Source: Pseudobdellovibrionaceae bacterium | GTDB taxonomy: Bacteria; Bdellovibrionota; Bdellovibrionia; Bdellovibrionales; UBA1609 | Direction of reading: 5' to 3' | DNA length: 64,000 bases | Assembly: GCA_947444305.1 (NCBI GenBank) | Contig: CANEZP010000003.1 | Span: 186,001 to 250,000, forward strand | Shown: in pieces, positions 1 to 64,000 of the stretch | Layout: every line of letters starts with the position of its first letter | Numbering within the stretch: position 1 is the first letter of the stretch | Program-made: the position numbers and the translations under genes | The notes under the pieces: model-generated | Databases searched by the model: none | Seen by the model: the letters and a program-made list of their open reading frames with translations, nothing else | What the model was told of the DNA's origin: nothing

Positions 1-498
1 GTCCAAGGCCTTGGCGACTTGCTCTGGGTCGGTAAAGGTTTGTCCGTTCACCGAGACTAATTCATCCCCCGGCAACACGCCGGCTTGATCCCACAAAGAA
101 CCTTTGGTGACTTCGGCAACCGAACGTCCGTCGGCGGCCAGGCGGCCGCTTTTAAGTAATTCGAGACCGTTGCAAGGCTTGCCTTGCGAATCGACTCTGG
201 GCTTTGTGTCTTTCATCGGTTTAGAATCCGCTACCGTTGAGCGAGTGGCGCAGGCGGGAGCGAAGGCTAAAGTGCAAGCGCGGCGGACGTAGATGTTGCC
301 CTTACGTTTGCTGGCTTTGTCTTTTTTGGTGAGGAGGATTTTTCCGTAATCGTAACAAGAGACGGCGATACCGTCTTCGCATCGCTTTAAAAGGTTCGCG
401 ACCATCTTGGCTTTGGGATCTGCTTTAGTAACGGGCTTCGCCCAAACGCTCACGGAAAGTATCAATAAACAAACCGTGAGAAAATTTGGGCGAAACAT
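1..498 (-). CDS. Secreted PDZ-domain protein, C-terminus beyond the window
   Basis: Reading leftward from an ATG at 496-498 the frame stays open to the window edge (166 codons). The N-terminus (MFRPNFLTVCLLILSVSVWA) is a signal peptide. Residues about 30-85 carry paired cysteines in a pattern like a Sel1/TPR Cys-rich repeat (CEDGIAVSCYDYG, then RRACTLAFAPACA). Residues about 115-166 match a PDZ domain (GVLPGDELVSVNGQTF). It starts 8 nt after the lon stop, so it is probably co-transcribed with lon. A periplasmic or cell-surface protein-binding or protease-accessory role is inferred from the PDZ fold; any catalytic domain would lie outside the window. Confidence 0.7.
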   Translation of the reverse strand, partial: MFRPNFLTVCLLILSVSVWAKPVTKADPKAKMVANLLKRCEDGIAVSCYDYGKILLTKKDKASKRKGNIYVRRACTLAFAPACATRSTVADSKPMKDTKPRVDSQGKPCNGLELLKSGRLAADGRSVAEVTKGSLWDQAGVLPGDELVSVNGQTFTDPEQVAKALD

Positions 499-506
499 TT
501 GTTGTC

Positions 507-2909
507 CTAGGCCGCTGCGGCCGGAGCTTTCGGCTTTTTGATTCCTTTGTCCTTGGCTTTTGCGGCAACGGCTTTTTTATCGAAAGCCATCGCGAAAACT
601 TCGTCCAAATTCTCAACAAAGATGAAGCTCATCTTCTTTTTAAATTCTTCCGGGATATCGGCCAAATCTTTTTGGTTCGACATCGGCAGAATGATGTTCG
701 TTACACCGTGGAGCAAAGCCGCCAGCGCTTTTTCGCGAATTCCACCTACGGGAAGAACGCGACCGCTGAGGGTGATCTCGCCGGTCATGGCGATATCTTT
801 GCGTACGGGAGCACCGGTCATCAAGCTAATCAACGCGGTGGCCATCGTTACACCGGCCGAAGGTCCATCCTTAGGGATGCCGCCTGCGGGTAAGTGGATG
901 TGCACTTCGTTACTATCGAAGAATTCATCGTCGATGCCTAGCTCAACCGAATGAGCGCGGGCGTAAGACCATGCGGCGCGGGCCGATTCTTTCATCACGT
1001 CGCCGAGTTGGCCCGTGAGTACTAAACCGCCTTTACCTTTCATCTTCAAAGCTTCTACGTAAAGAACTTCGCCGCCGGCTTGGGTCCAAGCTAATCCGGT
1101 CACGATACCGACCGAATTTTCTTTCAAGCGCTCTTCTTTAAGGAAGCGCGGGGGACCGAGCAATTCGGGGATCGTGTTTGCGTTAACGATCACTTTCTCT
1201 TTGTGACCGAAGACGAACTTCTTAGCGACCTTACGGCAAACGGAACCGACTTCACGCTCGAGGTTACGAAGACCGGCCTCGCGGGTGTAGTGCGAGATCA
1301 AGTATTCTAGACCGTCGTCGGTGATTTCGATCTGCTCTTTGGTCACGCCGTTAGCTTCAATCTGACGGTCAACCAAGTGCTTGCGGGCGATCAACAACTT
1401 ATCGTTGTTGGTGTAACCCGTGATCTGAATCGTTTCCATACGGTCACGAAGAGCGGCCGGGATATTTTCGTAAACGTTGGCGGTCGCGATGAACAACACG
1501 TTGCTCAAGTCGAAGTCGACGTTCAGGTAGTTATCGCGGAACGCGAAGTTTTGTTCAGGATCCAAAACTTCGAGCATTGCGGCCGAGGGGTCGCCGCGGA
1601 AGTCAGAACCTAACTTATCAATTTCATCTAATACGATAACGGCGTTGTTCGTCTTAACCGACTTCAAAGCCTGGATCACTTTGCCGGGCATAGCGCCGAC
1701 GTAAGTGCGGCGATGTCCGCGGATTTCGGCTTCGTCTTTCACGCCGCCTAAAGCGATGCGGAAGTACTCGCGGCCCATGGAGCGCGCGATCGATTTACCG
1801 AGCGAGGTCTTACCGCAACCGGGGGGGCCTACGAAACAAAGGATCGGGCCTTTCATATTGTTGGCCTTAAGCTTGCGCACGGCCAAGAATTCCAAGACGC
1901 GGTCTTTTGCTTTTTGTAAGTCGTAGTGATCTTCGTCCAAGATCAGCTTGGCGCGGTGAAGATCCAAATTGTCGGGAGTCGATTTGTTCCACGGCAAGTC
2001 GATCATCCAGTCTAAGTACGTACGTACCATGCTGGCTTCCGAAGCGTCGGGATGCATGCGCTCAAGGCGCGCTAATTGTTTCATGGCCTCGACCATTACG
2101 GGTTCGGGCATGCCGGCCTTCATCACGCGCTCGCGCAATTCTTCCATCTCTTCGCCTTTTGCGTCTGCTTCGCCAAGTTCGTTTTTGATCGCGCGCATCT
2201 GTTCACGTAAGAAGTATTCGCGTTGCGACTTGGACATTTCGTCCTTAGCCTGCGTGCGGATACGAGCTTGCATTTGCAACACTTCAAGTTCGTTGGCGAG
2301 GATTTCGTTTACTAACATAAGACGTTCTTTAGGATTGAACGTTTCCAAAACCTTTTGTGCGTCGGCAACTTTGAGGCCTAAGTTGCTGGCGATCAAATCG
2401 GCTAAGCGACCCGGATCCGAGACGTCGTCTAAGACGAGCAAGATGTCGGGCGAGAGCATGCGGCCGAGGGCGATGATCTTTTCCAAATGCTCTTTAGCAT
2501 TGCGGATCATAGCTTCGAATTCGGTGTTCGGTCCGGCGCCGATCTCTTCGATCTTCTCGACGGCAACTTCGAATGACGGTTCTGATTTTTTGAAGTGCTT
2601 GATGCGGCCTTTGGAAACGCCTTGGATCAAGATCTTTACGCGGCCGTCGCTGAGCTTGCGCATGCGCATGATCATCGCGATCGTTCCGGTACGGTAGATG
2701 GTATTCTCCGTCGGATTTTCTTCGGTGATCTCTTTTTGCGAGGCTAAAAAGATCAGGCGGTTTTTTGCCAAAGATTCTTCAACCGCGCGGATCGAAGATT
2801 CACGGCCTACATATAAGGGAAGGATCATGTAGGGGAACACGACGATGTCGCGAACGGGTAACATGGGCAGGGTTTCGGGAACGTCTAAAACTCTGTCGTC
2901 AAAGCTCAT
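507..2909 (-). CDS. lon: ATP-dependent protease Lon
   Basis: An 800-residue cytoplasmic AAA+ serine protease that degrades misfolded and regulatory proteins; full length for LonA. The N-terminal substrate-binding LAN domain spans about residues 12-205. Walker A (GPPGCGKTS) is at 361-369. The C-terminal protease domain has the Ser-Lys dyad at S684 (PKDGPSAGVT) and K727 (GGIREKAL). The C-terminus ends in a Lys/Ala-rich tail. A GAGG ribosome site lies about 7 nt before the ATG. A partial secreted PDZ gene follows 8 nt downstream. The roughly 280-bp upstream region holds no other gene, and I found no heat-shock promoter I could defend. Confidence 0.97.
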   Translation of the reverse strand: MSFDDRVLDVPETLPMLPVRDIVVFPYMILPLYVGRESSIRAVEESLAKNRLIFLASQKEITEENPTENTIYRTGTIAMIMRMRKLSDGRVKILIQGVSKGRIKHFKKSEPSFEVAVEKIEEIGAGPNTEFEAMIRNAKEHLEKIIALGRMLSPDILLVLDDVSDPGRLADLIASNLGLKVADAQKVLETFNPKERLMLVNEILANELEVLQMQARIRTQAKDEMSKSQREYFLREQMRAIKNELGEADAKGEEMEELRERVMKAGMPEPVMVEAMKQLARLERMHPDASEASMVRTYLDWMIDLPWNKSTPDNLDLHRAKLILDEDHYDLQKAKDRVLEFLAVRKLKANNMKGPILCFVGPPGCGKTSLGKSIARSMGREYFRIALGGVKDEAEIRGHRRTYVGAMPGKVIQALKSVKTNNAVIVLDEIDKLGSDFRGDPSAAMLEVLDPEQNFAFRDNYLNVDFDLSNVLFIATANVYENIPAALRDRMETIQITGYTNNDKLLIARKHLVDRQIEANGVTKEQIEITDDGLEYLISHYTREAGLRNLEREVGSVCRKVAKKFVFGHKEKVIVNANTIPELLGPPRFLKEERLKENSVGIVTGLAWTQAGGEVLYVEALKMKGKGGLVLTGQLGDVMKESARAAWSYARAHSVELGIDDEFFDSNEVHIHLPAGGIPKDGPSAGVTMATALISLMTGAPVRKDIAMTGEITLSGRVLPVGGIREKALAALLHGVTNIILPMSNQKDLADIPEEFKKKMSFIFVENLDEVFAMAFDKKAVAAKAKDKGIKKPKAPAAAA

Positions 2910-3114
2910 TGAAATGCCTCGCTAATGGTTTTCGTACATACAACCTATCGGTGAGAGGGTGATTTCGCTTTATGGTCTGTTCACGCGAGCTTAGTCGGGA
3001 AATGACCCGGTCTTCGGAGACTTAGACCTTATCTAGACTGATGCAGGTGAGACCGCGCGCTTTAAGCAAACGCGATAGGTTCAAGTGATCACAAGAGATT
3101 GTGCATAAACCGGA

Positions 3115-3135
3115 AAAGCCCTCGGGCAGGGCTTT
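3115..3135 (-). terminator. Possible intrinsic terminator of the small secreted-protein gene
   Basis: A perfect 8-bp stem (AAAGCCCT / AGGGCTTT) with a 5-nt loop lies about 53 nt after the stop of the leftward gene ending at 3188. The T run after it is short (TTTTCC on the minus strand), so termination is plausible but weak. A second, mismatched hairpin (3159-3179) precedes it on that strand and has TTTTT next to it. Confidence 0.4.
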
Positions 3136-3187
3136 CTGGCCTTAGTACCGGCTAAAAAGGGATACGATAATCGTGGTCCGGATTAAT

Positions 3188-3736
3188 TTATTTTTTTACT
3201 TCGAACATGCACGAAGTAAATTCCGCGCTATTGGTCCCGCCTTCGCAGCGAATGTTCGGGTCGTTAAGTGAGGTTCCTTCGAGCAAGAAAACTTGGTTGT
3301 CGTTCGACTTCACAACGCTGAAGCTCGAGCTCGCCAGCAAGGCCTGGTAGAAGTTGCGAATCGCGCCGCCCGTTGCGGTCGCGCTTAACGTCCCGTCACC
3401 TAAGGTAAGACGGGCGTCGTCGGCCGGGTTCACATCCAGCGTGACGATGATATCGGTGTCGACGGTGTTTTGAGAATTGAACGTCAGCGTGAAGCCCTCG
3501 CCCTGGAAGTAGTAGCCGGTCGGCACGCCCGCGTCACCCACCTTACGGACGAGCGGTGATTTGATTAAGGCGTCGGAAGTGTTCGTAGCCAAGGCCGAGT
3601 TGCGGCTGATGAGGACGGTGATCCGCTCCGTGCCGTCTTTACCGGCTTCGACGGAGATGGCGGACAGTTCTGCGTGCGCGGTAAAGGTACAGACCATCAA
3701 GGCCACGAATGCGGTTAAAGACTTCGCTAAAAACAT
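3188..3736 (-). CDS. Hypothetical exported protein
   Basis: 182 residues with a clear signal peptide (MFLAKSLTAFVALMVCTFTAHA). The mature part starts with a beta-strand-rich stretch (ELSAISVEAGKDGTERITVL), has no transmembrane segment and keeps two C-terminal cysteines that could form a disulfide. The frame extends 19 codons further upstream, but the start at 3736 is preferred because GGGGGG sits 5 nt before its ATG and the signal peptide begins there. I recognise no family. A role in the periplasm or outside the cell is the only inference. It is the last gene before a possible terminator. Confidence 0.6.
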   Translation of the reverse strand: MFLAKSLTAFVALMVCTFTAHAELSAISVEAGKDGTERITVLISRNSALATNTSDALIKSPLVRKVGDAGVPTGYYFQGEGFTLTFNSQNTVDTDIIVTLDVNPADDARLTLGDGTLSATATGGAIRNFYQALLASSSFSVVKSNDNQVFLLEGTSLNDPNIRCEGGTNSAEFTSCMFEVKK

Positions 3737-3820
3737 AAAAATCCCCCCAGGACTTACGGGACATGATCGTCCACGGGGAGAGCTTACGGACATGTTCCGG
3801 AAGAGTAAACAGGGCGCTCC

Positions 3821-4195
3821 TCAGTAATTTGAGGCGGTTTGAGGCGAATGGTCCTCGCGCATTTCGGCGCCTTCGATACTTAATGTTGTCCACGGAATAG
3901 CGAGCAGGCGATCTTTCTCGATAAACTCTTCCGTTTCTTCGCAAATGCCGTAGGTGCCGCGTTCGATGCGGGCGAGCGCGTGTTCAACCGCCAGGAGTTG
4001 CGCGCGTAAACGCTGCTGGGTCGCGAACAAATTATTTTCGGCGAGGAGCGCGCTGCTTTGATCGGCTTCGTCACCACCACCGCCGTTACCGCGCTCACGG
4101 AAATCAAGGAAGTGCGTTTGGTAGCGGTTCAGTAGATCTGACTTTGCGGTTAATAATTTTTCTTTACAGAGTTCAATTATTTTACGGTCTAGCAT
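3821..4195 (-). CDS. DksA/TraR-family protein with a degenerate zinc site
   Basis: 124 residues. An N-terminal coiled-coil region (about 1-85) is followed by the family signature GTYGIC and RLLAIPWT. DksA proteins enter the RNA polymerase secondary channel and modulate ribosomal and amino-acid promoters with ppGpp. A canonical DksA has CxxC...CxxC at the globular domain; here the positions read CEET and SIEG, so only one cysteine remains. This resembles the zinc-independent DksA paralogues known from Pseudomonas. The central DEADQSS segment lies where the acidic coiled-coil tip is expected. The gene follows the LpoA-like lipoprotein and its GGGGGG ribosome site can pair with an upstream C run. 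Confidence 0.8.
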   Translation of the reverse strand: MLDRKIIELCKEKLLTAKSDLLNRYQTHFLDFRERGNGGGGDEADQSSALLAENNLFATQQRLRAQLLAVEHALARIERGTYGICEETEEFIEKDRLLAIPWTTLSIEGAEMREDHSPQTASNY

Positions 4196-4201
4196 CGTCG
4201 G

Positions 4202-4238
4202 CCCCCCGGCTAAGATATTCCTAGCTCTAGGACGGGGG
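4202..4238 (-). promoter_or_regulatory. Possible hairpin covering the ribosome site of the DksA-like gene
   Basis: On the minus strand a CCCCC run (4238-4234) can pair with the GGGGGG run (4207-4202) about 6 nt before the ATG. A perfect inner repeat, TCCTAG-CT-CTAGGA (4219-4232), lies between them. The pairing would hide the Shine-Dalgarno sequence. It could equally act as a weak terminator between the two genes. Only complementarity is seen; no fold energy was computed. Confidence 0.3.
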
Positions 4239-4253
4239 CGGTGACGTAAAAGG

Positions 4254-6290
4254 TTACCGGCGTAAAGTTTTTTTCTTCGGCCCGGTTTGGCGTTCGTTCA
4301 CGGCCGGTGCCGGCGCTTCGAAGTTGGGAGTCCAGGTCACGATCTGCGCTTCTTTAACGATGAACGGAGTTAACGGCCGGGTCAGCTCACGCTGCTCGTT
4401 CATCAAGAGCGGACCACCCACGCCTTGAAACTGGCGCATGTTGTTTAAGCTTTCGGCTAGACCGATGCGTGAACGTTCGCCGCTGGCGATGCTATTGCGT
4501 AACATCACGCCGACTTCAAAGCCTTGCGCTTCGAACATGCCGGGTTCCTCACCGAAGGTGCGCACAAAATCTTTGAAGAACTTTGAATTCTTAAACGCGG
4601 GATCGTTCGTGAGATTCGTGTCGACGAAAACGGCGTTCTCGACGTTCTTCTCGCCGCGACGAACGAGTTCGGAAGTATTCCAAACATTCGTGCCGAGCAG
4701 GCGCACGTTGTTCACGTTTTGGTACACGAGCATCGGTGCGATCTGGCCCAATGCTTTCGGGGTATCAGGAATAAAGACGGCGTCGAAATCGACGATGGGG
4801 GGAAGAATATCGTCGGGTGGGCTTTCTCGGGTCGAGATCTTCTTCTGTTTGCGGTACCAGTCGCGCAACCGGTTTTGATATTCGGAGCGGCGGTCTTCCA
4901 TATAATAGGTGCCGACCAAACGTTTGATCGGGCCACGGAAGTCGGTTTCGGTCGGGTTATAAATTTGCGCGCCGGCGATCGTTCCGCCGCGGGCCAAGAC
5001 TTCATCCCAGAAAAGATTTGCGTACTCGACCCCGTAGGCGTCGTTCGGATAAAGAATCGCGAAGCGTTTTAAATTCAACTGCTCCATCGCAAGTTTTACC
5101 AGCTCGCGCACTTGCATCGCGCTGGTCACGGCGTTGCGGAAGATATAGGTCCCGCTCTCCGTTAGTCCCGCTTTTTGCGACAACGCGACACTGGGCACGC
5201 CAAGCTCTTCGGTTTTTTGCGCGACGGCGGTCGCTTCGCGCGACAACAAACTTCCGACCACGGCGATGACGCTGTCTTCGGTCACGAGACGCTCGACCGC
5301 GCGGCGGGCCCCTTCGGGCGTGCCTTCGCTATCGACGACGGCCAATTTAAAGTTGGCGCGGTCGGGGCCGTAAACGCCGAGGCCCAGTTGCAAACCACGC
5401 AAAGTTTTTTGCGCGATGGGAGCGTGCTTACCGGTTAAAGGCAGGACCGTTCCGATCGCGAAGGGATCAACCCGGCGGCGCGAATCGACCTGCGCTAAAT
5501 AATTCTCGGCCTGCATTTGCACGGGCATGCCTTGACCCCACTCGGCGGCCGCGGCGAATTGTTTGCGAGCGCCGTCGAAATCTTTTGCGCGGAGTCTGAG
5601 CAAGCCTAGCCGGAAGGCCGCTTGCGCACGCACGAAGCCGAATTCATTTTCGCCCACGACGCGTTCGAGGTCTTTTTCTTGGAGGTAATAATTGATGATC
5701 TCGGTCGCCCGCGCTTGCGCGTTGCCTTTAATTTCGGGCTTCGGCTCTTTCGCGTAAATGTATGCGAGCGCCCGCAGCGCTTCGATGCGGTCGCCGATCG
5801 CGCTCAAGACCGCGTAGCGGTGTTTGTAAAACTCGAGGCGTAAGTTTTCGCTCAACCCCGGAATGTTCAGCCCACGTGCGCTCAACGCACTGGACTCGTC
5901 GAGCCGGCCTAATTTGAACAACGCTTTCGAAGCGCCGAGCAAAGCCTCGCCCTCGTTTTGCGAGAAGACGTCACTTTCGACCAGGCTCATGTACGTCTTG
6001 TAAGCGAGTTCGTGCTGATTTTGTTTCGTGTAGATGCGTGCAATCTGAATCGTGGCGTCGTCGGCCACGTCGGTGTGCGGATATTTTTTGGCGATCGCGT
6101 GAAAACGCTGAAGCGCTTTTTTATCGCCGCCCGCGGCGCTCTCGACCTGGCCTTTAGTAAATTCCTGGCGCGCGTTCAGGGGAGCGGGCGTTTGCGGTTT
6201 TTTTTTAGGCGCGGTCGTGCAGGAAAAAAGCGAAAGCGAAAGTAGCGTGGCGACGGTCGCCGTGAAAGCGACCCTTACGAAACTCATCAT
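4254..6290 (-). CDS. LpoA-like lipoprotein: TPR region plus type-I periplasmic binding fold
   Basis: 678 residues. The signal peptide ends in a lipobox (SLSLFSC), so the mature protein is a lipoprotein. Residues about 40-260 are helical TPR-like repeats, and about 275-620 look like a Leu/Ile/Val-binding-type periplasmic domain ([21 protein letters not shown]). This two-part layout matches LpoA, the outer-membrane activator of a class A penicillin-binding protein, so a role in peptidoglycan synthesis is likely. The start overlaps the dnaJ stop by 4 nt (ATGA). Solute binding is the alternative, but no ABC permease genes are adjacent. Confidence 0.75.
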
Positions 6291-7276
6291 GAACCCCTCT
6301 GTTGCATCAAGCGCTTCATCTTATCTTTGAAATCCACGACTTGAGGCGAACTATTCGCGATCTTGCGTAATTTTTCGAGTTGCTGGCGATCCTCTTCGCT
6401 GACGTTGTTTGGGACGTCGACGATAATTTTAATCAACATGTCCCCGGGCGCGTAACCGCCGATGTCGGGGAAGCCTTTGCCTTTCAAGCGAAAGATCTGG
6501 CCGGGATGGGTGCCCGCGGGGATACCGAGCGCGGCCTTACCCGTGAGAGTCGGCACCTCGACTTGCGTACCGACCAGGGCGTCCACGAAGCTCACCGGTA
6601 ACTCCATCAGCACGTCGTTATCTTTACGTTTAAATAGAGGGTGATCGTGAAAGCCGATGATGACGTAAAGATCACCGGGTTTGCCGGGACCGGGCGGGCC
6701 GTCACCTTCGTTGCGAAGTTTTAAGCGTTGGCCGGCTTTCACACCGGCGGGAACCGTGATTGAAAGTTTAGCGGCGTCTTCACGGCCGCCGCGTTGGCGT
6801 ACGAAACTAATTCGTTTTTCGGTTCCGGTGGCGGCTTCCTCGAGAGTGATCGTAAGAGTGTATCTGAGGTCGGGGCCGCGCGATTCCCGTGAACGACGCC
6901 CGGGTTGCGTGTCTTGCCCGAAGAATTCGCCGAAGAAATCGCTGAAGGCGTCTTGGCGCGGATCAAAGCCCGCACCGAAACCGGCGCCGGCGCCCGCGTT
7001 ACCGAAACCTTCAAAGCCGCCGCGAAACGGATTCGGGCCACCTTGCTGTTGCGGCCCGCCGGTGTGGCCGAACTGATCGTACATTTGTTTTTTCTTGGCG
7101 TCCGAGAGGACGTCGTAAGCTTCGGTCGCTTCTTTGAATTTCTCTTCGGCCGATTTGTCGTTCGGATTTTTATCGGGGTGAAACTTCATCGCGAGTTTGC
7201 GATATGCTTTTTTAATTTCGTCCGCCGTTGCCTGGCGCGAAACCCCTAAGACGCTATAAAAATCCTTGTTAGCCAA
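6287..7276 (-). CDS. dnaJ: DnaJ-type co-chaperone without zinc finger (DnaJ/CbpA class II)
   Basis: 329 residues. The J domain at 5-70 contains the HPD motif (KFHPDKNP), so it can stimulate DnaK. A long Gly/Phe-rich linker covers about 72-125. The client-binding domains follow directly ([20 protein letters not shown] onward). The CxxCxGxG zinc repeats of type I DnaJ are absent, placing it with CbpA or class B J proteins. TTG is the only plausible start, with an AGGA site upstream. grpE precedes it by 24 nt and the LpoA-like gene overlaps its end. dnaK is not in the window. Confidence 0.9.
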
Positions 7277-7300
7277 AACGCGTCCTTCTTAGTTTTTTAC

Positions 7301-7819
7301 CTAATTTTTTACTTCGGTGGTCGCGGTCGAGACGGTCACCTGCGCGGGACGGATCAATTTGTCGTGCATCTTGTAGGCTTTTTTAAAGACGTTCGCGACG
7401 TGACCCGCGGGCATGTCTTCGCGCGGCTCGCTTGAGAGCGCTTCGTGTTGGGCGGGGTCAAAGGGCTTGCCTTCGGCCTTGATCTCTTCAACGCCGTGAC
7501 GTTGCAAAAGTCCACGCATCTCGGCGGCGATCATCTTCACGCCTTCGCGGAAAGATTCGGCACTCGCTTGTTTCGCGCCCGATCCTAAGGCCAACTCGAA
7601 ATTGTCGAGGATGCCCAGGAAATCACGAACGAATCTTTCGGATCCGTACTTAATCAAATCACTGCGCTCTTTGATCGCGTTTTTGCGGTAATTATCGAAC
7701 TCGGCCAACAGATATAGGTAATCGTTCTTGGCTTTGCTCAGAGCCTCAAGCGTTTGCGCTTCGGTTCCGGAGTTCGTGTTCTCTTCTTCGTTTTGGTTCT
7801 CTTTTTCGTTCTCGCTCAT
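7301..7819 (-). CDS. grpE: Nucleotide exchange factor GrpE
   Basis: 172 residues from the ATG at 7819. An acidic, disordered start (SENEKENQNEEENTNSG) precedes a long helix (about 25-85), a four-helix region and the C-terminal beta domain (HEALSS ... KAYKMHDKLIRPAQVTVS). GrpE releases ADP from DnaK and resets the chaperone cycle with the downstream dnaJ product. The 5' end overlaps the 3' end of hemW by 74 nt in another frame. An in-frame TTG 12 codons upstream is possible but less likely. Confidence 0.93.
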   Translation of the reverse strand: MSENEKENQNEEENTNSGTEAQTLEALSKAKNDYLYLLAEFDNYRKNAIKERSDLIKYGSERFVRDFLGILDNFELALGSGAKQASAESFREGVKMIAAEMRGLLQRHGVEEIKAEGKPFDPAQHEALSSEPREDMPAGHVANVFKKAYKMHDKLIRPAQVTVSTATTEVKN

Positions 7820-9011
7820 GGCCGAGACAGTATTCCAAAAACGTGAGTTCTTCAAATACCCTATTGCTGATGAGTTGCCCGTGGACCGTCAATTTCCAGC
7901 CCGGATTTCCGGCGTCCGTGGTTCGGTTCAACAATCCCGCTTTCTCCAGCTTTTCGAGCCGCGGCCAAACATACGTCAGGGTACGCTCGGAAAACTTTTG
8001 GCGCAGCGCAGCCTGAGGGAGTCCGGCCATGACCCGTAAGTGCATGTGGCAAAAATCGGTCAGGGCTTCGTGCTCAAGCAAAGCCTCGCGCTGATCGGCG
8101 GGGAGCACGGTATCCCAATCTTCGGCGCCCGCCGGCGCTTGTAGGGCGTAGGTCTTCAGCGCTTTAGGATTCCAAAAGCGGGTGCCGAAGCCGCCGAGTT
8201 TCGGATCGTAAGAATGGCTGCTTAACCCGATGCCCCAGTAGGCCCCGTCATTCCAATAACTCGCATTGTGACGCGATTCATAACCCGGCTTGGCGAAATT
8301 CGAAATTTCGTATTTACGAAGATCGAGCCGCGCGAGGCGATCCTCGATCACTTCGAACATGCGGACCTGTTCGCCCTCGGGCGGACGCCCACCGCTCATA
8401 GGGTGGCCCTCGGGCACGGTGAGGCAGTAGGCCGAAAGGTGCGGAGGTGAAAACTCACTCACCTCGTCGAGGTCCTTTTTCAAACCGTCGAGGGTCTGGC
8501 CGGGCAACGCGAACAACAAATCGAACGAGTAGTTCAACTTATACTCTTGAAGCAATTTTAAAGTTTCACGCGTGTCTTGGGCGGTGTGTTTGCGGCCACA
8601 CATCGCGAGCAAACCATCGTCGAACGTTTGCGCACCGACGCTAAAACGATTGATGCCGGCCTTGAGATAGATCTCGAGTTTTTCGCGCGTAATCGTTGCG
8701 GGATTAATCTCAATCGTGCCTTCGAAACCGGATCCGTTTTCGCTTCGGCTAGGTTTAAACCCGGCGTTTGCAAGCTCCTCGCAAATGAGTACAATCAGCT
8801 CAGGGTCGAGCAAGCTCGGAGTTCCACCACCGAAGTAGAGTGTCTTGAGCTCTTTATCCGGCCAAAGATGATGGCGTTTTCTAATTTCATCGCGGACTTG
8901 GCCCACGTATTTTTGTGGCGCCAAAATTTCGGATTGTTCGAAAGTAGTGAAGTCGCAATACCGGCAACGCTGAAGACAATAGGGAATATGAACGTAAACC
9001 GACAAAGCCAT
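7746..9011 (-). CDS. hemW: Radical SAM protein HemW (heme chaperone)
   Basis: 421 residues. The N-terminus has the radical-SAM cluster motif CxxxCxxC (YCLQRCRYCDF) followed by the glycine-rich SAM motif (YFGGGTPSLL). The C-terminal HemN-type domain is present (ALTDFCHMHLRVMAGLP). The CxxxCxxC start without the HemN-specific extension fits HemW, formerly called an anaerobic coproporphyrinogen oxidase, which binds heme for insertion into proteins. The C-terminus carries a basic tail of about 25 residues that runs over the grpE start. Its ATG lies 17 bp from the divergent M16 peptidase start. Confidence 0.9.
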   Translation of the reverse strand: MALSVYVHIPYCLQRCRYCDFTTFEQSEILAPQKYVGQVRDEIRKRHHLWPDKELKTLYFGGGTPSLLDPELIVLICEELANAGFKPSRSENGSGFEGTIEINPATITREKLEIYLKAGINRFSVGAQTFDDGLLAMCGRKHTAQDTRETLKLLQEYKLNYSFDLLFALPGQTLDGLKKDLDEVSEFSPPHLSAYCLTVPEGHPMSGGRPPEGEQVRMFEVIEDRLARLDLRKYEISNFAKPGYESRHNASYWNDGAYWGIGLSSHSYDPKLGGFGTRFWNPKALKTYALQAPAGAEDWDTVLPADQREALLEHEALTDFCHMHLRVMAGLPQAALRQKFSERTLTYVWPRLEKLEKAGLLNRTTDAGNPGWKLTVHGQLISNRVFEELTFLEYCLGHERERKREPKRRREHELRNRSANA

Positions 9012-9028
9012 GGCAGGTAGTAGCTCAA

Positions 9029-11629
9029 ATGTTTAAAAAATATCAACTCAAAAACGGTATGCAAGTCCTCCTCGTCGAAAGCCACAAGAGCCCGGTGCTC
9101 TCCATCCAGATGTGGGTCAAAACCGGCAGCGCCGACGAGAAAAAAGGTGAAGAGGGGATCAGCCACTTCATCGAGCATTTAGTCTTCAAAGGCACGAAGA
9201 AGTACAAGGTAGGCGAGATCGCCTCGAGCGTGGAAGCCGCCGGCGGTGAGCTGAACGCTTACACGTCTTTTGACCAAACCGTATTTTACGTCACCATCTC
9301 CAAAGAGTTCCAAAAAGTGGGGTTGGACGTGATCTCGGAGATGATGGGTTTCCCGCACTTCGACGCCAAAGAAATCGACAACGAGCGGGAAGTCGTCATC
9401 GAAGAGATTAAACGTTCGCACGACAGCCCCCATCGCCAAGCTTCGCGCGCGCTATTTTCTTCGGTTTACAAAAAGCATCCCTACGGCATTCCCGTCATCG
9501 GTTACGAAGACAACATCAAAAAAGTTTCGCGCGAAGTTTTAGTTTCGTACTTCGAGGGCCGCTACAATCCGAAAACCATGACCTTGGTCATCGCGGGCGA
9601 CTTTAAATCCACCGACATGCGTAAACAAATCGACGAGCACTTCGGCAAGTTTAAGCCGTCTAAGTTACGCGTCGTGAAGCGTAATCCGCACGCGGTCGCA
9701 AAACGTCCGCAAACGATTATCCAAACCGCGCCGTTCAACGAGACCATCGTGCACATGGCTTTCCCGATCCCGAAGGCCACGCACAAAGACATCGCGGCGC
9801 TCGAAGTCTTTGCGTTGATCTTAGGCCAGGGCGATTCGTCGCGCTTGAATCAGCGTTTGCGCTTGCAAGATCATTTGGTCAACTTCGCGGGCTCGTCGGT
9901 CTTCGTCGCGCGCGATCCGGGCTTCTTCGCGCTTAGCATGTCGTTGAACGAAAAAGATCTTGAGAAAGCTTTGGGCTCGTTAGTCGAAGAGGTCGGCCGC
10001 GCTTTGTCGTCGGTTCCCACGTCTAAAGAACTTGAGAAGGCGCGCACCAACTTGGCTTCCGAACAGTATTACTCCTTAGAAACGGTCGACGGGCTCGCCC
10101 GCAACTTCGGTCATTACCAAGATTTGTTCGGCGATCCTTCGTATTTCGAAAACTTCATGAAACAGGTGCGCTCGCTTACGCCCGCCGACGTTCTGAAGGC
10201 CGCGCGCAAATACATCAGCGCCGAGCACATGACCTTCGTGGTGATGTCGCCCGCGGAAAAAGCCAAGATCGAAAAGACGGTGCAGGCCGGCCTGAAAGCC
10301 TTGCAGAAGACGATCAAGAGCAATTTGAAAAGCAAAGTCGTAAAGCCGAAAGAGAAAGCGGCTAAGAAAGTGTCTTGGACCTTCAAGAAAGCGCCCGCAT
10401 TGAAAACCGCGCTCGAAAAATACACTTTGGACAACGGCGTGACCGTCATCACTCGCCCGAACTTTGAAACCCCCGTGATCAACATGCGTTGCGCTTCGCT
10501 CGGCGGTTCACGTCTTGAAAACGAGGCAAACCGTGGTGCCACCGAACTTCTCTCGCGCGTCTGGAACTCGGGTGCAGGAACGTTAAGCGAATTTGAGATG
10601 AACGTACGCATTGATGAGATGGCCGCATCGCTTTCCGCCTTCGCGGGCCGCAACTCACAGGGCTTAAGCATGAGCTGCCTCCGCCCTTTCGAAAAAGACA
10701 TGCTCGAATTGTTCTTCACGACCTTGCTCCAGCCCTCGTTCGAAAGCGAGGCGATCAACCGCGAGAAAAAGTCGATGATCGAGCACGTGAAGTTGCGCCA
10801 AGATAATCCCGCGCAAACGTGCATCCTTGAATTTATGAAGGCCATGTTCGGCGATCACCCGTACGGCCATGACCCCTACGGCGACGAAACGTCGATCAAC
10901 AAACTGACCGCTAAATCCGTGCGCGACATCTTCAACCAACGCAGCGGTTTGACGATCGTCGCATCGGGCGCGTTTGATCCTAAAGAGTTGCGCGACCAAA
11001 TCAATTCGGCCGTGGGTGGAGCTAACTTCGGCAAAGGTAAGATCGACTTACAAAAGATCACGTACCCGAAAAAAGAAGTTCGCATCTTCCGCGAAAATCC
11101 GAAGCAGCAATCGCACTTGATCGTCGGATACCCGGGGCTGGATCTAAAAAATCCCGAGCGTTACACCTTACAAGTTATGCAAGCCATCTTGGCCGGCCAG
11201 GGCGGGCGTTTGTTTATCGAGTTACGCGACAAAGCTTCCTTGGCCTACTCCGTATCGCCGATGAGAATGGAAGGCCTAGAGGGCGGCTATTTCGGCGCCT
11301 ACATCGGCTGCAGTCCCGAAAAAGCGGCGACCGCGATGCGCATGATGCACGAAGAGTTCGACAAACTCGTTTCGACGCCGGTCCCCGCCGAGGAGTTGCT
11401 GCGCGCGCAGCGCTATCTGATCGGCAAACACGACATCGAGTTGCAGAAAAATTCGAGCCTCACGTCTTCGATTTTGTTCGATCACATCTACGGCATCGAC
11501 TTTATGGAAACGTACAAGTTCACGGACCGCATCCGCGCCGTGACGAGCGAAGGCATCCGCAAACTTGCCGAACAAATCTTCAAACAACCCGCCGTCAAAA
11601 CCCTAGTCGGCCCAACGGGCGCCTGGTAG
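9029..11629 (+). CDS. M16-family zinc metallopeptidase, tandem-domain
   Basis: 866 residues containing two M16 (insulinase/pitrilysin) halves. The first half has the inverted zinc motif HxxEH at H46-H50 (SHFIEHLVFKGT) and a downstream Glu region (VVIEEIKRSHD). The second half (from about 465, YTLDNGVTVITRPNFETP) lacks HxxEH and is probably the non-catalytic partner domain that closes the chamber. No signal peptide is visible, so a cytoplasmic peptidase that degrades small peptides is most likely. It is fused where many bacteria have two separate genes. It starts 17 bp from hemW on the other strand. Confidence 0.92.
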   Translation: MFKKYQLKNGMQVLLVESHKSPVLSIQMWVKTGSADEKKGEEGISHFIEHLVFKGTKKYKVGEIASSVEAAGGELNAYTSFDQTVFYVTISKEFQKVGLDVISEMMGFPHFDAKEIDNEREVVIEEIKRSHDSPHRQASRALFSSVYKKHPYGIPVIGYEDNIKKVSREVLVSYFEGRYNPKTMTLVIAGDFKSTDMRKQIDEHFGKFKPSKLRVVKRNPHAVAKRPQTIIQTAPFNETIVHMAFPIPKATHKDIAALEVFALILGQGDSSRLNQRLRLQDHLVNFAGSSVFVARDPGFFALSMSLNEKDLEKALGSLVEEVGRALSSVPTSKELEKARTNLASEQYYSLETVDGLARNFGHYQDLFGDPSYFENFMKQVRSLTPADVLKAARKYISAEHMTFVVMSPAEKAKIEKTVQAGLKALQKTIKSNLKSKVVKPKEKAAKKVSWTFKKAPALKTALEKYTLDNGVTVITRPNFETPVINMRCASLGGSRLENEANRGATELLSRVWNSGAGTLSEFEMNVRIDEMAASLSAFAGRNSQGLSMSCLRPFEKDMLELFFTTLLQPSFESEAINREKKSMIEHVKLRQDNPAQTCILEFMKAMFGDHPYGHDPYGDETSINKLTAKSVRDIFNQRSGLTIVASGAFDPKELRDQINSAVGGANFGKGKIDLQKITYPKKEVRIFRENPKQQSHLIVGYPGLDLKNPERYTLQVMQAILAGQGGRLFIELRDKASLAYSVSPMRMEGLEGGYFGAYIGCSPEKAATAMRMMHEEFDKLVSTPVPAEELLRAQRYLIGKHDIELQKNSSLTSSILFDHIYGIDFMETYKFTDRIRAVTSEGIRKLAEQIFKQPAVKTLVGPTGAW

Positions 11630-11643
11630 TTAGGATTGGGCTT

Positions 11644-12171
11644 CTAGATCCTTATTCTTCTCAGCATGTTCGTTACCGCGTGGCCTTCGCCGGCCACGTT
11701 CCTACACCAGCCTTGCGCCTGCCGAAATCGCGGGTCATGAGTCAACTGCACCAACCTATCCGCAAGCCTATTGATCCGCGTCCAAGAAAACTGCGGCGCC
11801 TTCACCTTCAACGCCTCCGGCATGATAGCCTGCAGAATAAGATGCGAAAAATTCTGACCTTGGGCTGGCCGCATGAAATAAATCAGTTCACAGTCCAGTG
11901 CCTCTGCACACTGTCTAAGCCTGCGAAGACTGATGTCTTCGCTAACTTCAGTTTTCTCTAATCTATAGTATTCCGCTTTCGGAATATTCATTTTCTTAGC
12001 AACCTGCGCGGTCGATTTGAAAGTTGCGCTTCTAACCATTTTCAACCAAGGTTTAAAGCTTTTTGCTTTCAATATTTGCGACGTGGCGGCCTCGAGCTCT
12101 TCATACCGGTAACATTCTTCTCGCCAGATTCTAACCGCACATGCTTGTTCTTGTTCGCTGAAGGTATGCAA
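11644..12171 (-). CDS. XRE-type HTH protein resembling mobile mystery protein A
   Basis: 175 residues. A central helix-turn-helix spans about 47-100 (QVAKKMNIPKAEYYRLEK), followed by ISLRRLRQCAEALDCELIYF, which closely resembles the signature of the mobile mystery protein A family. That family normally sits next to a Fic-domain protein (mystery protein B), which is absent here. The basic C-terminal part has no recognised domain. It is convergent with the M16 gene (14 bp between stops), and a 308-bp gene-free stretch lies upstream. DNA binding, probably autoregulatory, is inferred. Signs of transfer are only circumstantial. Confidence 0.65.
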   Translation of the reverse strand: MHTFSEQEQACAVRIWREECYRYEELEAATSQILKAKSFKPWLKMVRSATFKSTAQVAKKMNIPKAEYYRLEKTEVSEDISLRRLRQCAEALDCELIYFMRPAQGQNFSHLILQAIMPEALKVKAPQFSWTRINRLADRLVQLTHDPRFRQAQGWCRNVAGEGHAVTNMLRRIRI

Positions 12172-12479
12172 ATGGCCCTCGCCTTACCGTCTTGTTAAAG
12201 TGATACGATACGTAGAGTGCAATCGGAGCCCGGCGGTTAGCACTCTCCATTTCCGTCGTGGGCGTCCGGGCGCTGCCGCTCGGCGGACCTGGCGGGGTGA
12301 CTCCCGCGGGATAAAATATGCTTATGAAATTTAGAATCGGTGGGATGGTGTGGGGACGGTAAATGTGTGGAAATGAGATGATTGGGCGGGGTTTTGGTCT
12401 AGGTGGGTGGGATCGCGCGGGAAATCTGAAAATTTGCGATAAAATATAAGGAGATGTCCGAACTCAAGGTAGTCTCACT
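12172..12479. other. 308-bp gene-free divergent intergenic region
   Basis: This lies between the leftward HTH gene and the rightward gene at 12480. It contains a 7-bp inverted repeat (AGAGTGC 12214-12220 / GCACTCT 12240-12246), a GC-rich middle and a G-rich, T-poor stretch near 12340-12420. Just before 12480 there is an AT-rich segment with AATATAAGGAG. I see no conserved protein and no tRNA. The inverted repeat is a candidate operator for the HTH protein. Confidence 0.4.
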
Positions 12480-13061
12480 ATGAGTCAGATTTTGCTCGAA
12501 TCGCCACGTGCCTTTTTCGTGAACCAAGTCGAAGAGGCCGTGAAGCGCGTCAAGTTTGAACCCAGTCAGTTATCCCGACACTACCTCGTCGATCTGCTCG
12601 AGCATTACATGCTGGCCAGTAACCTCATGTCTAAACGCGAAACTTTGGCCGAGATGTACTTACGCGCGCAAAATTCACCGCCGCCGCTCCGCCTCGACCT
12701 GCTTAAGAAATTGGGTGATAGCAGCTTGTACATCAGTGGGTTCTTCGGTGACTCACTCAATCGCAAGATGGTGGACATCGATTATTACGTGGACATGGGC
12801 GGCGTGGCCTACCACTCACTCGCGAGTTCGGCGCAGGATGAAAAGATGTCCAGGATGTTCGGCGAGTTTGCCGCACGATTTCCTGAATTTGTCGATGTGC
12901 TCACTTTCATCAGCCAAGAGGCGATGATTCAGACGAACGGCGATCTGCTTAAGCTCTACGACCGATATATCGCGACCGGCTCGCGTCTGGCGGGGGAGCA
13001 ACTGGTCGAAAAAGGTTTGCCGATTGCCGACTTGAAGAAATCCAAAGCCAACAAAATGTAA
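12480..13061 (+). CDS. Conserved-looking hypothetical protein upstream of tat genes
   Basis: 193 residues, soluble, predicted mostly helical, without signal peptide or membrane segment. It begins SQILLESPRAFFVNQVEEAV, contains the hydrophobic DIDYYVDMGGVAYHSLA segment and ends in a Lys-rich tail. An AAGGT site lies about 9 nt before the ATG. tatB begins 18 nt after the stop, so the three genes probably form one operon. I do not recognise a named family. The context allows a link to Tat export or its cargo but does not prove one. Confidence 0.7.
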   Translation: MSQILLESPRAFFVNQVEEAVKRVKFEPSQLSRHYLVDLLEHYMLASNLMSKRETLAEMYLRAQNSPPPLRLDLLKKLGDSSLYISGFFGDSLNRKMVDIDYYVDMGGVAYHSLASSAQDEKMSRMFGEFAARFPEFVDVLTFISQEAMIQTNGDLLKLYDRYIATGSRLAGEQLVEKGLPIADLKKSKANKM

Positions 13062-13079
13062 CCATGCTACGGTTGATGC

Positions 13080-13436
13080 ATGTTCAATATCGGCTTCACC
13101 GAGCTAATTATTTTGGGCTTGATCGCGCTGATTTTCATCGGCCCGCAGCAACTGCCCGAAGTCGCGCGAACGGTCGGCCGCCTGCTTAATGAGTGGAAGC
13201 GCGCGACCTCCGATTTTCAAAACACGATCACGACCCACCTGACCGAAGAAGTGCAGCAGCGGCGCACCGAAACTCAAGATGTGTATCAACAATCCGCGGA
13301 CGATTATGCCAAGCACATCGCCATACCCGGTTCGCACCACGAATCCGGTGCCGGCAATCCTGAAGATTCACCCGTCGGAGCGCCCGAATTACCCGTGGGC
13401 GCGCACCCCGTAAGCGAGACGGAGAAGAAATCATGA
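13080..13436 (+). CDS. tatB: Sec-independent translocase subunit TatB (TatA/B family)
   Basis: 118 residues. One N-terminal transmembrane helix (FTELIILGLIALIFI) leads into the hinge GPQQLPEVARTVG and an amphipathic helix, then a disordered acidic/Pro-rich tail. The MFNIGFTELI start and the LPEVART hinge favour TatB over TatA. TatB, with TatC, recognises twin-arginine signal peptides for export of folded proteins. Its stop overlaps the tatC start by 4 nt (ATGA). Only one TatA/B homologue is seen here, so it could serve both roles or a tatA could lie elsewhere. Confidence 0.9.
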   Translation: MFNIGFTELIILGLIALIFIGPQQLPEVARTVGRLLNEWKRATSDFQNTITTHLTEEVQQRRTETQDVYQQSADDYAKHIAIPGSHHESGAGNPEDSPVGAPELPVGAHPVSETEKKS

Positions 13437-14170
13437 GTTTAGATGATCAGCAGATGACGCTGGTCGAGCACCTGACCGAACTGCGTTACCGCGTGGTCAA
13501 GATGCTGCAAGGTATCGTGCTCGGTATGGGGCTATGCCTTTATTTCTCCGAAGAGATTCTTGCGGTGATTCGCAAACCCATTTTGCCTTACCTTGGCGAA
13601 GGCGGCGGGCTTGTCTTTACCGGTGTCATGGATAAATTCATGGCGCACGTCAAAGTCGGGGCGTTGGCCGGCGTGATCATAACGTGCCCATATTGGCTTT
13701 ACCACGTGTGGAAATTCGTATCGCCCGGACTCTATAAGAACGAACGAAAATACGCGGCCGGATTCATTTGCATGGGCACTTTTCTGTTCTTGCTGGGTGT
13801 TTGTTTTGTTTATTTTCTCGTTTTTCCTGCGGCATTTGAATATCTCTTCGCCATCGGTGGTTCGGCCGACAAGCCGATGATCACGATTGATTCGTACCTG
13901 GGCTTTTTCGTGTTGATGACCATCATGTTCGGCGCCGCATTCGAGTTACCGCTGATCCTTCTCTTGCTGGCTATGATGGGAATGTTTGATGCGGCCTTCC
14001 TTAAAAAGAACCGTCGCATGGCCGCCGTGATCTTAGCGGTGGTTGCCGCCGTTATGTCGCCGCCCGATGCCATGAGCATGATCTTGATGTGGATTCCACT
14101 TTTGATTCTTTACGAATCCTCTATCTGGGCCATTCATTTTCTGGTGAAGCGCCCTGTGCCGACGGTATAG
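13433..14170 (+). CDS. tatC: Sec-independent translocase subunit TatC
   Basis: 245 residues with six predicted transmembrane helices. It carries the TatC N-terminal motif LVEHLTELRYRV, the conserved first loop, and the FVSPGLYKNERKY and FGAAFELPLIL segments. TatC is the multispanning receptor that binds the twin-arginine signal peptide at the inner membrane. It is translationally coupled to tatB and followed 4 nt later by a Cys-rich exported protein. Confidence 0.96.
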   Translation: MSLDDQQMTLVEHLTELRYRVVKMLQGIVLGMGLCLYFSEEILAVIRKPILPYLGEGGGLVFTGVMDKFMAHVKVGALAGVIITCPYWLYHVWKFVSPGLYKNERKYAAGFICMGTFLFLLGVCFVYFLVFPAAFEYLFAIGGSADKPMITIDSYLGFFVLMTIMFGAAFELPLILLLLAMMGMFDAAFLKKNRRMAAVILAVVAAVMSPPDAMSMILMWIPLLILYESSIWAIHFLVKRPVPTV

Positions 14171-14174
14171 CGAC

Positions 14175-14753
14175 ATGATGATGCGAGCTTTGCTTTTAAT
14201 TCTCATAGCACTGCCGGTCGCCGGACACGCTTTGCCCGAAGAAGAAAAAACTCGCGCCTGTCGCGAACTTTCAAACAAGACCGTCGCTTCGCAACGCAAG
14301 ATCGCGTTCCAGCGATGTGTCGAGTGGGCCACCAATGAGTGCGACCGCATCGAGCGTCAATTTCACGAATCATGCATGGAGAATTCACACCTCGACAATG
14401 CGATCCGCTACGATTTTGAGCGGGGTAACTTTCGTTCGTGCGAAGCCGCCGTCATGAAGCGGGAAACGCATCGGGTTCTTTGCGACGGTCTTCGGCAAGA
14501 ATGCCGCACGAACAAGGTTACGATCGGCGACAGCAGCGCGACCGGCACGTGTCAGATGTTCCGCGATGAAGACGACAAACGTGTTTGCGTAGAAGTTGAG
14601 AAGCAAGCCGACCGAATCACCGCGGCCGCGAAAGAAGAAAAAATCCGCTGCGAAGCCATGCGGCCGAAAGCGACGGCTCCGGCGCCAAACCCAATACCGG
14701 CTCCGACTTCCGGCGCGGCACCTGCGCCGACGCCCGCAAAGCCTAAAGGGTAA
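14175..14753 (+). CDS. Cys-rich exported hypothetical protein with Pro/Ala tail
   Basis: 192 residues. A signal peptide ([16 protein letters not shown]) precedes a mature region with ten well-spread cysteines, likely disulfide-bonded. The last 30 residues are a Pro/Ala repeat ([20 protein letters not shown]), a flexible or surface-exposed tail. No family is recognised. It starts 4 nt after tatC, but its signal has no twin-arginine motif, so it is probably a Sec substrate. Three consecutive ATG codons make the exact start uncertain. The 3' end overlaps the converging mutase gene by 11 nt. Confidence 0.65.
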
Positions 14754-16350
14754 CCGACTCTTTGAACAATCCGAAAACTTTGCGCAGTTCGTGCGAAATC
14801 TCGCCGAGCGTGACTTGGTTTTCTACGCATTCGATAAAGACCGGCATCAAATTCTCGGTGCCCTCGGCGGCCTTACGTAAACGTGCGAGTTGCGCTTCAA
14901 CCTTCTTGGGATCTCGTTTCGCTTTGTAAGCTTTCAAGCGGGCGATTTGGTCGGTCGAAACTTTTTCGGAAACTTTGAGGATGTCCGAAGGGTAAGCTTC
15001 GTCTTGCACGAATTCATTTACGCCTACGACGATTTCGCGCTTCGCTTCCATGTCTTTCAGAAACTGGTAGGAAGCATTTTGAATTTCGTTTTGGATCCAG
15101 CCCGATTCGATGCACGGAACGACGCCGCCCATGCCCTCGATCCGCTCGATGTATTCTAGCGCGCGCTTCTCAATTTCGTCGGTCAGACTTTCGACGAAGT
15201 AACTGCCGCCCATGGGGTCGACGACGTCGGCGACGCCGGTTTCGAAGCCGATGATTTGTTGCGTGCGCAAAGCGATGGTCGCGGCCTTCTCGGTGGGTAG
15301 ACCCAACGCTTCATCCATGGAATTAGTGTGCAGGCTTTGCGTGCCCCCGCAGACCGAAGCCAAAGCTTGGATCGCGACGCGTACGATATTGTTTTCGGGT
15401 TGCTGAGCGGTAAGCGTGCTGCCGGCGACCTGCGAGTGAAAGCGTAGCTTCATAGCTCCGGGATCTTTTGCGCCGAAACGCTCTTTCATGATCTTGGCCC
15501 ACATGCGACGGGCCGCGCGGAACTTAGCGATCTCTTCGAAAAAATTATTATGCACGTTAAAGAAAAAGCTCAAGCGTTTGCCGAATTCATCGACGTTTAG
15601 GCCACGGTCGACCGCCGCTTGTACGTAGGTAATTCCGTTTGCCAGAGTGAAAGCAACTTCCTGAACGGCCGTGCTACCGGCTTCGCGAATGTGATATCCC
15701 GAAATGGAAATAGTGTTCCAGCCGGGAACTTCGTCGGTACAAAACTTAAAAATATCGGTGATGACCCTTAACGACGGCTTGGGCGGGTAGATGTACGTTC
15801 CGCGCGCGATGTACTCTTTAAGTAAATCGTTTTGGATCGTACCTTTAAGTTTGGCCAACGGGATGCCGCGCTTCTTGGCCACGGCGATGTAGAAGGCGAG
15901 GAGAATACCGGCGGTCGAATTGATCGTCATCGAGGTAGAAACGGCGTCGAGCGGAATATCCGCCATCAACGTTTCCATATCTTCGAGTGAAGAGATCGCG
16001 ACGCCGACTTTACCGACTTCGCCCGTCGACATGATGTCGTCCGAGTCGTAGCCCATCTGCGTTGGTAAATCGAAAGCGACGCTTAGGCCCGAGCCGCCTT
16101 TTTGCAAAAGCATTTTGTAACGTTCGTTAGATTCTTTGGCCGAGCCGAAACCGGCGTATTGGCGCATAGTCCATAAGCGCCCGCGGTACATAGTCTCTTG
16201 CACGCCGCGGGTGAACGGGTACTCGCCCGCGTCCGGAGCGCTTTTGTCCGCCGCGGGGCCGGCAACCGCTTTATCGTAAATGCGTTTGAGCTCGATATTG
16301 CTCGACGTTTTGAATTGGCCTTCGCCTTTGCGTTCTTTAGATTCTTTCAA
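14743..16350 (-). CDS. Methylmalonyl-CoA mutase, catalytic (large) subunit
   Basis: 535 residues, the length of a stand-alone catalytic TIM-barrel domain; the C-terminal B12-binding domain (DxHxxG) of single-chain mutases is absent. Substrate-site segments [13 protein letters not shown] and [11 protein letters not shown] keep the Tyr and Arg expected for methylmalonyl-CoA rather than isobutyryl-CoA. The enzyme interconverts methylmalonyl-CoA and succinyl-CoA using adenosylcobalamin, so a separate cobalamin-binding small subunit must be encoded elsewhere. It is the last gene of the propionyl-CoA carboxylase operon, starting 5 nt after the biotin carrier gene. Confidence 0.92.
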
Positions 16351-16355
16351 GCCTT

Positions 16356-16889
16356 TTAAACCTTCGCTTTTTCAAAAGTGACGAGCATCGCGCCGCTTTC
16401 GACGTTCTCGCCTTCTTTAACCAAGATTTCTTTGATGACGACATTCGAGGCCGCGCGCATTTCGTTTTCCATCTTCATGGCTTCCATGATCAGGATCGGA
16501 TCGCCCTCTTTTAGCTCGTCACCGACCTTAACAAAAACTTTTACGATTTTGCCCGGCATGCCGGAAGACAAATTGTTGCCCGCGCCCATGCCGCCGCCGG
16601 CTTTGAGCGATTCGTGCAACAAGGCTTCCTCGTTATAGACCTTGAAGATCTTGTAGGCGCCGCGCGTGTAGACCGTGTACTCGGTACCTTTGCTGATTAC
16701 GTCAACGAGGTACGATGTGTCTTTGAAGAGGAAGCTGACCGTATCGTCCAGCGAGCGGTAATCCTCTTTGCGGATATCGTGGTAAACCCAGTCGGCGTCA
16801 TCTTGGCGCATGCCCACGCGCCAAGAGGTTTTGCCCTCGGCCACCGAGACCTGGTACTTCATTCCTTCGCTTTCGGCTTCGAAATACAT
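16356..16889 (-). CDS. Biotin carboxyl carrier subunit of an acyl-CoA carboxylase
   Basis: 177 residues. The C-terminal biotinyl domain has the attachment motif EAMKMENEM with the biotinylated lysine at K139. The N-terminal 95 residues form a beta-rich interaction region such as links carboxylase subunits, and a Gly-rich hinge ([10 protein letters not shown]) joins the two. It carries carboxybiotin between the biotin carboxylase encoded just upstream (1-nt gap) and the carboxyltransferase. Given the mutase downstream, the substrate is most likely propionyl-CoA. Confidence 0.92.
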
Positions 16890-16890
16890 A

Positions 16891-18420
16891 CTACGATTTC
16901 CTCATTGAGCTTAAGCGGCCCGACTTCTTCCATTGGCTGGCCAAGTTGTAATCACCCACGTCGCGCGATTTGCTTTGGATGTAAGCTTCGATCGCCGCCG
17001 AAATCAAAAAGACTTCGTCGTCGACGAACATGAAAAGCTCTTTGTGCTTTTTGCCGTGAATTTCTTGGTCGATGAACTGGGTCGTGTACGAGCCGTCCAA
17101 GAACTTAGGGTGTTGCAAAATATTTTTATGCAAAACGATGTTCGACTTAATTCCGGTCAGCATGTACTCGGCCAGCGCGCGCTGTGCACGCTCGATACAT
17201 TCTTTGCGGTTGGCGCCCCAGACGATCAGCTTCGCGATCATGGGATCGTAGTGAATCGGCACTTCGTAACCGGGGTAAGCGCAGTTGTCCAACCGTACGA
17301 ACGGTCCCGCGGGCATGCGGTATTTACGAATCTTGCCCGGCGCCGGCGTGAAGTTCACCGGATCTTCCGCGCAAATACGTAACTCAATCGCGTGGCCTTT
17401 TTGCTTAACGTCCGATTGCTTGAAGGTCAGCGGATTACCGAGGGCCACGCCGATTTGTTCTTTAACCAAATCGTAGCCGACCACCAGCTCGGTCACGGGA
17501 TGTTCGACCTGGAGGCGGGTGTTCATCTCCATGAAGAAGAATTCTTTTGTCTTGTTGTCGAAGATGAATTCGATCGTGCCGGCACCGACGTACTGGATAG
17601 ATTTCGCGGCGGCCACCGCGACGGCGCCGAGTTTTTCGCGGACGTCATCGGGTACGGAAACCGAGGGGCATTCTTCGATGATCTTTTGGTTACGCCGTTG
17701 CATCGAGCATTCGCGTTCGTAAAGGTGGACCACGTTGCCGTGCGTGTCGCCGAACACTTGCACTTCGATGTGCTTCGGGTTTTGGACGAAACGTTCCATG
17801 AAGACGCGGTCGTCTTTGAAATAGTTCTTACCTTCGCTTTGGCACGCACGAAAAGCGCCCGCCAATTCTTTAGGATCGTGAACGACGCGAATCCCTTTAC
17901 CACCGCCGCCGGCCGAAGCTTTCAAGATCACCGGGTAGCCGATGCGTTTCGCTTCGTTCGCCGCTTCGACATCATCCTTCAAAGCGCCGGCGCTGCCGGG
18001 CACGCAAGGCACGCCGGCTTTCATCATCAACTCACGCGATGCGAGCTTGTCGCCCATCGCGAGAATATTTTCGACGGTCGGGCCGATAAAAGTGAGGCCC
18101 GCTTCCTTGATGCGTTTCGCGAACTCGGGACTTTCGCTTAAGAATCCGTAGCCGGGATGGATCGCATCCGCGCCCGATTTTTTCGCGACTTCAAGAATCT
18201 TGTCGATGTTGAGGTACGACTGCGCACTGGGGGGCGGGCCGATATGGTAGGCCTCGTCGGCGAGCAAGACGTGCAGGCCGTTACGGTCGGCATCCGAATA
18301 AACGGCGACCGACGTGACACCGAGTTCGCGCAGGGTGCGGGTGACCCGCAAAGAAATCTCACCGCGATTAGCGATCAAAACTTTTTTAAACATTTTGGTA
18401 CTGCTGGTCGTGCTCGTCAT
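16891..18420 (-). CDS. Biotin carboxylase subunit of an acyl-CoA (propionyl-CoA) carboxylase
   Basis: 509 residues. The ATP-grasp biotin carboxylase fold begins at [17 protein letters not shown], with the glycine-rich ATP loop [14 protein letters not shown], the [16 protein letters not shown] catalytic region and the biotin-carboxylase C-terminal domain. It carboxylates biotin using ATP and bicarbonate. The ATG at 18420 overlaps the upstream stop (ATGA), which supports the nine extra N-terminal residues. Compared with AccC it has about 50 extra C-terminal residues, common in propionyl-CoA carboxylases. Confidence 0.93.
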
Positions 18421-19994
18421 AGCGGAATGTTCCCGTGTTTCTTAGGCGGGTTGGTGTCCCGTTTGTTTTTCAACATCTCGAGCGAATCGATCAAGCGTTT
18501 GCGCGTGTACGCGGGCTCGATTACTTCGTCGATGTAACCGGCTTCGGCCGCAACGTAAGGATTGGCGAACTTGGCCTCGTAGTCCTTCGTCAGTTTCGTG
18601 CGCTCGGCCACTTGGTCTTTAGCTTTAAGAATTGCCGCGCGCGAAATGATATTCACCGCGCCTTCGGCACCCATGACCGCAATTTCCGCCGTTGGGTAAG
18701 CCATGTTGATGTCACCGCGCAAATGCTTCGACGACATCACGTCGTATGCGCCGCCGTAGGCTTTGCGCGTGATGATCGTGATTTTGGGCACGGTCGCCTC
18801 GGCGTAAGCGTACATAAGCTTGGCGCCGTGGGTGATGATGCCTGCCCACTCTTGATCGGTACCGGGCAAAAAGCCGGGCACGTCGACGAACGTCACGACC
18901 GGAATGTTGAACGCGTCACAAAAACGGATGAAGCGCGCGGCTTTTACCGACGCTTCGATGTTCAAGCAACCCGCCAACACCTGCGGCTGATTCGCTACGA
19001 TGCCGACCGAGCGGCCGTTGAGCCGCGCGAAGCCGACCACGATATTGCGCGCGTAAGCTTGGTGCACTTCAAGGAAGTAAGCTTCGTCGACGACCTTCGT
19101 GATCAGTTGGATCACGTCGTAAGGTTTGCGCGGGTTATCGGGGATAAAGTTGTTAAGCGATTCTTCGACGCGGTCGGGGCGATCCTTCGTCGGTAAAACC
19201 GGCGAGTCGTCTAAATTGTTCGACGGCAAGAAGTTGAGCAGCTCGCGGATCATCAGTAAGCAATGACGGTCGTCCTCGGTCGCGAAATGCGCAACGCCTG
19301 ATTTCGATGCGTGCGTTAGCGCGCCACCCAAATCTTCTTTGGTCACTTCTTCGTGGGTGACGGCCTTGATGACTTCGGGGCCCGTTACGAACATGTAGGA
19401 CGTGTTTTTAACCATGAAGATAAAATCGGTAAGGGAAGGCGAGTAAACCGCGCCGCCCGCGCATGGCCCCATGATCGCGCTGATCTGCGGAACGACACCG
19501 CTCGATGTGACGTTGCGCAGGAAGATGTCGGCGTAACCGCCGAGGGCTTCAACACCTTCTTGAATGCGGGCGCCGCCCGAGTCGTTTAAGCCGATGACCG
19601 GCGCGCCGTTCTTGACGGCCATGTCCATGATCTTGATGATTTTGTTCGCTTGCGTTCGCGACATCGAACCACCGAAAACGGTGAAATCTTGCGAGTAAAC
19701 ATAAACGATTTTGCCGTTTACGCGGCCGTAACCGGTAACGACACCGTCGCCGGGAACTTTTTGCGAGCCCATGCCGAAGTTTTCGCAACGATGAGTAACA
19801 AAACGGTCGATCTCGACGAAGCTGGCCGGATCGAGCAAAACGTCAAGACGTTCGCGCGCGGTTAGGCGACCGCCGGCTTTGTGTTTCGCGATGCGGTCAC
19901 TGCCGCCGCCGATGAATGCATTCTCGTTACGTGCCTCAAGCTCTTCCAACTTTTGCAAAGTGGTCGTCGGGGCGCCGGTGATTTCTACTTCCAT
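18417..19994 (-). CDS. pccB: Propionyl-CoA carboxylase beta (carboxyltransferase) subunit
   Basis: 525 residues in two crotonase-like halves, with the [16 protein letters not shown] and [15 protein letters not shown] oxyanion-hole regions typical of PccB. It transfers the carboxyl group from biotin to propionyl-CoA, giving methylmalonyl-CoA. The start is placed at 19994, where GAGG lies about 6 nt upstream; the frame continues 8 codons further. It heads a four-gene operon with biotin carboxylase, biotin carrier and methylmalonyl-CoA mutase, a route from propionyl-CoA to succinyl-CoA. An epimerase gene is not in the window. Confidence 0.92.
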
Positions 19995-20011
19995 TTGTTT
20001 CCTCATCTTAA

Positions 20012-20031
20012 GGATCACACGCTTGTGACCC
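20012..20031 (-). repeat. 20-nt imperfect palindrome, divergent member of the intergenic family
   Basis: The two 10-nt halves are GGATCACACG and CTTGTGACCC, which pair at 8 of 10 positions. Length and the near-CAAGCTTG centre match the other copies, while the stem sequence differs. It lies 17 nt before the pccB start. It lacks the TTGC flank seen at most copies, so membership is less certain. Confidence 0.45.
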
Positions 20032-20068
20032 TGAATTTTTTTAGCCTAATTAAATATGCATGTTCTCA

Positions 20069-20088
20069 GGACCGCAAGCTTGCGGTCC
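20069..20088 (-). repeat. 20-nt perfect palindrome of the intergenic family
   Basis: GGACCGCAAGCTTGCGGTCC is fully self-complementary. On the minus strand it is preceded by CTTGC, the flank shared with the copies near rplU/rpmA. It lies between the asnS stop and the pccB operon. It is not followed by a T run on the minus strand, so it does not look like an ordinary terminator. Confidence 0.75.
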
Positions 20089-20101
20089 GCAAGGTCGAAC
20101 A

Positions 20102-21391
20102 TTACGGATAGTTACGGCCGTAGAGCCGCGGGAACGGGATCGTTTCGCGAACGTGTTGGATGCCGCTGATCCACGCGACGGTGCGTTCGAGCCCAAGGCC
20201 GAAGCCCGCGTGCGGAAACGTTCCGTATTTGCGAACATCCAAGTACCATTCGAAATCTTTGACGTTCAAGTTGTGCTCGCCGATTTTGCGCACCAACGTG
20301 TCGTGCGAAATTTCACGTTCGCCACCACCGATGACTTCGCCGTAGCCTTCGGGCGCGAGTAGATCGCAGCTCATGCTGTACTCGGGCTCGGTCGGGTCTT
20401 CTTTAAAGTAGAACGCTTTAATCGCCGAGGGGAAGTGATGCACGAAAACCGGCTTTTCAAATTTCGCGCTGATGATCGCCTCGTCGGGCGCGCCGAAATC
20501 GCCGCCGACTTGAAACGCGGGATTTTCTTTTAGAATCATTTGCGCGGCTTCTTTGTAGTGCAGACGCGGGAACGGCGCGATGACCTTTTGCAGTTGGGTC
20601 GTGTCGCGTTCGAGAGTCTTTAACTCTTCGGCTTTGTTTTTGAGCGTACGCTGGATCACGTACTCAACGAACTGCTCGGCCAATTCCATGTTGTCGTACA
20701 AATCGTTAAACGCAACTTCCGGTTCCACCATCCAAAATTCGATTAAGTGGCGGCGGGTTTTCGATTTTTCGGCGCGGAAGGTGGGGCCGAAGCAATAGAC
20801 CTTACCGAAAGCCGCGGCGGTCGCTTCCATATAGAGCTGGCCACTTTGGGATAAGTAAGCTTTTTCGTCGAAGTATTTGGTTTCGAACAACGTCGAAGTG
20901 CCTTCGCAAGCCGAAGGCGTAAAGATCGGCGCATCGGTCAGCGTGAACCCGCGGCCGTCGAAAAAATCGCGGATGGCGGCAACGATCTCGGCCCGGACGC
21001 GCAACAAAGCGTGTTGCTTCTTCGAGCGGATCCAAAGGTGGCGATTGTTCATTAAAAAATCGGGGCCGTGATCCTTAGGCGAGATCGGGTAGTCGACGCT
21101 GCCGCCGATGATTTCGAGCTCGCGCGCACTGATTTCAAAACCCCCGGGGCTGCGCTTCTCTTCACGCACGACGCCGGTGACTTTGACGGAAGTCTCCTGA
21201 CTTAGTTTTTCGAAAACTTCGAACGACTCTTCCGAACATTCGCCGCGGAAGTAAACGCATTGTGCGATGCCGGTGCCGTCGCGCAGAAGTAGGAATTTGA
21301 TTTTGCCGCTGGAGCGGTGATTGTAAACCCAGCCTTTAAGCTCGACGGTTTTGCCAACGTGGTCTTTGAGATCGGAAATGTAAACCCGCAT
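20102..21391 (-). CDS. asnS: Asparaginyl-tRNA synthetase
   Basis: 429 residues, normal for bacterial AsnRS. An N-terminal OB-fold anticodon-binding domain ([20 protein letters not shown]) is followed by the class II catalytic domain with motif 2 ([21 protein letters not shown]) and motif 3 ([13 protein letters not shown]). The [13 protein letters not shown] segment separates AsnRS from AspRS. It charges tRNA-Asn with asparagine. An AAGGG site lies 6 nt before the ATG, inside a possible hairpin. Confidence 0.95.
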
Positions 21392-21395
21392 GAAT

Positions 21396-21423
21396 AACCC
21401 TTATCGCAATATATAGAAGGGTT
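21396..21423 (-). promoter_or_regulatory. Inverted repeat overlapping the asnS ribosome site
   Basis: A perfect 7-bp inverted repeat (AACCCTT / AAGGGTT, 14-nt spacer) ends 4 nt before the asnS ATG. The right arm on the minus strand is the AAGGG Shine-Dalgarno. A possible -10 (GATAAT, 21431-21426) lies just upstream, which would put the transcript start inside the left arm, so an operator is as likely as an RNA hairpin. Confidence 0.35.
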
Positions 21424-21518
21424 TAATTATCACGGGCTTGGAAGCTTTGGAAATAGTCGGCGATGGCGCGGAGCGCCGCTACGCGAGCGGTGGCGACGCC
21501 CGCGTCCGGCGCAAGGCG

Positions 21519-22784
21519 TTAGTGCCCGAGGAAGGTCAGCGCCTGACCCAAGCTCATGCGGCCTTGTGAAGCATTGAGATATTCCGACTTCTTAGAAGCC
21601 GAAGAATAAAGCGCTTGTCTAATATCCGCTACACTCGCTTCCGGGTTGTTGCTGAGAAGAAGCGCAACCGCGCCGGTCACGAACGGCGTCGCCATGCTCG
21701 TTCCGGTGAGCGAAGCCATCTTGCCGCCCGGGAAAGTAGAAATGATGTCACTGCCCGGCGCGAAGATGTGAACGTGCAACGGGCCGTAATTGGAATATTC
21801 GGCCATGTGATCCTGCTCGCCGGTCGCGCCGACCACAATTTGTGCGGCGTAATCCAGCGCCGCGGGGTACATCGGCGTGCGATCAATGTTCGTCGAATTA
21901 TTGCCGGCGGCGGAAACGAAGATCACGCCGTCATTTTCGAGCGCCGCGATCGCTTCCTTGAGAGATCTTGAACAGCCCGAGCCGCCCCATGAAGCATTGA
22001 TGACTTTTGCGCCACGCTTGACGGCGTATTCAATCGCGTAAACTCCGTTCAACATCGTGCCCGAGCCGTTTTCATCCAGAAAGGCGAGCGGTAAAACTTT
22101 TGCCGAGGGCGCCATTCCTTGAACGTACGTGGCACTTTGAGCGTCGACGTCGTTGTGCGCACCCGCGATGATACCGGCGATGTGCGTGCCGTGACCGGTG
22201 TGATCTTTGAGAAGAGGTTTGTTCGTCGTGAAATCCCAGCCGCCCGAGTCATCGACGAAACCGTTACCGTCGTCATCGATGCCGTTGGTAGCTTTGTCTT
22301 TACCTTGTTTGTCTTGCCCAAGTTCGCCGGCATTGGTCGCCAATTGTTTGCGCAATTGCGGATGATTAATATCCATTCCGGTATCGACGATCGCGACCGT
22401 TACGCCTGCGCCGCGTATATTTTTCTGCCACAACGCGGGCGCGTTTACTCTCGATGCGCCCCAGTTGTCGGCGTAACGAACATCCTGCGCAAGCACTCGT
22501 ACGACGTCGGCCGTTTGAACTTTGAAGTCGTGTTCGGCGAAAGAAATTTCCGGCAAATGTTCGGTGAGAAAGCCGTCGATAAATTCTTGTTTTGAGGAAG
22601 CCGGCACCCTGTCTAAACGGCCGTCGAAATATTTTACGACGAAACTGTTGGGTAAAGCGTCGGCTTCGCAAGCCTCGCCCGCCTTTTCAAACACGGCCGA
22701 TGAAGTTCTTTGTTTTCCGCAAGCCGATAAAGAAATAAGCGCGAAAATAACACCGACGAAACGACGACAATCCGTAATCACCAA
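21519..22784 (-). CDS. Subtilisin-like (S8) serine protease lipoprotein
   Basis: 421 residues. The signal peptide ends in a lipobox (LSAC, Cys22). Residues about 45-100 look like an inhibitor-type propeptide. The catalytic triad is intact: D134 (IVDTGMD), H198 (GHGTHIAG) and S363 (TGTSMATP), with oxyanion Asn295 (SAAGNN). A Ca-binding-like loop (IDDDGNGFVDD, near 169-179) is inserted before His. GTG is the likely start, with AGGAAGGGG upstream. It is an extracytoplasmic, membrane-anchored endoprotease; target unknown. It is flanked by small exported proteins and asnS, with no clear operon. Confidence 0.92.
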   Translation of the reverse strand: MVITDCRRFVGVIFALISLSACGKQRTSSAVFEKAGEACEADALPNSFVVKYFDGRLDRVPASSKQEFIDGFLTEHLPEISFAEHDFKVQTADVVRVLAQDVRYADNWGASRVNAPALWQKNIRGAGVTVAIVDTGMDINHPQLRKQLATNAGELGQDKQGKDKATNGIDDDGNGFVDDSGGWDFTTNKPLLKDHTGHGTHIAGIIAGAHNDVDAQSATYVQGMAPSAKVLPLAFLDENGSGTMLNGVYAIEYAVKRGAKVINASWGGSGCSRSLKEAIAALENDGVIFVSAAGNNSTNIDRTPMYPAALDYAAQIVVGATGEQDHMAEYSNYGPLHVHIFAPGSDIISTFPGGKMASLTGTSMATPFVTGAVALLLSNNPEASVADIRQALYSSASKKSEYLNASQGRMSLGQALTFLGH

Positions 22785-22964
22785 ATCCCCTTCCTGGAGA
22801 CAAAAGGCCGAAAGCCTCTTTAGTATTGTCGTTTGGGAAGGAAGATAGGGTTAGTCCAATAAACCCGGAACGCACCTAACGGAGCGGTCCTCGGCCAAAA
22901 CTAGACCTGATATGAGAGATCGTAGGCTTACTCGAGACGGGCGAGGCCTTGGGAGCGATGTAAA

Positions 22965-23444
22965 TTAAAATTCGCAGGCGCAGAATTCGGGGGCGTTTTC
23001 CATGGTGTTAAAGCGGAAGCAGGGTGCTTTGTCGGATTCGCGCTCGAACTTATCGAAGGTGTGTTGAACGGTGACGCCGTTTTCGGTGATGAAAAGTGTA
23101 TCGCCGACGAGGCCCCACGTGCCCTTTTTCTCGGATTCGACGCTGAAGCGAGACTTGTTGGTCATCAAGTTCACGCGGCGAAAAGCGACGGCGTTTTCCT
23201 GGAAACGTAACGAAGCGATGGTGGTTTTTCCGGCCGGGTCGACAACCGGAACTGCGCACATCTCACTGGCGGTCAGGAGCTGACCTGTTTTCGTTTTCAC
23301 GCCTACCGCTTGTTTATTCTTTTTAGCTTTCGAAGCGGCGCCTTCACGGTTGGAATCGCAGGCGATCAGGGCCGCCATTACGGTCACAATGAGGGCGCAG
23401 GCGGTGACGAATTTCGGCATAGATTCAGGTAAGAACTGGCGCAT
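22965..23444 (-). CDS. Small hypothetical lipoprotein
   Basis: 159 residues. The signal peptide ends in a lipobox (ALIAC). The mature part has a Lys-rich linker, then a beta-rich domain (KGTWGLVGDTLFITENGVTV) that could be a lipocalin-like fold, and ends with CACEF. The ATG at 23444 has a GGAG site 8 nt upstream, better than the internal ATG 8 codons later. No family is recognised. An envelope location is inferred from the lipobox. Confidence 0.6.
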   Translation of the reverse strand: MRQFLPESMPKFVTACALIVTVMAALIACDSNREGAASKAKKNKQAVGVKTKTGQLLTASEMCAVPVVDPAGKTTIASLRFQENAVAFRRVNLMTNKSRFSVESEKKGTWGLVGDTLFITENGVTVQHTFDKFERESDKAPCFRFNTMENAPEFCACEF

Positions 23445-23588
23445 AGACCGTCTCCAAAGCTTTAGGATGTTTTCACCTTTATATAGAGCAAACCCGGTGC
23501 CCAGCCCGGCCCGGATCCCCGGATGAAAGCGGAATTAAATTAATCTCACGTGACGGTAAATTCATGAAAACGGGGTTAGGATCGGCGC

Positions 23589-24119
23589 ATGAAATACCCC
23601 GTTGCTTTCCTGCTTTTGCTTAGCGCCGTTCGCGCCCAGGCCGAACCGTTACTCACCGAAAAATTCAAGCACGCGCGTGGCCTAAAAGCCTACGAGGTGC
23701 AAACGCTGCATTACAATCGCGTCGCTTGTGAGCGGCGGATCTATTCGCAGACGGGAAAGTCGGTGGAAGGTGATGCGGACCTGAAAGCAACTAACACCGG
23801 CGCCGATCTCGCGGAGATTGAATTCCCCGCGTACATCAACATGAATAGTTTCAACTCGGTAAACCCGTTCGGTAACGGCGTTGAAAGCCTCGAGACGATG
23901 ACCGGCCGGCGCTTGATCAAAACACATCCTTGGCCGGCGGAACGCTCCCTAATTTTAGAGAAGAAGATCAACGTCACCTTCGCGGACGATCGCAAACCCG
24001 TACTGGCCGAGGCGGTGACGGAAGTTCGCGTCAGTGAAGAAAGTTATCCTTCGACCTATCTGGTGAAAGAAACGATCAAGTTACCCGAACCGTTTTCGGT
24101 TTTTTATATTTGCCGATAG
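23589..24119 (+). CDS. Hypothetical exported protein
   Basis: 176 residues with a signal peptide (MKYPVAFLLLLSAVRAQA). The mature protein is beta-rich with two cysteines (CERRIY near the start and C175 at the end) that could pair. No known domain is recognised. It stands alone on the plus strand and its 3' end overlaps the converging amidohydrolase by 44 nt. A periplasmic location is inferred. Confidence 0.6.
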   Translation: MKYPVAFLLLLSAVRAQAEPLLTEKFKHARGLKAYEVQTLHYNRVACERRIYSQTGKSVEGDADLKATNTGADLAEIEFPAYINMNSFNSVNPFGNGVESLETMTGRRLIKTHPWPAERSLILEKKINVTFADDRKPVLAEAVTEVRVSEESYPSTYLVKETIKLPEPFSVFYICR

Positions 24120-25437
24120 GCGCGAGCCTAGGCAGACGGTTGATGAGCTCGCGGATTTCTTCGTTGGCTTCACGCGTGATTACGGCCGAGTCGTAAATTT
24201 GGTGGCGGCCGTCGCGCACGACCGCTTTGCCGTCGATGAAAACGTCACGTACGTCGCGGCCGGAGCAAGAGTAAACCAATGCCGAGTAAGGATCGGCCAC
24301 GGTGGCGGCGCTCGGGTGGTCGCGTTTGACGATGACGATGTCGGCGCGTTTGCCCGGTTCGAGCGAGCCGATTTTATCTTCGGCGTTCAAAACTCGTGCG
24401 CCGCCGAGAGTCGCTAGCTCGAAAGCTTCTCGTGCGGGCAGCGCCGTCGGGCCGAATAACGGTTTTTGCAAGAGGGCCGCGAGCCGCATTTCCATGAATG
24501 CGTCCATCACGTTGTTACAAGGAGCACCGTCGGAACCTAAACCGATCTTCATGCCTTTTTTCAAATACGTCGTGATCTTTGCAATGCCGCTGGCGAGTTT
24601 TAAGTTTGAGCTCGGGCAGTGCGCGAGACCCGCTTGCGCCTTCACCATGTCGGTAACTTCCGTGTTGGATAGGTGGATGCCGTGAGCGATGACGGATTTT
24701 TTGCCAAGCAAGCCGAGTTTTTTTAAAAATTGTATGTTGGGCAAGCCGGAACGTTTTTTAATTAACGCGACTTCGTGTTTATTTTCGCTGGCGTGCGTAT
24801 GCATAATAAGATCATGCTCTTTTTGTAAGGCTGCGCAGTCGCGCAAGATCTTATCGCTGCATGAGATACCGAAACGCGGGCTCACCGCGTACTGAAGGCG
24901 CGGCGTTTTCAAATGCCAATATTTGATCAGGCTCCGCGAATAGGCGAGGCTATCTTGCCGTTCACGGTAAAGCGGACCCGATGTGGCTTTGAGATCCATC
25001 AGACAATTCCCGCCCCAGTAGCGCATTCCCGAGTGGTCCGCCTCCTCAAAAACAACTTCGTGCAAGCGTACGGTGCCCATATCAAGGATGGCGGTCGTTC
25101 CGGAAAGCTGCATTTCGAGTAAACCCAACCGGGCCGAGGCGCGCACCGATTCGGCGTTATGCGCATTCTCCATCGGCCAGATTTTTTGCTTTAACCAATC
25201 GAGCAGCTCTAGGTCATCGGCTAAACCGCGGAACAAAGTTTGAACCAGATGCACGTGCACCTGCACGAGCCCGGGAATGACGAAACATTCTCGCGCGTCG
25301 ATCGTTTCCTCGCCGGCGGCAGTTTTTAAGTTCTCACCGATTTCGATGATCACGCCGTCCTTCAGACGAAGGTCGCCGACGCGCACTTCGCGCTTAGCGT
25401 TCATCGTGACGAGGCAACCACCGCGGATTAGACTCAT
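24076..25437 (-). CDS. Amidohydrolase, MTA/SAH-type deaminase family
   Basis: 453 residues. The metal-binding TIM barrel has HxH (VQVHVHL), HTHASENKHE, a later His (IAHGIHLS) and the catalytic Asp (GSDGAPCNN). This pattern fits the 5-methylthioadenosine / S-adenosylhomocysteine deaminase group, which also includes guanine and 5-deoxyadenosine deaminases. It overlaps the purine nucleoside phosphorylase start by 4 nt and ends the deoC-deoA-punA operon, so deamination of a purine nucleoside or base is the likely role. The exact substrate cannot be read from sequence. Confidence 0.85.
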   Translation of the reverse strand: MSLIRGGCLVTMNAKREVRVGDLRLKDGVIIEIGENLKTAAGEETIDARECFVIPGLVQVHVHLVQTLFRGLADDLELLDWLKQKIWPMENAHNAESVRASARLGLLEMQLSGTTAILDMGTVRLHEVVFEEADHSGMRYWGGNCLMDLKATSGPLYRERQDSLAYSRSLIKYWHLKTPRLQYAVSPRFGISCSDKILRDCAALQKEHDLIMHTHASENKHEVALIKKRSGLPNIQFLKKLGLLGKKSVIAHGIHLSNTEVTDMVKAQAGLAHCPSSNLKLASGIAKITTYLKKGMKIGLGSDGAPCNNVMDAFMEMRLAALLQKPLFGPTALPAREAFELATLGGARVLNAEDKIGSLEPGKRADIVIVKRDHPSAATVADPYSALVYSCSGRDVRDVFIDGKAVVRDGRHQIYDSAVITREANEEIRELINRLPRLAPIGKYKKPKTVRVT

Positions 25438-26276
25438 GATAGGGGCTTCACCGAAAGCAGGGGTTTCACCCTAGCCGTGAAGTCGATGAGGGCCTTCGCG
25501 AATTTGCCTTCGGATTTGGCCGCGACGTCTTTGACTTCTTCGTGCGAGAGTTTGGTTTTCGATAAGCCGGTGCCTAAGTTGGTGATGCAACTTAGACCGA
25601 CGATCTTCATGCCCGCGTGACGGGCGGCCATGACCTCGGCCACCGTGGACATGCCGACGCTGCCGCCGCCGAGTTTACCGTAAAAGGCGATCTCGGCCGC
25701 CGTTTCGTAGGTCGGACCCATAACGCCGACGTAAACGCCTTCGTGCACGCGCGGGGTCTGCTTTTTGAGCGATGCCTTAAGAACGGCACTCATTTTTTTG
25801 TCGAACGGTTCGGTCATGTCGACGAAGCGCGGACCGTAATTCCAGTTGGGACCACGCAAAGGATTGCCCCCCGTCATGTTCAAAATATCTTTGAGGACCA
25901 TGAAGTCGCCGGCCTTCATCTGTTTCTTCAAACCACCGGCGGCGTTGGTTAACACGACGTTCTTCACGCCGAGGGCGGCTAGCGTCCGCACCGGGTACAT
26001 AACCTGATCCCAAGTCAAACCTTCGTACGCGTGCAAGCGTCCTTGTAAAACGGCGACGTTCACGCCTTGCAGAGTACCTAAAATGAGTTTACCAGTGTGG
26101 CCTTCAACGGTGACCGGGCAAAAGTGCGGAAGATCTTGAAAATTAATTTCGGCAACCGGCGAAACTTCTTTGGCGAAGCCGCCGAGGCCCGAGCCGAGCA
26201 CGAATCCGAGCGTGGGTTTTAGCGTGGCCCGCTTGGCGATGAAGGCAAGGGTTTCGGCCAGTTGTTTATCGATCAT
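25434..26276 (-). CDS. Purine nucleoside phosphorylase
   Basis: 280 residues, the size of the trimeric PNP class. The phosphate loop GSGLGGF is at about 28-34 and the family signature GVYVGVMGPTYETAAEI is present, followed by GMSTVAEVMAARHAG and the base-pocket Asn (CITNLGTG). It splits inosine or guanosine with phosphate into base and ribose-1-phosphate. Four-nt overlaps on both sides place it in a four-gene nucleoside catabolism operon. Confidence 0.93.
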   Translation of the reverse strand: MIDKQLAETLAFIAKRATLKPTLGFVLGSGLGGFAKEVSPVAEINFQDLPHFCPVTVEGHTGKLILGTLQGVNVAVLQGRLHAYEGLTWDQVMYPVRTLAALGVKNVVLTNAAGGLKKQMKAGDFMVLKDILNMTGGNPLRGPNWNYGPRFVDMTEPFDKKMSAVLKASLKKQTPRVHEGVYVGVMGPTYETAAEIAFYGKLGGGSVGMSTVAEVMAARHAGMKIVGLSCITNLGTGLSKTKLSHEEVKDVAAKSEGKFAKALIDFTARVKPLLSVKPLS

Positions 26277-27586
26277 GTGAGTACCTCGTGAATCAACGGT
26301 GATCTCGTCACCGGCGTTTTTGAAATAGTGAAACTTTCGAGCAAGACGGGCCCGGCGGCTTGAGCTTTCGCGGCACCGGCGCAGTGGATCTTAAAAAGGA
26401 TTTGCCCCGCTTCGATTTTTTGCCCTTGTTCGCAATAAACTTCTAAACCGGCCGATAGATCGAGCGCATCTTTTTGGAACGCGCGCCCGGCGCCGAGGTG
26501 CACGCAAGCCAATCCGATTTTTTCAAGATCGGTGAATTTAAAGTAACCGCCTTCAACGGCGCGGACCTCTTCCGAATATTTCGCGGCGGGGAGGCCCGCG
26601 GCTAAATCTCCGCCTTGCGCAGTCGTCATCTCCGTAAATTTATGTAAAGCCGAACCATCGGCGAGGGCCGCCGCCGCCATCGTACGTCCTTGCTCAATCG
26701 AAACCGCTTTGCCACCGAGTAAGATCATATGCGCGGCCAACTCTAAAGTGAGCTCAAGGGTGTCGGCGAACGATTTGCCTTCCGCTTTCGAAGTTCGGCC
26801 GTTCAAGATTTCTAAGCACTCAAAAACTTCGAGCGAGTTACCGACGAAGCGGCCGAGCGGTTCGTCCATGCGGGTGATCAGCGCGGTCACCCGTTTATCG
26901 AAACGGCGTCCGATATCCATCAGCGCAAGCGCAAGCCCGCGGGCCTTAGCCGGCGTTTTCATAAAAGCGCCCGATCCGGCTTTGACGTCTAACACGAGTG
27001 CCGACATCCCCTCGGCCAACTTCTTAGACATGATCGAACCGCAAATCAGCGGGTTCGAATCGACGGTCCCGGTCACGTCACGTAGGGCGTAAAGTTTTCG
27101 ATCGGCCGGGCAGATTTCTTTCGTCTGACCGATAATCGCGGTTCCGACGGTCCCCAGTTGTTTTTTGAATTTTTCAAAGCCGATCGCAACGTCGAACCCG
27201 CGAATACTCTCTAGCTTATCGAGCGTGCCGCCGGTGTGGGCCAGACCCCGGCCCGCCATCATCGGGACGGGAATGCCGAGCGAAGCGACGATGGGGGCGA
27301 GCAGCAAACTTGTTTTGTCGCCGATTCCGCCGGTCGAATGTTTATCGACGGTCGTGCCTAAATGCGAAAGATCGAGCACCAAGCCCGAATCGCGCATCTC
27401 ATGCGTAAGCCAAGCCGTCTCTTCAGCGTTCATGCCGCTGAAGCAGACCGCCATTAGCCACGCGGCCATCTGGTAATCCGGAATTTCGTCCTTCGCGTAG
27501 GCTTGGATTAAAAATTCTATTTCCTGCGGAGTGTGCGCGCCGCCGAAACGCTTTTTGCGAATAAGCTCGGCGGGCAGAAAAGACAT
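26273..27586 (-). CDS. deoA: Thymidine / pyrimidine-nucleoside phosphorylase
   Basis: 437 residues. It has the phosphate-binding KHSTGGIGDKTSLLLAP motif, the MAGRGLAHTGGTLDKLES substrate loop and the DVKAGSGAFM signature, followed by a C-terminal alpha/beta domain. It phosphorolyses thymidine, deoxyuridine and possibly uridine to base plus (deoxy)ribose-1-phosphate. Whether it is strictly thymidine-specific (DeoA) or broader (Pdp) cannot be decided by eye. It overlaps deoC by 1 nt (TGATG). Confidence 0.92.
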   Translation of the reverse strand: MSFLPAELIRKKRFGGAHTPQEIEFLIQAYAKDEIPDYQMAAWLMAVCFSGMNAEETAWLTHEMRDSGLVLDLSHLGTTVDKHSTGGIGDKTSLLLAPIVASLGIPVPMMAGRGLAHTGGTLDKLESIRGFDVAIGFEKFKKQLGTVGTAIIGQTKEICPADRKLYALRDVTGTVDSNPLICGSIMSKKLAEGMSALVLDVKAGSGAFMKTPAKARGLALALMDIGRRFDKRVTALITRMDEPLGRFVGNSLEVFECLEILNGRTSKAEGKSFADTLELTLELAAHMILLGGKAVSIEQGRTMAAAALADGSALHKFTEMTTAQGGDLAAGLPAAKYSEEVRAVEGGYFKFTDLEKIGLACVHLGAGRAFQKDALDLSAGLEVYCEQGQKIEAGQILFKIHCAGAAKAQAAGPVLLESFTISKTPVTRSPLIHEVLT

Positions 27587-28290
27587 CAGTATTCGTCTTT
27601 CTGTTCGGAAGGATTGGGTGAACCGCCGGCAACGCCGAGCATAGCTACGCCGCTCGAAGTTCCGATTCGGGTCGCGCCGGCTTCGATCATGGCCATCATT
27701 GTTTCACGGTCGCGAATACCGCCGCTGGCTTTGACTTCAAGTTGCCCGTCGACCGTTTCTTTCATGATCTTGACCGCGTGAACGGTCGCGCCGCCGGGGC
27801 CGAAGCCGGTCGAAGTCTTTACGAAGTCGGCGCCCGCGATGATGCAAACGGCGCAAGCACTTCGAATTTCATCGTCGGTAAGCAGCGCGGTTTCTAAAAT
27901 CACTTTTACGGTTCGCCCCTGCGCGGCCTTGATGACCGACGCAATTTCGTTCTCAACCGCGGCGAGGTTACCGTCTTTAAACGCCCCGATGTTCATGACC
28001 ATGTCGATCTCGGTCGCCCCGTCGGCGCAAGCGCGGACGGTCTCTAATGCCTTTACTTCGGCACGATTTGCGCCGAGCGGAAAGCCGATCACCGTACAAA
28101 CTTTAACGCCCGAGCCCTTCAGAAGTTCTGCGCACGTGGCCACCCGAAATGGATGAACGCAGACGGCAGCGAAGCGAAACTTTTTTGCTTCTTTGCAGAG
28201 CTGTTCGATCTGCGCGCGGGTCGCTTCGGGTTTGAGTAAAGTGTGATCGATCATCGAAGCGAGGGGAGCGCTTTGCGTTATCGGGGCCAT
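27586..28290 (-). CDS. deoC: Deoxyribose-phosphate aldolase
   Basis: 234 residues. The class I aldolase has SMIDHTLLKPEAT at the start, the Schiff-base lysine in ADFVKTSTGFGPGGAT and a second Lys in VKASGGIRD. It cleaves 2-deoxyribose-5-phosphate to glyceraldehyde-3-phosphate and acetaldehyde, feeding nucleoside sugars into central metabolism. It is the first gene of the leftward deoC-deoA-PNP-deaminase operon. A phosphopentomutase, needed to link the steps, is not in the window. Confidence 0.94.
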   Translation of the reverse strand: MAPITQSAPLASMIDHTLLKPEATRAQIEQLCKEAKKFRFAAVCVHPFRVATCAELLKGSGVKVCTVIGFPLGANRAEVKALETVRACADGATEIDMVMNIGAFKDGNLAAVENEIASVIKAAQGRTVKVILETALLTDDEIRSACAVCIIAGADFVKTSTGFGPGGATVHAVKIMKETVDGQLEVKASGGIRDRETMMAMIEAGATRIGTSSGVAMLGVAGGSPNPSEQKDEY

Positions 28291-28311
28291 AAATCCTTCT
28301 CTAGGTAGATA

Positions 28312-28353
28312 GTCCCGCCCAATTTGCTACACTACTAAAAACGACGGCGGGAC
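28312..28353. promoter_or_regulatory. 8-bp inverted repeat between deoC and acyP
   Basis: GTCCCGCC (28312-28319) and GGCGGGAC (28346-28353) are perfect arms around a 26-nt AT-richer spacer that contains TTGCTACACTACTAAAA. The right arm ends 1 nt before the acyP ATG. The position between divergent genes fits an operator or a hairpin over the acyP ribosome site. Confidence 0.3.
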
Positions 28354-28354
28354 G

Positions 28355-28648
28355 ATGACGAGCGGAAACATTACCAAACATTACTTTATTTCCGGCCGAG
28401 TTCAAGGCGTGGGCTTTCGCGCCTTCACTCAGCGCATCGCCGAAGAGTCGAAGCTCAACGGTTGGGTCCGTAATCTTCCCGATGGCCGGGTCGAAGCCCT
28501 AGTTAAAGGTGCAACACCTGCGGTACAATCCTTCGAGGCGCTTTTACGTCGCGGCCCGCACCACGGTGAAATCACCCAAGTTGAAGTGCGCGACGGCGAT
28601 GCCGAGAGTATTCCCAATCAATTCGAAATCCGAAAGGACGGCCGCTGA
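28355..28648 (+). CDS. acyP: Acylphosphatase
   Basis: 97 residues, complete single-domain enzyme. The signature SGRVQGVGFRAFTQRIA contains the phosphate loop and catalytic Arg, and NGWVRNLPDGRVEALVKG contains the catalytic Asn. It hydrolyses acyl phosphates in the cytoplasm. The next gene begins 1 nt after the stop, implying co-transcription. Confidence 0.95.
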   Translation: MTSGNITKHYFISGRVQGVGFRAFTQRIAEESKLNGWVRNLPDGRVEALVKGATPAVQSFEALLRRGPHHGEITQVEVRDGDAESIPNQFEIRKDGR

Positions 28649-28649
28649 T

Positions 28650-29063
28650 ATGATTAAAACGATCGTTTTGTTCGCGATGACCTTGAGCCTTGCGACCAGC
28701 CTGACCTTCGCGCCGCACGCCGCTGCGCAAAGAAACAAAAGCCAGACGAGCGGCGGTGGCGGTGGAGCCAGTAAGCATTTATCAACGATCGTGTTCGCGG
28801 GGATTGCGGGCGCGGTGCTCGGACTTTCGACTCTGAGTTTTTACGGCCGCCCGCAGGAAAAACTCTCGCACATCGCGCTGGGCGCGGCGATAGGCGTAAT
28901 TGGCGGGACGATGTACACGACCTTCAAGGCCGCGACCGAACCCAAAGATTTCTACAACCTTCGCGAGCGAGGGCCTAATCCCGAAATCTGGAATTTAGCG
29001 TTAGAGCAGCGGGCGATGCCCGCTGCGTACGTGCCGCGCGCCACTTTCACGCTCGACTTTTAG
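28650..29063 (+). CDS. Hypothetical exported membrane protein
   Basis: 137 residues from the ATG at 28650. An N-terminal signal or anchor (MIKTIVLFAMTLSLATSLTF) precedes a Gly/Ser-rich stretch, then two hydrophobic Gly/Ala-rich helices (STIVFAGIAGAVLGLSTLSF and IALGAAIGVIGGTMY) that resemble a glycine-zipper hairpin. No family is recognised. It follows acyP with 1-nt spacing. Membrane or outer-membrane association is inferred. Confidence 0.65.
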   Translation: MIKTIVLFAMTLSLATSLTFAPHAAAQRNKSQTSGGGGGASKHLSTIVFAGIAGAVLGLSTLSFYGRPQEKLSHIALGAAIGVIGGTMYTTFKAATEPKDFYNLRERGPNPEIWNLALEQRAMPAAYVPRATFTLDF

Positions 29064-29071
29064 ATTCGCGT

Positions 29072-30235
29072 TTATACTTTGCGTTTGAAGAAGCCCGCGG
29101 CTCCGCCGGAACCTTCGACGCTGGTGATCTTGAGGCCCGAATCTTTCGTGATCCCGCTCACCTTGGCGCTGGCTTGGGTGCTGGGAGCACTCTCTTCCTT
29201 CTTTTCCTTCTTACCTAAGAAGGTATTCGCCATAACCTTGTCGACTTTGCCCTCTTCGACCAATTTCTTGAGGTGATGTTCGAAGGTCATATTCCCGCCG
29301 TCCATTTGCGTTTGCATGATGGAAGGAATTTGGTGCGTCTTCGATTCACGGATCAAGTTGGCGACGGCGTGCGAGTTGGTCAGGATTTCGTAAGCGGCGA
29401 CCCGGCCCGGTTTATCCGCGCGCGGGAACAGAGTTTGCGCGACGACGCCGCGTAAGCTCTCGGACAACATAACCCGTACCTGCGATTGCTGCGCTTGCGG
29501 GAAAACGTCGATGATACGATCTACGGTCTTAGGCGCGTTGTTCGTGTGCAAGGTTCCGAAGACCAAGTGACCGGTTTCGGCCGCGGTCATCGCGAGCTGG
29601 ATCGTTTCTAAGTCACGCAATTCTCCCACCAGGATAATATCCGGATCTTCACGTAAACTCGCTTTCAGCGCGTTCGCGAAAGATTTGGTGTGATTGTGTA
29701 CTTCGCGCTGGTTGATCAGCGACATTTTATTTTCGTGCACGAATTCGATCGGATCTTCGATCGTGATGATGTGCTCTTTGCGGGTGATGTTAATTTCGTT
29801 GATCAACGAAGCGAGCGTCGTCGATTTACCCGAGCCGGTAGGGCCGGTCACGAGCACGAGCCCGCGAGGCGTATCGATCAAATCCAAAATGTGCTGCGGC
29901 AAATTCAATTCTTTAGCGCTCTTGATGACTTCGGGAATAACACGGAACACGCCGCCCATTCCACGACGCTGCATGAACACGTTCACGCGGAATCGTCCGG
30001 TGCCGGGTATCGCGTACGAAGTATCCAGCTCCCAGTTGTCGACGAATTGCCTTTTTTGTTTTTCGTTGAGGATCTCGAAGACCAAAGCTTGGATCGCTTC
30101 GTTCACGAGGGGAGGGTGATTTAGCGAAACCATTTCTCCGTGAATCCGGAAATACGGAGCCGTGCCCGCGGACAAATGCATGTCCGAAGCGTTTTGCTGT
30201 ACCATCAACTTAAAGAGCTTATCTATTTCTGCCAC
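29072..30235 (-). CDS. pilT: Twitching motility retraction ATPase PilT
   Basis: 387 residues. The N-terminal PAS-like domain (about 1-110) is followed by the RecA-like ATPase with Walker A GPTGSGKSTT, Asp box (TIEDPIEF), Walker B (REDPDIILVGELRD) and His box (TGHLVFGTLHTN). The AIRNLIRE retraction motif of PilT reads AVANLIRE here. The C-terminal 50 residues are a Lys/Ser-rich extension. It drives type IV pilus retraction from the inner membrane. It is divergent from rng and alone in its unit; no pil operon is adjacent. Confidence 0.94.
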   Translation of the reverse strand: MAEIDKLFKLMVQQNASDMHLSAGTAPYFRIHGEMVSLNHPPLVNEAIQALVFEILNEKQKRQFVDNWELDTSYAIPGTGRFRVNVFMQRRGMGGVFRVIPEVIKSAKELNLPQHILDLIDTPRGLVLVTGPTGSGKSTTLASLINEINITRKEHIITIEDPIEFVHENKMSLINQREVHNHTKSFANALKASLREDPDIILVGELRDLETIQLAMTAAETGHLVFGTLHTNNAPKTVDRIIDVFPQAQQSQVRVMLSESLRGVVAQTLFPRADKPGRVAAYEILTNSHAVANLIRESKTHQIPSIMQTQMDGGNMTFEHHLKKLVEEGKVDKVMANTFLGKKEKKEESAPSTQASAKVSGITKDSGLKITSVEGSGGAAGFFKRKV

Positions 30236-30326
30236 GGGAATTCTCCTGCTATCTCTTCGGCTTAGCTCACGCCTCGCTTAACTCTATTTGTTGCGGGACC
30301 GGGCTTTCGTCATGTACTGTGCCCGC

Positions 30327-31844
30327 ATGTCTGCCGAAATATTGATCAACGTTAGACCCAACCTCACCCGCGTCGCTTACGTCGAAGACGGAATACTCAA
30401 TGATTTGAAGATCGAGCGTGGCGGTAGCCCGACGTTGGTCGGGTCGATTTACAAAGGCCGCGTCGTTCGCGTCTTGCCCGGTATGCAGGCGGCTTTCGTC
30501 GACATCGGTCTAGACCGCGCCGCCTTCCTCTACGTAGCCGACGTTCGCGCCGACCTCGACGGCGCTCCGCCGTTTTACATGGAGCAAGATGAGACCCCCG
30601 CCGCGCCCGACGAACACGCGCCCGAAACCGTCGTGCCCCACTCGACGATTCAGGATCTCTTGCACGAAGGCCAGATCATCATGGTGCAAGTCGCGAAAGA
30701 CCCTCTAGGCAGCAAAGGCGCACGGATCACCACGCACATCTCGCTCGCCGGCCGTCACGTGGTGTTCATGCCCACGTTGCAACACCTCGGTATTTCCCGC
30801 CGCATCGAAAGCGAAACCGAACGTGAAAGATTAAAAAAAATCGTCGAGAGCTTAAAGCCTAAAGGCGGCGTCATCATCCGCACCGCTTGCGAAGGCGCCA
30901 CCGCCGAAAATTTATCGGCCGATCTCGATTACCTGAATCGATTGTGGACCGAAGTTGAAAAAGGCTACGACAAGCGCAAAACCCCGGGCATCGTGCATCC
31001 CGAAATCGACGTCGAGCTCCGCGCGTTACGCGATCTGCTTAACGAAAAAGTGACTCGCGTTTTAGTCGACGACCAAAAAGCGCACAAAAAAGTTTTGCAG
31101 TTCATCAATCAGTTTATGCCCAAGCACGGCAAATCGGTCACGCTCCACACCGGCCCGCAGCCGCTGTTTGATTTGTATGATTTAGATTTAGAGATTTCCC
31201 GGTCGCTCGACCGCAAGGTTTGGTTAAAGTCGGGTGGTTATATAGTTATCGACGAGGCCGAAGCGTTGGTCGTTATCGATATCAATACCGGCCGCTTCGT
31301 CGGCAAAAAAGATCTCGAAGACACGATTTTGAAGACCAACCTCGAAGCGGTAAAAGAAATCGCCCACCAGCTCCGCATCCGTAATTGCGGGGGCATCATC
31401 ATTATAGATTTTATTGATATGGAAAACCCGGTTCACCGCGAACGGGTCATGAATCAGCTCAAACTCGAGCTCGCCAGCGATTTAGCGAAGACAAGCGTCG
31501 TCAATATGTCCGAGCTGGGCCTTGTCGAAATGACCCGCAAGCGCATTCGGCCCTCCCTGGTTTCGTCGCTGTGCGAGCCCTGCACGTACTGCGAGGGTAA
31601 GGGCTATATCAAGCGTAAGTCCACGATAGCGCAGGAGATTTTCCTGGCGTTGGAGCGTGAAGTGTTGCGTTCTAACACCGGCGGGGCGGTGGTTCATTGC
31701 CATTCCGCGGTGGCCGATTGGATCTACGAGGAGGAACAAGAAGCGCTCGAGGCCGTCGAAACCAAAATTCAGCATCCCGTCGTCTTCAAAGTGGAACCCG
31801 GCTACCACATCGAACAATTCGAGCTTAGCGCCCGCATTCCTTGA
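30327..31844 (+). CDS. rng: Ribonuclease G (RNase E/G family)
   Basis: 505 residues from the ATG at 30327; an in-frame start 13 codons earlier is less likely because MSAEILINVRPNLTRVAYVE is the usual N-terminus. The S1 RNA-binding domain contains SIYKGRVVRVLPGMQAAFVD. The catalytic DNase-I-like domain has VVIDINTGRFVG and IIIIDFIDM with the metal-binding Asp residues. The zinc-link motif is CEPCTYC. It matches RNase G in length, lacking the long RNase E scaffold tail. It processes rRNA and mRNA and lies upstream of rplU, a common pairing. Confidence 0.94.
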   Translation: MSAEILINVRPNLTRVAYVEDGILNDLKIERGGSPTLVGSIYKGRVVRVLPGMQAAFVDIGLDRAAFLYVADVRADLDGAPPFYMEQDETPAAPDEHAPETVVPHSTIQDLLHEGQIIMVQVAKDPLGSKGARITTHISLAGRHVVFMPTLQHLGISRRIESETERERLKKIVESLKPKGGVIIRTACEGATAENLSADLDYLNRLWTEVEKGYDKRKTPGIVHPEIDVELRALRDLLNEKVTRVLVDDQKAHKKVLQFINQFMPKHGKSVTLHTGPQPLFDLYDLDLEISRSLDRKVWLKSGGYIVIDEAEALVVIDINTGRFVGKKDLEDTILKTNLEAVKEIAHQLRIRNCGGIIIIDFIDMENPVHRERVMNQLKLELASDLAKTSVVNMSELGLVEMTRKRIRPSLVSSLCEPCTYCEGKGYIKRKSTIAQEIFLALEREVLRSNTGGAVVHCHSAVADWIYEEEQEALEAVETKIQHPVVFKVEPGYHIEQFELSARIP

Positions 31845-31896
31845 CAGGCCAAGCCTCACCTGGCATTTCATCCTATTCGATCCTTTTAAAATGTGC

Positions 31897-31916
31897 GGGC
31901 CTAAAGTTCTAGGTCC
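31897..31916 (+). repeat. 20-nt palindrome-like element before rplU
   Basis: GGGCCTAAAGTTCTAGGTCC pairs over 7 positions with one G-T wobble around a 6-nt centre. It has the 20-nt length of the family and is preceded by GTGC, close to the TTGC flank. It sits in the rplU leader 17 nt before the ATG. Its stem sequence is the most different of the set. Confidence 0.4.
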
Positions 31917-31933
31917 TCGATTCAGGAGTTTGC

Positions 31934-32593
31934 ATGTACGCGATCATTAAGGCCGGCGGAAAACAGTACACCGTAAAGCCCGGCGATGTTGTCCGAGTTG
32001 AAAAGATGGAAGCCGAACTCGGTTCCGAGCTTCAAATGAAAGACCTCTTGATGGTCGGTGGCGAAAAAACTTTCGTCGGCGGCGATCTGGGTAAAGCTCT
32101 CGTGACCATCGTTGTAACGAATCAAGAGCGTGGCCCTAAGCTCGTTGTCTTCAAAAAGCGACGCCGCCAAGGTTACCGCCGCATGGGTGGACACCGTCAG
32201 CCCTACACCGAAATTTTCATCAAATCGATCACCAGCCCCGAAGGCACCGTAGCCAACGCCGAAGGCAAAGCTCAGGTCTTCAATCCTGAAAAGAAAGCCG
32301 CGAAAGTGGCTAAGCTTGCCGAAGTCCGCGAAGGCTGGAAACAAGCGAAACGCGCGGCCCGCAAAGCCGGCGAGACCGTTACTCCGCGCCGCAAAGCAGC
32401 AACAGGTCAGAAAAAATACACGACCACGAACTTACCGGTCGTCGGCAGCAGCAACGCTCCCGTAAAGGCCGCAGCTCCGAAATCGACCACTAAAGGTGGA
32501 ACGACCGCGAAGACGAAAGCCGTCGGTAAAAAACCGGCCGCGAAGAAGACCGCTAAAAAAGCTACGAAAAAGAAAAACTCAGCTAAGGCATAG
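31934..32593 (+). CDS. rplU: Ribosomal protein bL21 with a long basic C-terminal extension
   Basis: 219 residues, about twice the usual 103. Residues 1-103 are a normal bL21 (MYAIIKAGGKQYTVKPGDVV ... KKRRRQGYRRMGGHRQPYTE) that binds 23S rRNA. Residues about 104-219 are Lys/Ala/Thr-rich (KKPAAKKTAKKATKKKNSAK at the end), likely disordered and histone-tail-like. An AGGAG site lies about 6 nt upstream. rpmA and obgE follow in the standard order. The tail shows no frame change and ends at an ordinary TAG. Confidence 0.95.
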   Translation: MYAIIKAGGKQYTVKPGDVVRVEKMEAELGSELQMKDLLMVGGEKTFVGGDLGKALVTIVVTNQERGPKLVVFKKRRRQGYRRMGGHRQPYTEIFIKSITSPEGTVANAEGKAQVFNPEKKAAKVAKLAEVREGWKQAKRAARKAGETVTPRRKAATGQKKYTTTNLPVVGSSNAPVKAAAPKSTTKGGTTAKTKAVGKKPAAKKTAKKATKKKNSAKA

Positions 32594-32600
32594 AGATTGC

Positions 32601-32619
32601 GGGTCGCAGGTTGCGATCC
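32601..32619 (+). repeat. 19-nt palindrome, rplU-rpmA spacer copy 1
   Basis: GGGTCGCA / TGCGATCC pair over 8 positions with one wobble around GGT. The flank is ATTGC, as in the neighbouring copies. It begins 8 nt after the rplU stop. Part of the palindrome cluster around rplU/rpmA/obgE. Confidence 0.65.
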
Positions 32620-32635
32620 TTTGACTTAAAATTGC

Positions 32636-32655
32636 GGATCGCAACGTTGCGGTCC
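32636..32655 (+). repeat. 20-nt palindrome, rplU-rpmA spacer copy 2
   Basis: GGATCGCAACGTTGCGGTCC pairs over 8 positions with one wobble around ACGT. The flank is ATTGC, and TTAAAAG follows. It lies 17 nt before the rpmA ATG. Confidence 0.7.
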
Positions 32656-32671
32656 TTAAAAGAGGCACGAA

Positions 32672-32983
32672 ATGGCATCAAAAAAAGCAGCAGGTAGTAC
32701 AAAGAACGGCCGGGACTCACAGAGTAAACGCTTAGGCGTGAAGCGCTTCGGCGGCGAAACCGTTCAACCGGGCACCATCATCGTTCGTCAGCGTGGAACT
32801 AAGTTCGACGTTGGCCGTAATGTTAAATTGGGCCGCGATTTCACGATCTTTGCCTTGATCGAAGGCCAAGTGAAGTTCGAGCGTTTGAACCGCGATAAAT
32901 TCAAAATCAGCGTTTATCCGCGCGACGCGGCTGCAACCGCAAAGCCCGAGGGCAAAAAGCCCGCGAAAACTAAGGCTGCGTAA
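32672..32983 (+). CDS. rpmA: Ribosomal protein bL27
   Basis: 103 residues. The core ([51 protein letters not shown]) is typical bL27, whose N-terminal tail reaches the peptidyl-transferase centre. There is no Firmicutes-type cleavable N-terminus. About 18 extra C-terminal residues are Lys/Ala-rich ([13 protein letters not shown]), a smaller version of the bL21 tail. It lies 78 bp after rplU, with two palindromes in the spacer. Confidence 0.96.
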
Positions 32984-32992
32984 CGATATTGC

Positions 32993-33012
32993 GGGTTCGC
33001 CGGCGCGAACCC
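32993..33012 (+). repeat. 20-nt palindrome after rpmA
   Basis: GGGTTCGC / GCGAACCC are perfect 8-nt arms around CGGC, with the ATTGC flank and TCAC following. It begins 9 nt after the rpmA stop. Confidence 0.7.
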
Positions 33013-33047
33013 TCACTTACATCTCTATTTATTAGTTAAATAGTGAA

Positions 33048-33077
33048 GCCCAGCCGCGCAGGTTGGGCGTTTTATTT
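33048..33077 (+). terminator. Intrinsic terminator after rpmA
   Basis: GCCCAGCC (33048-33055) pairs with GGTTGGGC (33061-33068), 8 bp with one wobble and a 5-nt loop, followed by GTTTTATTTT. It is a canonical Rho-independent terminator ending the rplU-rpmA unit before obgE. Confidence 0.75.
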
Positions 33078-33080
33078 TGC

Positions 33081-33100
33081 GGGACCGCAGCCGCGGTCCC
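33081..33100 (+). repeat. 20-nt palindrome, obgE leader copy 1
   Basis: GGGACCGC / GCGGTCCC are perfect arms around AGCC, with the TTTTGC flank and TTAG following. It is the first of three copies in direct succession, spaced 11-12 nt apart. Confidence 0.75.
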
Positions 33101-33111
33101 TTAGTATTTGC

Positions 33112-33131
33112 GGGACGCAAGCTTGCGTCCC
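33112..33131 (+). repeat. 20-nt palindrome, obgE leader copy 2
   Basis: GGGACGCAAGCTTGCGTCCC is a perfect 20-nt palindrome, preceded by ATTTGC. It is identical to the next copy 12 nt downstream. Confidence 0.8.
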
Positions 33132-33143
33132 TGGATATTTTGC

Positions 33144-33163
33144 GGGACGCAAGCTTGCGTCCC
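33144..33163 (+). repeat. 20-nt palindrome, obgE leader copy 3
   Basis: GGGACGCAAGCTTGCGTCCC again, preceded by ATTTTGC and followed by TTAATTC. It ends 28 nt before the obgE GTG. Confidence 0.8.
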
Positions 33164-33191
33164 TTAATTCTTTTGAACGTGCGGGTTAACA

Positions 33192-34208
33192 GTGAAGTTT
33201 ATCGACGAAGTTAGAATATCGGTCGCGTCGGGCAAAGGTGGTCCGGGGGCGGTCAGTTTTCGTCGTGAAGCTATGGTGCCGCGTGGTGGACCCGACGGCG
33301 GAGACGGCGGCAAAGGCGGAAGCATCGTCCTAAAAGTCGATCCGCGCCTTCACTCCCTCCTCGATTTACGTTTTAAGAAAAGCTACAAGGCAGTCGACGG
33401 TGAGCAGGGCGGTAAGCAAATGGCTTCCGGCCGCGCGGGCGACGATCTCGTCATTTCCGTTCCGCCCGGCACGCTCGTTAAAGACCACGACGGCCGGATT
33501 TTGTATGATCTCTCCGAAGAGCAGCAGTTCATTTTTCTCGAGGGCGGCCTGGGCGGTAAGGGCAATGTCTTCTACAAATCCAGCGTGAACCAAGCGCCGA
33601 CGGTCGCGCAAAAAGGTTTGCCCGGTAAGCAAATGGACATCCAACTCGAGCTTAAACTGCTCGCGGATGTCGGCATCGTGGGTTTACCCAATGCGGGGAA
33701 GTCGACGCTGATCTCGCGCATTTCTTCCGCTAAGCCTAAGATCGCGGATTATCCTTTCACGACGCTCGTGCCGAATCTCGGAGTCGTTAAATATAAAGAT
33801 GATTTGAGTTTAGTCGTCGCCGACATTCCCGGCTTGATCGAAGGCGCGCACACGGGCGCGGGCCTGGGCACTCAGTTCTTGCGTCACATCGAGCGCTGCC
33901 GTTTGTTCGTTCATCTTATCGACATCTCGGCGATGACCGGGCGTGATTCTTGGGAAGTTTACCAAGAGATCCGCAACGAACTTTCTGAATACGATAAATT
34001 GAAAACCGGTGAGGAAGGTTTCGCTCCGCTGTCGGAACGTGCCGAAATCGTCGTGCTTAATAAAACCGATACCGTCGATGAAGAAACACTTCGCGCGAAC
34101 ATCGCAAAATTCAAAAACAAAGGCCATGAGGTGTTCACCATCTCGGCCGCGACCGGCAAGAACACCAAAGAGCTGGTCGAAGTTCTCGGAAAGAGAGTCT
34201 TCCAGTGA
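33192..34208 (+). CDS. obgE: GTPase Obg
   Basis: 338 residues. The glycine-rich Obg fold (MKFIDEVRISVASGKGGPGA, GGPDGGDGGKGG) spans about 1-158, followed by a G domain with G1 GLPNAGKST, G3 DIPGL and G4 NKTD. It acts in late 50S subunit assembly and growth control. The start is GTG, fixed by the conserved N-terminus. Next to rplU and rpmA it follows the usual bacterial order, but its own leader carries three palindromes after a terminator, suggesting separate expression. Confidence 0.96.
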   Translation: MKFIDEVRISVASGKGGPGAVSFRREAMVPRGGPDGGDGGKGGSIVLKVDPRLHSLLDLRFKKSYKAVDGEQGGKQMASGRAGDDLVISVPPGTLVKDHDGRILYDLSEEQQFIFLEGGLGGKGNVFYKSSVNQAPTVAQKGLPGKQMDIQLELKLLADVGIVGLPNAGKSTLISRISSAKPKIADYPFTTLVPNLGVVKYKDDLSLVVADIPGLIEGAHTGAGLGTQFLRHIERCRLFVHLIDISAMTGRDSWEVYQEIRNELSEYDKLKTGEEGFAPLSERAEIVVLNKTDTVDEETLRANIAKFKNKGHEVFTISAATGKNTKELVEVLGKRVFQ

Positions 34209-35197
34209 GTAAAGTCGGTTTTTTCGGCGGCAATTTTGATCCCTTCCACTATGGACATCTGAACAGCATTCTTTCGACGGCCGAGCAGCTCGATCTCGAT
34301 CAAGTGCGCGTCGTACCGGCTTCGACCTCACCGTTACGGGTGCAGACGCAAAGTTCGACGCCTGAACAAAGACTCGCAATGCTCAAGCGCGGGGTCGCCG
34401 GACACGAAGCCTTGATCACCATCGACACCAGCGAGATTGATCGCGGCGGCGTAAGCTACACGATCGACACCGTTCAAAAATACGTCGAGGCTCATCCGGA
34501 CTCTAATGTGACTTTGATCATCGGCATGGATCAATTCTGGAAGTTCGACCAATGGAAAAATTTCGATAAGCTCTTAGGCATGGTCGACCTTGCGGTCACC
34601 ACCCGCCCCGGGATGGAACTTCCGTACTCGCTCGAAGAGTGGCCGCTCGGCGTGCGCAATCTCGTCGGTGATTCGGATTCGAAACAAGCGATGCTTAAGT
34701 CCGGCAAGACGATCCACTTCGTGCAATTGAACGACGTTGAAGCTTCGGGCACCGAGATCCGTCGTAAGATTCGCATCAACCAAGATGTGCAAACCTTGGT
34801 CGCGCCTCCGGTCGAAGAGTACATCCGCACCAACAAACTTTACGAAACCGTTCAAGACTCCATCGGCGATTTCGAAAAATTCGCCGCTTACTGCGAGAAG
34901 GTCATCACCGACAAAGGCGGCGTGAACGTAAAAGTTTTCGACTTACGCGATCGCAACGCCCCCAGCGAATTTACCGTCATCGCTTCCGGCACGAGCACGC
35001 GGCACGCTTCGGCGTTGGCCGAGCACTTGATGAAAGAAGTTAAAAAAGATTACGGCGTATGGCCCGAGCACATCGAAGGGCAGGGTGAAGGCCGCTGGAT
35101 CGTCACCGACTACGGCGCTTTGATCGTACACACCTTCTACGATTTCGTTCGCCAAGAATATCGGCTCGAAGAGCTATGGACTAGACCCGCGAAATGA
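34205..35197 (+). CDS. NadD-RsfS fusion: nicotinate-nucleotide adenylyltransferase plus ribosomal silencing factor
   Basis: 330 residues in one uninterrupted frame. Residues 1 to about 205 are NadD: GGNFDPFHYGHL nucleotide motif, IIGMDQFWKF and the second motif ASGTEIRRKI. It makes deamido-NAD from nicotinate mononucleotide and ATP. Residues about 220-330 are RsfS (VKVFDLRDRNAPSEFTVIAS, EGRWIVTDYGALIVHTFYD, YRLEELW), which binds uL14 and blocks subunit joining. The two are usually adjacent genes. The GTG start overlaps the obgE stop by 4 nt, and rlmH overlaps its end by 4 nt. Confidence 0.9.
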   Translation: MSKVGFFGGNFDPFHYGHLNSILSTAEQLDLDQVRVVPASTSPLRVQTQSSTPEQRLAMLKRGVAGHEALITIDTSEIDRGGVSYTIDTVQKYVEAHPDSNVTLIIGMDQFWKFDQWKNFDKLLGMVDLAVTTRPGMELPYSLEEWPLGVRNLVGDSDSKQAMLKSGKTIHFVQLNDVEASGTEIRRKIRINQDVQTLVAPPVEEYIRTNKLYETVQDSIGDFEKFAAYCEKVITDKGGVNVKVFDLRDRNAPSEFTVIASGTSTRHASALAEHLMKEVKKDYGVWPEHIEGQGEGRWIVTDYGALIVHTFYDFVRQEYRLEELWTRPAK

Positions 35198-35670
35198 AAC
35201 TGCGTTTCTTGATCCTCGAGGGCGGCAAACCGCCCGCGTGGGTCGCGACGGCCCGGGCCGAATACGCCGCAAAGATTTCGCCGTTCGCTTCTTTCGAAAT
35301 CAAATTATTGAAAAGTCCAAATGCCGACCGCGACGGAGCGGCGGTGAAGCAGCGGCTCGAAGCCGACTTAATCTTGCGCGAGGTCGGCGAAAAAGATTTG
35401 CTCGTCATCTTCGACGAGCGCGGCAAGCTCGCCAAAACGAGCGAAGATTTTTCGGCCGCGCTTTCTAAAATTCTTGAGAGCGGCAAAAGCCAAATCGTTT
35501 TTTGCATCGGCGGCCCCTACGGCTTCGCCGAGGAAGTGAAAAAGCGCGCGCAAGTCTCGTGGAGTTTATCACCTTTGACCATGAATCACTGGATCGCGGG
35601 CCTTATGGCCCTCGAACAACTCTACCGCGGCTTCACCATCATCCGCGGCCTTCCGTACCACAACCGCTAA
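35194..35670 (+). CDS. rlmH: 23S rRNA pseudouridine-1915 N3-methyltransferase RlmH
   Basis: 158 residues, full length for this SPOUT (knotted) methyltransferase. The SAM knot region has FCIGGPYGFAEEV and the C-terminus SLSPLTMNHWIAGLMALEQLYRGF matches the family, with the usual YH near the end. It methylates pseudouridine 1915 in helix 69 of 23S rRNA. Overlap with the nadD-rsfS stop by 4 nt makes it the end of the obgE-nadD/rsfS-rlmH unit, all tied to ribosome maturation. Confidence 0.93.
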   Translation: MKLRFLILEGGKPPAWVATARAEYAAKISPFASFEIKLLKSPNADRDGAAVKQRLEADLILREVGEKDLLVIFDERGKLAKTSEDFSAALSKILESGKSQIVFCIGGPYGFAEEVKKRAQVSWSLSPLTMNHWIAGLMALEQLYRGFTIIRGLPYHNR

Positions 35671-35716
35671 AACCCGGCCGGCTCGGCCCGCGCGGTCTGC
35701 CTTTAGGGCACATAAA

Positions 35717-37129
35717 TCAGAGGGTCTTGTCTAAGTCTTCGAGCAGACTTTTCTCTTCGGTACCCGTACATGGGGCGAGATCGATTTCGCCCATGTCGTT
35801 CAACTTAGAAATTTCATTGCTCAACGGAGAGAAGCGGTAACGGCTGGTATTAAAAGTGTAGCCGAGCGAGTAGCGGCCACTACTCAATTTATTTAGGCGC
35901 AACGTCACCGAAAGTGAATCGCCGTTTCGTTCTAAGGTGGCCGAGCTTCTCCGGGGTTTCACTTCGAGTACTTCGGCCGAGAACGACTGAGTTGTTCGTT
36001 CGCCGGGTTCTCCACTCTCAATGCAGTTTGGCTGCGGAATTAGCGCGACCCCTGCGCGTTTCGAGTTAAAATCTTCGACGCTCAACGTGACCGGGAGAGG
36101 TGAGGCTTTCAAGCGCGCCCCGTTGATTTGGATTTGCGCCCTTGGGCTTTTTAAGAAATCGCGCATGGCAGCTTTGATGCCCTGATTGATGCTGATTTCG
36201 AGTCCTTCTTTCGATAGCGTTTTGATCGTATTCGCGTTCAAACTGCGGCACTGCGGGGCGGGCGGGCGCCAGCCGGGAAGATCAAAGCAAGCGGCGTGGG
36301 CGGCCGTCGCCAAGTTTGGGCGTGGAGCATTTTGCTTTCTATTAAATAAAAGTTCAAACAGTCTTGAGGTTGCATCAATCTGCCCGGCCTCGGTGCTTTT
36401 TGATATTACACCGAGCACTTCGTTAAGATTGTTGCGCGCAAAAACCGGCGCGCCGGAGTTCCCGCTGACAATTTTGCATAATTTCGTGCCCCATAGGTTC
36501 GGGAACTTTGAGAGGTGCAGCGGTAAGGAATCAACATCCACTTCGCAATCGACCGAATCGAGACGAAGAATCTTAGTATCCTCGCCGGGCTGGTTAACGA
36601 CCAACGCGGTGACGTGGGTGAGATCGCTCGCGATCTCGGACGGTGGTCGTACGTAGTTGTAGCCGAGCGCCGGGGTTTTTAGTTCTAAGGCCGCGAAGTC
36701 GGTCGAGTAAACTTCGCTTGGACTGTAGAATGATTTTTGGACACGGCTAATTTCAAAAGTGCGGCTAGGATTCCCGGGGGCAGCGACGGTCCGGAAGTAG
36801 GATCGGCCTTGGCCAATCGACGAAGTGCAATGGCCGGCGGTGAGAACCTGAGTCGCGGAGTAGAGCGCACCCGTACAGCGATTTACGGAAGTTGAGGTAA
36901 TTTGGTATCCGTAACGGCTTTCGGTCCGGCTCGAGATCGTCAGGATGACGCCCAAAGAATTTGTACAGCGATCGGGATTAGAACAACTGAGGTCTACCGT
37001 GTTTACATCGTAGTCACCGTCGACCACGAAAGAATTGGGGCGGTCTTTTATGTCGTCACAGCCGATCAAGGTACTTAAAATTATAAACACGGCGAAAAGA
37101 AATTTCACGCTAGCGCGAACCGAAACCAC
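35717..37129 (-). CDS. Trypsin-like (S1) serine protease lipoprotein, paralogue 1
   Basis: 470 residues. The signal peptide ends in a lipobox (TLIGC). The S1 protease domain covers about 50-280 with the catalytic His in VLTAGHC, Asp in STDFAALEL and Ser in VSGNSGAPVF. The C-terminal 190 residues form a second, unrecognised beta-rich region. GTG is the likely start, with AGGAGG 6 nt upstream. It is a close paralogue of the next gene upstream, in the same orientation 68 bp away. Surface or periplasmic proteolysis is inferred. Confidence 0.88.
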   Translation of the reverse strand: MVSVRASVKFLFAVFIILSTLIGCDDIKDRPNSFVVDGDYDVNTVDLSCSNPDRCTNSLGVILTISSRTESRYGYQITSTSVNRCTGALYSATQVLTAGHCTSSIGQGRSYFRTVAAPGNPSRTFEISRVQKSFYSPSEVYSTDFAALELKTPALGYNYVRPPSEIASDLTHVTALVVNQPGEDTKILRLDSVDCEVDVDSLPLHLSKFPNLWGTKLCKIVSGNSGAPVFARNNLNEVLGVISKSTEAGQIDATSRLFELLFNRKQNAPRPNLATAAHAACFDLPGWRPPAPQCRSLNANTIKTLSKEGLEISINQGIKAAMRDFLKSPRAQIQINGARLKASPLPVTLSVEDFNSKRAGVALIPQPNCIESGEPGERTTQSFSAEVLEVKPRRSSATLERNGDSLSVTLRLNKLSSGRYSLGYTFNTSRYRFSPLSNEISKLNDMGEIDLAPCTGTEEKSLLEDLDKTL

Positions 37130-37197
37130 CCTGATCCTCCTGGAACGAATGGTCTCGGCTATTTCAACATCCGGGCCACGACTGGCCCAAGTCTGAC

Positions 37198-38577
37198 TTA
37201 GGGATTAGCGTCGTCTCTTTCAGAGCAAGATTGTAAATCGAATTCTAGGCCGTATTTTAATAGCGCTTCGGATTTAGCGGTAAGCTTGTAGCTGAAACCG
37301 GCACCGCTAAAATCGTAGTTCACTCGCCATTTGCCACTAGCAAGTTTTGAAAAAGTGATCCACGGCTGAAAACGTTCCGGAACCTCTTCGAGTGTTACAG
37401 GATTCTGCGCGAACTTCGCCCGGTAAACGCGAGTTTTTACCGAGGATCCATAACCACTGGCCAAAGTTCCGCGCTCGAGGCAAGCGGGGATGGGCAGGGC
37501 AATTAAGGTAAGGGCATCATCTTCGGTCAAAGACCAAGATTTCTCGGCGGTGATCCATTTCAATGAAGTTTTGATTGTGGCCGGACCGAGATTTAAAATG
37601 GACTCAGGTGATTCCCGGTGATTTTCAAGAATGTTTTTGCCCGCGGCTACGATGGCGTTCGAGAACCGTTCCCCCAACATCTTTTTGATCGAATCTTCGG
37701 TCAAAATTTGACAACCGGATGCGGGCGCCGGCCAACCCGGAAGAGTGAAGCAGGCGGCATTGGCGAAGGTCGCAAGGTTTCGGAAAGATTCGGGTTCACG
37801 GTAAGTATTTAAGCTGTACCCGTATTTCGATCCGGCCTCCGTGCTGCGCGATAAAACACCGAGTACTTCTTGTAGCGCACCTTCCGCGAAAACCGGGCCT
37901 CCTGAATTTCCGCTCACAAGCTTGCATAATTTGGTTCCCCAGATCGAGGGCAACTGCGCGACGTGCATCGGCTTGGTTGCCGTATCGACTTCGCAATCAA
38001 CCGCGTCTAATTTAAAAGTGTTCGTGTCGGCGCCGGGTTGGTTTACGACAAGCGCGGTCACTTTCGTAAGCGACTCTGAGATTTCGACCGCGGAACGTAC
38101 GTAATCGTAACCATGTGCCGGCCGGATAAGTTCGAGCGACGCGAAGTCACCCGAATAGAGATTGCTAGAGTCGAAATGCGATTGCAGCACGCGTCTTACT
38201 TCGAATGTCTGACTAGGCCGGCCCGGAGTGGCGACGGTGCGGAAGTAGGATTTTCCCTTACCCATTTCCGAAGTGCAATGCCCTGCCGTAAGAACCTGGG
38301 TTGCCGAGTAAAGTGCGCCGGTGCATCGGCTCACCGAAGTGGTGACTAGTGTGTAACCGTATTTTTCTTCGCTCGTCGTCGACACCGTGAGCACGACGCC
38401 GAGTGAATTTGTGCATCTCGCCGGGTCTGAACATTCAAGCGAGACTGAGTTGACGTCGTACGAACCTTCGACGGTGAACGGATTGGGACGATCTTCCGGT
38501 TCGGAGCAGCCGATGAGAGCCGACAGTGTAGTTGCGGTTAAGATGGTGAGTTGCAGAGCGAATTTTAGTTTGTTCAT
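37198..38577 (-). CDS. Trypsin-like (S1) serine protease lipoprotein, paralogue 2
   Basis: 459 residues with the same architecture as its neighbour: lipobox (ALIGC), RCTNSLGV segment, catalytic His (VLTAGHC), Asp (SGDFASLEL) and Ser (VSGNSGGPVF, the canonical GNSGGP). A C-terminal region of about 180 residues is conserved between the two copies but diverges more than the protease domain. An AGGAGG site lies 6 nt before the ATG. Tandem duplication is the simplest origin. Confidence 0.9.
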   Translation of the reverse strand: MNKLKFALQLTILTATTLSALIGCSEPEDRPNPFTVEGSYDVNSVSLECSDPARCTNSLGVVLTVSTTSEEKYGYTLVTTSVSRCTGALYSATQVLTAGHCTSEMGKGKSYFRTVATPGRPSQTFEVRRVLQSHFDSSNLYSGDFASLELIRPAHGYDYVRSAVEISESLTKVTALVVNQPGADTNTFKLDAVDCEVDTATKPMHVAQLPSIWGTKLCKLVSGNSGGPVFAEGALQEVLGVLSRSTEAGSKYGYSLNTYREPESFRNLATFANAACFTLPGWPAPASGCQILTEDSIKKMLGERFSNAIVAAGKNILENHRESPESILNLGPATIKTSLKWITAEKSWSLTEDDALTLIALPIPACLERGTLASGYGSSVKTRVYRAKFAQNPVTLEEVPERFQPWITFSKLASGKWRVNYDFSGAGFSYKLTAKSEALLKYGLEFDLQSCSERDDANP

Positions 38578-38740
38578 GAACGTCCTCCTGGATCGTGCGA
38601 ACCACTAATCCAAGTTTCGCGCCGCTTAAATTTGTTCGCGGCCGCCACTACGTTGACGGGCGCGCTCTGCGTGTACGGAAAACGATTCTCCGTTGTAGGA
38701 CCTGGAAAAAATCGCGCGAGATTTGCATAGTTAAAAAGAG

Positions 38741-39358
38741 ATGAAGCTCCGGCACGCTTGCTTAGTTTGTGGAATCACGTTCGGGACGAAATCCGGTTTG
38801 TGCGGACATTGCGCGCCCAAGTTGTTCGCCTTGCGCGAACCCACCGCCCGATGCGAGCGCGGGCTTGAAACGCGAAGCTTGTTCGCCTGGCAACGCGACG
38901 GCTACCCGGCACACCGCTCGATCGTGCACCAACTTAAGGGCCAGGAAGATCCGGAAGCTTGGCTGGAGTTCGCGGCGTGGATGGTTCAGGTGATGGAGCT
39001 CAATCCGGGTAGGCGCCGGCGGGTGCTCGTGCCGGTTCCTTCGAAGGGTTTGAATCATGCTCTCGGTTGGGCGCGTGCACTTTCGCATTGGACCGGGTGG
39101 CCCGTTGCCGACGTCCTCGAGAAAGAAGACGGCCGGCAAAACAAGACACTGAATAGATACGACCGTGGTCGGCGGCGCTTCCGCCCGAAAGCCGAGACAT
39201 CCGGTAATGAATACACGGATGCGGTGATCGTCGACGACATCGTCACGACCGGCGCGACGGCCTTAGCGGCCTTCCGGGCCTTGGGACGGCCTAGGAAATG
39301 TGAAGTGTGGTGCTTAATGGACCGGCGCCCTTGGCAAGGTGAGGGGCCGCTGTTATAA
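38741..39358 (+). CDS. comF: ComF-family phosphoribosyltransferase-like protein
   Basis: 205 residues. An N-terminal zinc ribbon has CLVCGITF ... LCGHC, and the C-terminal phosphoribosyltransferase fold has VIVDDIVTTGATA. ComF proteins take part in DNA uptake or recombination, often without known substrate. The NKTLNRYDRGRRRF segment in the middle is the usual basic ComF motif. It starts upstream of lolA and rimO, divergent from the protease pair. The start with AAAAAGAG directly upstream has only a weak ribosome site. Confidence 0.88.
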   Translation: MKLRHACLVCGITFGTKSGLCGHCAPKLFALREPTARCERGLETRSLFAWQRDGYPAHRSIVHQLKGQEDPEAWLEFAAWMVQVMELNPGRRRRVLVPVPSKGLNHALGWARALSHWTGWPVADVLEKEDGRQNKTLNRYDRGRRRFRPKAETSGNEYTDAVIVDDIVTTGATALAAFRALGRPRKCEVWCLMDRRPWQGEGPLL

Positions 39359-39367
39359 ACTTTGACC

Positions 39368-40030
39368 ATGCGCATACTGATCGCCCTTTTCATGCTGGTT
39401 TCTACCGGTTTATCCACCACGGCCGTTTTCGCCAAACCCGCCCCCGCACCCACGATGGCCGCGAAGGACGTCGACGGTGTGCTTTCAAAATACCGTCAAG
39501 CACCCGCCATTCAGGCGAAGGTTAAGAAAACCGTCGTGCAGGAAACTATGGGCACCGAGAACACCAGCACCGGCGATTTTTATTTCTCGAAGGGTAAGCT
39601 CCGCCTAGATTTCACTTCTCCGGAAAAAACATCTTTAGTTTATGACGGAAAGTTCGTTTGGCTCGAATCGCGCCTGGACGATAAAAACATCCAAGTTACC
39701 AAAATGCGCACGAACGAACTAAAGCGCTCGAAGTCGGTGCTGACCGCCTTGTTCGAGAAAAAAGATATTCTGCGTAACTTCAAAATGGTGAAGACCGCCG
39801 AAGCCGAAGGCGCAAAGAATTACTTTTTTGAACCCAAGAAGAAAAAGGCCGAAGACGAAATCCAGCTGCTGCAAATCGTGTTGAAGAACAAAGAGCTCGA
39901 CCGTATCTCCTACAAAGACCAGCTCGAGAACACCGTGAGCTTTGATTTTAGCCAAGTGACCAAAGGGAAAGTTCCGGCAGCAAAGTTTTCCTACAAAGTT
40001 CCCAAGAACGCACAAGTGACAGAAATTTAG
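39368..40030 (+). CDS. lolA: Outer-membrane lipoprotein carrier protein LolA
   Basis: 220 residues from the ATG at 39368; a TTG two codons earlier is in frame. A signal peptide (LIALFMLVSTGLSTTAVFA) precedes a LolA-type incomplete beta barrel (GDFYFSKGKLRLDFTSPEKT, LVYDGKFVWL). It shuttles lipoproteins from LolCDE to the outer membrane, fitting the many lipoproteins in the window. It lies 9 nt after comF and 6 nt before rimO. Confidence 0.87.
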   Translation: MRILIALFMLVSTGLSTTAVFAKPAPAPTMAAKDVDGVLSKYRQAPAIQAKVKKTVVQETMGTENTSTGDFYFSKGKLRLDFTSPEKTSLVYDGKFVWLESRLDDKNIQVTKMRTNELKRSKSVLTALFEKKDILRNFKMVKTAEAEGAKNYFFEPKKKKAEDEIQLLQIVLKNKELDRISYKDQLENTVSFDFSQVTKGKVPAAKFSYKVPKNAQVTEI

Positions 40031-40036
40031 GAAGTT

Positions 40037-41437
40037 ATGAAAGAAGTTTTGCCGCCCCGATCCTCGCAAGAGCCCTTGAAGAAAGTCCATTTCGTATCCC
40101 TGGGTTGCCCGAAAAATTTGGTCGATACCGAGATCATGGCCGGCTCGCTCATGCGGGATGGTTACCAAGTCGTCGGCGAAGCCGGGGACGCCGATACGGT
40201 CATCATCAATACCTGTGGTTTTATCGAAGCCTCGAAACAAGAGTCGATCGACAAAATCTTAGAGATGGCCGAGCTCAAAAAAGGCGGCAAATTGCAGAAG
40301 GTCGTCGCGGCTGGCTGCCTCACCCAACGTTATAAAGACGATCTCGTTGCGGGACTACCCGAAGCGGATCTGTTCGTTGGTTCGGGACAATTCCAAAATA
40401 TCGCGCAGATTTTGAAGGATTCCAAAAACGGCGGCAAAGAAAAGCGTTTCTGGAATTTGCCTACGTACTTACAGGAAGACAGCACCCCGCGCATCAACTC
40501 GCAACCCCGCCACCGCGCTTACCTCAAGATCTCCGAAGGTTGTAAAAAGCGCTGCGCCTTTTGCGCGATCCCTTTGATCCGCGGCAATCTTCAATCTCGT
40601 CAGCTCGGCGGCATTCTCGGCGAAGCCAAATTGCTGGTCGCCGGTGGCGTCAAAGAGTTGATCGTCGTCAGTCACGACTTTACCGATTTCGGTTGGGACT
40701 TGCGTAAGCAGAATGCGCAAGCGAAAGAATCTCCCGACGAACTGTTGCGCGTTTTGTCCGACGAATCCGGCGCAGAGTGGATCCGCGTGCTTTATCTTTA
40801 TCCCGACGGCGTTTCGAAACAGACTTTAGATTTGATGAGCTCGCGAAAAAACCTGGTGAAGTATTTCGACATGCCTCTTCAACACGTGAACAACGATGTG
40901 TTGAAAAACATGAATCGCCGCATGACCCGTGAAAAGATCGAAGGTGTGCTGACGGACATTCGCATGCGCATTCCCGAAGCGGCGATCCGCACCCAATTCA
41001 TCGTCGGGTACCCTGGGGAGACCGAAGAGAACTTCGAAGAACTTCTTCGCTTTGTCGAGAAGATGCGTTTCGACCGCGTTGGTTGCTTTATGTATTCGCA
41101 GGAAGAAAGCACCAAAGCGGGTACGCTGCCGAATCAAGTAGACGAAGCGACGAAGCAGCGCCGGCATGACACCCTGATGGAAATGCAACAAGAGATCAGT
41201 CGAACTAAACACGCTCAGTTTATCGGTAAAAAGCTTCAGGTATTGGTCGAAGGCGTCAGCGAAGAGACCGAATTGTTGTTACAGGGAAGACATTCCCAAC
41301 AAGCTCCTGACATTGACGGGGTCACGTACATCAACGACGGCGAGGCTAGAATCGGCGACATGGTCGAAGTCACGATTACCGATTCGATGGACTATGATCT
41401 GGTCGGCGGGATCACCCCGACCGAGGGCCCGCACTAA
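40037..41437 (+). CDS. rimO: Ribosomal protein uS12 methylthiotransferase RimO
   Basis: 466 residues. The N-terminal UPF0004 domain (VSLGCPKNLVDTEIMAG, INTCGFIEASKQESI) holds three cysteines for one cluster. The radical-SAM domain has CKKRCAFC, and a TRAM domain is at the C-terminus (about 395-460). The SLGCPKNLVD start separates RimO from MiaB. It adds a methylthio group to Asp89 of uS12. Confidence 0.95.
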   Translation: MKEVLPPRSSQEPLKKVHFVSLGCPKNLVDTEIMAGSLMRDGYQVVGEAGDADTVIINTCGFIEASKQESIDKILEMAELKKGGKLQKVVAAGCLTQRYKDDLVAGLPEADLFVGSGQFQNIAQILKDSKNGGKEKRFWNLPTYLQEDSTPRINSQPRHRAYLKISEGCKKRCAFCAIPLIRGNLQSRQLGGILGEAKLLVAGGVKELIVVSHDFTDFGWDLRKQNAQAKESPDELLRVLSDESGAEWIRVLYLYPDGVSKQTLDLMSSRKNLVKYFDMPLQHVNNDVLKNMNRRMTREKIEGVLTDIRMRIPEAAIRTQFIVGYPGETEENFEELLRFVEKMRFDRVGCFMYSQEESTKAGTLPNQVDEATKQRRHDTLMEMQQEISRTKHAQFIGKKLQVLVEGVSEETELLLQGRHSQQAPDIDGVTYINDGEARIGDMVEVTITDSMDYDLVGGITPTEGPH

Positions 41438-41462
41438 CTAGCCGGAATCAGACAAGTAATTA

Positions 41463-41491
41463 TTGACATCACAAGTCAGCGGCGCTCCAAT
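41463..41491 (+). promoter_or_regulatory. Sigma70-type promoter candidate for the 25-aa ORF
   Basis: TTGACA (41463-41468) is a consensus -35. TCCAAT (41486-41491) follows after 17 nt and matches 4 of 6 consensus -10 bases. The predicted transcript start near 41498 gives a short leader before the GTG at 41519. Confidence 0.5.
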
Positions 41492-41518
41492 AGTATTAAG
41501 GGTTTTGGGGGTGTAGCA

Positions 41519-41596
41519 GTGATTACTGGTAATTTCGTGATGATGTTCGTAACTTCGGTCGTGATCTTTTTCGTCGTTAACGTGCTCGTGAATTAA
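41519..41596 (+). CDS. Probable 25-residue hydrophobic membrane peptide
   Basis: Twenty-five codons from a GTG, reading MITGNFVMMFVTSVVIFFVV then NVLVN and stopping at TAA. Residues 5-24 form one continuous hydrophobic segment long enough to cross the membrane. GGGGGTG lies 5 nt upstream as a ribosome site and a consensus TTGACA promoter is positioned for it. It lies in an otherwise gene-free 238-bp gap before the outer-membrane protein gene. Function unknown; small membrane proteins often regulate transporters or sensors. An alternative is a translated leader. The opposite strand has a 63-codon frame without a ribosome site. Confidence 0.45.
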   Translation: MITGNFVMMFVTSVVIFFVVNVLVN

Positions 41597-41615
41597 TTTC
41601 GCAAAAAATTCCGCA

Positions 41616-41643
41616 TTGACTTTTTTCATGCAATGCGTTAAAT
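41616..41643 (+). promoter_or_regulatory. Sigma70-type promoter candidate for the outer-membrane barrel gene
   Basis: TTGACT (41616-41621), 16-nt spacer, TTAAAT (41638-41643). The predicted start near 41650 falls in the left arm of a 7-bp inverted repeat (GGGACTC 41647-41653 / GAGTCCC 41668-41674) whose right arm holds the GGAG ribosome site. Confidence 0.5.
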
Positions 41644-41675
41644 GGTGGGACTCACAGTAGTTTATTGGAGTCCCG

Positions 41676-42917
41676 GTGCCTCAAGCCCCCGCAAAAATCT
41701 CGCAACTTCTGGCTTTGTTTTTGGCTTCCGTTTTGTCGTGCGCGAGCGCCTGGGCCGAAGTTACGGTCAACGATTCGAGGGTGTGGCGGCGCGCCCGCTT
41801 GGTCAATACGAGCCAGCAGGTCTGGTCTTTTCAGTCCTCTTACCAAAAAACCAGCGACCGCTTCGGTAGTTCTGGACGAGTCGAAGGTCTAGGCGCGAAG
41901 TACGCCCGCGCGATCACCTGGGGCCAGCTGCTCAAATCGGAAACCTCCGATCAAGGGCGCGCGGACATGGAAAGCTACATGCGCACCCGCAACGCGAAAA
42001 CAAACGACATCGCGGCGACCTCTTCTTACCAAGTTGAACGCGAAGACGTCGGCATGTCGGTCGATTGGGCTTACGGTTTGACCCGTAGCTGGATGATCGG
42101 ATTTCAACTCCCGCTAATGTTAAGGCGTACGCAAGTCTCTACCCGAGTGGATATGACCCCGACGCTCGCGCAGGGCGTGGGCCAAAAATCTCAAGCCTCG
42201 ATGCTGAGCATGGACAACGGCAAAGTCAGCGCGAAGGTGAAATCGTTAGCCGAAGAGGAACTGGCAAATTCCGGTTACGACAACGTGCCCGATCAAAATC
42301 AAAGTTGGGAATGGGGCGACGTCAGCTTACTCAGCCAGTTTTATCTAGCCGAAGGTTACCGTTGGCATTGGTCGCTCCAGCAGATGGTGCGGTTTCCGAC
42401 CTCGCAAAACCCTTCAGTTTCGGATTATCTCGTTCAAGCCGGCGACAGCGGGCAAGTGGATTTAGGAATTACGTCGCTCGTCGATTGGCGCACTCGCCAT
42501 TGGACTTTGGGCGGCCGGCTCGGTTACGTGTCGCAATTGCCTGATTCAGCCAAGATGCGCGTGGGTGAGGGTGATTTGAAATCGGTTGATCCGAAGGTGC
42601 ACCGCGATCTCGGTGATTGGGCGTGGGGCGCGTTCGACGCCGATTACCGCGTCAATCGCCGTATGGAATTAGGTCTTCAATATTCGTTCTTAGCCAAATC
42701 GCGCGATAAATATAAAGGCGGCGGCGTGAGCGCGACCGGGACCGATCAAGAAATTCATCAAACCCGTCTCGCCGTACTTTACGATATCGGCACGACGACG
42801 TCGCGCCGGGGCGTGGATAAAAAATGGATGGCTTCGCTCGGTTACACCCAACCGTGGGCGGGCAAGAATAGCGCCGATTCCGGCAAGGCCGCGGTCGAAC
42901 TCATCAGCTATTTTTAA
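41676..42917 (+). CDS. Outer-membrane beta-barrel protein
   Basis: 413 residues. The signal peptide (LLALFLASVLSCASAWA) precedes a chain of alternating polar and hydrophobic strands separated by short turns, and the last residues are VELISYF, the C-terminal Phe expected by the BAM machinery. The GTG start has GGAG 5 nt upstream. It resembles generic outer-membrane porin or transporter barrels, without a specific family I can name. Strands such as WHWSLQQMVRF and RHWTLGGRLGYVSQL are clear. Cargo unknown. Confidence 0.75.
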   Translation: MPQAPAKISQLLALFLASVLSCASAWAEVTVNDSRVWRRARLVNTSQQVWSFQSSYQKTSDRFGSSGRVEGLGAKYARAITWGQLLKSETSDQGRADMESYMRTRNAKTNDIAATSSYQVEREDVGMSVDWAYGLTRSWMIGFQLPLMLRRTQVSTRVDMTPTLAQGVGQKSQASMLSMDNGKVSAKVKSLAEEELANSGYDNVPDQNQSWEWGDVSLLSQFYLAEGYRWHWSLQQMVRFPTSQNPSVSDYLVQAGDSGQVDLGITSLVDWRTRHWTLGGRLGYVSQLPDSAKMRVGEGDLKSVDPKVHRDLGDWAWGAFDADYRVNRRMELGLQYSFLAKSRDKYKGGGVSATGTDQEIHQTRLAVLYDIGTTTSRRGVDKKWMASLGYTQPWAGKNSADSGKAAVELISYF

Positions 42918-42933
42918 AGGCGCGCGAGCGCCT
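42918..42933 (-). terminator. Hairpin between the barrel gene and hpt
   Basis: AGGCGC-GCGA-GCGCCT is a perfect 6-bp hairpin between convergent genes. On the minus strand it is followed by TTTAAAAA, so it could end the hpt transcript. On the plus strand C-rich sequence follows and termination is unlikely. Confidence 0.45.
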
Positions 42934-42940
42934 CCCCAAG

Positions 42941-43453
42941 TTACTGCGTGAAATTATAGATGTCGGAGTAGTTACGGCCGAGTTCTTCGGAATCCATGCC
43001 GTAGCCGATGACGAAGCGATCTTCGATCGTGCGGCCGACGTAATCGGGCTGGATCGAGATTTGGCGAAGAGCCGGCTTATCCAGCAAAGCGACGACCTTG
43101 AGCGAAGCGGGGAACGAGGCCTGTAAGCGTGACTTCAAAAAGCTGAGCGTTCGACCGGCGTCAATAATTTCTTCGATGATCAAAACATGTTTGCCTTGAA
43201 CGTCGACCGAGACGTCACGCAAAATCCGGCAGCTTTCACCTTTAGGTGAAGTGACGTAAACGAAGTCGATCACTTGCGGCAGTTTGATCTTACGAGCGAG
43301 ATCGGCCATGAACAAAACCGAACCTTTGAGTGGGCAGATCAGGACGAGCTCTTTGCCTTCGTAATCGCGTTCAATCTCACGCGCGATTTCGCTGACGATC
43401 TCTTGAATTTCGCTGGCGGTAATGGACGGGATCATTCCTTCGCGGACTTGCAT
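42941..43453 (-). CDS. hpt: Hypoxanthine(-guanine) phosphoribosyltransferase
   Basis: 170 residues. The PRPP-binding loop reads VLIIEEIIDAGRTLSFL, where the canonical form is VEDIIDTG, and the pyrophosphate loop is CPLKGSVLFMADL. The product converts hypoxanthine or guanine plus PRPP to IMP or GMP, complementing the nucleoside phosphorylase operon. It ends close to a convergent hairpin. It follows the TPR gene at 10 nt. Confidence 0.9.
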   Translation of the reverse strand: MQVREGMIPSITASEIQEIVSEIAREIERDYEGKELVLICPLKGSVLFMADLARKIKLPQVIDFVYVTSPKGESCRILRDVSVDVQGKHVLIIEEIIDAGRTLSFLKSRLQASFPASLKVVALLDKPALRQISIQPDYVGRTIEDRFVIGYGMDSEELGRNYSDIYNFTQ

Positions 43454-43463
43454 GTGAACTCCT

Positions 43464-44225
43464 TTAAAGATCCATGGATTTTTGGGTGAGGGCCTGGGCT
43501 TGGCGGAGCAAGCGTTGCGCTTCGCCGTGCGAGGGATCGCGGTGCGTGGCGGCTTCCCACTGTTCGATCGCGCCTTCGACGTCGCCGCCGTCGTACAAAA
43601 TCTTACCGAGCCGGACGCGTGCGCTAAGGAAACCCGGGTACTCTTTGATCAACGAACGTAGCTCTTTAAGCGCTTTCTCCGGTGAATCGAGGCGGGTGAA
43701 GCACTCAACGATTTTCATCGTGAGTTCGGGCTTACGGCTGCTCAAAGCTAAAGATTTGTAATACTGCTCGAGCGCTTCTTTGAAGCGGCCGTGCTGAAAG
43801 TACATTTCGCCCAGTTCGTCGTGCTTGATGCTGAATTTTTCGTTGATGTAAGGGTCTTCACTGCTGGCCTGCTTCGCGAGCAATTCTTTCGCTTCGTCGA
43901 AGACCTTGCGGCCTTCCTCGTATTTGCCGAGATCATTCAGGATAATCGAAAGGCCTACGCTCGCGTCGGTGAAGGTCGGCTCAAGCTCTAAAGCGCGGCG
44001 AAAGGCGCGAATCGCTTTATTGAACTTACCCTGATCGTAATAGATCGTCCCGAGCATGTGGAACACTTCGGGCGATTTCGCGTTTTTTAGGATGAGCTGA
44101 TTTAAAATCGGTTCGGCAAGATTGTACTTACTCTCGCGGAAAAACTCGCGCGCGCTGCCGAGCATCTCGTCGTTAGATACTGTTTCCAATTTCTCGCCTC
44201 GCTTTCTCGGCTTCGGGGCTGCCAC
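43464..44225 (-). CDS. TPR-repeat protein
   Basis: Up to 253 residues, almost entirely tetratricopeptide repeats (AKSPEVFHMLGTIYYDQGKF, IRAFRRALELEPTFTDASVG, and more to the C-terminus). No signal peptide or membrane helix is seen, so it is likely a cytoplasmic scaffold. The start is uncertain: GTG at 44225 overlaps bamD by 53 nt, while TTG at 44189 has a GAGG site and ATG at 44165 lies just beyond the bamD stop. It sits between bamD and hpt, and its partner is unknown. Confidence 0.8.
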   Translation of the reverse strand: MAAPKPRKRGEKLETVSNDEMLGSAREFFRESKYNLAEPILNQLILKNAKSPEVFHMLGTIYYDQGKFNKAIRAFRRALELEPTFTDASVGLSIILNDLGKYEEGRKVFDEAKELLAKQASSEDPYINEKFSIKHDELGEMYFQHGRFKEALEQYYKSLALSSRKPELTMKIVECFTRLDSPEKALKELRSLIKEYPGFLSARVRLGKILYDGGDVEGAIEQWEAATHRDPSHGEAQRLLRQAQALTQKSMDL

Positions 44226-44922
44226 GGAATTGCGTGTTCAGCTTGTCTAAGTAAGATCGTGCTTTTGCGACATCTTTAATCTTATGGGCGGAAACGGCGG
44301 CGCCGTAGAGCGCGCGGGCATCAAACCCGAGCGCGGGGTAAATGCGTAAGAGTTCTTCGAAGCGGCCGAGGGCCGACTCGTACTTGTCGCGAATGAAATA
44401 GAAGTTGCCGATGTAATATTCTTTTTCGGCCAGCATTTTCAGAGTTTTAATTTTGTAATCGGAGGCTTCTTTAACGAACGGGGAGCCGGGAAACGATTGC
44501 GTTACTTCATCAAAGTAAAGAATCGCCCGCTCGGCCACCGAGAGGTCGCGGTCGATAGTCGTGGGTAGTTGATTGAAAAAGCTTAGGCCCAACCGGAAGG
44601 TAATGTAATCGATCCGCGGGTGCGAAGGGTGCAGCTCTTTGAACACCTGGTAAGCGTTTTGCGCTTCGATGTACTCTTCACGTTTGAAATGAATTTCGGC
44701 GATGCGGAGTTCACTTTCGGGCGCGAGCTTTGAATAGGGATGTTTGTTTTTAACTTGATTGTACTGGGCGATGGCTTCTTCGAAGCGCTCATCTTTCTCG
44801 TACTTTTCGGCAAGTTTAAACGCACCTTCGGGGGTGCCGGTATCGATCTCGGAGGTGCTTGAACAGCCGGTGCCGGCAAGGATCGAGAACATCAAAAAAA
44901 CGGGGAGGATAAGGCTTTTCAT
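44173..44922 (-). CDS. bamD: Outer-membrane assembly lipoprotein BamD
   Basis: 249 residues. The lipobox (LAGTGC) anchors it in the outer membrane. TPR repeats fill the mature protein (EAIAQYNQVKNKHPYSKLAP, AQNAYQVFKELHPSHPRIDY, ILYFDEVTQSFPGSPFVKEA), the BamD hallmark. With BamA it inserts beta-barrel proteins. The family's NQLP and DRD segment (FFNQLPTTIDRD) is present. The 3' end overlaps the candidate starts of the TPR gene. Confidence 0.9.
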   Translation of the reverse strand: MKSLILPVFLMFSILAGTGCSSTSEIDTGTPEGAFKLAEKYEKDERFEEAIAQYNQVKNKHPYSKLAPESELRIAEIHFKREEYIEAQNAYQVFKELHPSHPRIDYITFRLGLSFFNQLPTTIDRDLSVAERAILYFDEVTQSFPGSPFVKEASDYKIKTLKMLAEKEYYIGNFYFIRDKYESALGRFEELLRIYPALGFDARALYGAAVSAHKIKDVAKARSYLDKLNTQFRGSPEAEKARREIGNSI

Positions 44923-44940
44923 AATCCCCCGAAGTCTAGA

Positions 44941-45999
44941 TCAAGTGCGGGTATCGATCAAGTGCCGGTAAATGGTGCTCACGGTCACTTTCAGCGTACT
45001 GGCGACCGGGATGGATATAATCATTCCCAAGATCCCGAGCACCTGCGCTCCCGCGATGATCACGACGATCACCGTGACCGGGTGTAGATCGACGATCTTG
45101 GCCACCATCAGCGGGATCAGAATGCCGGCGTCAATGAGTTGCGCCGTCACGTAAACCGTCGCGACCAGGAACACCCCGAGTGAGGAATGCCCGTTTACGA
45201 GCGCGATCGCGAAGGCCGGCAGGGCCCCGAACAGCGGTCCGATGTACGGGATGAGGTTGGTAACCGCCGCCACGAGGCCGAGCAAAATCGCGTACGGAAA
45301 ATTGATCAGTAGAAGTCCCACGGCGGTGACCACCCCGACAATAAAACTTTCGAGCAGGCGGGCGCGCACGAATTGTCCGATCTGGAAGTTGATCTGGTGC
45401 AAAAGGCTGAGCGCCGTTTCGAATAAGTGATTGGGCACGATCCCCAAGACCATGCGCAACGAAGAGCGCCCGTCTTTGACCATGAAGAACGCGAGGAAAG
45501 GGCCGAGGACCATGACGGTAAAGAATGTTTTTACGAAGCGGGGCAATTGCCCGAAGAAGTCGCGGGTCCAAGCCGTTAAGACGGACTCAACTTTGGCTTC
45601 GAGGTCGAAGTTTGTGAGCGGCCCCGCGACTTGCTGAACGCGAACCTCAAGTTCGGAAATAAATTGTCCAACGCCGGTAATGAAACGGGGCATGTCGGCT
45701 TGTAGCCGGGGAATCGTGTCGCCGATGTAAGGAAACAGCCAAATACCCGCGAGCGCGAGGATCACCCCGACGCTGATAAAAACAAAAGTGGTCGAGAGCG
45801 CGCGGCCGATGCCCTGTCGCTCTAAGTAATTAACTAACGGACCGAGGGCATAGGAAATCATCAGCGCTAGGATTGTGGACACCAATAAATTTTCGACCGC
45901 GATAAGCACGACAAAAATTGAAAGCAAAAACGAAAGTAGACCGACCAGCTTCCAGCGGTTTGAACGCTTGAGCATGGCCTGGGAGACGGCGAGGCTCAT
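44941..45999 (-). CDS. AI-2E family (PerM-type) membrane transporter
   Basis: 352 residues with about seven or eight transmembrane helices and the family layout: two N-terminal helices (LLSFLLSIFVVLIAVENLLV), a long periplasmic segment, then a C-terminal helix bundle with GPFLAFFMVKDG and PYIGPLFGALPAFAIAL. Members export autoinducer-2, or act as Na+/H+ antiporters, so the substrate is open. It overlaps the cyclic-nucleotide-binding gene by 4 nt. Confidence 0.87.
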   Translation of the reverse strand: MSLAVSQAMLKRSNRWKLVGLLSFLLSIFVVLIAVENLLVSTILALMISYALGPLVNYLERQGIGRALSTTFVFISVGVILALAGIWLFPYIGDTIPRLQADMPRFITGVGQFISELEVRVQQVAGPLTNFDLEAKVESVLTAWTRDFFGQLPRFVKTFFTVMVLGPFLAFFMVKDGRSSLRMVLGIVPNHLFETALSLLHQINFQIGQFVRARLLESFIVGVVTAVGLLLINFPYAILLGLVAAVTNLIPYIGPLFGALPAFAIALVNGHSSLGVFLVATVYVTAQLIDAGILIPLMVAKIVDLHPVTVIVVIIAGAQVLGILGMIISIPVASTLKVTVSTIYRHLIDTRT

Positions 46000-46538
46000 A
46001 ACTTTTGGCTCATGCGGAGCAGGTCTTCTTTAAGTTCGCTGACTTTGAGGGTGGTTTCTTTAAGTCTTCGCCCGAGGACTTCGCTTAATCGCAGAAGAAT
46101 CTTTACGCCGGTGGCGGGTTGGCGCTCAAGGATTTCGAGCAGATCGGGTTTGAAGAATCCGATAAGTTTACTCTCTTCGCCGGCGATAGCCGTGGCCGTG
46201 CGGCGCGAATTATTCTCGACTAACGAAAGCTCGCCTAAAAAATCGCCCGAGCGCAGGCGCGTGACCAATTGGCTTTTGAGCGGCAAATCTTCGTCCGGCA
46301 TTTGGTCGACGTAAATTTCGAGCGAACCTCGCAATAGAATGTACATGCCCACGCCGATCTCACCCTGACGGAAAATAGCTTCGCCGCTTTTGAAGGTGCG
46401 CACGTGGCAAGTGTCCTGAACGAAACGTAATTCTTTTTTGCTCAGAGATTTAAAAACGTAAGTCTGGCGAAGAGCTTCTTGCACTTCGTTGTCTTGATCT
46501 TCGCGCCGGAACAAATTGTCCCACATGTAATTAACCAT
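45996..46538 (-). CDS. Cyclic-nucleotide-binding domain protein without DNA-binding domain
   Basis: 180 residues. One CAP-type effector domain spans about 28-150 (FKSLSKKELRFVQDT, GEAIFRQGEIGVGMYILLRG, RSGDFLGELSLVENNSRRTA) with the Glu and Arg of the phosphate-binding cassette. The C-terminus is a helix without HTH, so it is not a transcription factor. It probably binds a cyclic nucleotide and regulates a partner, possibly the overlapping transporter (4-nt overlap). It may also act in another complex. Confidence 0.85.
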   Translation of the reverse strand: MVNYMWDNLFRREDQDNEVQEALRQTYVFKSLSKKELRFVQDTCHVRTFKSGEAIFRQGEIGVGMYILLRGSLEIYVDQMPDEDLPLKSQLVTRLRSGDFLGELSLVENNSRRTATAIAGEESKLIGFFKPDLLEILERQPATGVKILLRLSEVLGRRLKETTLKVSELKEDLLRMSQKL

Positions 46539-46539
46539 G

Positions 46540-47340
46540 TTAGCGCTTCGCCGAGAAGTCGGAGGTAACGAGAATTTCGCTGTTCTTTAGCCAACCGCTC
46601 GATCCTTCGCTGTTTTGCACTTGCGACCAATCTTTATCGCGGCGGCGTATCAGCACTTCGCTGCCGCCGCTCAGATCGAAGAGTCCGACGCCGTCGTCGG
46701 CAGGAAGGCTTCGCGCACTGACTCTCGCAGCGATGACCGTCGCGCGGGTCTTCAGCGCGAACGTTAACTTCGTCGCCGACAAAACGATGCTTAAAAGTAA
46801 AACGGCGCTAAGGCCTACGGCCGTGACAGGAAATGCCGGCAGCGGTGACTCTTCATCGAGGGCTTGGCGCCGATCGGCCAAGTAACGAATCCACAGCCAG
46901 CCCGCGGCCGCCAGGATCAAAGCGATAAGCCAAAGCGATTCAAAAAATGAGATGAACTCTAAGTTGCGCTGCAAACCTTCACCCAAACGGTCGCGTTCGA
47001 AACCACGCGCTTGAAGTTTGGCTTCGGCGAAATCACGTCCCGCGCGTGCGGGTCGAAACCCCGGATCGAGCGTTAATGCCTTGCGCCAAAGGGCGAGCGA
47101 CATCGGTGCTTGGTCAAGTTGGAAATAAGAGAGTGCGAGATTGTGTAAAAGCGGCGCGCTGATCGTATTCGCGTCGATCAGTTTCTGAAAATTATCGCGG
47201 GACTCGGCATATTGTTTGTTCTGATAGGCAGCTAGACCTTTTTCGAATAAGTTTTCATTCACCTTTGCGCCCGGTGATTCATCGGCCAAAAGGGTTAATG
47301 AAAAACTCGCGACTAGAACGACTGTGCATATTCTCAGCAT
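46540..47340 (-). CDS. BatE-like TPR and SH3-domain membrane protein
   Basis: 266 residues. A signal peptide or anchor (MLRICTVVLVASFSLTLLAD) is followed by TPR repeats (about 30-100), two transmembrane helices (LWLIALILAAAGWLWIRYL; VTAVGLSAVLLLSIVLSATK) and a C-terminal SH3b domain (VGLFDLSGGSEVLIRRRDKD). This order resembles BatE of the Bat aerotolerance locus, but the other bat genes are not adjacent. A 1-nt gap separates it from the cyclic-nucleotide-binding gene. Confidence 0.8.
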   Translation of the reverse strand: MLRICTVVLVASFSLTLLADESPGAKVNENLFEKGLAAYQNKQYAESRDNFQKLIDANTISAPLLHNLALSYFQLDQAPMSLALWRKALTLDPGFRPARAGRDFAEAKLQARGFERDRLGEGLQRNLEFISFFESLWLIALILAAAGWLWIRYLADRRQALDEESPLPAFPVTAVGLSAVLLLSIVLSATKLTFALKTRATVIAARVSARSLPADDGVGLFDLSGGSEVLIRRRDKDWSQVQNSEGSSGWLKNSEILVTSDFSAKR

Positions 47341-47410
47341 TCGAAAAAGTTTACGGACTGGGCCTTCAAGAGTAAACTCTAAATGCTGTTAGTCTAACGA
47401 AAGGGATTTT

Positions 47411-48784
47411 GTGGCTTCCACTTTAGGGCAAGAACTTAGTGACTCCGGGCAAGTGAACACGCTTTTAGATAATCTAACCGAGCAGATTCTTGCGATCGGC
47501 CGCCGCATCGAGGGTGTAAAACCTGCCGATCCCGCGTTCGAAGCAAAAGCCGCCGCCGACATCAAGCAGCTGGGCGAGGTTCGCAGCCGCCCGCTTTTTT
47601 ACAATTACATGGGGTCGGGCATTGGCCGCGGTCCTTACGTCGAATTGACCGACGGTAGCGTAAAGATGGATTTGATCAACGGCATCGGCATTCACTTGTT
47701 CGGCCACTCGCATCCGCGTGTCGTACGCGCCACTTTAAAAGGTGGCATGAGTGATATCGTTCACCAAGGTAACCTCGAGCCGAACCAAGAGTATCTTCAT
47801 CTCAGCCGCAAACTTCTTAGCATGGCAAAGAAGAACAGCCGGTTGAATTACGTTTGGCTTTCGACGTGCGGTACAATGGCCAACGAAAACGCGCTAAAAA
47901 TGGCACGTCAGAAAAAGCGCGGCGCACGCATGATCGTCACCTTCAAGAATGCCTTTGCCGGCCGGTCGACGATGATGACCGAAGTGACCGACAACCCTGC
48001 GTTCAAAGTCGGCATGCCCGATTACAATGAGGTTTTACGAATTCCTTTTTACGATCCGAAAGCTCCGGCCGATCGCAGCCTCGCGGCGTTGAAAGAACAC
48101 TGGGCTAAGCACGAGAACAACATCAGCTGCTTCGTGTTCGAACCGATGTTGGGCGAAGGCGGTTACCGCGCCGCTACCCATGATTTCTTCCAGCCGCTGC
48201 TCGAGTTCTGTAAAGAAAAAGGGATTCCCGTTTGGGCGGATGAGATTCAAACTTTCTCGCGCACCGGAAACATGTTTGCGTTCGAAAGTCTTTGCATCGG
48301 TCAGTACGTCGACCTTTGCACGATCGCGAAAACCGCGCAAAACGGTGCAACGTTCTTTACCGAAGAGTTTAAACCCGATCCGGGTTTGCTCGGCGGCACA
48401 TTCTCGGGCAGTACGCCCGCGCTCAGCGCCGGTCTCGAAATTTTAAATATGCTCGACGACGAAGGTTACCTGGGGCCGAAAGGCAAAATCATGGACATCC
48501 ACCGCAACTTCGTCGGCATGTTGAACGAGCTCAACGAAACGACCTGCAAAGGTTTGCTACGCGAAGCCGGCGGTATGGGGTTGATGGTGGCGGTTACACC
48601 GCTCGACGGTACGAAAGACAAGCAGCTCGCGTTGTTGAAAACATTATTTAAGAACGGTTTGATTGCCTTCGGTTGCGGTAGCGATCCTTACCGCGCGCGC
48701 TTCCTCTTACCGGCGATCCTTAGCCCGGAAGATATCCAAGTCGCGAAGAAGATTATCGAAAAATCCGTGCTGGAGCTGGCTTGA
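47411..48784 (+). CDS. Class III aminotransferase, AstC-like by context
   Basis: 457 residues, PLP-dependent fold type I. The substrate region includes DLINGIGIHLFGHSHP, the PLP phosphate loop STCGTMANENALKMA, and ADEIQTFSRTG, which holds the PLP-contacting Asp. The Schiff-base Lys is in CTIAKTAQNGA. The N-terminus is about 50 residues longer than E. coli AstC. GTG start with AAAGGG upstream. With astA and astD downstream it should convert succinylornithine to succinylglutamate semialdehyde, though acetylornithine or a lysine substrate cannot be excluded. Confidence 0.8.
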   Translation: MASTLGQELSDSGQVNTLLDNLTEQILAIGRRIEGVKPADPAFEAKAAADIKQLGEVRSRPLFYNYMGSGIGRGPYVELTDGSVKMDLINGIGIHLFGHSHPRVVRATLKGGMSDIVHQGNLEPNQEYLHLSRKLLSMAKKNSRLNYVWLSTCGTMANENALKMARQKKRGARMIVTFKNAFAGRSTMMTEVTDNPAFKVGMPDYNEVLRIPFYDPKAPADRSLAALKEHWAKHENNISCFVFEPMLGEGGYRAATHDFFQPLLEFCKEKGIPVWADEIQTFSRTGNMFAFESLCIGQYVDLCTIAKTAQNGATFFTEEFKPDPGLLGGTFSGSTPALSAGLEILNMLDDEGYLGPKGKIMDIHRNFVGMLNELNETTCKGLLREAGGMGLMVAVTPLDGTKDKQLALLKTLFKNGLIAFGCGSDPYRARFLLPAILSPEDIQVAKKIIEKSVLELA

Positions 48785-50160
48785 GTGATCCAGGGGTGGC
48801 CAGCGGGCCGCCCGCAAAGTCTTTCCTTGAAGAATGCCGGGCGCTCATCGCGCTCGACAGTACACCCAGCCACGGTAATTTGACTTCGGCCGAGTACGCC
48901 GGCCGCTTGTGCGAGCAGGCCGGGCTTCACGTTGATTATCAGCGTGAGTCGATGGAGGGCATCGATCAATGCAACATCATCGCGCGACCGCAAGCTTCGG
49001 TACCTGAAAAAGAAATTTTGTTCCAAACGCATCTCGACACCGTTGAGGCCGCACACTTTAGCCAGTGGACAAAAACGCAGAGCAATCCGTTTAACGCTTC
49101 GATATATTCCGATCTGATCTACGGTTTAGGTACCGCCGACGTGAAGCTCGATTTTTTATGCAAACTCGAAGCGGCGAAAGAATTTGCGCGTAAGCCTATG
49201 CGCACGCCTTTTGTTTTGGTCGGCACCTTCGGCGCGCAAACGGGGATGAACGGTGCGATCAAACTTATGCGCCGGAAAAAGATCAACGCCACGCGCGCCT
49301 TCATCGGCGAGCCGACGAACAATAAGTTGGTCATCGCGGGGCAGGGCCTCGCGGTGCTCGAGATTTCTATTCCTTTCTCGGATCAAGAGCGAGACTACCG
49401 CCGGGATCACGATCTACTTGAGTCGGCGACGACGCAGTCTAAAATCTTTGCCGGTAAGGCCGCGCATTCTAGCGATCCGAGTAGCGGCGACAACGCGATT
49501 ATGAAAATGCTCGCTTATCTTGCGCAGATGCCCGAAGGAATTGCGATCATGGATGCCGACGGCGGGATCAACTACAATTCCGTCCCGGGAAATTCTGTGC
49601 TCGAAATCGACACCGCGGCGGTGCTTAAAGATCCGATCCTGCCCAAGCTGACCAAAATGTACGCAAGTTTCGTCGCGCTCGCCGAGGAACTGAAAGCGCA
49701 TACCGATACCGGCTTTTATCCTCCGCATCCAACCCTCAACGTAGGGATGATAAGAACCTTCGACACCGACATACGGTTGACCGGAAGTTGCCGGCTGCCG
49801 CCCTCGGTGCATGACCGGACTTACGAGGCTTGGATGAAGAAACTCGAGTCAGCGGTGCAGTCGGTCGGAGCGACCTTTCGCGTTAAGGACTATCGCAAAG
49901 GCTTCACCACTGAAGAGAGTTTGCCCTTTGTGCTAGAGTCGCAAGACACTTTGAAAAGCATGGGCTTAGAAGCCGGCCTAGAAAAGATCACCATGGTGTC
50001 GGAAGCCAGCGTTTTCAGCCGGCTCGGGGTCGAGTGCTTAGTGTGGGGTCCCGGTCAAAGTGTCGGAAATTCGCACGCGCCGAACGAACACGTAAGCGTG
50101 AGCGATCTCAAGCAAGCGACCGAGTTTTATAAACGTCTGATGGAAAGGTTTTGCACGTGA
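48781..50160 (+). CDS. M20-family hydrolase-like protein with altered catalytic motif
   Basis: 459 residues, the ArgE/DapE/CPG2 family. Metal ligands are visible at QTHLDTV, LGTADVKLD, FIGEPT and NSHAPNE. The family's general-base motif DEE.G, in front of the conserved GMNGA, reads GAQTGMNGA here, so both glutamates (base and bridging ligand) are replaced by Ala and Gln. Probably a N-succinyl- or N-acetyl-amino-acid deacylase ancestor. TTG start with GGAG upstream, overlapping the aminotransferase stop by 4 nt. Position suggests a desuccinylase role (AstE replacement); whether it is active is open. Confidence 0.8.
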   Translation: MSDPGVASGPPAKSFLEECRALIALDSTPSHGNLTSAEYAGRLCEQAGLHVDYQRESMEGIDQCNIIARPQASVPEKEILFQTHLDTVEAAHFSQWTKTQSNPFNASIYSDLIYGLGTADVKLDFLCKLEAAKEFARKPMRTPFVLVGTFGAQTGMNGAIKLMRRKKINATRAFIGEPTNNKLVIAGQGLAVLEISIPFSDQERDYRRDHDLLESATTQSKIFAGKAAHSSDPSSGDNAIMKMLAYLAQMPEGIAIMDADGGINYNSVPGNSVLEIDTAAVLKDPILPKLTKMYASFVALAEELKAHTDTGFYPPHPTLNVGMIRTFDTDIRLTGSCRLPPSVHDRTYEAWMKKLESAVQSVGATFRVKDYRKGFTTEESLPFVLESQDTLKSMGLEAGLEKITMVSEASVFSRLGVECLVWGPGQSVGNSHAPNEHVSVSDLKQATEFYKRLMERFCT

Positions 50161-51164
50161 GTTTTGTCGTCCGCGCCGCGCGCCGCGAAGATTTACAACA
50201 GCTCTTAGAATTGGCGCGCCAGTTCTCGTTACTCAACCTCCCCGCCGAAAAGCGCGTACTCGAAACTAAGATCGAGCGTAGCGTGGCTTCCTTCAAAGGT
50301 GAGCTAAGCAAAGCCGACGCGGAATACATTTTTATCGTCGAAGACACCGAAGGCGAACTGGTTACCGGCAGCTCGATGATCATCGCCAAAAACGGAACAC
50401 CTGCATCACCGAACTATTCATTTAAAGTTTTGAAGAAAGAACGCTTCAGTCGTGAGCTCGGCATCGGATTTATTCATCAGATTTTACGTTTGAACGTAAA
50501 CACCGACGGACCGACCGAACTCGGTGGTTTAGTCGTCGACCGCGCTTACCGTCGCCGGCCCGAGAAGGTCGGGCGCATGATTTCGCTGTCGAGATTCTTG
50601 TACATCGCTATGCATCCCGAGCGTTTTGAAGAAGAACTGCATTCCGAAATGGCGCCGCCGCTAACCGAGGAAGGCCGCTCCGAATTCTGGGAAGCCCTGG
50701 GCAGACGCTTTACCGGGATGCCGTACCGCGAAGCCGATCTTATCTCGAACCAGAACAACGGCTTTATCCAGAGCTTGTTCCCCGAAGAAGATATCTACCT
50801 CGCGCTGCTCGATTCTAAAGCACGTTTGGTTTTAGGCCGCGTGGGTGAAGAGACCCAGGCCGCCTTGCACATGCTTAACAAGATCGGCTTCCAGTACAAA
50901 GACGAGGTTGATCCGTTCGACGGTGGTCCGCACTTGCGTTGCGCCACTCAAGAAAATAAAATCGTGCAGTCGCACAAGAAAGCCCGCGTGGTTAAATCGG
51001 CCGCGGCCACGTTCGACCAGAGCGCGATCATCGGCCTTCTTCGCAACGGGAGCTACTTAGGCGGCGCGAGTCCGTACCGGATTGAGGGCAACCAAATCGC
51101 GTTTCCCGAAAAAACGTGGGCGCTGCTCGAGCTGAACGAAGGCGAAGAAATCTATTACTGGTAA
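50157..51164 (+). CDS. astA: Arginine/ornithine N-succinyltransferase AstA
   Basis: 335 residues. It begins VSFVVRAARREDLQQLLELA, and family segments TELGGLVVDRAYRRRPEKVG and GRMISLSRFLYIAMH are clear, with GPHLRC near the middle of the C-terminal half. It transfers succinyl from succinyl-CoA to the alpha-amino group of arginine or ornithine. The GTG at 50157 overlaps the M20 stop (GTGA) and has AAAGG about 8 nt upstream. A TTG two codons earlier is possible. Confidence 0.93.
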   Translation: MSFVVRAARREDLQQLLELARQFSLLNLPAEKRVLETKIERSVASFKGELSKADAEYIFIVEDTEGELVTGSSMIIAKNGTPASPNYSFKVLKKERFSRELGIGFIHQILRLNVNTDGPTELGGLVVDRAYRRRPEKVGRMISLSRFLYIAMHPERFEEELHSEMAPPLTEEGRSEFWEALGRRFTGMPYREADLISNQNNGFIQSLFPEEDIYLALLDSKARLVLGRVGEETQAALHMLNKIGFQYKDEVDPFDGGPHLRCATQENKIVQSHKKARVVKSAAATFDQSAIIGLLRNGSYLGGASPYRIEGNQIAFPEKTWALLELNEGEEIYYW

Positions 51165-51187
51165 ACGCATCCGCGATGGGAGAATCC

Positions 51188-52705
51188 ATGAGCCAAGACC
51201 AAATCATTCCTTTTAAGGGCGACTTTATAGCCGGCCGGTGGGTTCGCTCGGAGAAGAGCGATGAAGAGTGGACGGTTCAATCGCCCGCGAATCTAAAAGA
51301 CACCGTCATTCACATGGCTTCGCGTTTCGATCACGTGGAGCAAGCCGTGCAATCGGCCCGCAAAGCTTATCTGCCGTGGGCGCACATGGGACTCGAAAAG
51401 CGTAAGCAGTACATGATGCGGCTCAAAGAAATGTTCGCGAGCAAAGGCAGCGAGCTGGCCGAGATTCTGTCGCGTGAAACCGGCAAGCCGCTTTGGGAAA
51501 CTAAAACGGAAGTCGCCGCGCTCGGTTCAAAAATCGATATCACCTTGAACCACTCGATTAAGCAAATTACCGAAGAAGAGATTAAAGACGCTCTTCCCGG
51601 GATTAGCGGTTTCACCCGGCACAAACCCCGCGGTGTAATGGCCGTGGTCGGTCCGTTTAACTTTCCCGCACATTTGCCGAACGGGCACATCATCCCCGCT
51701 TTAGTCAGCGGAAACACAGTCGTGTTCAAGCCTTCGGACAAGACGCCCGTGGCCGGGCAGTGGATGGCCGAGTGTTACGAAAAGGCTGAGTTCCCCGAAG
51801 GCGTTTTCAACATGATCCAAGGTCGCGTTGAGGTCGGCAAACGTTTGGTGAATCATGATCAAGTCGACGGGGTATTGTTCACCGGCTCTTACGAAGTCGG
51901 TTTGAAAATCAAACAAGATACAATGACCCATCACTGGAAGGTGCTCGCCCTGGAAATGGGCGGCAAGAATGCTTCGGTGATTTGGAAAGACGCCGAGATT
52001 AAAAAAGCCGTCTACGAATCATTAATCGGTTCGTTCATGACCGCCGGGCAACGCTGCTCGTGCACAAGCCGGATCATTCTTCACCGCGACATCCGCGATC
52101 AATTCGTCGAGCAATTCTACGCCGCCGCTAAAAAATTAAAGATCGGCCACTGGCGCGATGAGGTCTTCATGGGCCCATTGATCGACCAAGCGTCGGTCGA
52201 AAAATTTATCCGTTACCAAGAGATCGCCAAGCGTGAAGGTGCCGAAAGCCTTATGCGCGGCAAAGCTTTGGACCTCGATCATAACGGTTATTACGTAACC
52301 CCGAGCATTAACCTGGTGAAAGAGTTCGACCCGAAATCCGTTTACCAAAAGAGCGAAATCTTCGGCCCGAACGTCGCGATCTTTACCGTCGATACGATCG
52401 AAGAGGCCTTAGAGATAAATAATTCGTCGGGCTTCGGTTTGGTTATGAGTATCTTCACTAAAGAAAAAGCGTTATTCGATAAAGCCTTGATCGAAGCGAA
52501 AGTCGGCGTGCTGAACTGGAATCGCACCACCAACGGGGCGAGTTCTAAACTTCCCTTCGGCGGCATGAATAAATCAGGCAACGACCGGCCGTCGGGTAAT
52601 CTCGCCATCCAATATTGCACGGTGCCCGTCGCGTCCCTTGAAGATCACACGCCGTATTCCCCCGCCAACCAGCCTCCGGGCCTCAACTTCGAGAATAAAG
52701 AATGA
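51188..52705 (+). CDS. astD: N-succinylglutamate-semialdehyde dehydrogenase AstD
   Basis: 505 residues. Aldehyde dehydrogenase fold with the NAD motif FTGSYEVG, catalytic Glu in LALEMGGKN and catalytic Cys in TAGQRCSCTSR. The C-terminus GVLNWNRTTNGASSKLPFGG and YCTVPVASLE match AstD. It oxidises succinylglutamate semialdehyde to succinylglutamate. The ATG at 51188 is chosen for the GGAG 5 nt upstream. It lies 23 nt after astA and overlaps mltG by 4 nt. Confidence 0.94.
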   Translation: MSQDQIIPFKGDFIAGRWVRSEKSDEEWTVQSPANLKDTVIHMASRFDHVEQAVQSARKAYLPWAHMGLEKRKQYMMRLKEMFASKGSELAEILSRETGKPLWETKTEVAALGSKIDITLNHSIKQITEEEIKDALPGISGFTRHKPRGVMAVVGPFNFPAHLPNGHIIPALVSGNTVVFKPSDKTPVAGQWMAECYEKAEFPEGVFNMIQGRVEVGKRLVNHDQVDGVLFTGSYEVGLKIKQDTMTHHWKVLALEMGGKNASVIWKDAEIKKAVYESLIGSFMTAGQRCSCTSRIILHRDIRDQFVEQFYAAAKKLKIGHWRDEVFMGPLIDQASVEKFIRYQEIAKREGAESLMRGKALDLDHNGYYVTPSINLVKEFDPKSVYQKSEIFGPNVAIFTVDTIEEALEINNSSGFGLVMSIFTKEKALFDKALIEAKVGVLNWNRTTNGASSKLPFGGMNKSGNDRPSGNLAIQYCTVPVASLEDHTPYSPANQPPGLNFENKE

Positions 52706-53757
52706 AAATTGTTACGGGAATTATCGCCGTTGCTTTTGCCGTAGCCGTCGCCTTCTTCGGTTTCCAAGCTTTCCGTTTTTTAGCGGCGGGCCCCGGGAAA
52801 GCCGAAGAGAAGATGGTTTTTGAAATCCCGAACGGCAAATCGTTCGGCCAGGTCGCCGCCGATTTAGAAGCCAAAGGTTTGATCATCGATGCGTTCAAGA
52901 TGCGTATCTTAGCCAAGTTGACCCACACCGACGCTAAGGTGAAACGCGGTGAGTACGAGCTTAACCGCGCGATGACGCCGCAACAGATTTTAAAAGTTTT
53001 CGTTCTAGGTAAAAGCATCCAGTATCCGATTACCTTCCCTGAAGGTACGAACATGTTTGAGATGGCTTCGTTGCTCGAAAGCCGTGGCCTATTCAAGGCC
53101 GAGGAATTTTTAAAAGCTTGCCGCGACAAAGCCTTGATCGAACAACTGCTGGGCGTAGATGTTTCGAGCCTTGAAGGCTACCTTTTTCCTGAGACTTACA
53201 ACGTAACTAAATACACGCCGATGAAAGAATTCATCACGGCGATGGTGCAGAATTTTAAGAACAACTACCAGCAGCTCGAAGCTAACGGCGGCGATGTTCC
53301 GGTGAAGCTTGCCCGGCACGAACTGGTTACGCTCGCCAGCGTAGTTGAAAAAGAAACCGGCGCGCCCGAAGAGCGCCCGATGATCGCTTCGGTTTTCTAT
53401 AACCGCTTGGTCAAAAATATGAAGTTACAAAGCGATCCGACGATCGTGTACGGCATCTGGGCCGAGACCGGTGCTTATAAACAGAATATTACGAAAGACG
53501 ATATTCTCAATCCCACGCGCTACAATACGTACACCGTGCCGCGCTTACCGTTCGGGCCGATCTCGAACCCGGGGCGTGAATCGCTCGCGGCCGTGATGAA
53601 ACCCGCGGTCGCGCCGTTCTTCTACTTCGTAAGCCGTAACGACGGGACGCACATCTTCACTAAGACCTACGAAGATCATTTAAAGGCGGTCGCGAGTTTT
53701 CAATTGAATCCCGCCGCGCGCGAAGGCAAAAGCTGGCGGGACTTGAAGAAGAAGTAA
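52702..53757 (+). CDS. mltG: Endolytic murein transglycosylase MltG
   Basis: 351 residues. One N-terminal transmembrane helix (VTGIIAVAFAVAVAFFGF), then the LysM-like region and the YceG catalytic domain with the conserved ASVVEKETGAPEERPMIASV and FYNRLVKNMKLQSDPTIVYG segments, the Glu in VVEKE being the catalytic residue. It cuts nascent glycan strands and sets their length. Its start overlaps astD (ATGA), a functionally unrelated partner in the same transcript. Confidence 0.93.
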   Translation: MKIVTGIIAVAFAVAVAFFGFQAFRFLAAGPGKAEEKMVFEIPNGKSFGQVAADLEAKGLIIDAFKMRILAKLTHTDAKVKRGEYELNRAMTPQQILKVFVLGKSIQYPITFPEGTNMFEMASLLESRGLFKAEEFLKACRDKALIEQLLGVDVSSLEGYLFPETYNVTKYTPMKEFITAMVQNFKNNYQQLEANGGDVPVKLARHELVTLASVVEKETGAPEERPMIASVFYNRLVKNMKLQSDPTIVYGIWAETGAYKQNITKDDILNPTRYNTYTVPRLPFGPISNPGRESLAAVMKPAVAPFFYFVSRNDGTHIFTKTYEDHLKAVASFQLNPAAREGKSWRDLKKK

Positions 53758-53761
53758 GCGG

Positions 53762-54211
53762 CTAGTTTAAATTGTAGCGGCCTTTAGATTCTTTTTTGCC
53801 GCCGATCAGAAGATCGGTTTTACCACCGGAAAGTGCGTAGCTGTATTTATCACCGGCATCCGTCCACTGAACGAGCAAAGTGCCGGCGACGACCTTCCAG
53901 CTTCCCGCGATGGATCCGCCACCTTGGGCTTCGCTCGAAAATGTTCCGTCCTTGTTCAAACGAATTGCGGCGCCGTGCGCTTGATCATCAATCCAGAACG
54001 GAGCTTTCTTGCGAACCTTCGCGCGTAAGGCGTGATCGGCCGCGCTCGGCGCTTTCGCCGGCGGGGGGAGCTTACCGCTATTTTCGGCGGGAAGGGTCGG
54101 GGCCGCGCCCGTTCCTTTCGTTTCGGTTTTCATTTCTTCGTCGTCCGCCCACGCGGGAAATCCTGCACATAAACCGAACGACAACGCTATGACAAAAGTC
54201 TTGGTTCTCAT
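53762..54211 (-). CDS. Hypothetical exported protein
   Basis: 149 residues. Signal peptide (MRTKTFVIALSFGLCAGFPA) then an acidic and Pro/Ala-rich linker and a C-terminal beta domain (KDGTFSSEAQGGGSIAGSWK, GTLLVQWTDAGDKYSYALSG) resembling lipocalin-like stress or META-type folds. No family is named. It is convergent with mltG (4 bp between stops). Confidence 0.6.
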   Translation of the reverse strand: MRTKTFVIALSFGLCAGFPAWADDEEMKTETKGTGAAPTLPAENSGKLPPPAKAPSAADHALRAKVRKKAPFWIDDQAHGAAIRLNKDGTFSSEAQGGGSIAGSWKVVAGTLLVQWTDAGDKYSYALSGGKTDLLIGGKKESKGRYNLN

Positions 54212-54279
54212 GAAATAAGCCTAGCCCGGTGACCTAAACTCGTCCAGTTCGAAAGTGATTGCGCCGAAGAGAACCCCAC

Positions 54280-54855
54280 ATGAGTAAATATTCTCGCACC
54301 GAAAAGCTTTTAGTTTCCGTCGCCTTCGCCTTTCTCTTTTGCACCGCTTACTTTCTAGCGACCAGCAAGATGTGGCGTTCGCCCGACGTTCGTCGTGACA
54401 TGCCTTTGGGTAAAATCAACGTGACGAACGGCGATACCCGCTGGAAGGGTGCAACGCAAGCGCACCAGTTTAGAACCTGGGAAAAGCAAAGACTCTACGT
54501 AGGTGACACACTTTACTCGGGGGCATTCTCGCGGCTGGGATTCTACTTAGGCGAAATGCACGTGGATCTAAAGCCGCACACGCGGGTCATGCTGAACACC
54601 GGTGATGAGAAATTATCGCTCGATGCCTACTTCGGTCAGTTCGAGATTCACATTCCGCCGGGTGACCGTTTGCGGATCAACTTAGATAAAAAGTTTTTAG
54701 ACTTAGCTTCGGTGAACGGCGGCCGCGCCAACATTCAAGTCGAAGTGGACCGAACGTTACGCGTGCAAAATATGGCGGGTGATTTGATCGTGAGAAGAGA
54801 GGGGAAGGCGGAATACACCGTCCCCGAAGAAGAGATTATACGCGCGGGCGATTAG
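54280..54855 (+). CDS. FecR-like single-span membrane protein
   Basis: 191 residues from the ATG at 54280. One N-terminal membrane helix (LLVSVAFAFLFCTAYFLA) anchors a periplasmic beta-rich region (LGEMHVDLKPHTRVMLNTGD, FGQFEIHIPPGDRLRIN) like the FecR fold of cell-surface signalling proteins. No sigma factor or TonB receptor lies nearby, so the function is unknown. The 3' end overlaps the converging gene by 4 nt. Confidence 0.6.
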   Translation: MSKYSRTEKLLVSVAFAFLFCTAYFLATSKMWRSPDVRRDMPLGKINVTNGDTRWKGATQAHQFRTWEKQRLYVGDTLYSGAFSRLGFYLGEMHVDLKPHTRVMLNTGDEKLSLDAYFGQFEIHIPPGDRLRINLDKKFLDLASVNGGRANIQVEVDRTLRVQNMAGDLIVRREGKAEYTVPEEEIIRAGD

Positions 54856-55472
54856 TTAATCTTTTTGAATCTGACCGCAACGACGTAGCTACCGTTATTA
54901 TCCGAATAGACCGACCGTACTTCGTAATCTACCGGCGTGACCGTCTGAATAACGAAAAGTTCATCGGCTTTACCGCCGAACGCTTTTTCAAGCGAATCGG
55001 GTTTCTCACTTACCGGTTTCGATTCGGCAACCAGACCGCGGTTGACGACCTTAAACGAAAGTTCTCTCGCTTCAACATCGAGCTTCGCGCCCGCCGCGGC
55101 GACCATTTTCGAAGCAACGTTGGCGACGAGGGAAAGATTTTTCTCGGTGAGATTAATCCCGTTACGGACGCAGTTGACCCTGGCTTTGAAGACGGCCACG
55201 CGATCGCCCACGTCTTCTATGTGAACGACCAAACCCTTGTCGCCCTTCTCGGTGTAGATCAAATTGCTGCCTTGGTAAGCGTAGGAGCCGGCGGGGATCG
55301 CGCTGTCGTTATCGCCCTTCTTCCAAGTTTTTTGATTCGCTTTATAATTCAGATCGATCGGCACGTAATTGAGCGGACACTGCCGGCCGGGAACGTTGTT
55401 GCGACCGCCGCCGCTGCAACCCACCACTGTCGTAACAAACGCTAAAACGGCAAATACATGAAATGACTTCAT
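54852..55472 (-). CDS. Hypothetical lipoprotein
   Basis: 206 residues from the ATG at 55472, with GGAG just upstream. The signal peptide ends in a lipobox (TTVVGC) followed by a Gly/Asn linker and PGRQCPLNYVP. The remaining region is mixed alpha/beta (VASKMVAAAGAKLDVEAREL, YEVRSVYSDNNGSYVVAVRF) and unrecognised. Envelope location is inferred. Confidence 0.6.
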   Translation of the reverse strand: MKSFHVFAVLAFVTTVVGCSGGGRNNVPGRQCPLNYVPIDLNYKANQKTWKKGDNDSAIPAGSYAYQGSNLIYTEKGDKGLVVHIEDVGDRVAVFKARVNCVRNGINLTEKNLSLVANVASKMVAAAGAKLDVEARELSFKVVNRGLVAESKPVSEKPDSLEKAFGGKADELFVIQTVTPVDYEVRSVYSDNNGSYVVAVRFKKIN

Positions 55473-55515
55473 AAAGCTCCATACCGGGTAGGGTCGGGAA
55501 AGAGGCTTCCCACGG

Positions 55516-55542
55516 TAACGCTGTGTATAACACATAGCGTTA
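55516..55542 (-). promoter_or_regulatory. Near-perfect palindrome upstream of the lipoprotein gene
   Basis: TAACGCT (55516-55522) pairs with AGCGTTA (55536-55542), and GTGT pairs with ACAC inside, with a 2-nt bulge. It lies 44 nt before the start at 55472 and 14 nt after the next upstream gene ends. No T run follows, so an operator is more likely than a terminator. The regulator is unknown. Confidence 0.35.
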
Positions 55543-55555
55543 ATTACGGCAAGCC

Positions 55556-56020
55556 TTAGTTCGTCGTGGGTGGCTGGAAGGGCTCAAACCTTTGACTGCC
55601 GGGATTGTAACGGAAAACGTTGAGGTGGGGAACCAATTGATTATCGAACGAAGGGGCAAGTAATTCCATTTTGCCGTCGCCATCAACATCGGCGATGGCC
55701 AAGCGGGTCACGTGCCCTTGGTAGTTGAACAGCCCGTCGTGCTTATCCGGCAGCAGGATGCGATCGATCATTTTGGATTCGCCGTTCGCTTCGATTTTCA
55801 ATACTTCGACGAAGAGACCGTCTTCGTTACGATACTTGATCACCTTCGACGCCGAACCGTCCCCGAGCAAGTCCCCTTCGGCGGTGGCCAATACCTCGCG
55901 GCCGGGATGGGCGATAAAGTTTTGTACCTTCGCGCGCACCGAAGGCGTGAGGGCTGCGGCCAACAAGATCGCGGTGACGAGAAGGAAGAAACTAAAGATG
56001 ATCCAGCGTTGCGCAGACAT
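55556..56020 (-). CDS. Small membrane-anchored protein with an FG-GAP/EF-hand-like loop
   Basis: 154 residues from the ATG at 56020. One N-terminal membrane helix (WIIFSFFLLVTAILLAAALT) anchors a beta-rich periplasmic domain. IADVDGDGKMELLAP is a calcium-loop repeat of FG-GAP/VCBS type, and EGDLLGDGSASKV looks like an earlier, weaker copy. Function unknown; integrin-like propeller blades are usually longer. It is followed by the palindrome at 55516. Confidence 0.65.
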   Translation of the reverse strand: MSAQRWIIFSFFLLVTAILLAAALTPSVRAKVQNFIAHPGREVLATAEGDLLGDGSASKVIKYRNEDGLFVEVLKIEANGESKMIDRILLPDKHDGLFNYQGHVTRLAIADVDGDGKMELLAPSFDNQLVPHLNVFRYNPGSQRFEPFQPPTTN

Positions 56021-56040
56021 GGTCCAATTCAAGCAAACTT

Positions 56041-56745
56041 TTATGCTTTGAGCACGACAAAACTGTATTGGCGCCCGGCCCGCTGCTTATCACGGCGGAA
56101 TGAGAAATAAAGTTCGTCGGCTACTGTGTCGCTAAGCTGCTCATGTATTTCGAGGTCTGAACCGAAAGTTTCGCGAAGCTGACGACGGACTAATTCCGTA
56201 AGGTCGAAATACTTTTTTAAAGGATCGGGGTGCGTACCTTCAAGCTCGGCGCCGCCGGGTAGAACCGCCGAAAGTTGAGAAGCGACGTCCAGCCCAACTT
56301 CGAAGCTCGCTTTCATAATGTGCGGGCCGATAGCCGCCGCCGATGGTGAGCGAGGTGCGAAGGCAACTCGAGACGCCGCAACGATATTCTGCGCGGTACC
56401 ACGCCAGCCTGAATGAATCGCGCATGCGACCTCGCGATTGGCAAGCAGAATGGGCGTGCAATCTGCGGATTGCGAAACGAGCGCTAAATTTTTCTTCGAG
56501 GTGTAGTGAGCATCGGCTTCGGTTTCTATTCCCGCATCGGCTAATACGACGGCGCGGCCGTGCACCTGTTTAAGATAAGCAAACTCATATTGCGGGAAAT
56601 ATTCTTTAAGCGTGGCACGGTCACCATGGCGAGTACCGAAGAAGAAATACGCTTCGTCGGTTTCGAAACTGAAGCCGATCGTACGGTCCGCGAATATTTC
56701 GGGCTTAAACAACGTGCGCCGCCCGCGCCATCTGAGCGAGCTCAT
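56041..56745 (-). CDS. pgeF: PgeF/YfiH-family (LACC1-like) purine nucleoside phosphorylase/polyphenol oxidase
   Basis: 234 residues from the ATG at 56745. Metal-site residues include the His of QVHGRAVVL, the Cys in SADCTPILL and the His in AIHSGWRGTAQNI. The family was named polyphenol oxidase, but bacterial members edit peptidoglycan precursors and LACC1 cleaves adenosine and other nucleosides. The start overlaps rluD by 41 nt, a frequent neighbour pair. Confidence 0.88.
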   Translation of the reverse strand: MSSLRWRGRRTLFKPEIFADRTIGFSFETDEAYFFFGTRHGDRATLKEYFPQYEFAYLKQVHGRAVVLADAGIETEADAHYTSKKNLALVSQSADCTPILLANREVACAIHSGWRGTAQNIVAASRVAFAPRSPSAAAIGPHIMKASFEVGLDVASQLSAVLPGGAELEGTHPDPLKKYFDLTELVRRQLRETFGSDLEIHEQLSDTVADELYFSFRRDKQRAGRQYSFVVLKA

Positions 56746-57637
56746 CCGGCCATTCCGCTTTGAATAGGAGTTCTTGCTTTGTACGGGGATGAACGAAGCC
56801 AAGCTCGCACGCGTGCAATGCCATTCGGGTAACGAAATTCAACTTTTTATCTTTCACGCGTGCGCCGTAAATCGGATCGCCGAGAATCGGTAAACCCTTT
56901 TCGGATAAGTGAACGCGGATTTGGTGCGTGCGGCCGGTTTCGAGTTTAAGTTGTAGCCACGAGTAATCATGATTCGACTGAATGGTCTTGTAGTGCGTGA
57001 TCGCGACTTTGCCTTTAGTTTCATGCGAAGCGAAACGCTTCCGATCCGATGGATGGCGTGCGAGCAAAGTTTTGATCGTACCGTCGCGCCCGCTCGGCCG
57101 GTGATGCACGAGTGCCCAGTAAATCCGGTGGGTCGTTTTATCTTTGAACTGCCTGGCCAAGCTTAAATGAGCCAAATCATTCTTCGCGACCACGAGAATT
57201 CCGCTGGTGTCGCGGTCGAGGCGGTGAACGATGCCCGGGCGCATTTCGTTGAAGCCCATGGCGAGGTCCTTCGTGTGATGCAAAAGAATATTAACGAGCG
57301 TGTCTTGCGCGTGTCCCGCGGCGGGGTGAACGACTAAGCCCGCCGGCTTGTTCACGACGATTAAATCGGAATCTTCAAACAGGATCGCGAGGGGTGCATC
57401 CCAAGCGCTAAGCCCTACCGGTTCGGCCGCCGGTATTTCGATCTGAACGATCATTCCTGCCGAAATTTTTTGCGAAGCCTTTAAACGTACGCCGGAAACG
57501 GTCACGAGCCCGCGATCGATTAGTTCGGCCGCGCGCGAGCGTGAGGGAATAAAATCGAGATAGCTCAGCCATTTGTCTAAGCGCTGGCTAGATTGCTCGG
57601 TGTTAACGGTAATGTTGTGGATCGTCTTGTCGCTCAA
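56705..57637 (-). CDS. rluD: 23S rRNA pseudouridine synthase RluD
   Basis: 310 residues. An N-terminal S4 RNA-binding domain (QRLDKWLSYLDFIPSRSRAA) precedes the RluA/RluD catalytic domain with the invariant Asp in RPGIVHRLDRDTSGILVV. The C-terminus has KLETGRTHQIRVHLSEKG. It makes pseudouridines in helix 69 of 23S rRNA, the substrate that RlmH (also in this window) then methylates. The start overlaps the J-like/HTH gene by 4 nt. Confidence 0.93.
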   Translation of the reverse strand: MSDKTIHNITVNTEQSSQRLDKWLSYLDFIPSRSRAAELIDRGLVTVSGVRLKASQKISAGMIVQIEIPAAEPVGLSAWDAPLAILFEDSDLIVVNKPAGLVVHPAAGHAQDTLVNILLHHTKDLAMGFNEMRPGIVHRLDRDTSGILVVAKNDLAHLSLARQFKDKTTHRIYWALVHHRPSGRDGTIKTLLARHPSDRKRFASHETKGKVAITHYKTIQSNHDYSWLQLKLETGRTHQIRVHLSEKGLPILGDPIYGARVKDKKLNFVTRMALHACELGFVHPRTKQELLFKAEWPDELAQMARAAHVV

Positions 57638-58305
57638 GATCTCTTTGACCGGAAATATTTCATGTAAGCGTCGGAGATCTTACGTTCGTTCAATCCGAGT
57701 AGGCGTGCCATCTGGACGACGAATCCGCGCGTGAAGACGGCCACGGGTAAGGCCTCGAGATCATTCGCCTCAAGTGCAACTAACGTCGACTTAATGACAC
57801 GAATTTCTTCACTCATTTGATCGAGCGTAACGCCTTTGTACAAACGGATTTTTTGGATGAACGGTCCGTCGATTTCTTGGGCTTGCTCAATTTCGGTTTC
57901 GATATCAGGTTTAACTTCGTAAACCGAAAACTTCGTACGCGAGAATCCGGTAGGCAAACTTTCTTGTTTGCCGGCCGAAGTCTTTACTGGGCCGATCCAT
58001 TGATCTTGCGAACGTGCGCGCGCGGGTTCTTGCGCCGTGGGCTTTGGTGGCGGCGCTTTAGCCAAGCCTATCTTCACGTCATACTCTTTGCGGCGGGCTT
58101 GGTGCGAAAGTGTTTGGTACGCTTCCTCAACGAGCGACATCAACTGCAATGCCTCTTCGGGAGTAAACATGCTGTAGATCGCGGGACTGTTGGGTGAGTA
58201 AGTCGCGCGTGCGCGCTGGTAGGCATTGTAAATATCGGTGGGCCCCGCAACCGGCGAGACTTCTAAAAGTTCGTAGTAAGTTTGACCGTCGTAGCGCTCA
58301 CTCAT
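57634..58305 (-). CDS. Degenerate J-domain plus RodZ-like helix-turn-helix protein
   Basis: 223 residues. Residues about 8-75 align with a J domain (TYYELLEVSPVAGPTDIYNA), but the HPD triplet needed to stimulate DnaK is absent; the helix II-III loop reads YSPNSPA. Residues about 75-140 are a Pro-rich linker. Residues about 145-223 look like the RodZ-type HTH (GVTLDQMSEEIRVIKSTLVA, FTRGFVVQMARLLGLNERKI). No membrane segment is seen. It is probably a protein-interaction module, and the MinD-like ATPase gene is directly upstream. Confidence 0.8.
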   Translation of the reverse strand: MSERYDGQTYYELLEVSPVAGPTDIYNAYQRARATYSPNSPAIYSMFTPEEALQLMSLVEEAYQTLSHQARRKEYDVKIGLAKAPPPKPTAQEPARARSQDQWIGPVKTSAGKQESLPTGFSRTKFSVYEVKPDIETEIEQAQEIDGPFIQKIRLYKGVTLDQMSEEIRVIKSTLVALEANDLEALPVAVFTRGFVVQMARLLGLNERKISDAYMKYFRSKRS

Positions 58306-58354
58306 TTAACAATTCCAAAAAGGAAAATCCGAACCGGTAACTTACGGTCCGTGA

Positions 58355-58373
58355 GGGACGAAATCATCGTCCC
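58355..58373 (-). repeat. 19-nt palindrome between the MinD-like and J/HTH genes
   Basis: GGGACGA / TCGTCCC are perfect 7-nt arms around a 5-nt loop. On the minus strand it is flanked by TTAC and followed by TCAC, like the copy after rpmA. Probable member of the intergenic family. Confidence 0.55.
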
Positions 58374-58379
58374 GTAATG

Positions 58380-59348
58380 TTAGGCCGCTTTGTTTTGCGA
58401 CTGGGGCTTCGCTATTTTACGAGCGATCCCCATGAGTTGAGCGTACAGGTGACTCTGGCGATTCGCCATTAAAAGATGATGCTTCTGGCGCAGTGACTGC
58501 CATACCGCATTATCGTATTCGAGTCCGCCGAGGAACTCGCAGGGGAATCCGAAATATTTATTGCAGACGCTTTGTAGCGCGTAGCCCATATCGACTTCTT
58601 GGCGCGTACGAGCTTGGTTCAAAACAATTTTGTAACCGAGATCAGCCATGATGTTCTTCAACTTCATGCCGAGTACGGGTTCACGGTCGACAAGGACGCG
58701 GATCAAGTCCGACGGATTTTTAATGCCGTGTGTATCACGGTTCGAAAGTAATTCGTCGATTTGCGTTTTCAATTGCAGCTGATGTTCGTAGCGACGCAAT
58801 TTGCGGAAGAAGCTGGCTTTCAAGAAACGGTAAGCGTTCTCGATGCTCGACGGTTCAGGAGTAAACACAACGACTTTATGCTTCGCCATGAGGAAGAAAT
58901 CGAGGGTCGCGTGATGAGTACCTGCACTAAGGTCTAGTACGGTGAAATCGGTCTTATGACGGTAGATCGCCGACATGATGCGCGAGCGTTGGATTTCATC
59001 GATGTTCGCAACGTCCATCGCTTCGCTCGAACCGCTTAACAAGCTAAGTTTGGGCCAGTGGGTCGTTTGAATCAGCGAGCTAAGTTCGGCCTGGGGATCG
59101 AGGATGAATTCGTTAATACCTTTGTTGCTCAAGGGTAAACCGAGCGAGGTATGAAGGTTCGCGCCGCCGAGATCGAGATCAATCGCGGTTACGTCGTAAC
59201 CCAACTGCGAAAGAAAGATGGCGATGCTCGAGCTTATGAAGGACTTACCGACGCCGCCTTTACCACCGCCAACGGCGATAATCGTCGACCCGGGTTCAAT
59301 CCGCCCGCGCAGAGGAGAAAAATCAGCATTTATTAAATTCGGTTTCAC
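58380..59348 (-). CDS. MinD/ParA-family ATPase (FlhG-like)
   Basis: 322 residues. The deviant Walker A is GGGKGGVGKSF, followed by the switch region DLDLGGANLHTSLGL. It has the extended family core (LDLSAGTHHATLDFF) and a long C-terminal helical part ending in a Lys-rich stretch. Such ATPases position flagella, pili or other polar structures. There is no flagellar cluster adjacent and no clear C-terminal amphipathic membrane anchor. It is transcribed toward the J-like/HTH gene (74 nt apart), possibly a functional pair. Confidence 0.87.
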   Translation of the reverse strand: MKPNLINADFSPLRGRIEPGSTIIAVGGGKGGVGKSFISSSIAIFLSQLGYDVTAIDLDLGGANLHTSLGLPLSNKGINEFILDPQAELSSLIQTTHWPKLSLLSGSSEAMDVANIDEIQRSRIMSAIYRHKTDFTVLDLSAGTHHATLDFFLMAKHKVVVFTPEPSSIENAYRFLKASFFRKLRRYEHQLQLKTQIDELLSNRDTHGIKNPSDLIRVLVDREPVLGMKLKNIMADLGYKIVLNQARTRQEVDMGYALQSVCNKYFGFPCEFLGGLEYDNAVWQSLRQKHHLLMANRQSHLYAQLMGIARKIAKPQSQNKAA

Positions 59349-59378
59349 CGAAGATCATCCCTTGAATCTTGCAGCCAA

Positions 59379-60071
59379 TTACGGAAGGGGCTTCAATAGT
59401 CCCTTCTTCAATTTCTCTTCGGCTTCAGATCCCCGGACATAAAGTGGTTTGACACTTTTCCATGAGGAAAATTGCGCAAAATGCGACATCGCGACTAAAG
59501 TTTTGGCCGCGGAATCACCCCTGGTATCGACATCGGGCACGACGAAAGTTTTGTCGAAGGCACCGGCCGCCTGGACTTCGCCCATATCGCCCGAAAAGGG
59601 CTGGACCATTGTCTGCATCGCGCCGGAAACTTTCCGGTACGCTCCGGCGTAGAAGAACTTCTGGATCGCCTTCATCACGATCATCGCGGATTGATTCTCG
59701 GCCGTGTTTTCAAAAGCGAGGACTTCTAGCGATGAAAAAGTCGCCACCGGTTTCTCTAAAGCGTAGGCCAGGGTACGAATCAGGTTAACGCCTACCCGGA
59801 TGCCGGTAAAAGAGCCGGGCCCCGTATTCACGGCGAAATGAGTAAGGTCGTGCAAAACTAAACCGGCCGCGGCGAGCGCCCGACCGACTTCAAGAGTCGC
59901 GACTTCGGAGTGCATCGCCAGTTTGTTCCAACGGGCTTCGGCTAAGATTTTAAAGGGTTGGCCGGGAAGAAATTCGGCGATGGCGAGTGAGCCGGTCGCG
60001 GTCGAGGTATCGACCGCGAGTAGTTTTGCCGGAAGATTACCAGCGATTAGCGATGAGGTTGCTGATGTCAT
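59379..60071 (-). CDS. tsaB: tRNA t6A biosynthesis protein TsaB
   Basis: 230 residues from the ATG at 60071. The actin-like fold begins AKLLAVDTSTATGSLAIAEF and has FAVNTGPGSFTGIRVGVNLI, the TsaB signature, with SLEVLAFENT after it. TsaB is the non-catalytic partner of TsaD in making threonylcarbamoyl-adenosine in tRNAs. The 5' end overlaps rseP by 35 nt. An in-frame TTG four codons upstream is possible. Confidence 0.88.
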   Translation of the reverse strand: MTSATSSLIAGNLPAKLLAVDTSTATGSLAIAEFLPGQPFKILAEARWNKLAMHSEVATLEVGRALAAAGLVLHDLTHFAVNTGPGSFTGIRVGVNLIRTLAYALEKPVATFSSLEVLAFENTAENQSAMIVMKAIQKFFYAGAYRKVSGAMQTMVQPFSGDMGEVQAAGAFDKTFVVPDVDTRGDSAAKTLVAMSHFAQFSSWKSVKPLYVRGSEAEEKLKKGLLKPLP

Positions 60072-61728
60072 TATAGAAGGCAAATACCATCAAAAACATC
60101 AAAAGCATAAGGCCAACTTGCTGAGCGAGCTCCATCTTACGCATGGATACGGGTGCCCCACGCAAGCCTTCGATCGTGTAAAAAACAAGGTGACCGCCGT
60201 CAAGGATCGGTACGGGCAATAAGTTCAACAAGAACAGATTGATCGAAATAATCGCCATCGTGTGGAGGAAAGTGCTTAGGCCCGCGGCGAAGGAATGCGA
60301 AGCCACGCGGCCGATGGTGATTACGCCACCGACGTTTTTAGCCGAGACTTCACCCTGAACCAAACGCACCAAGCTCATCACGACAAATTCGGTCCACTTC
60401 GCGGTCTCTTTGATTCCGTGGACGAACATTTTCGCAGGATTCGTCACGCGATAATAAACGGGATCAGGACCGGCGGGGAAGAAGCCCGAGACGATTCCGA
60501 CCGTGAAGCGTTTTTCGGCTTGGCCTTTCATCGACATCAGTTCCGTCATTTCGGGTTTGATCTTAAAGGTCTTCTCTTCGCCGTTACGTAAAACTACGAA
60601 ATCGAGACCGTCGCTCGTCGAATCGAAAGATTTCACGTGCGTAAGAACGTCGGACCAAACATTTACGGGATCGTTGCCGATGCGTACGACTTTATCTTTA
60701 GCTTGAACGCCGGCTTTGTCGGCCGGGGAGTCTTTCTTAAGCTGGTAAATATATAACTCGGCCGGTTCGATGCCGAGCGAGGCGAAGATGTCGTCCCCGG
60801 CTTTGAAGCCGGCGGGCAACTTCACTTCAACCGGGCGAGCCGCGTCTTTCTTCTCGGCGTGCTCGACGTCTTTAACTTCAAATTTGATCGATTCAGGATT
60901 CGCGGCCACGGCTTCGGTCAGCAGCGGTTTGAGTTCGCGCCAGTAGTTGACCTTTTTACCGTTAACCGAAGTCACCAAATTCAGAGATTGAAGACCCGCG
61001 GCGCCGGCCAAGCTCTTCGGGTCACGCACGCCGATAACGGTCGAGCGTGATTCTTGGCTTAATCCTTCGATCGCGCCGACTTGGCGGTCGCTGCTAAAAA
61101 TATTATCGTTTTCGCCGACGCCGACGGAGACGTCGAATTTAAGCGGCGAGCTCTCGCCGGGACGTTCGACCACGACTTCCGTCGCGCGGCCGCCGGAACC
61201 TTCGATCTTTTGCATGACGTGCATCCAAGTCGGGGTCGGCTGGTTTGCGACGGAAACAATTTTGTCCCCCGAGCGGAAGCCCTGCTCGAAAGCCTTCGTG
61301 CCTTCTTTTACGTCGCCGGTAAAAGGGCCGGCCATTTCTTGACCTAGGCCTCCGATAACGGTGAACAGGACGATCGCGAAAAGTAAATTCATCAACGGGC
61401 CGGCAAGTACGATCCAGATTCGCTGCATGACGGGCTTATGCAAGAAAGCGTACTTGCGTTCTTCGGGCGGAACATCGGCCGTGGGATCGTCGCCGTACAT
61501 TTTGACGTAACCACCCAGCGGGATGATCGATAGAGCGTAGGTCGTGTCGCCACGTTTGAAGCTCAAAATCTTTTTGCCGAAGCCGAGCGAGAATGTCTCG
61601 ACACGAACGCCGAAAAATTTTGCGACTAAGAAATGTCCCATTTCATGCACGAAGATGAGTAATCCGAGCAAAATGAAAAAGGGTGCGAAATTAGCGAAGG
61701 CGGATTGGATCAGGCTGATAATGTTCAT
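60037..61728 (-). CDS. rseP: Site-2 membrane metalloprotease RseP with three PDZ domains
   Basis: 563 residues from the ATG at 61728 (E. coli RseP is 450). The active site HEMGH is at H28-H32, and LNLLPVPILDGGHL with the second motif is near the C-terminus. Between the helices lie three PDZ-like modules: GFRSGDKIVSVANQ, AAGLQSLNLVTSVNGK and KAGVQAKDKVVRIGND. The family normally has two at most. It cuts anti-sigma factors or signal peptides in the membrane. Gene order uppS-cdsA-rseP-tsaB is usual, but dxr is missing between cdsA and rseP. Confidence 0.93.
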   Translation of the reverse strand: MNIISLIQSAFANFAPFFILLGLLIFVHEMGHFLVAKFFGVRVETFSLGFGKKILSFKRGDTTYALSIIPLGGYVKMYGDDPTADVPPEERKYAFLHKPVMQRIWIVLAGPLMNLLFAIVLFTVIGGLGQEMAGPFTGDVKEGTKAFEQGFRSGDKIVSVANQPTPTWMHVMQKIEGSGGRATEVVVERPGESSPLKFDVSVGVGENDNIFSSDRQVGAIEGLSQESRSTVIGVRDPKSLAGAAGLQSLNLVTSVNGKKVNYWRELKPLLTEAVAANPESIKFEVKDVEHAEKKDAARPVEVKLPAGFKAGDDIFASLGIEPAELYIYQLKKDSPADKAGVQAKDKVVRIGNDPVNVWSDVLTHVKSFDSTSDGLDFVVLRNGEEKTFKIKPEMTELMSMKGQAEKRFTVGIVSGFFPAGPDPVYYRVTNPAKMFVHGIKETAKWTEFVVMSLVRLVQGEVSAKNVGGVITIGRVASHSFAAGLSTFLHTMAIISINLFLLNLLPVPILDGGHLVFYTIEGLRGAPVSMRKMELAQQVGLMLLMFLMVFAFYNDISNLIANRW

Positions 61729-61775
61729 TTCCAAATTGTAGAGATTTAAGAGGGGCGGGGCCAGTGAATTCATTC

Positions 61776-61789
61776 ACGGACTAGTCCGT
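61776..61789. repeat. 14-nt palindrome in the cdsA-rseP gap
   Basis: ACGGACTAGTCCGT is fully self-complementary, in the 66 nt between cdsA and rseP. On the plus strand TTT follows. It could be an operator or a weak terminator, and it is not clearly a member of the 20-nt family. Confidence 0.3.
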
Positions 61790-61794
61790 TTTCG

Positions 61795-62622
61795 TCAGGG
61801 CGTGACGTAGAGCGCGAAAGCGTAGACCAAGGGACATGCGATTAATACACCGTCGATACGGTCTAAGACACCGCCGTGGCCGGGCATAATGGTGCCCGAA
61901 TCCTTAACCTGCGCCACCCGTTTTACGAGCGACATGAGCAAGTCTCCGGTCTGGGCGATAAATCCGCAAACCAAGCAAAACGAGACGGTTTGCCAGAGTG
62001 GATATTCTAAACTGAGGCAAAGGTAGCCGGTCCCGACCACGGCCGAACCCAGCAAACCGCCCACGGACCCTTCCCAAGTTTTTTTGGGCGAGATCAAAGG
62101 CATGAACTTATGCTTACCGAAAAAACGACCGGCAAAGTAAGCGAACGTATCACCCGCGAACACGACCAAAAGCATAAATAAGAATAGTTTACTGCCGTTT
62201 TCAAGCTGGAGTAGGCGAATACAAAAATAAGGGAACAGCACGACGTACACCATTCCGAACGTGCCGATCGCGACGCTCGCGAGTAAAGCTTCGTTCGTGA
62301 CTTTCCCCCTGGTAAGCCAGAGGCACGCGGCAAAAAATGCGGCGTTGCCGATGCCGAAAAAAACCATCCCTTGATCACCGAAGTAAAACATTGCGATGTA
62401 AGTGAGTAAGCAAACGGCCCAGTAAGCGTGCGAGACCGCGTCGGGCATCTGTCCTAAGCGAAAAGCCATGCGCGTATATTCCCGGATGCTCAGTACGATG
62501 ACGACCGTAACGGCCAACGTGAGCCCGGTCGTGCCGCCGTAAATTGCGACGCCCAACAAAAGAAGTCCCGCCGCTACGGCCGAGACGACGCGCTGAATGA
62601 AAGCCGACTTATTGTCAGACAT
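61795..62622 (-). CDS. cdsA: Phosphatidate cytidylyltransferase CdsA
   Basis: 275 residues, about eight transmembrane helices. The signature region is SPKKTWEGSVGGLLGSAVVG and the C-terminal DRIDGVLIACPLVYAF with the motif MPGHGGVLDRIDG. It makes CDP-diacylglycerol from phosphatidic acid and CTP at the inner membrane, the branch point for phosphatidylglycerol and phosphatidylethanolamine. Confidence 0.94.
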   Translation of the reverse strand: MSDNKSAFIQRVVSAVAAGLLLLGVAIYGGTTGLTLAVTVVIVLSIREYTRMAFRLGQMPDAVSHAYWAVCLLTYIAMFYFGDQGMVFFGIGNAAFFAACLWLTRGKVTNEALLASVAIGTFGMVYVVLFPYFCIRLLQLENGSKLFLFMLLVVFAGDTFAYFAGRFFGKHKFMPLISPKKTWEGSVGGLLGSAVVGTGYLCLSLEYPLWQTVSFCLVCGFIAQTGDLLMSLVKRVAQVKDSGTIMPGHGGVLDRIDGVLIACPLVYAFALYVTP

Positions 62623-62648
62623 TTAAATTTTCCGATTCGGGGGCGCGG

Positions 62649-63368
62649 TTAACGCAGTTGGAGCTGATCGGTAGTCCGGCCGAAGCGGCGTTCACGGGCG
62701 GAGTAGGAAGAAAGGATGCGGTGTAGATCTTCATTATTAAAATCAGGCCACGCCTTCGCTTCAAATTCAATCTCACTGTAGGCGGATTGCCATAAAAAGA
62801 AATTGGAAATGCGCGACTCGCCACTAGTCCTGATAATGAGGTCGGGATCGGGAAGAAACGAAGACGGCAATAGACCGGCGACCAGTGCCTCGTCGACTTC
62901 GTTTTCTTCGAGTAAACCCATTTTGACCTGGCGAGCAACTTCGCGGGCCATGAGCGTGATTTCCTGCCGACCGCCGTAGGAAAGCGCGAAGGTCAAAGTC
63001 ATACCCGTGTTCCCCGAAGTTTCCTCAACGGTGTCCATAACGACGCCCCGTACGGAAGCGGGTAAGCGGCCAACTTCGCCGATCACTTGAAAGCGGATGT
63101 TTTGGTCCATCAGCATCTTTTTTTCGCGGATCAGTTGCCGGCGTAACAAGAGCATGAGGAACGAAACTTCCTCGACCGGTCGAAACCAATTTTCGGTGCT
63201 GAAGGCAAAGAGAGTGAGGTACGGAACTTTCAGGCGGGCGCATTCTTCAATGACCGACTTCGCAATCTTCGCGCCACGGATGTGCCCGAAAATACGGTTG
63301 TGACGCCGGGCTTTTGCCCAGCGGCCATTACCGTCCATAATAATTGCGAGGTGTCTTGGTATCTTCAA
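62649..63368 (-). CDS. uppS: Undecaprenyl diphosphate synthase (cis-prenyltransferase)
   Basis: 239 residues. The catalytic region IIMDGNGRWAKARRHNRIFG contains the essential Asp near residue 12. SFMLLLRR-type motif and PDLIIRTSGESRISNFFLW follow, and the C-terminal segment is AYSEIEFEAKAWPDFN. It makes the lipid carrier for peptidoglycan and other glycans. TTG at 63368 is the only start that keeps the N-terminus intact. A typical frr-uppS-cdsA order. Confidence 0.94.
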   Translation of the reverse strand: MKIPRHLAIIMDGNGRWAKARRHNRIFGHIRGAKIAKSVIEECARLKVPYLTLFAFSTENWFRPVEEVSFLMLLLRRQLIREKKMLMDQNIRFQVIGEVGRLPASVRGVVMDTVEETSGNTGMTLTFALSYGGRQEITLMAREVARQVKMGLLEENEVDEALVAGLLPSSFLPDPDLIIRTSGESRISNFFLWQSAYSEIEFEAKAWPDFNNEDLHRILSSYSARERRFGRTTDQLQLR

Positions 63369-63382
63369 AGCGCGGTCCCGGC

Positions 63383-63940
63383 TTACACCGTCATCAATTC
63401 TTTTTCTTTATCGACGGCCAGCTGATCGATTTTTTTGATGTAATCATCGGTCAGTTTTTGCACTTCTTCTTGCTGACGTTTGTTGTCGTCTTCGCTGATC
63501 GCTTTGTCTTTAAGCGAGGCTTTTAAACCGTCGTTGGCATCCCGGCGAATCATGCGGACGGCGACGCGCGCGTCTTCGCAGATCTTCTTAATGTTTTTAA
63601 CGAGGTCTTTACGACGGTCTTCGGTCAACTCGGGAACTTTAAGACGGATCACTTTGCCGTCGTTCATCGGGCTCATGCCCAAATCACTTTTTACGATCGC
63701 TTGTTCGATCTCTTTCAGGATGGAAGATTCCCAAGGGCTGATCAAGAAAGAGCGTGCATCGGGCGTACTAAGTGCCGAAACCTGATTTAGCGGAGTGGGC
63801 GTTCCGTAGTAATTGACCTTAATATTGTCGAGCATAGAAACGGCGGCGCGGCCGGTGCGAACTTTTTTAAGTTCACCGAGCAAATTCTGAACGGCTTTTT
63901 CCATGTTGTCTTTACTGGCCGTGGCGAGGGGGGATGCCAT
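63383..63940 (-). CDS. frr: Ribosome recycling factor
   Basis: 185 residues, the full family length. The three-helix bundle starts DNMEKAVQNLLGELKKVRTG and contains YGTPTPLNQVSALSTPDAR, and the C-terminal helix is KKIDQLAVDKEKELM. With EF-G it splits the post-termination ribosome. AGGAG lies about 7 nt before the ATG. pyrH ends 27 nt upstream. Confidence 0.95.
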   Translation of the reverse strand: MASPLATASKDNMEKAVQNLLGELKKVRTGRAAVSMLDNIKVNYYGTPTPLNQVSALSTPDARSFLISPWESSILKEIEQAIVKSDLGMSPMNDGKVIRLKVPELTEDRRKDLVKNIKKICEDARVAVRMIRRDANDGLKASLKDKAISEDDNKRQQEEVQKLTDDYIKKIDQLAVDKEKELMTV

Positions 63941-63967
63941 GCGTACTCTCCTGTTCTAATGGACCGT

Positions 63968-64000
63968 CTAGCGAACGGTCGTGCCGATTTTTTCGCCGCG
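63968..64000 (-). CDS. pyrH: Probable C-terminus of UMP kinase PyrH (partial)
   Basis: The last ten codons and TAG stop read RGEKIGTTVR on the minus strand. The G-E-x-I-G-T-x-V ending is what PyrH proteins carry, and frr follows 27 nt downstream in the standard pyrH-frr order. Only the end lies in the window, so the call rests on ten residues and synteny. Confidence 0.55.
   Translation of the reverse strand, partial: RGEKIGTTVR

Follow-up and report, generated by a model that had tools for sequence, protein, structure and literature searches.

A MinD/FlhG-family ATPase and an HPD-less J-domain protein with a RodZ-type helix-turn-helix: a conserved gene pair and probable switch-adaptor module of several bacterial phyla

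A P-loop ATPase of the MinD/FlhG family and a soluble protein that joins a J domain lacking HPD to a RodZ-type helix-turn-helix (hereafter J-HTH) are encoded as a conserved pair in Bdellovibrionota and beyond. We consider it probable that the two form an ancient ATPase-plus-adaptor module, in which a J domain, its DnaK-facing loop remodelled, docks a MinD-like ATPase and thereby couples it to an output at the envelope or cytoskeleton. The model is based on the co-occurrence and adjacency of the genes, their fusion in some genomes, the exchange of the output arm, the absence of HPD, and the decay of the J domain where the ATPase is missing. A module of ATPase switch and J/HTH adaptor had been proposed in the preliminary description of this DNA, and conserved co-occurrence, with 187 adjacent pairs, supports it.

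In the window, the 64,000-nucleotide stretch analysed here, the ATPase (322 aa, GTG start; identified from its open reading frame, Pfam and PDB relatives) is encoded at 58380–59348 on the minus strand and J-HTH (223 aa, with Pfam DnaJ and HTH_25 domains and no transmembrane stretch) downstream of it at 57634–58305 on the same strand, which confirms both reading frames. They lie between tsaB upstream (59379–60083, minus strand), whose position is conserved across the order, and rluD downstream (56705–57637, minus strand), which is conserved in the order and at many Myxococcota loci too. With gene names assigned from translations, the neighbours in the window are the housekeeping genes frr, uppS, cdsA, rseP, tsaB, rluD and pgeF, and relatives in the order keep the arrangement frr-uppS-cdsA-rseP-tsaB-ATPase-JHTH-rluD-pgeF; as originally noted, no flagellar or pilus genes adjoin the pair among these neighbours. 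A small protein encoded at 55556–56032 has relatives near pgeF in many members of the order. The pair appears to be undescribed in print: a literature search of an open-access library found no paper describing it and no localisation data for its ATPase.

The spacer between the two genes is peculiar to this strain. A palindrome had been reported there, and a hairpin (GGGACGA/TCGTCCC) does exist at 58355–58373 within a hairpin-rich segment (58306–58382; z = −3.9 for the 77-nt RNA fold). No role for it is supported: the intergenic gap is 74 nt in the window, while three genus-mates have gaps of 10, 13 and 17 nt, too short to hold it, and the median over the 187 pairs is 5 nt. A regulatory element was ruled out on this ground, as the palindrome is not conserved even within the genus.

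The ATPase matches Pfam ParA, CbiA and AAA_31 and scores 65.8 bits against the NCBIfam MinD equivalog, below its cut-off of 212.9. It has the features that define the ParA/MinD superfamily, namely a deviant Walker A motif with signature lysine (residues 27–36; 59241–59270, minus strand) together with the Walker A' and switch II aspartates. These residues are near-invariant: K30 is present in 182 and K35 in 183 of 184 aligned rows, the remainder being gaps, D57 and D59 in 183 and D139 in all 184. AlphaFold2 models of both proteins were built with alignments of relatives, and that of the ATPase (mean pLDDT 87.3, pTM 0.86) has FleN and FlhG, including FleN-FleQ complexes, as its top-ranked Foldseek matches; FlhG/FleN are its closest PDB relatives by predicted fold as well as by sequence. 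The protein is on this evidence predicted to be a catalytically conserved switch of the MinD/FlhG family. Its PDB sequence matches to FlhG and MinD end near residue 180, and a family-specific region that is helical in the model follows at about residues 183–238 (58635–58802, minus strand). Two genomes, G197 (L192) and G269 (L188), encode a 262-aa form without this helical insert, still beside a J-HTH protein with an intact A-x-Y-S motif; other members of their genus have lost the ATPase.

In canonical J domains the HPD motif lies in the loop between helices II and III, where it is presented to DnaK. The J domain of the window protein (residues 9–77; 58075–58281, minus strand) is recognised by Pfam DnaJ above the gathering cut-off (E 9e-8, residues 9–76) and by its fold, while its matches to NCBIfam DnaJ equivalogs are far under cut-off. 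Its helix II/III loop reads Y-S-P-N-S-P-A-I-Y-S, with S-P-N at the canonical HPD position (residues 37–39; 58189–58197, minus strand) and A-I-Y-S at residues 42–45 (58171–58182, minus strand), where the model places a short extra helix (residues 41–45) that we propose, together with the motif counts given below, as a candidate docking site for the ATPase. The J-HTH model has a mean pLDDT of 88.5 with a low-confidence linker at about residues 85–110; J domains and the RodZ-type YmfM rank highest in Foldseek, where the small, separate domains keep every match from passing E 0.001. The preliminary description had noted the missing HPD and had taken the J fold to serve protein contact rather than DnaK stimulation. 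The homologues support both statements: HPD occurs in the loop of none of 36 relatives and none of 187 ATPase-linked J domains, the two HPD strings found elsewhere in these chains falling outside the helix II/III loop, and with the pair itself conserved this supports a J domain that would act in protein contact.

The pair is not specific to one strain. Within the phylum the ATPase is found at E ≤ 1e-30 in 242 of 290 genomes and J-HTH matches at E ≤ 0.001 in 289 of 290, the latter including ordinary J and RodZ proteins, and a survey of the phylum and beyond yielded 187 non-redundant adjacent ATPase-to-J pairs on the same strand. Counted by eye among 58 relatives, the ATPase (E ≤ 1e-30) occurs in 40 and J-HTH in 50: both genes in 40, J-HTH alone in 10, the ATPase alone in none and neither in 8, the last being mostly reduced or incomplete genomes of 1.2–2.7 Mb. 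The expectation that the two would be found together across genomes was therefore upheld. As a fixed unit the pair fares less well, since co-occurrence is conserved but not obligatory. In the ATPase-less genomes the gene is gone from between tsaB and J-HTH, leaving no detectable remnant, and by anonymous family and genus labels it was lost independently no fewer than five or six times (f1/g20, f1/g25, part of f5, f7, part of f8/g33 and one f8/g37 genome). As J-HTH persists without the ATPase, it must have a function of its own.

To look outside the phylum, the ATPase motif P-T-S-I-E-N-A-Y-R-F was turned into a degenerate pattern with a GC bias, designed to avoid the window's group. It returned 27 stretches from Myxococcaceae, Archangium, SAR324, Lambdaproteobacteria, Acidobacteria and others, a few of them from that group. 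A J domain follows the ATPase at 24 of the 27 loci, and the other three end where it would start. Among 77 Myxococcota genomes, the 30 best J-HTH loci include 27 with the ATPase alongside; of the remaining three, L138 is cut by the end of the locus, L146 is an HTH fragment only, and L143 has no adjoining ATPase, its genome offering no ATPase match better than 2e-13. Searches started from the ATPase side, irrespective of J, found the family at E ≤ 1e-50 in 9 of the 60 Acidobacteriota-group genomes searched and, in the phylum to which G306 belongs, in 18 of 59. At 32 ATPase-family loci taken from these two phyla, a J domain is adjoining or fused in 19, none with HPD, and missing from 13, of which 12 fall into one cluster in a quick ATPase tree of 67 rows. 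The J-less loci, judged from ten neighbour proteins at seven of them, adjoin PilZ, polysaccharide and other genes; J-less relatives at L310 and L311, and weakly L315, sit beside PilZ-domain proteins, which suggests a c-di-GMP-linked branch of the ATPase family.

Fused genes and exchanged partners identify the part of J-HTH that goes with the ATPase. In the Acidobacteriota-group set, the ATPase, J and HTH form a single frame in two genomes (L299 and L301), and one of these genomes also has a single ATPase-J frame (L291). The P-loops of L299 and L301 are altered, so these fused proteins may be catalytically impaired. At three further loci (L098:209-2287, L147:3298-5351 and L106:1-2009, the last read as a fusion from its sequence) the gene after the ATPase joins a J domain to a BY-kinase-like AAA_31 domain. 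Two of these loci, L098 and L147, belong to exopolysaccharide/exosortase operons, surrounded by Wzz/GNVR, sugar-transferase, and NusG-like or exosortase genes, and the J domains of these fusions lack HPD and contain A-x-Y-S. The HTH or BY-kinase-like part varies while the J domain is kept, and it is thus the J domain that constantly accompanies the ATPase.

In J-HTH the variable arm is a RodZ-type domain (residues 151–209; 57679–57855, minus strand), supported by structure-sequence alignment and matching Pfam HTH_25 above the gathering cut-off (E 1.7e-15, residues 151–209), and the reported fusion of such an HTH to a J domain is confirmed. It aligns to MreB-bound RodZ (2WUS_R, which we take to be the Thermotoga maritima protein), to Staphylococcus aureus YmfM (3FYM) and to CT009 (4GQM). 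By spacing and alignment, F191 and F195 (57721–57735, minus strand) correspond to the aromatic pair of RodZ and CT009 needed for MreB binding, F60 and Y64 of Escherichia coli RodZ presumably mapping exactly onto them, and both positions carry aromatics in 163 of the 182 ATPase-linked proteins and in all 15 ATPase-less ones. PMC4047632 describes F60 and Y64 of E. coli RodZ and Y66 and F70 of CT009 as critical for MreB binding, and PMC5778138 provides, with Bacillus subtilis RodZ-MinJ, a precedent for a RodZ touching a Min system. J-HTH is nevertheless distinct from RodZ: the genome encodes its own membrane RodZ elsewhere, with a 19-aa hydropathy maximum of 2.8, whereas the J-HTH proteins have a median of 0.92, and only 3 of 182 reach 1.6 or more. 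At least six of the eight relatives without J-HTH have MreB, which therefore does not need it, leaving an obligatory MreB factor unsupported as a role for J-HTH.

A helix-turn-helix beside a relative of FleN could also mean transcription control, the HTH binding DNA and the MinD-like ATPase serving as anti-activator in the manner of FleN with FleQ. The nearest folds, FleN-FleQ complexes among them, and the positive charge of the HTH (mean net charge +4.1) agree with this. We nonetheless regard it as unlikely, since the HTH of the genome's own membrane RodZ is similarly charged (+3), HTH_25 matches RodZ HTHs and not DNA-bound ones, the MreB-contact aromatic pair is kept, and the ATPase-J combination is also joined to a BY-kinase-like output in exopolysaccharide loci. 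Nor is it at all probable that the genes are mere operon neighbours, held together without physical contact by the housekeeping genes tsaB and rluD; relatives in the order strongly conserve the arrangement of genes around the pair, but the pair is intact in other surroundings, beside LptF/G in SAR324, among exopolysaccharide genes and in other phyla, and ATPase-J fusions exist.

Where the ATPase has been lost, the J domain has decayed more than the HTH has. Fifteen ATPase-less J-HTH proteins were compared with 182 ATPase-linked ones (the 187 pairs less five rows, three of them J-BY-kinase fusions and two not having both domains), each row being scored for J and HTH by models whose training left out its own 55% cluster. 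The J score is 79.6 bits in the ATPase-less and 98.9 in the linked proteins, as against 97.6 and 103.8 for the HTH, and the J residual given the HTH is negative in 15 of 15 ATPase-less rows (p 4e-7 over rows; 4.6e-4 over clusters, 7 versus 42), some ATPase-bearing Myxococcota rows also being low in J score. Taken family by family, the p values are 3e-4 for f1, 0.008 for f8 and 0.07 for f5, the last having just two ATPase-linked rows. In the A-x-Y motif, which was picked after inspection of the ATPase-less sequences, the alanine is present in 172 and the tyrosine in 178 of the 182 linked proteins versus 6 and 5 of the 15 ATPase-less ones, and A-x-[YF]-[STA] in 162 of 182 versus 3 of 15. In genus g33 both genomes whose ATPase is shortened read ALYS and the five ATPase-less ones ALSS, ALHS, ALFN, ALYT and ALYA; one ATPase-less row, L200, has an intact A-x-Y-S, and in the Acidobacteriota group and the phylum of G306 the tyrosine was counted by eye in about 13 of 19 J domains beside the ATPase.

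Coevolution of the two proteins was analysed by mean-field DCA with 184 paired rows and 472 columns (Neff about 133); A200-J131 and A290-J50 came out as top inter-protein couplings. The latter resembles a salt-bridge swap; it is essentially one clade-level event, with one same-branch change and rank 2631 of 51852 in a tree-aware test, and as it is confined to one clade it was set aside as evidence of contact.

The J-domain data also bear on whether the protein is a degenerate co-chaperone, its J domain still serving DnaK or another Hsp70 and the ATPase a mere client or bystander. The modelled J fold is intact, but helix II, the basic DnaK-binding face of J domains, has a mean net charge of only +0.5, where four J domains that carry HPD have +2 to +4, the motif is missing from all 187, ordinary J proteins from genomes of the same survey (the chance matches L148–L151) carry it, and the J domain decays upon loss of the ATPase; we hold this reading to be very improbable. 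Scarcely any credence can be given to a second FlhG-type numbering system, flagellar or polar, for although the closest PDB relatives are FlhG and FleN, the FlhG-like proteins of six relatives form a clade of their own apart from the ATPase (100% SH-aLRT; quick tree, 67 rows), FlhF and its adjoining FlhG-like protein sit on contig C10, the ATPase is found, by an eye count, in about eight relatives without a strong FlhF match and is missing from about nine with one, and it is present in Myxococcaceae, which are not known to have flagella. The separate clade and the occurrence without a strong FlhF match contradict the earlier FlhG-like label and lead us to reject FlhG identity and a flagellar role.

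The data presented above lead us to favour the module of ATPase and adaptor, whose J domain is tied to the ATPase by the fusions, the J-BY-kinase-like loci and the decay after ATPase loss. The ATPase would act as a MinD/FlhG-family switch and J-HTH as its soluble adaptor. The remodelled loop, with its short helix and A-x-Y-S, would most likely dock the ATPase, and the RodZ-type HTH would serve as output arm, its most likely target being MreB or some other protein of the actin-like or envelope kind. Through cycles driven by ATP, the ATPase may then set the time or place at which the adaptor acts. A broader reading, that the J domain was retargeted from Hsp70 to a MinD-type ATPase, its HPD loop now an A-x-Y-S docking helix, and became a swappable adaptor to different envelope machines in several phyla (MreB through the RodZ-type HTH, exopolysaccharide export through the BY-kinase), is more tentative and in our judgement falls a little short of an even chance.

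ParA/MinD positioning ATPases with cognate adaptors include MinD-MinE, PomZ-PomX and McdA-McdB. The present pair resembles them in that its switch ATPase has a dedicated partner alongside; it differs in that the partner has a J fold, and a positioning role like theirs, at the pole or in cell division as the preliminary description suggested, would be a prediction. With FlhG/FleN and their partners FlhF/FleQ the ATPase shares its fold, closest solved relatives, deviant Walker A and catalytic residues, but it forms a separate clade, carries a helical insert, lies outside a flagellar cluster and has J-HTH as its partner. J-HTH has the HTH_25 domain and MreB-contact aromatic pair of RodZ, without the transmembrane segment or RodZ C-terminal domain and with a J domain in front; it has the J fold of DnaJ co-chaperones and HPD-less J-like proteins, with HPD lost, an A-x-Y-S helix in the loop and a proposed coupling to a non-Hsp70 ATPase. 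From the same lineage, Bdellovibrio ParA1-3 (Bd1326, Bd2331 and Bd3906) are likewise ATPases of the ParA superfamily (Milner et al. 2020, PMC7186360); going by the neighbours given in that paper, they are different genes in different surroundings, and identity with the present ATPase is ruled out.

On this view, annotation of these proteins as chaperones from their DnaJ domain is misleading. If the proposed model is correct, a J domain has been re-tooled as a coupling device for another ATPase, and predatory and social bacteria (Bdellovibrionota and Myxococcota) would own a hitherto unnoticed switch by which a MinD-like ATPase is connected with the MreB/envelope side.
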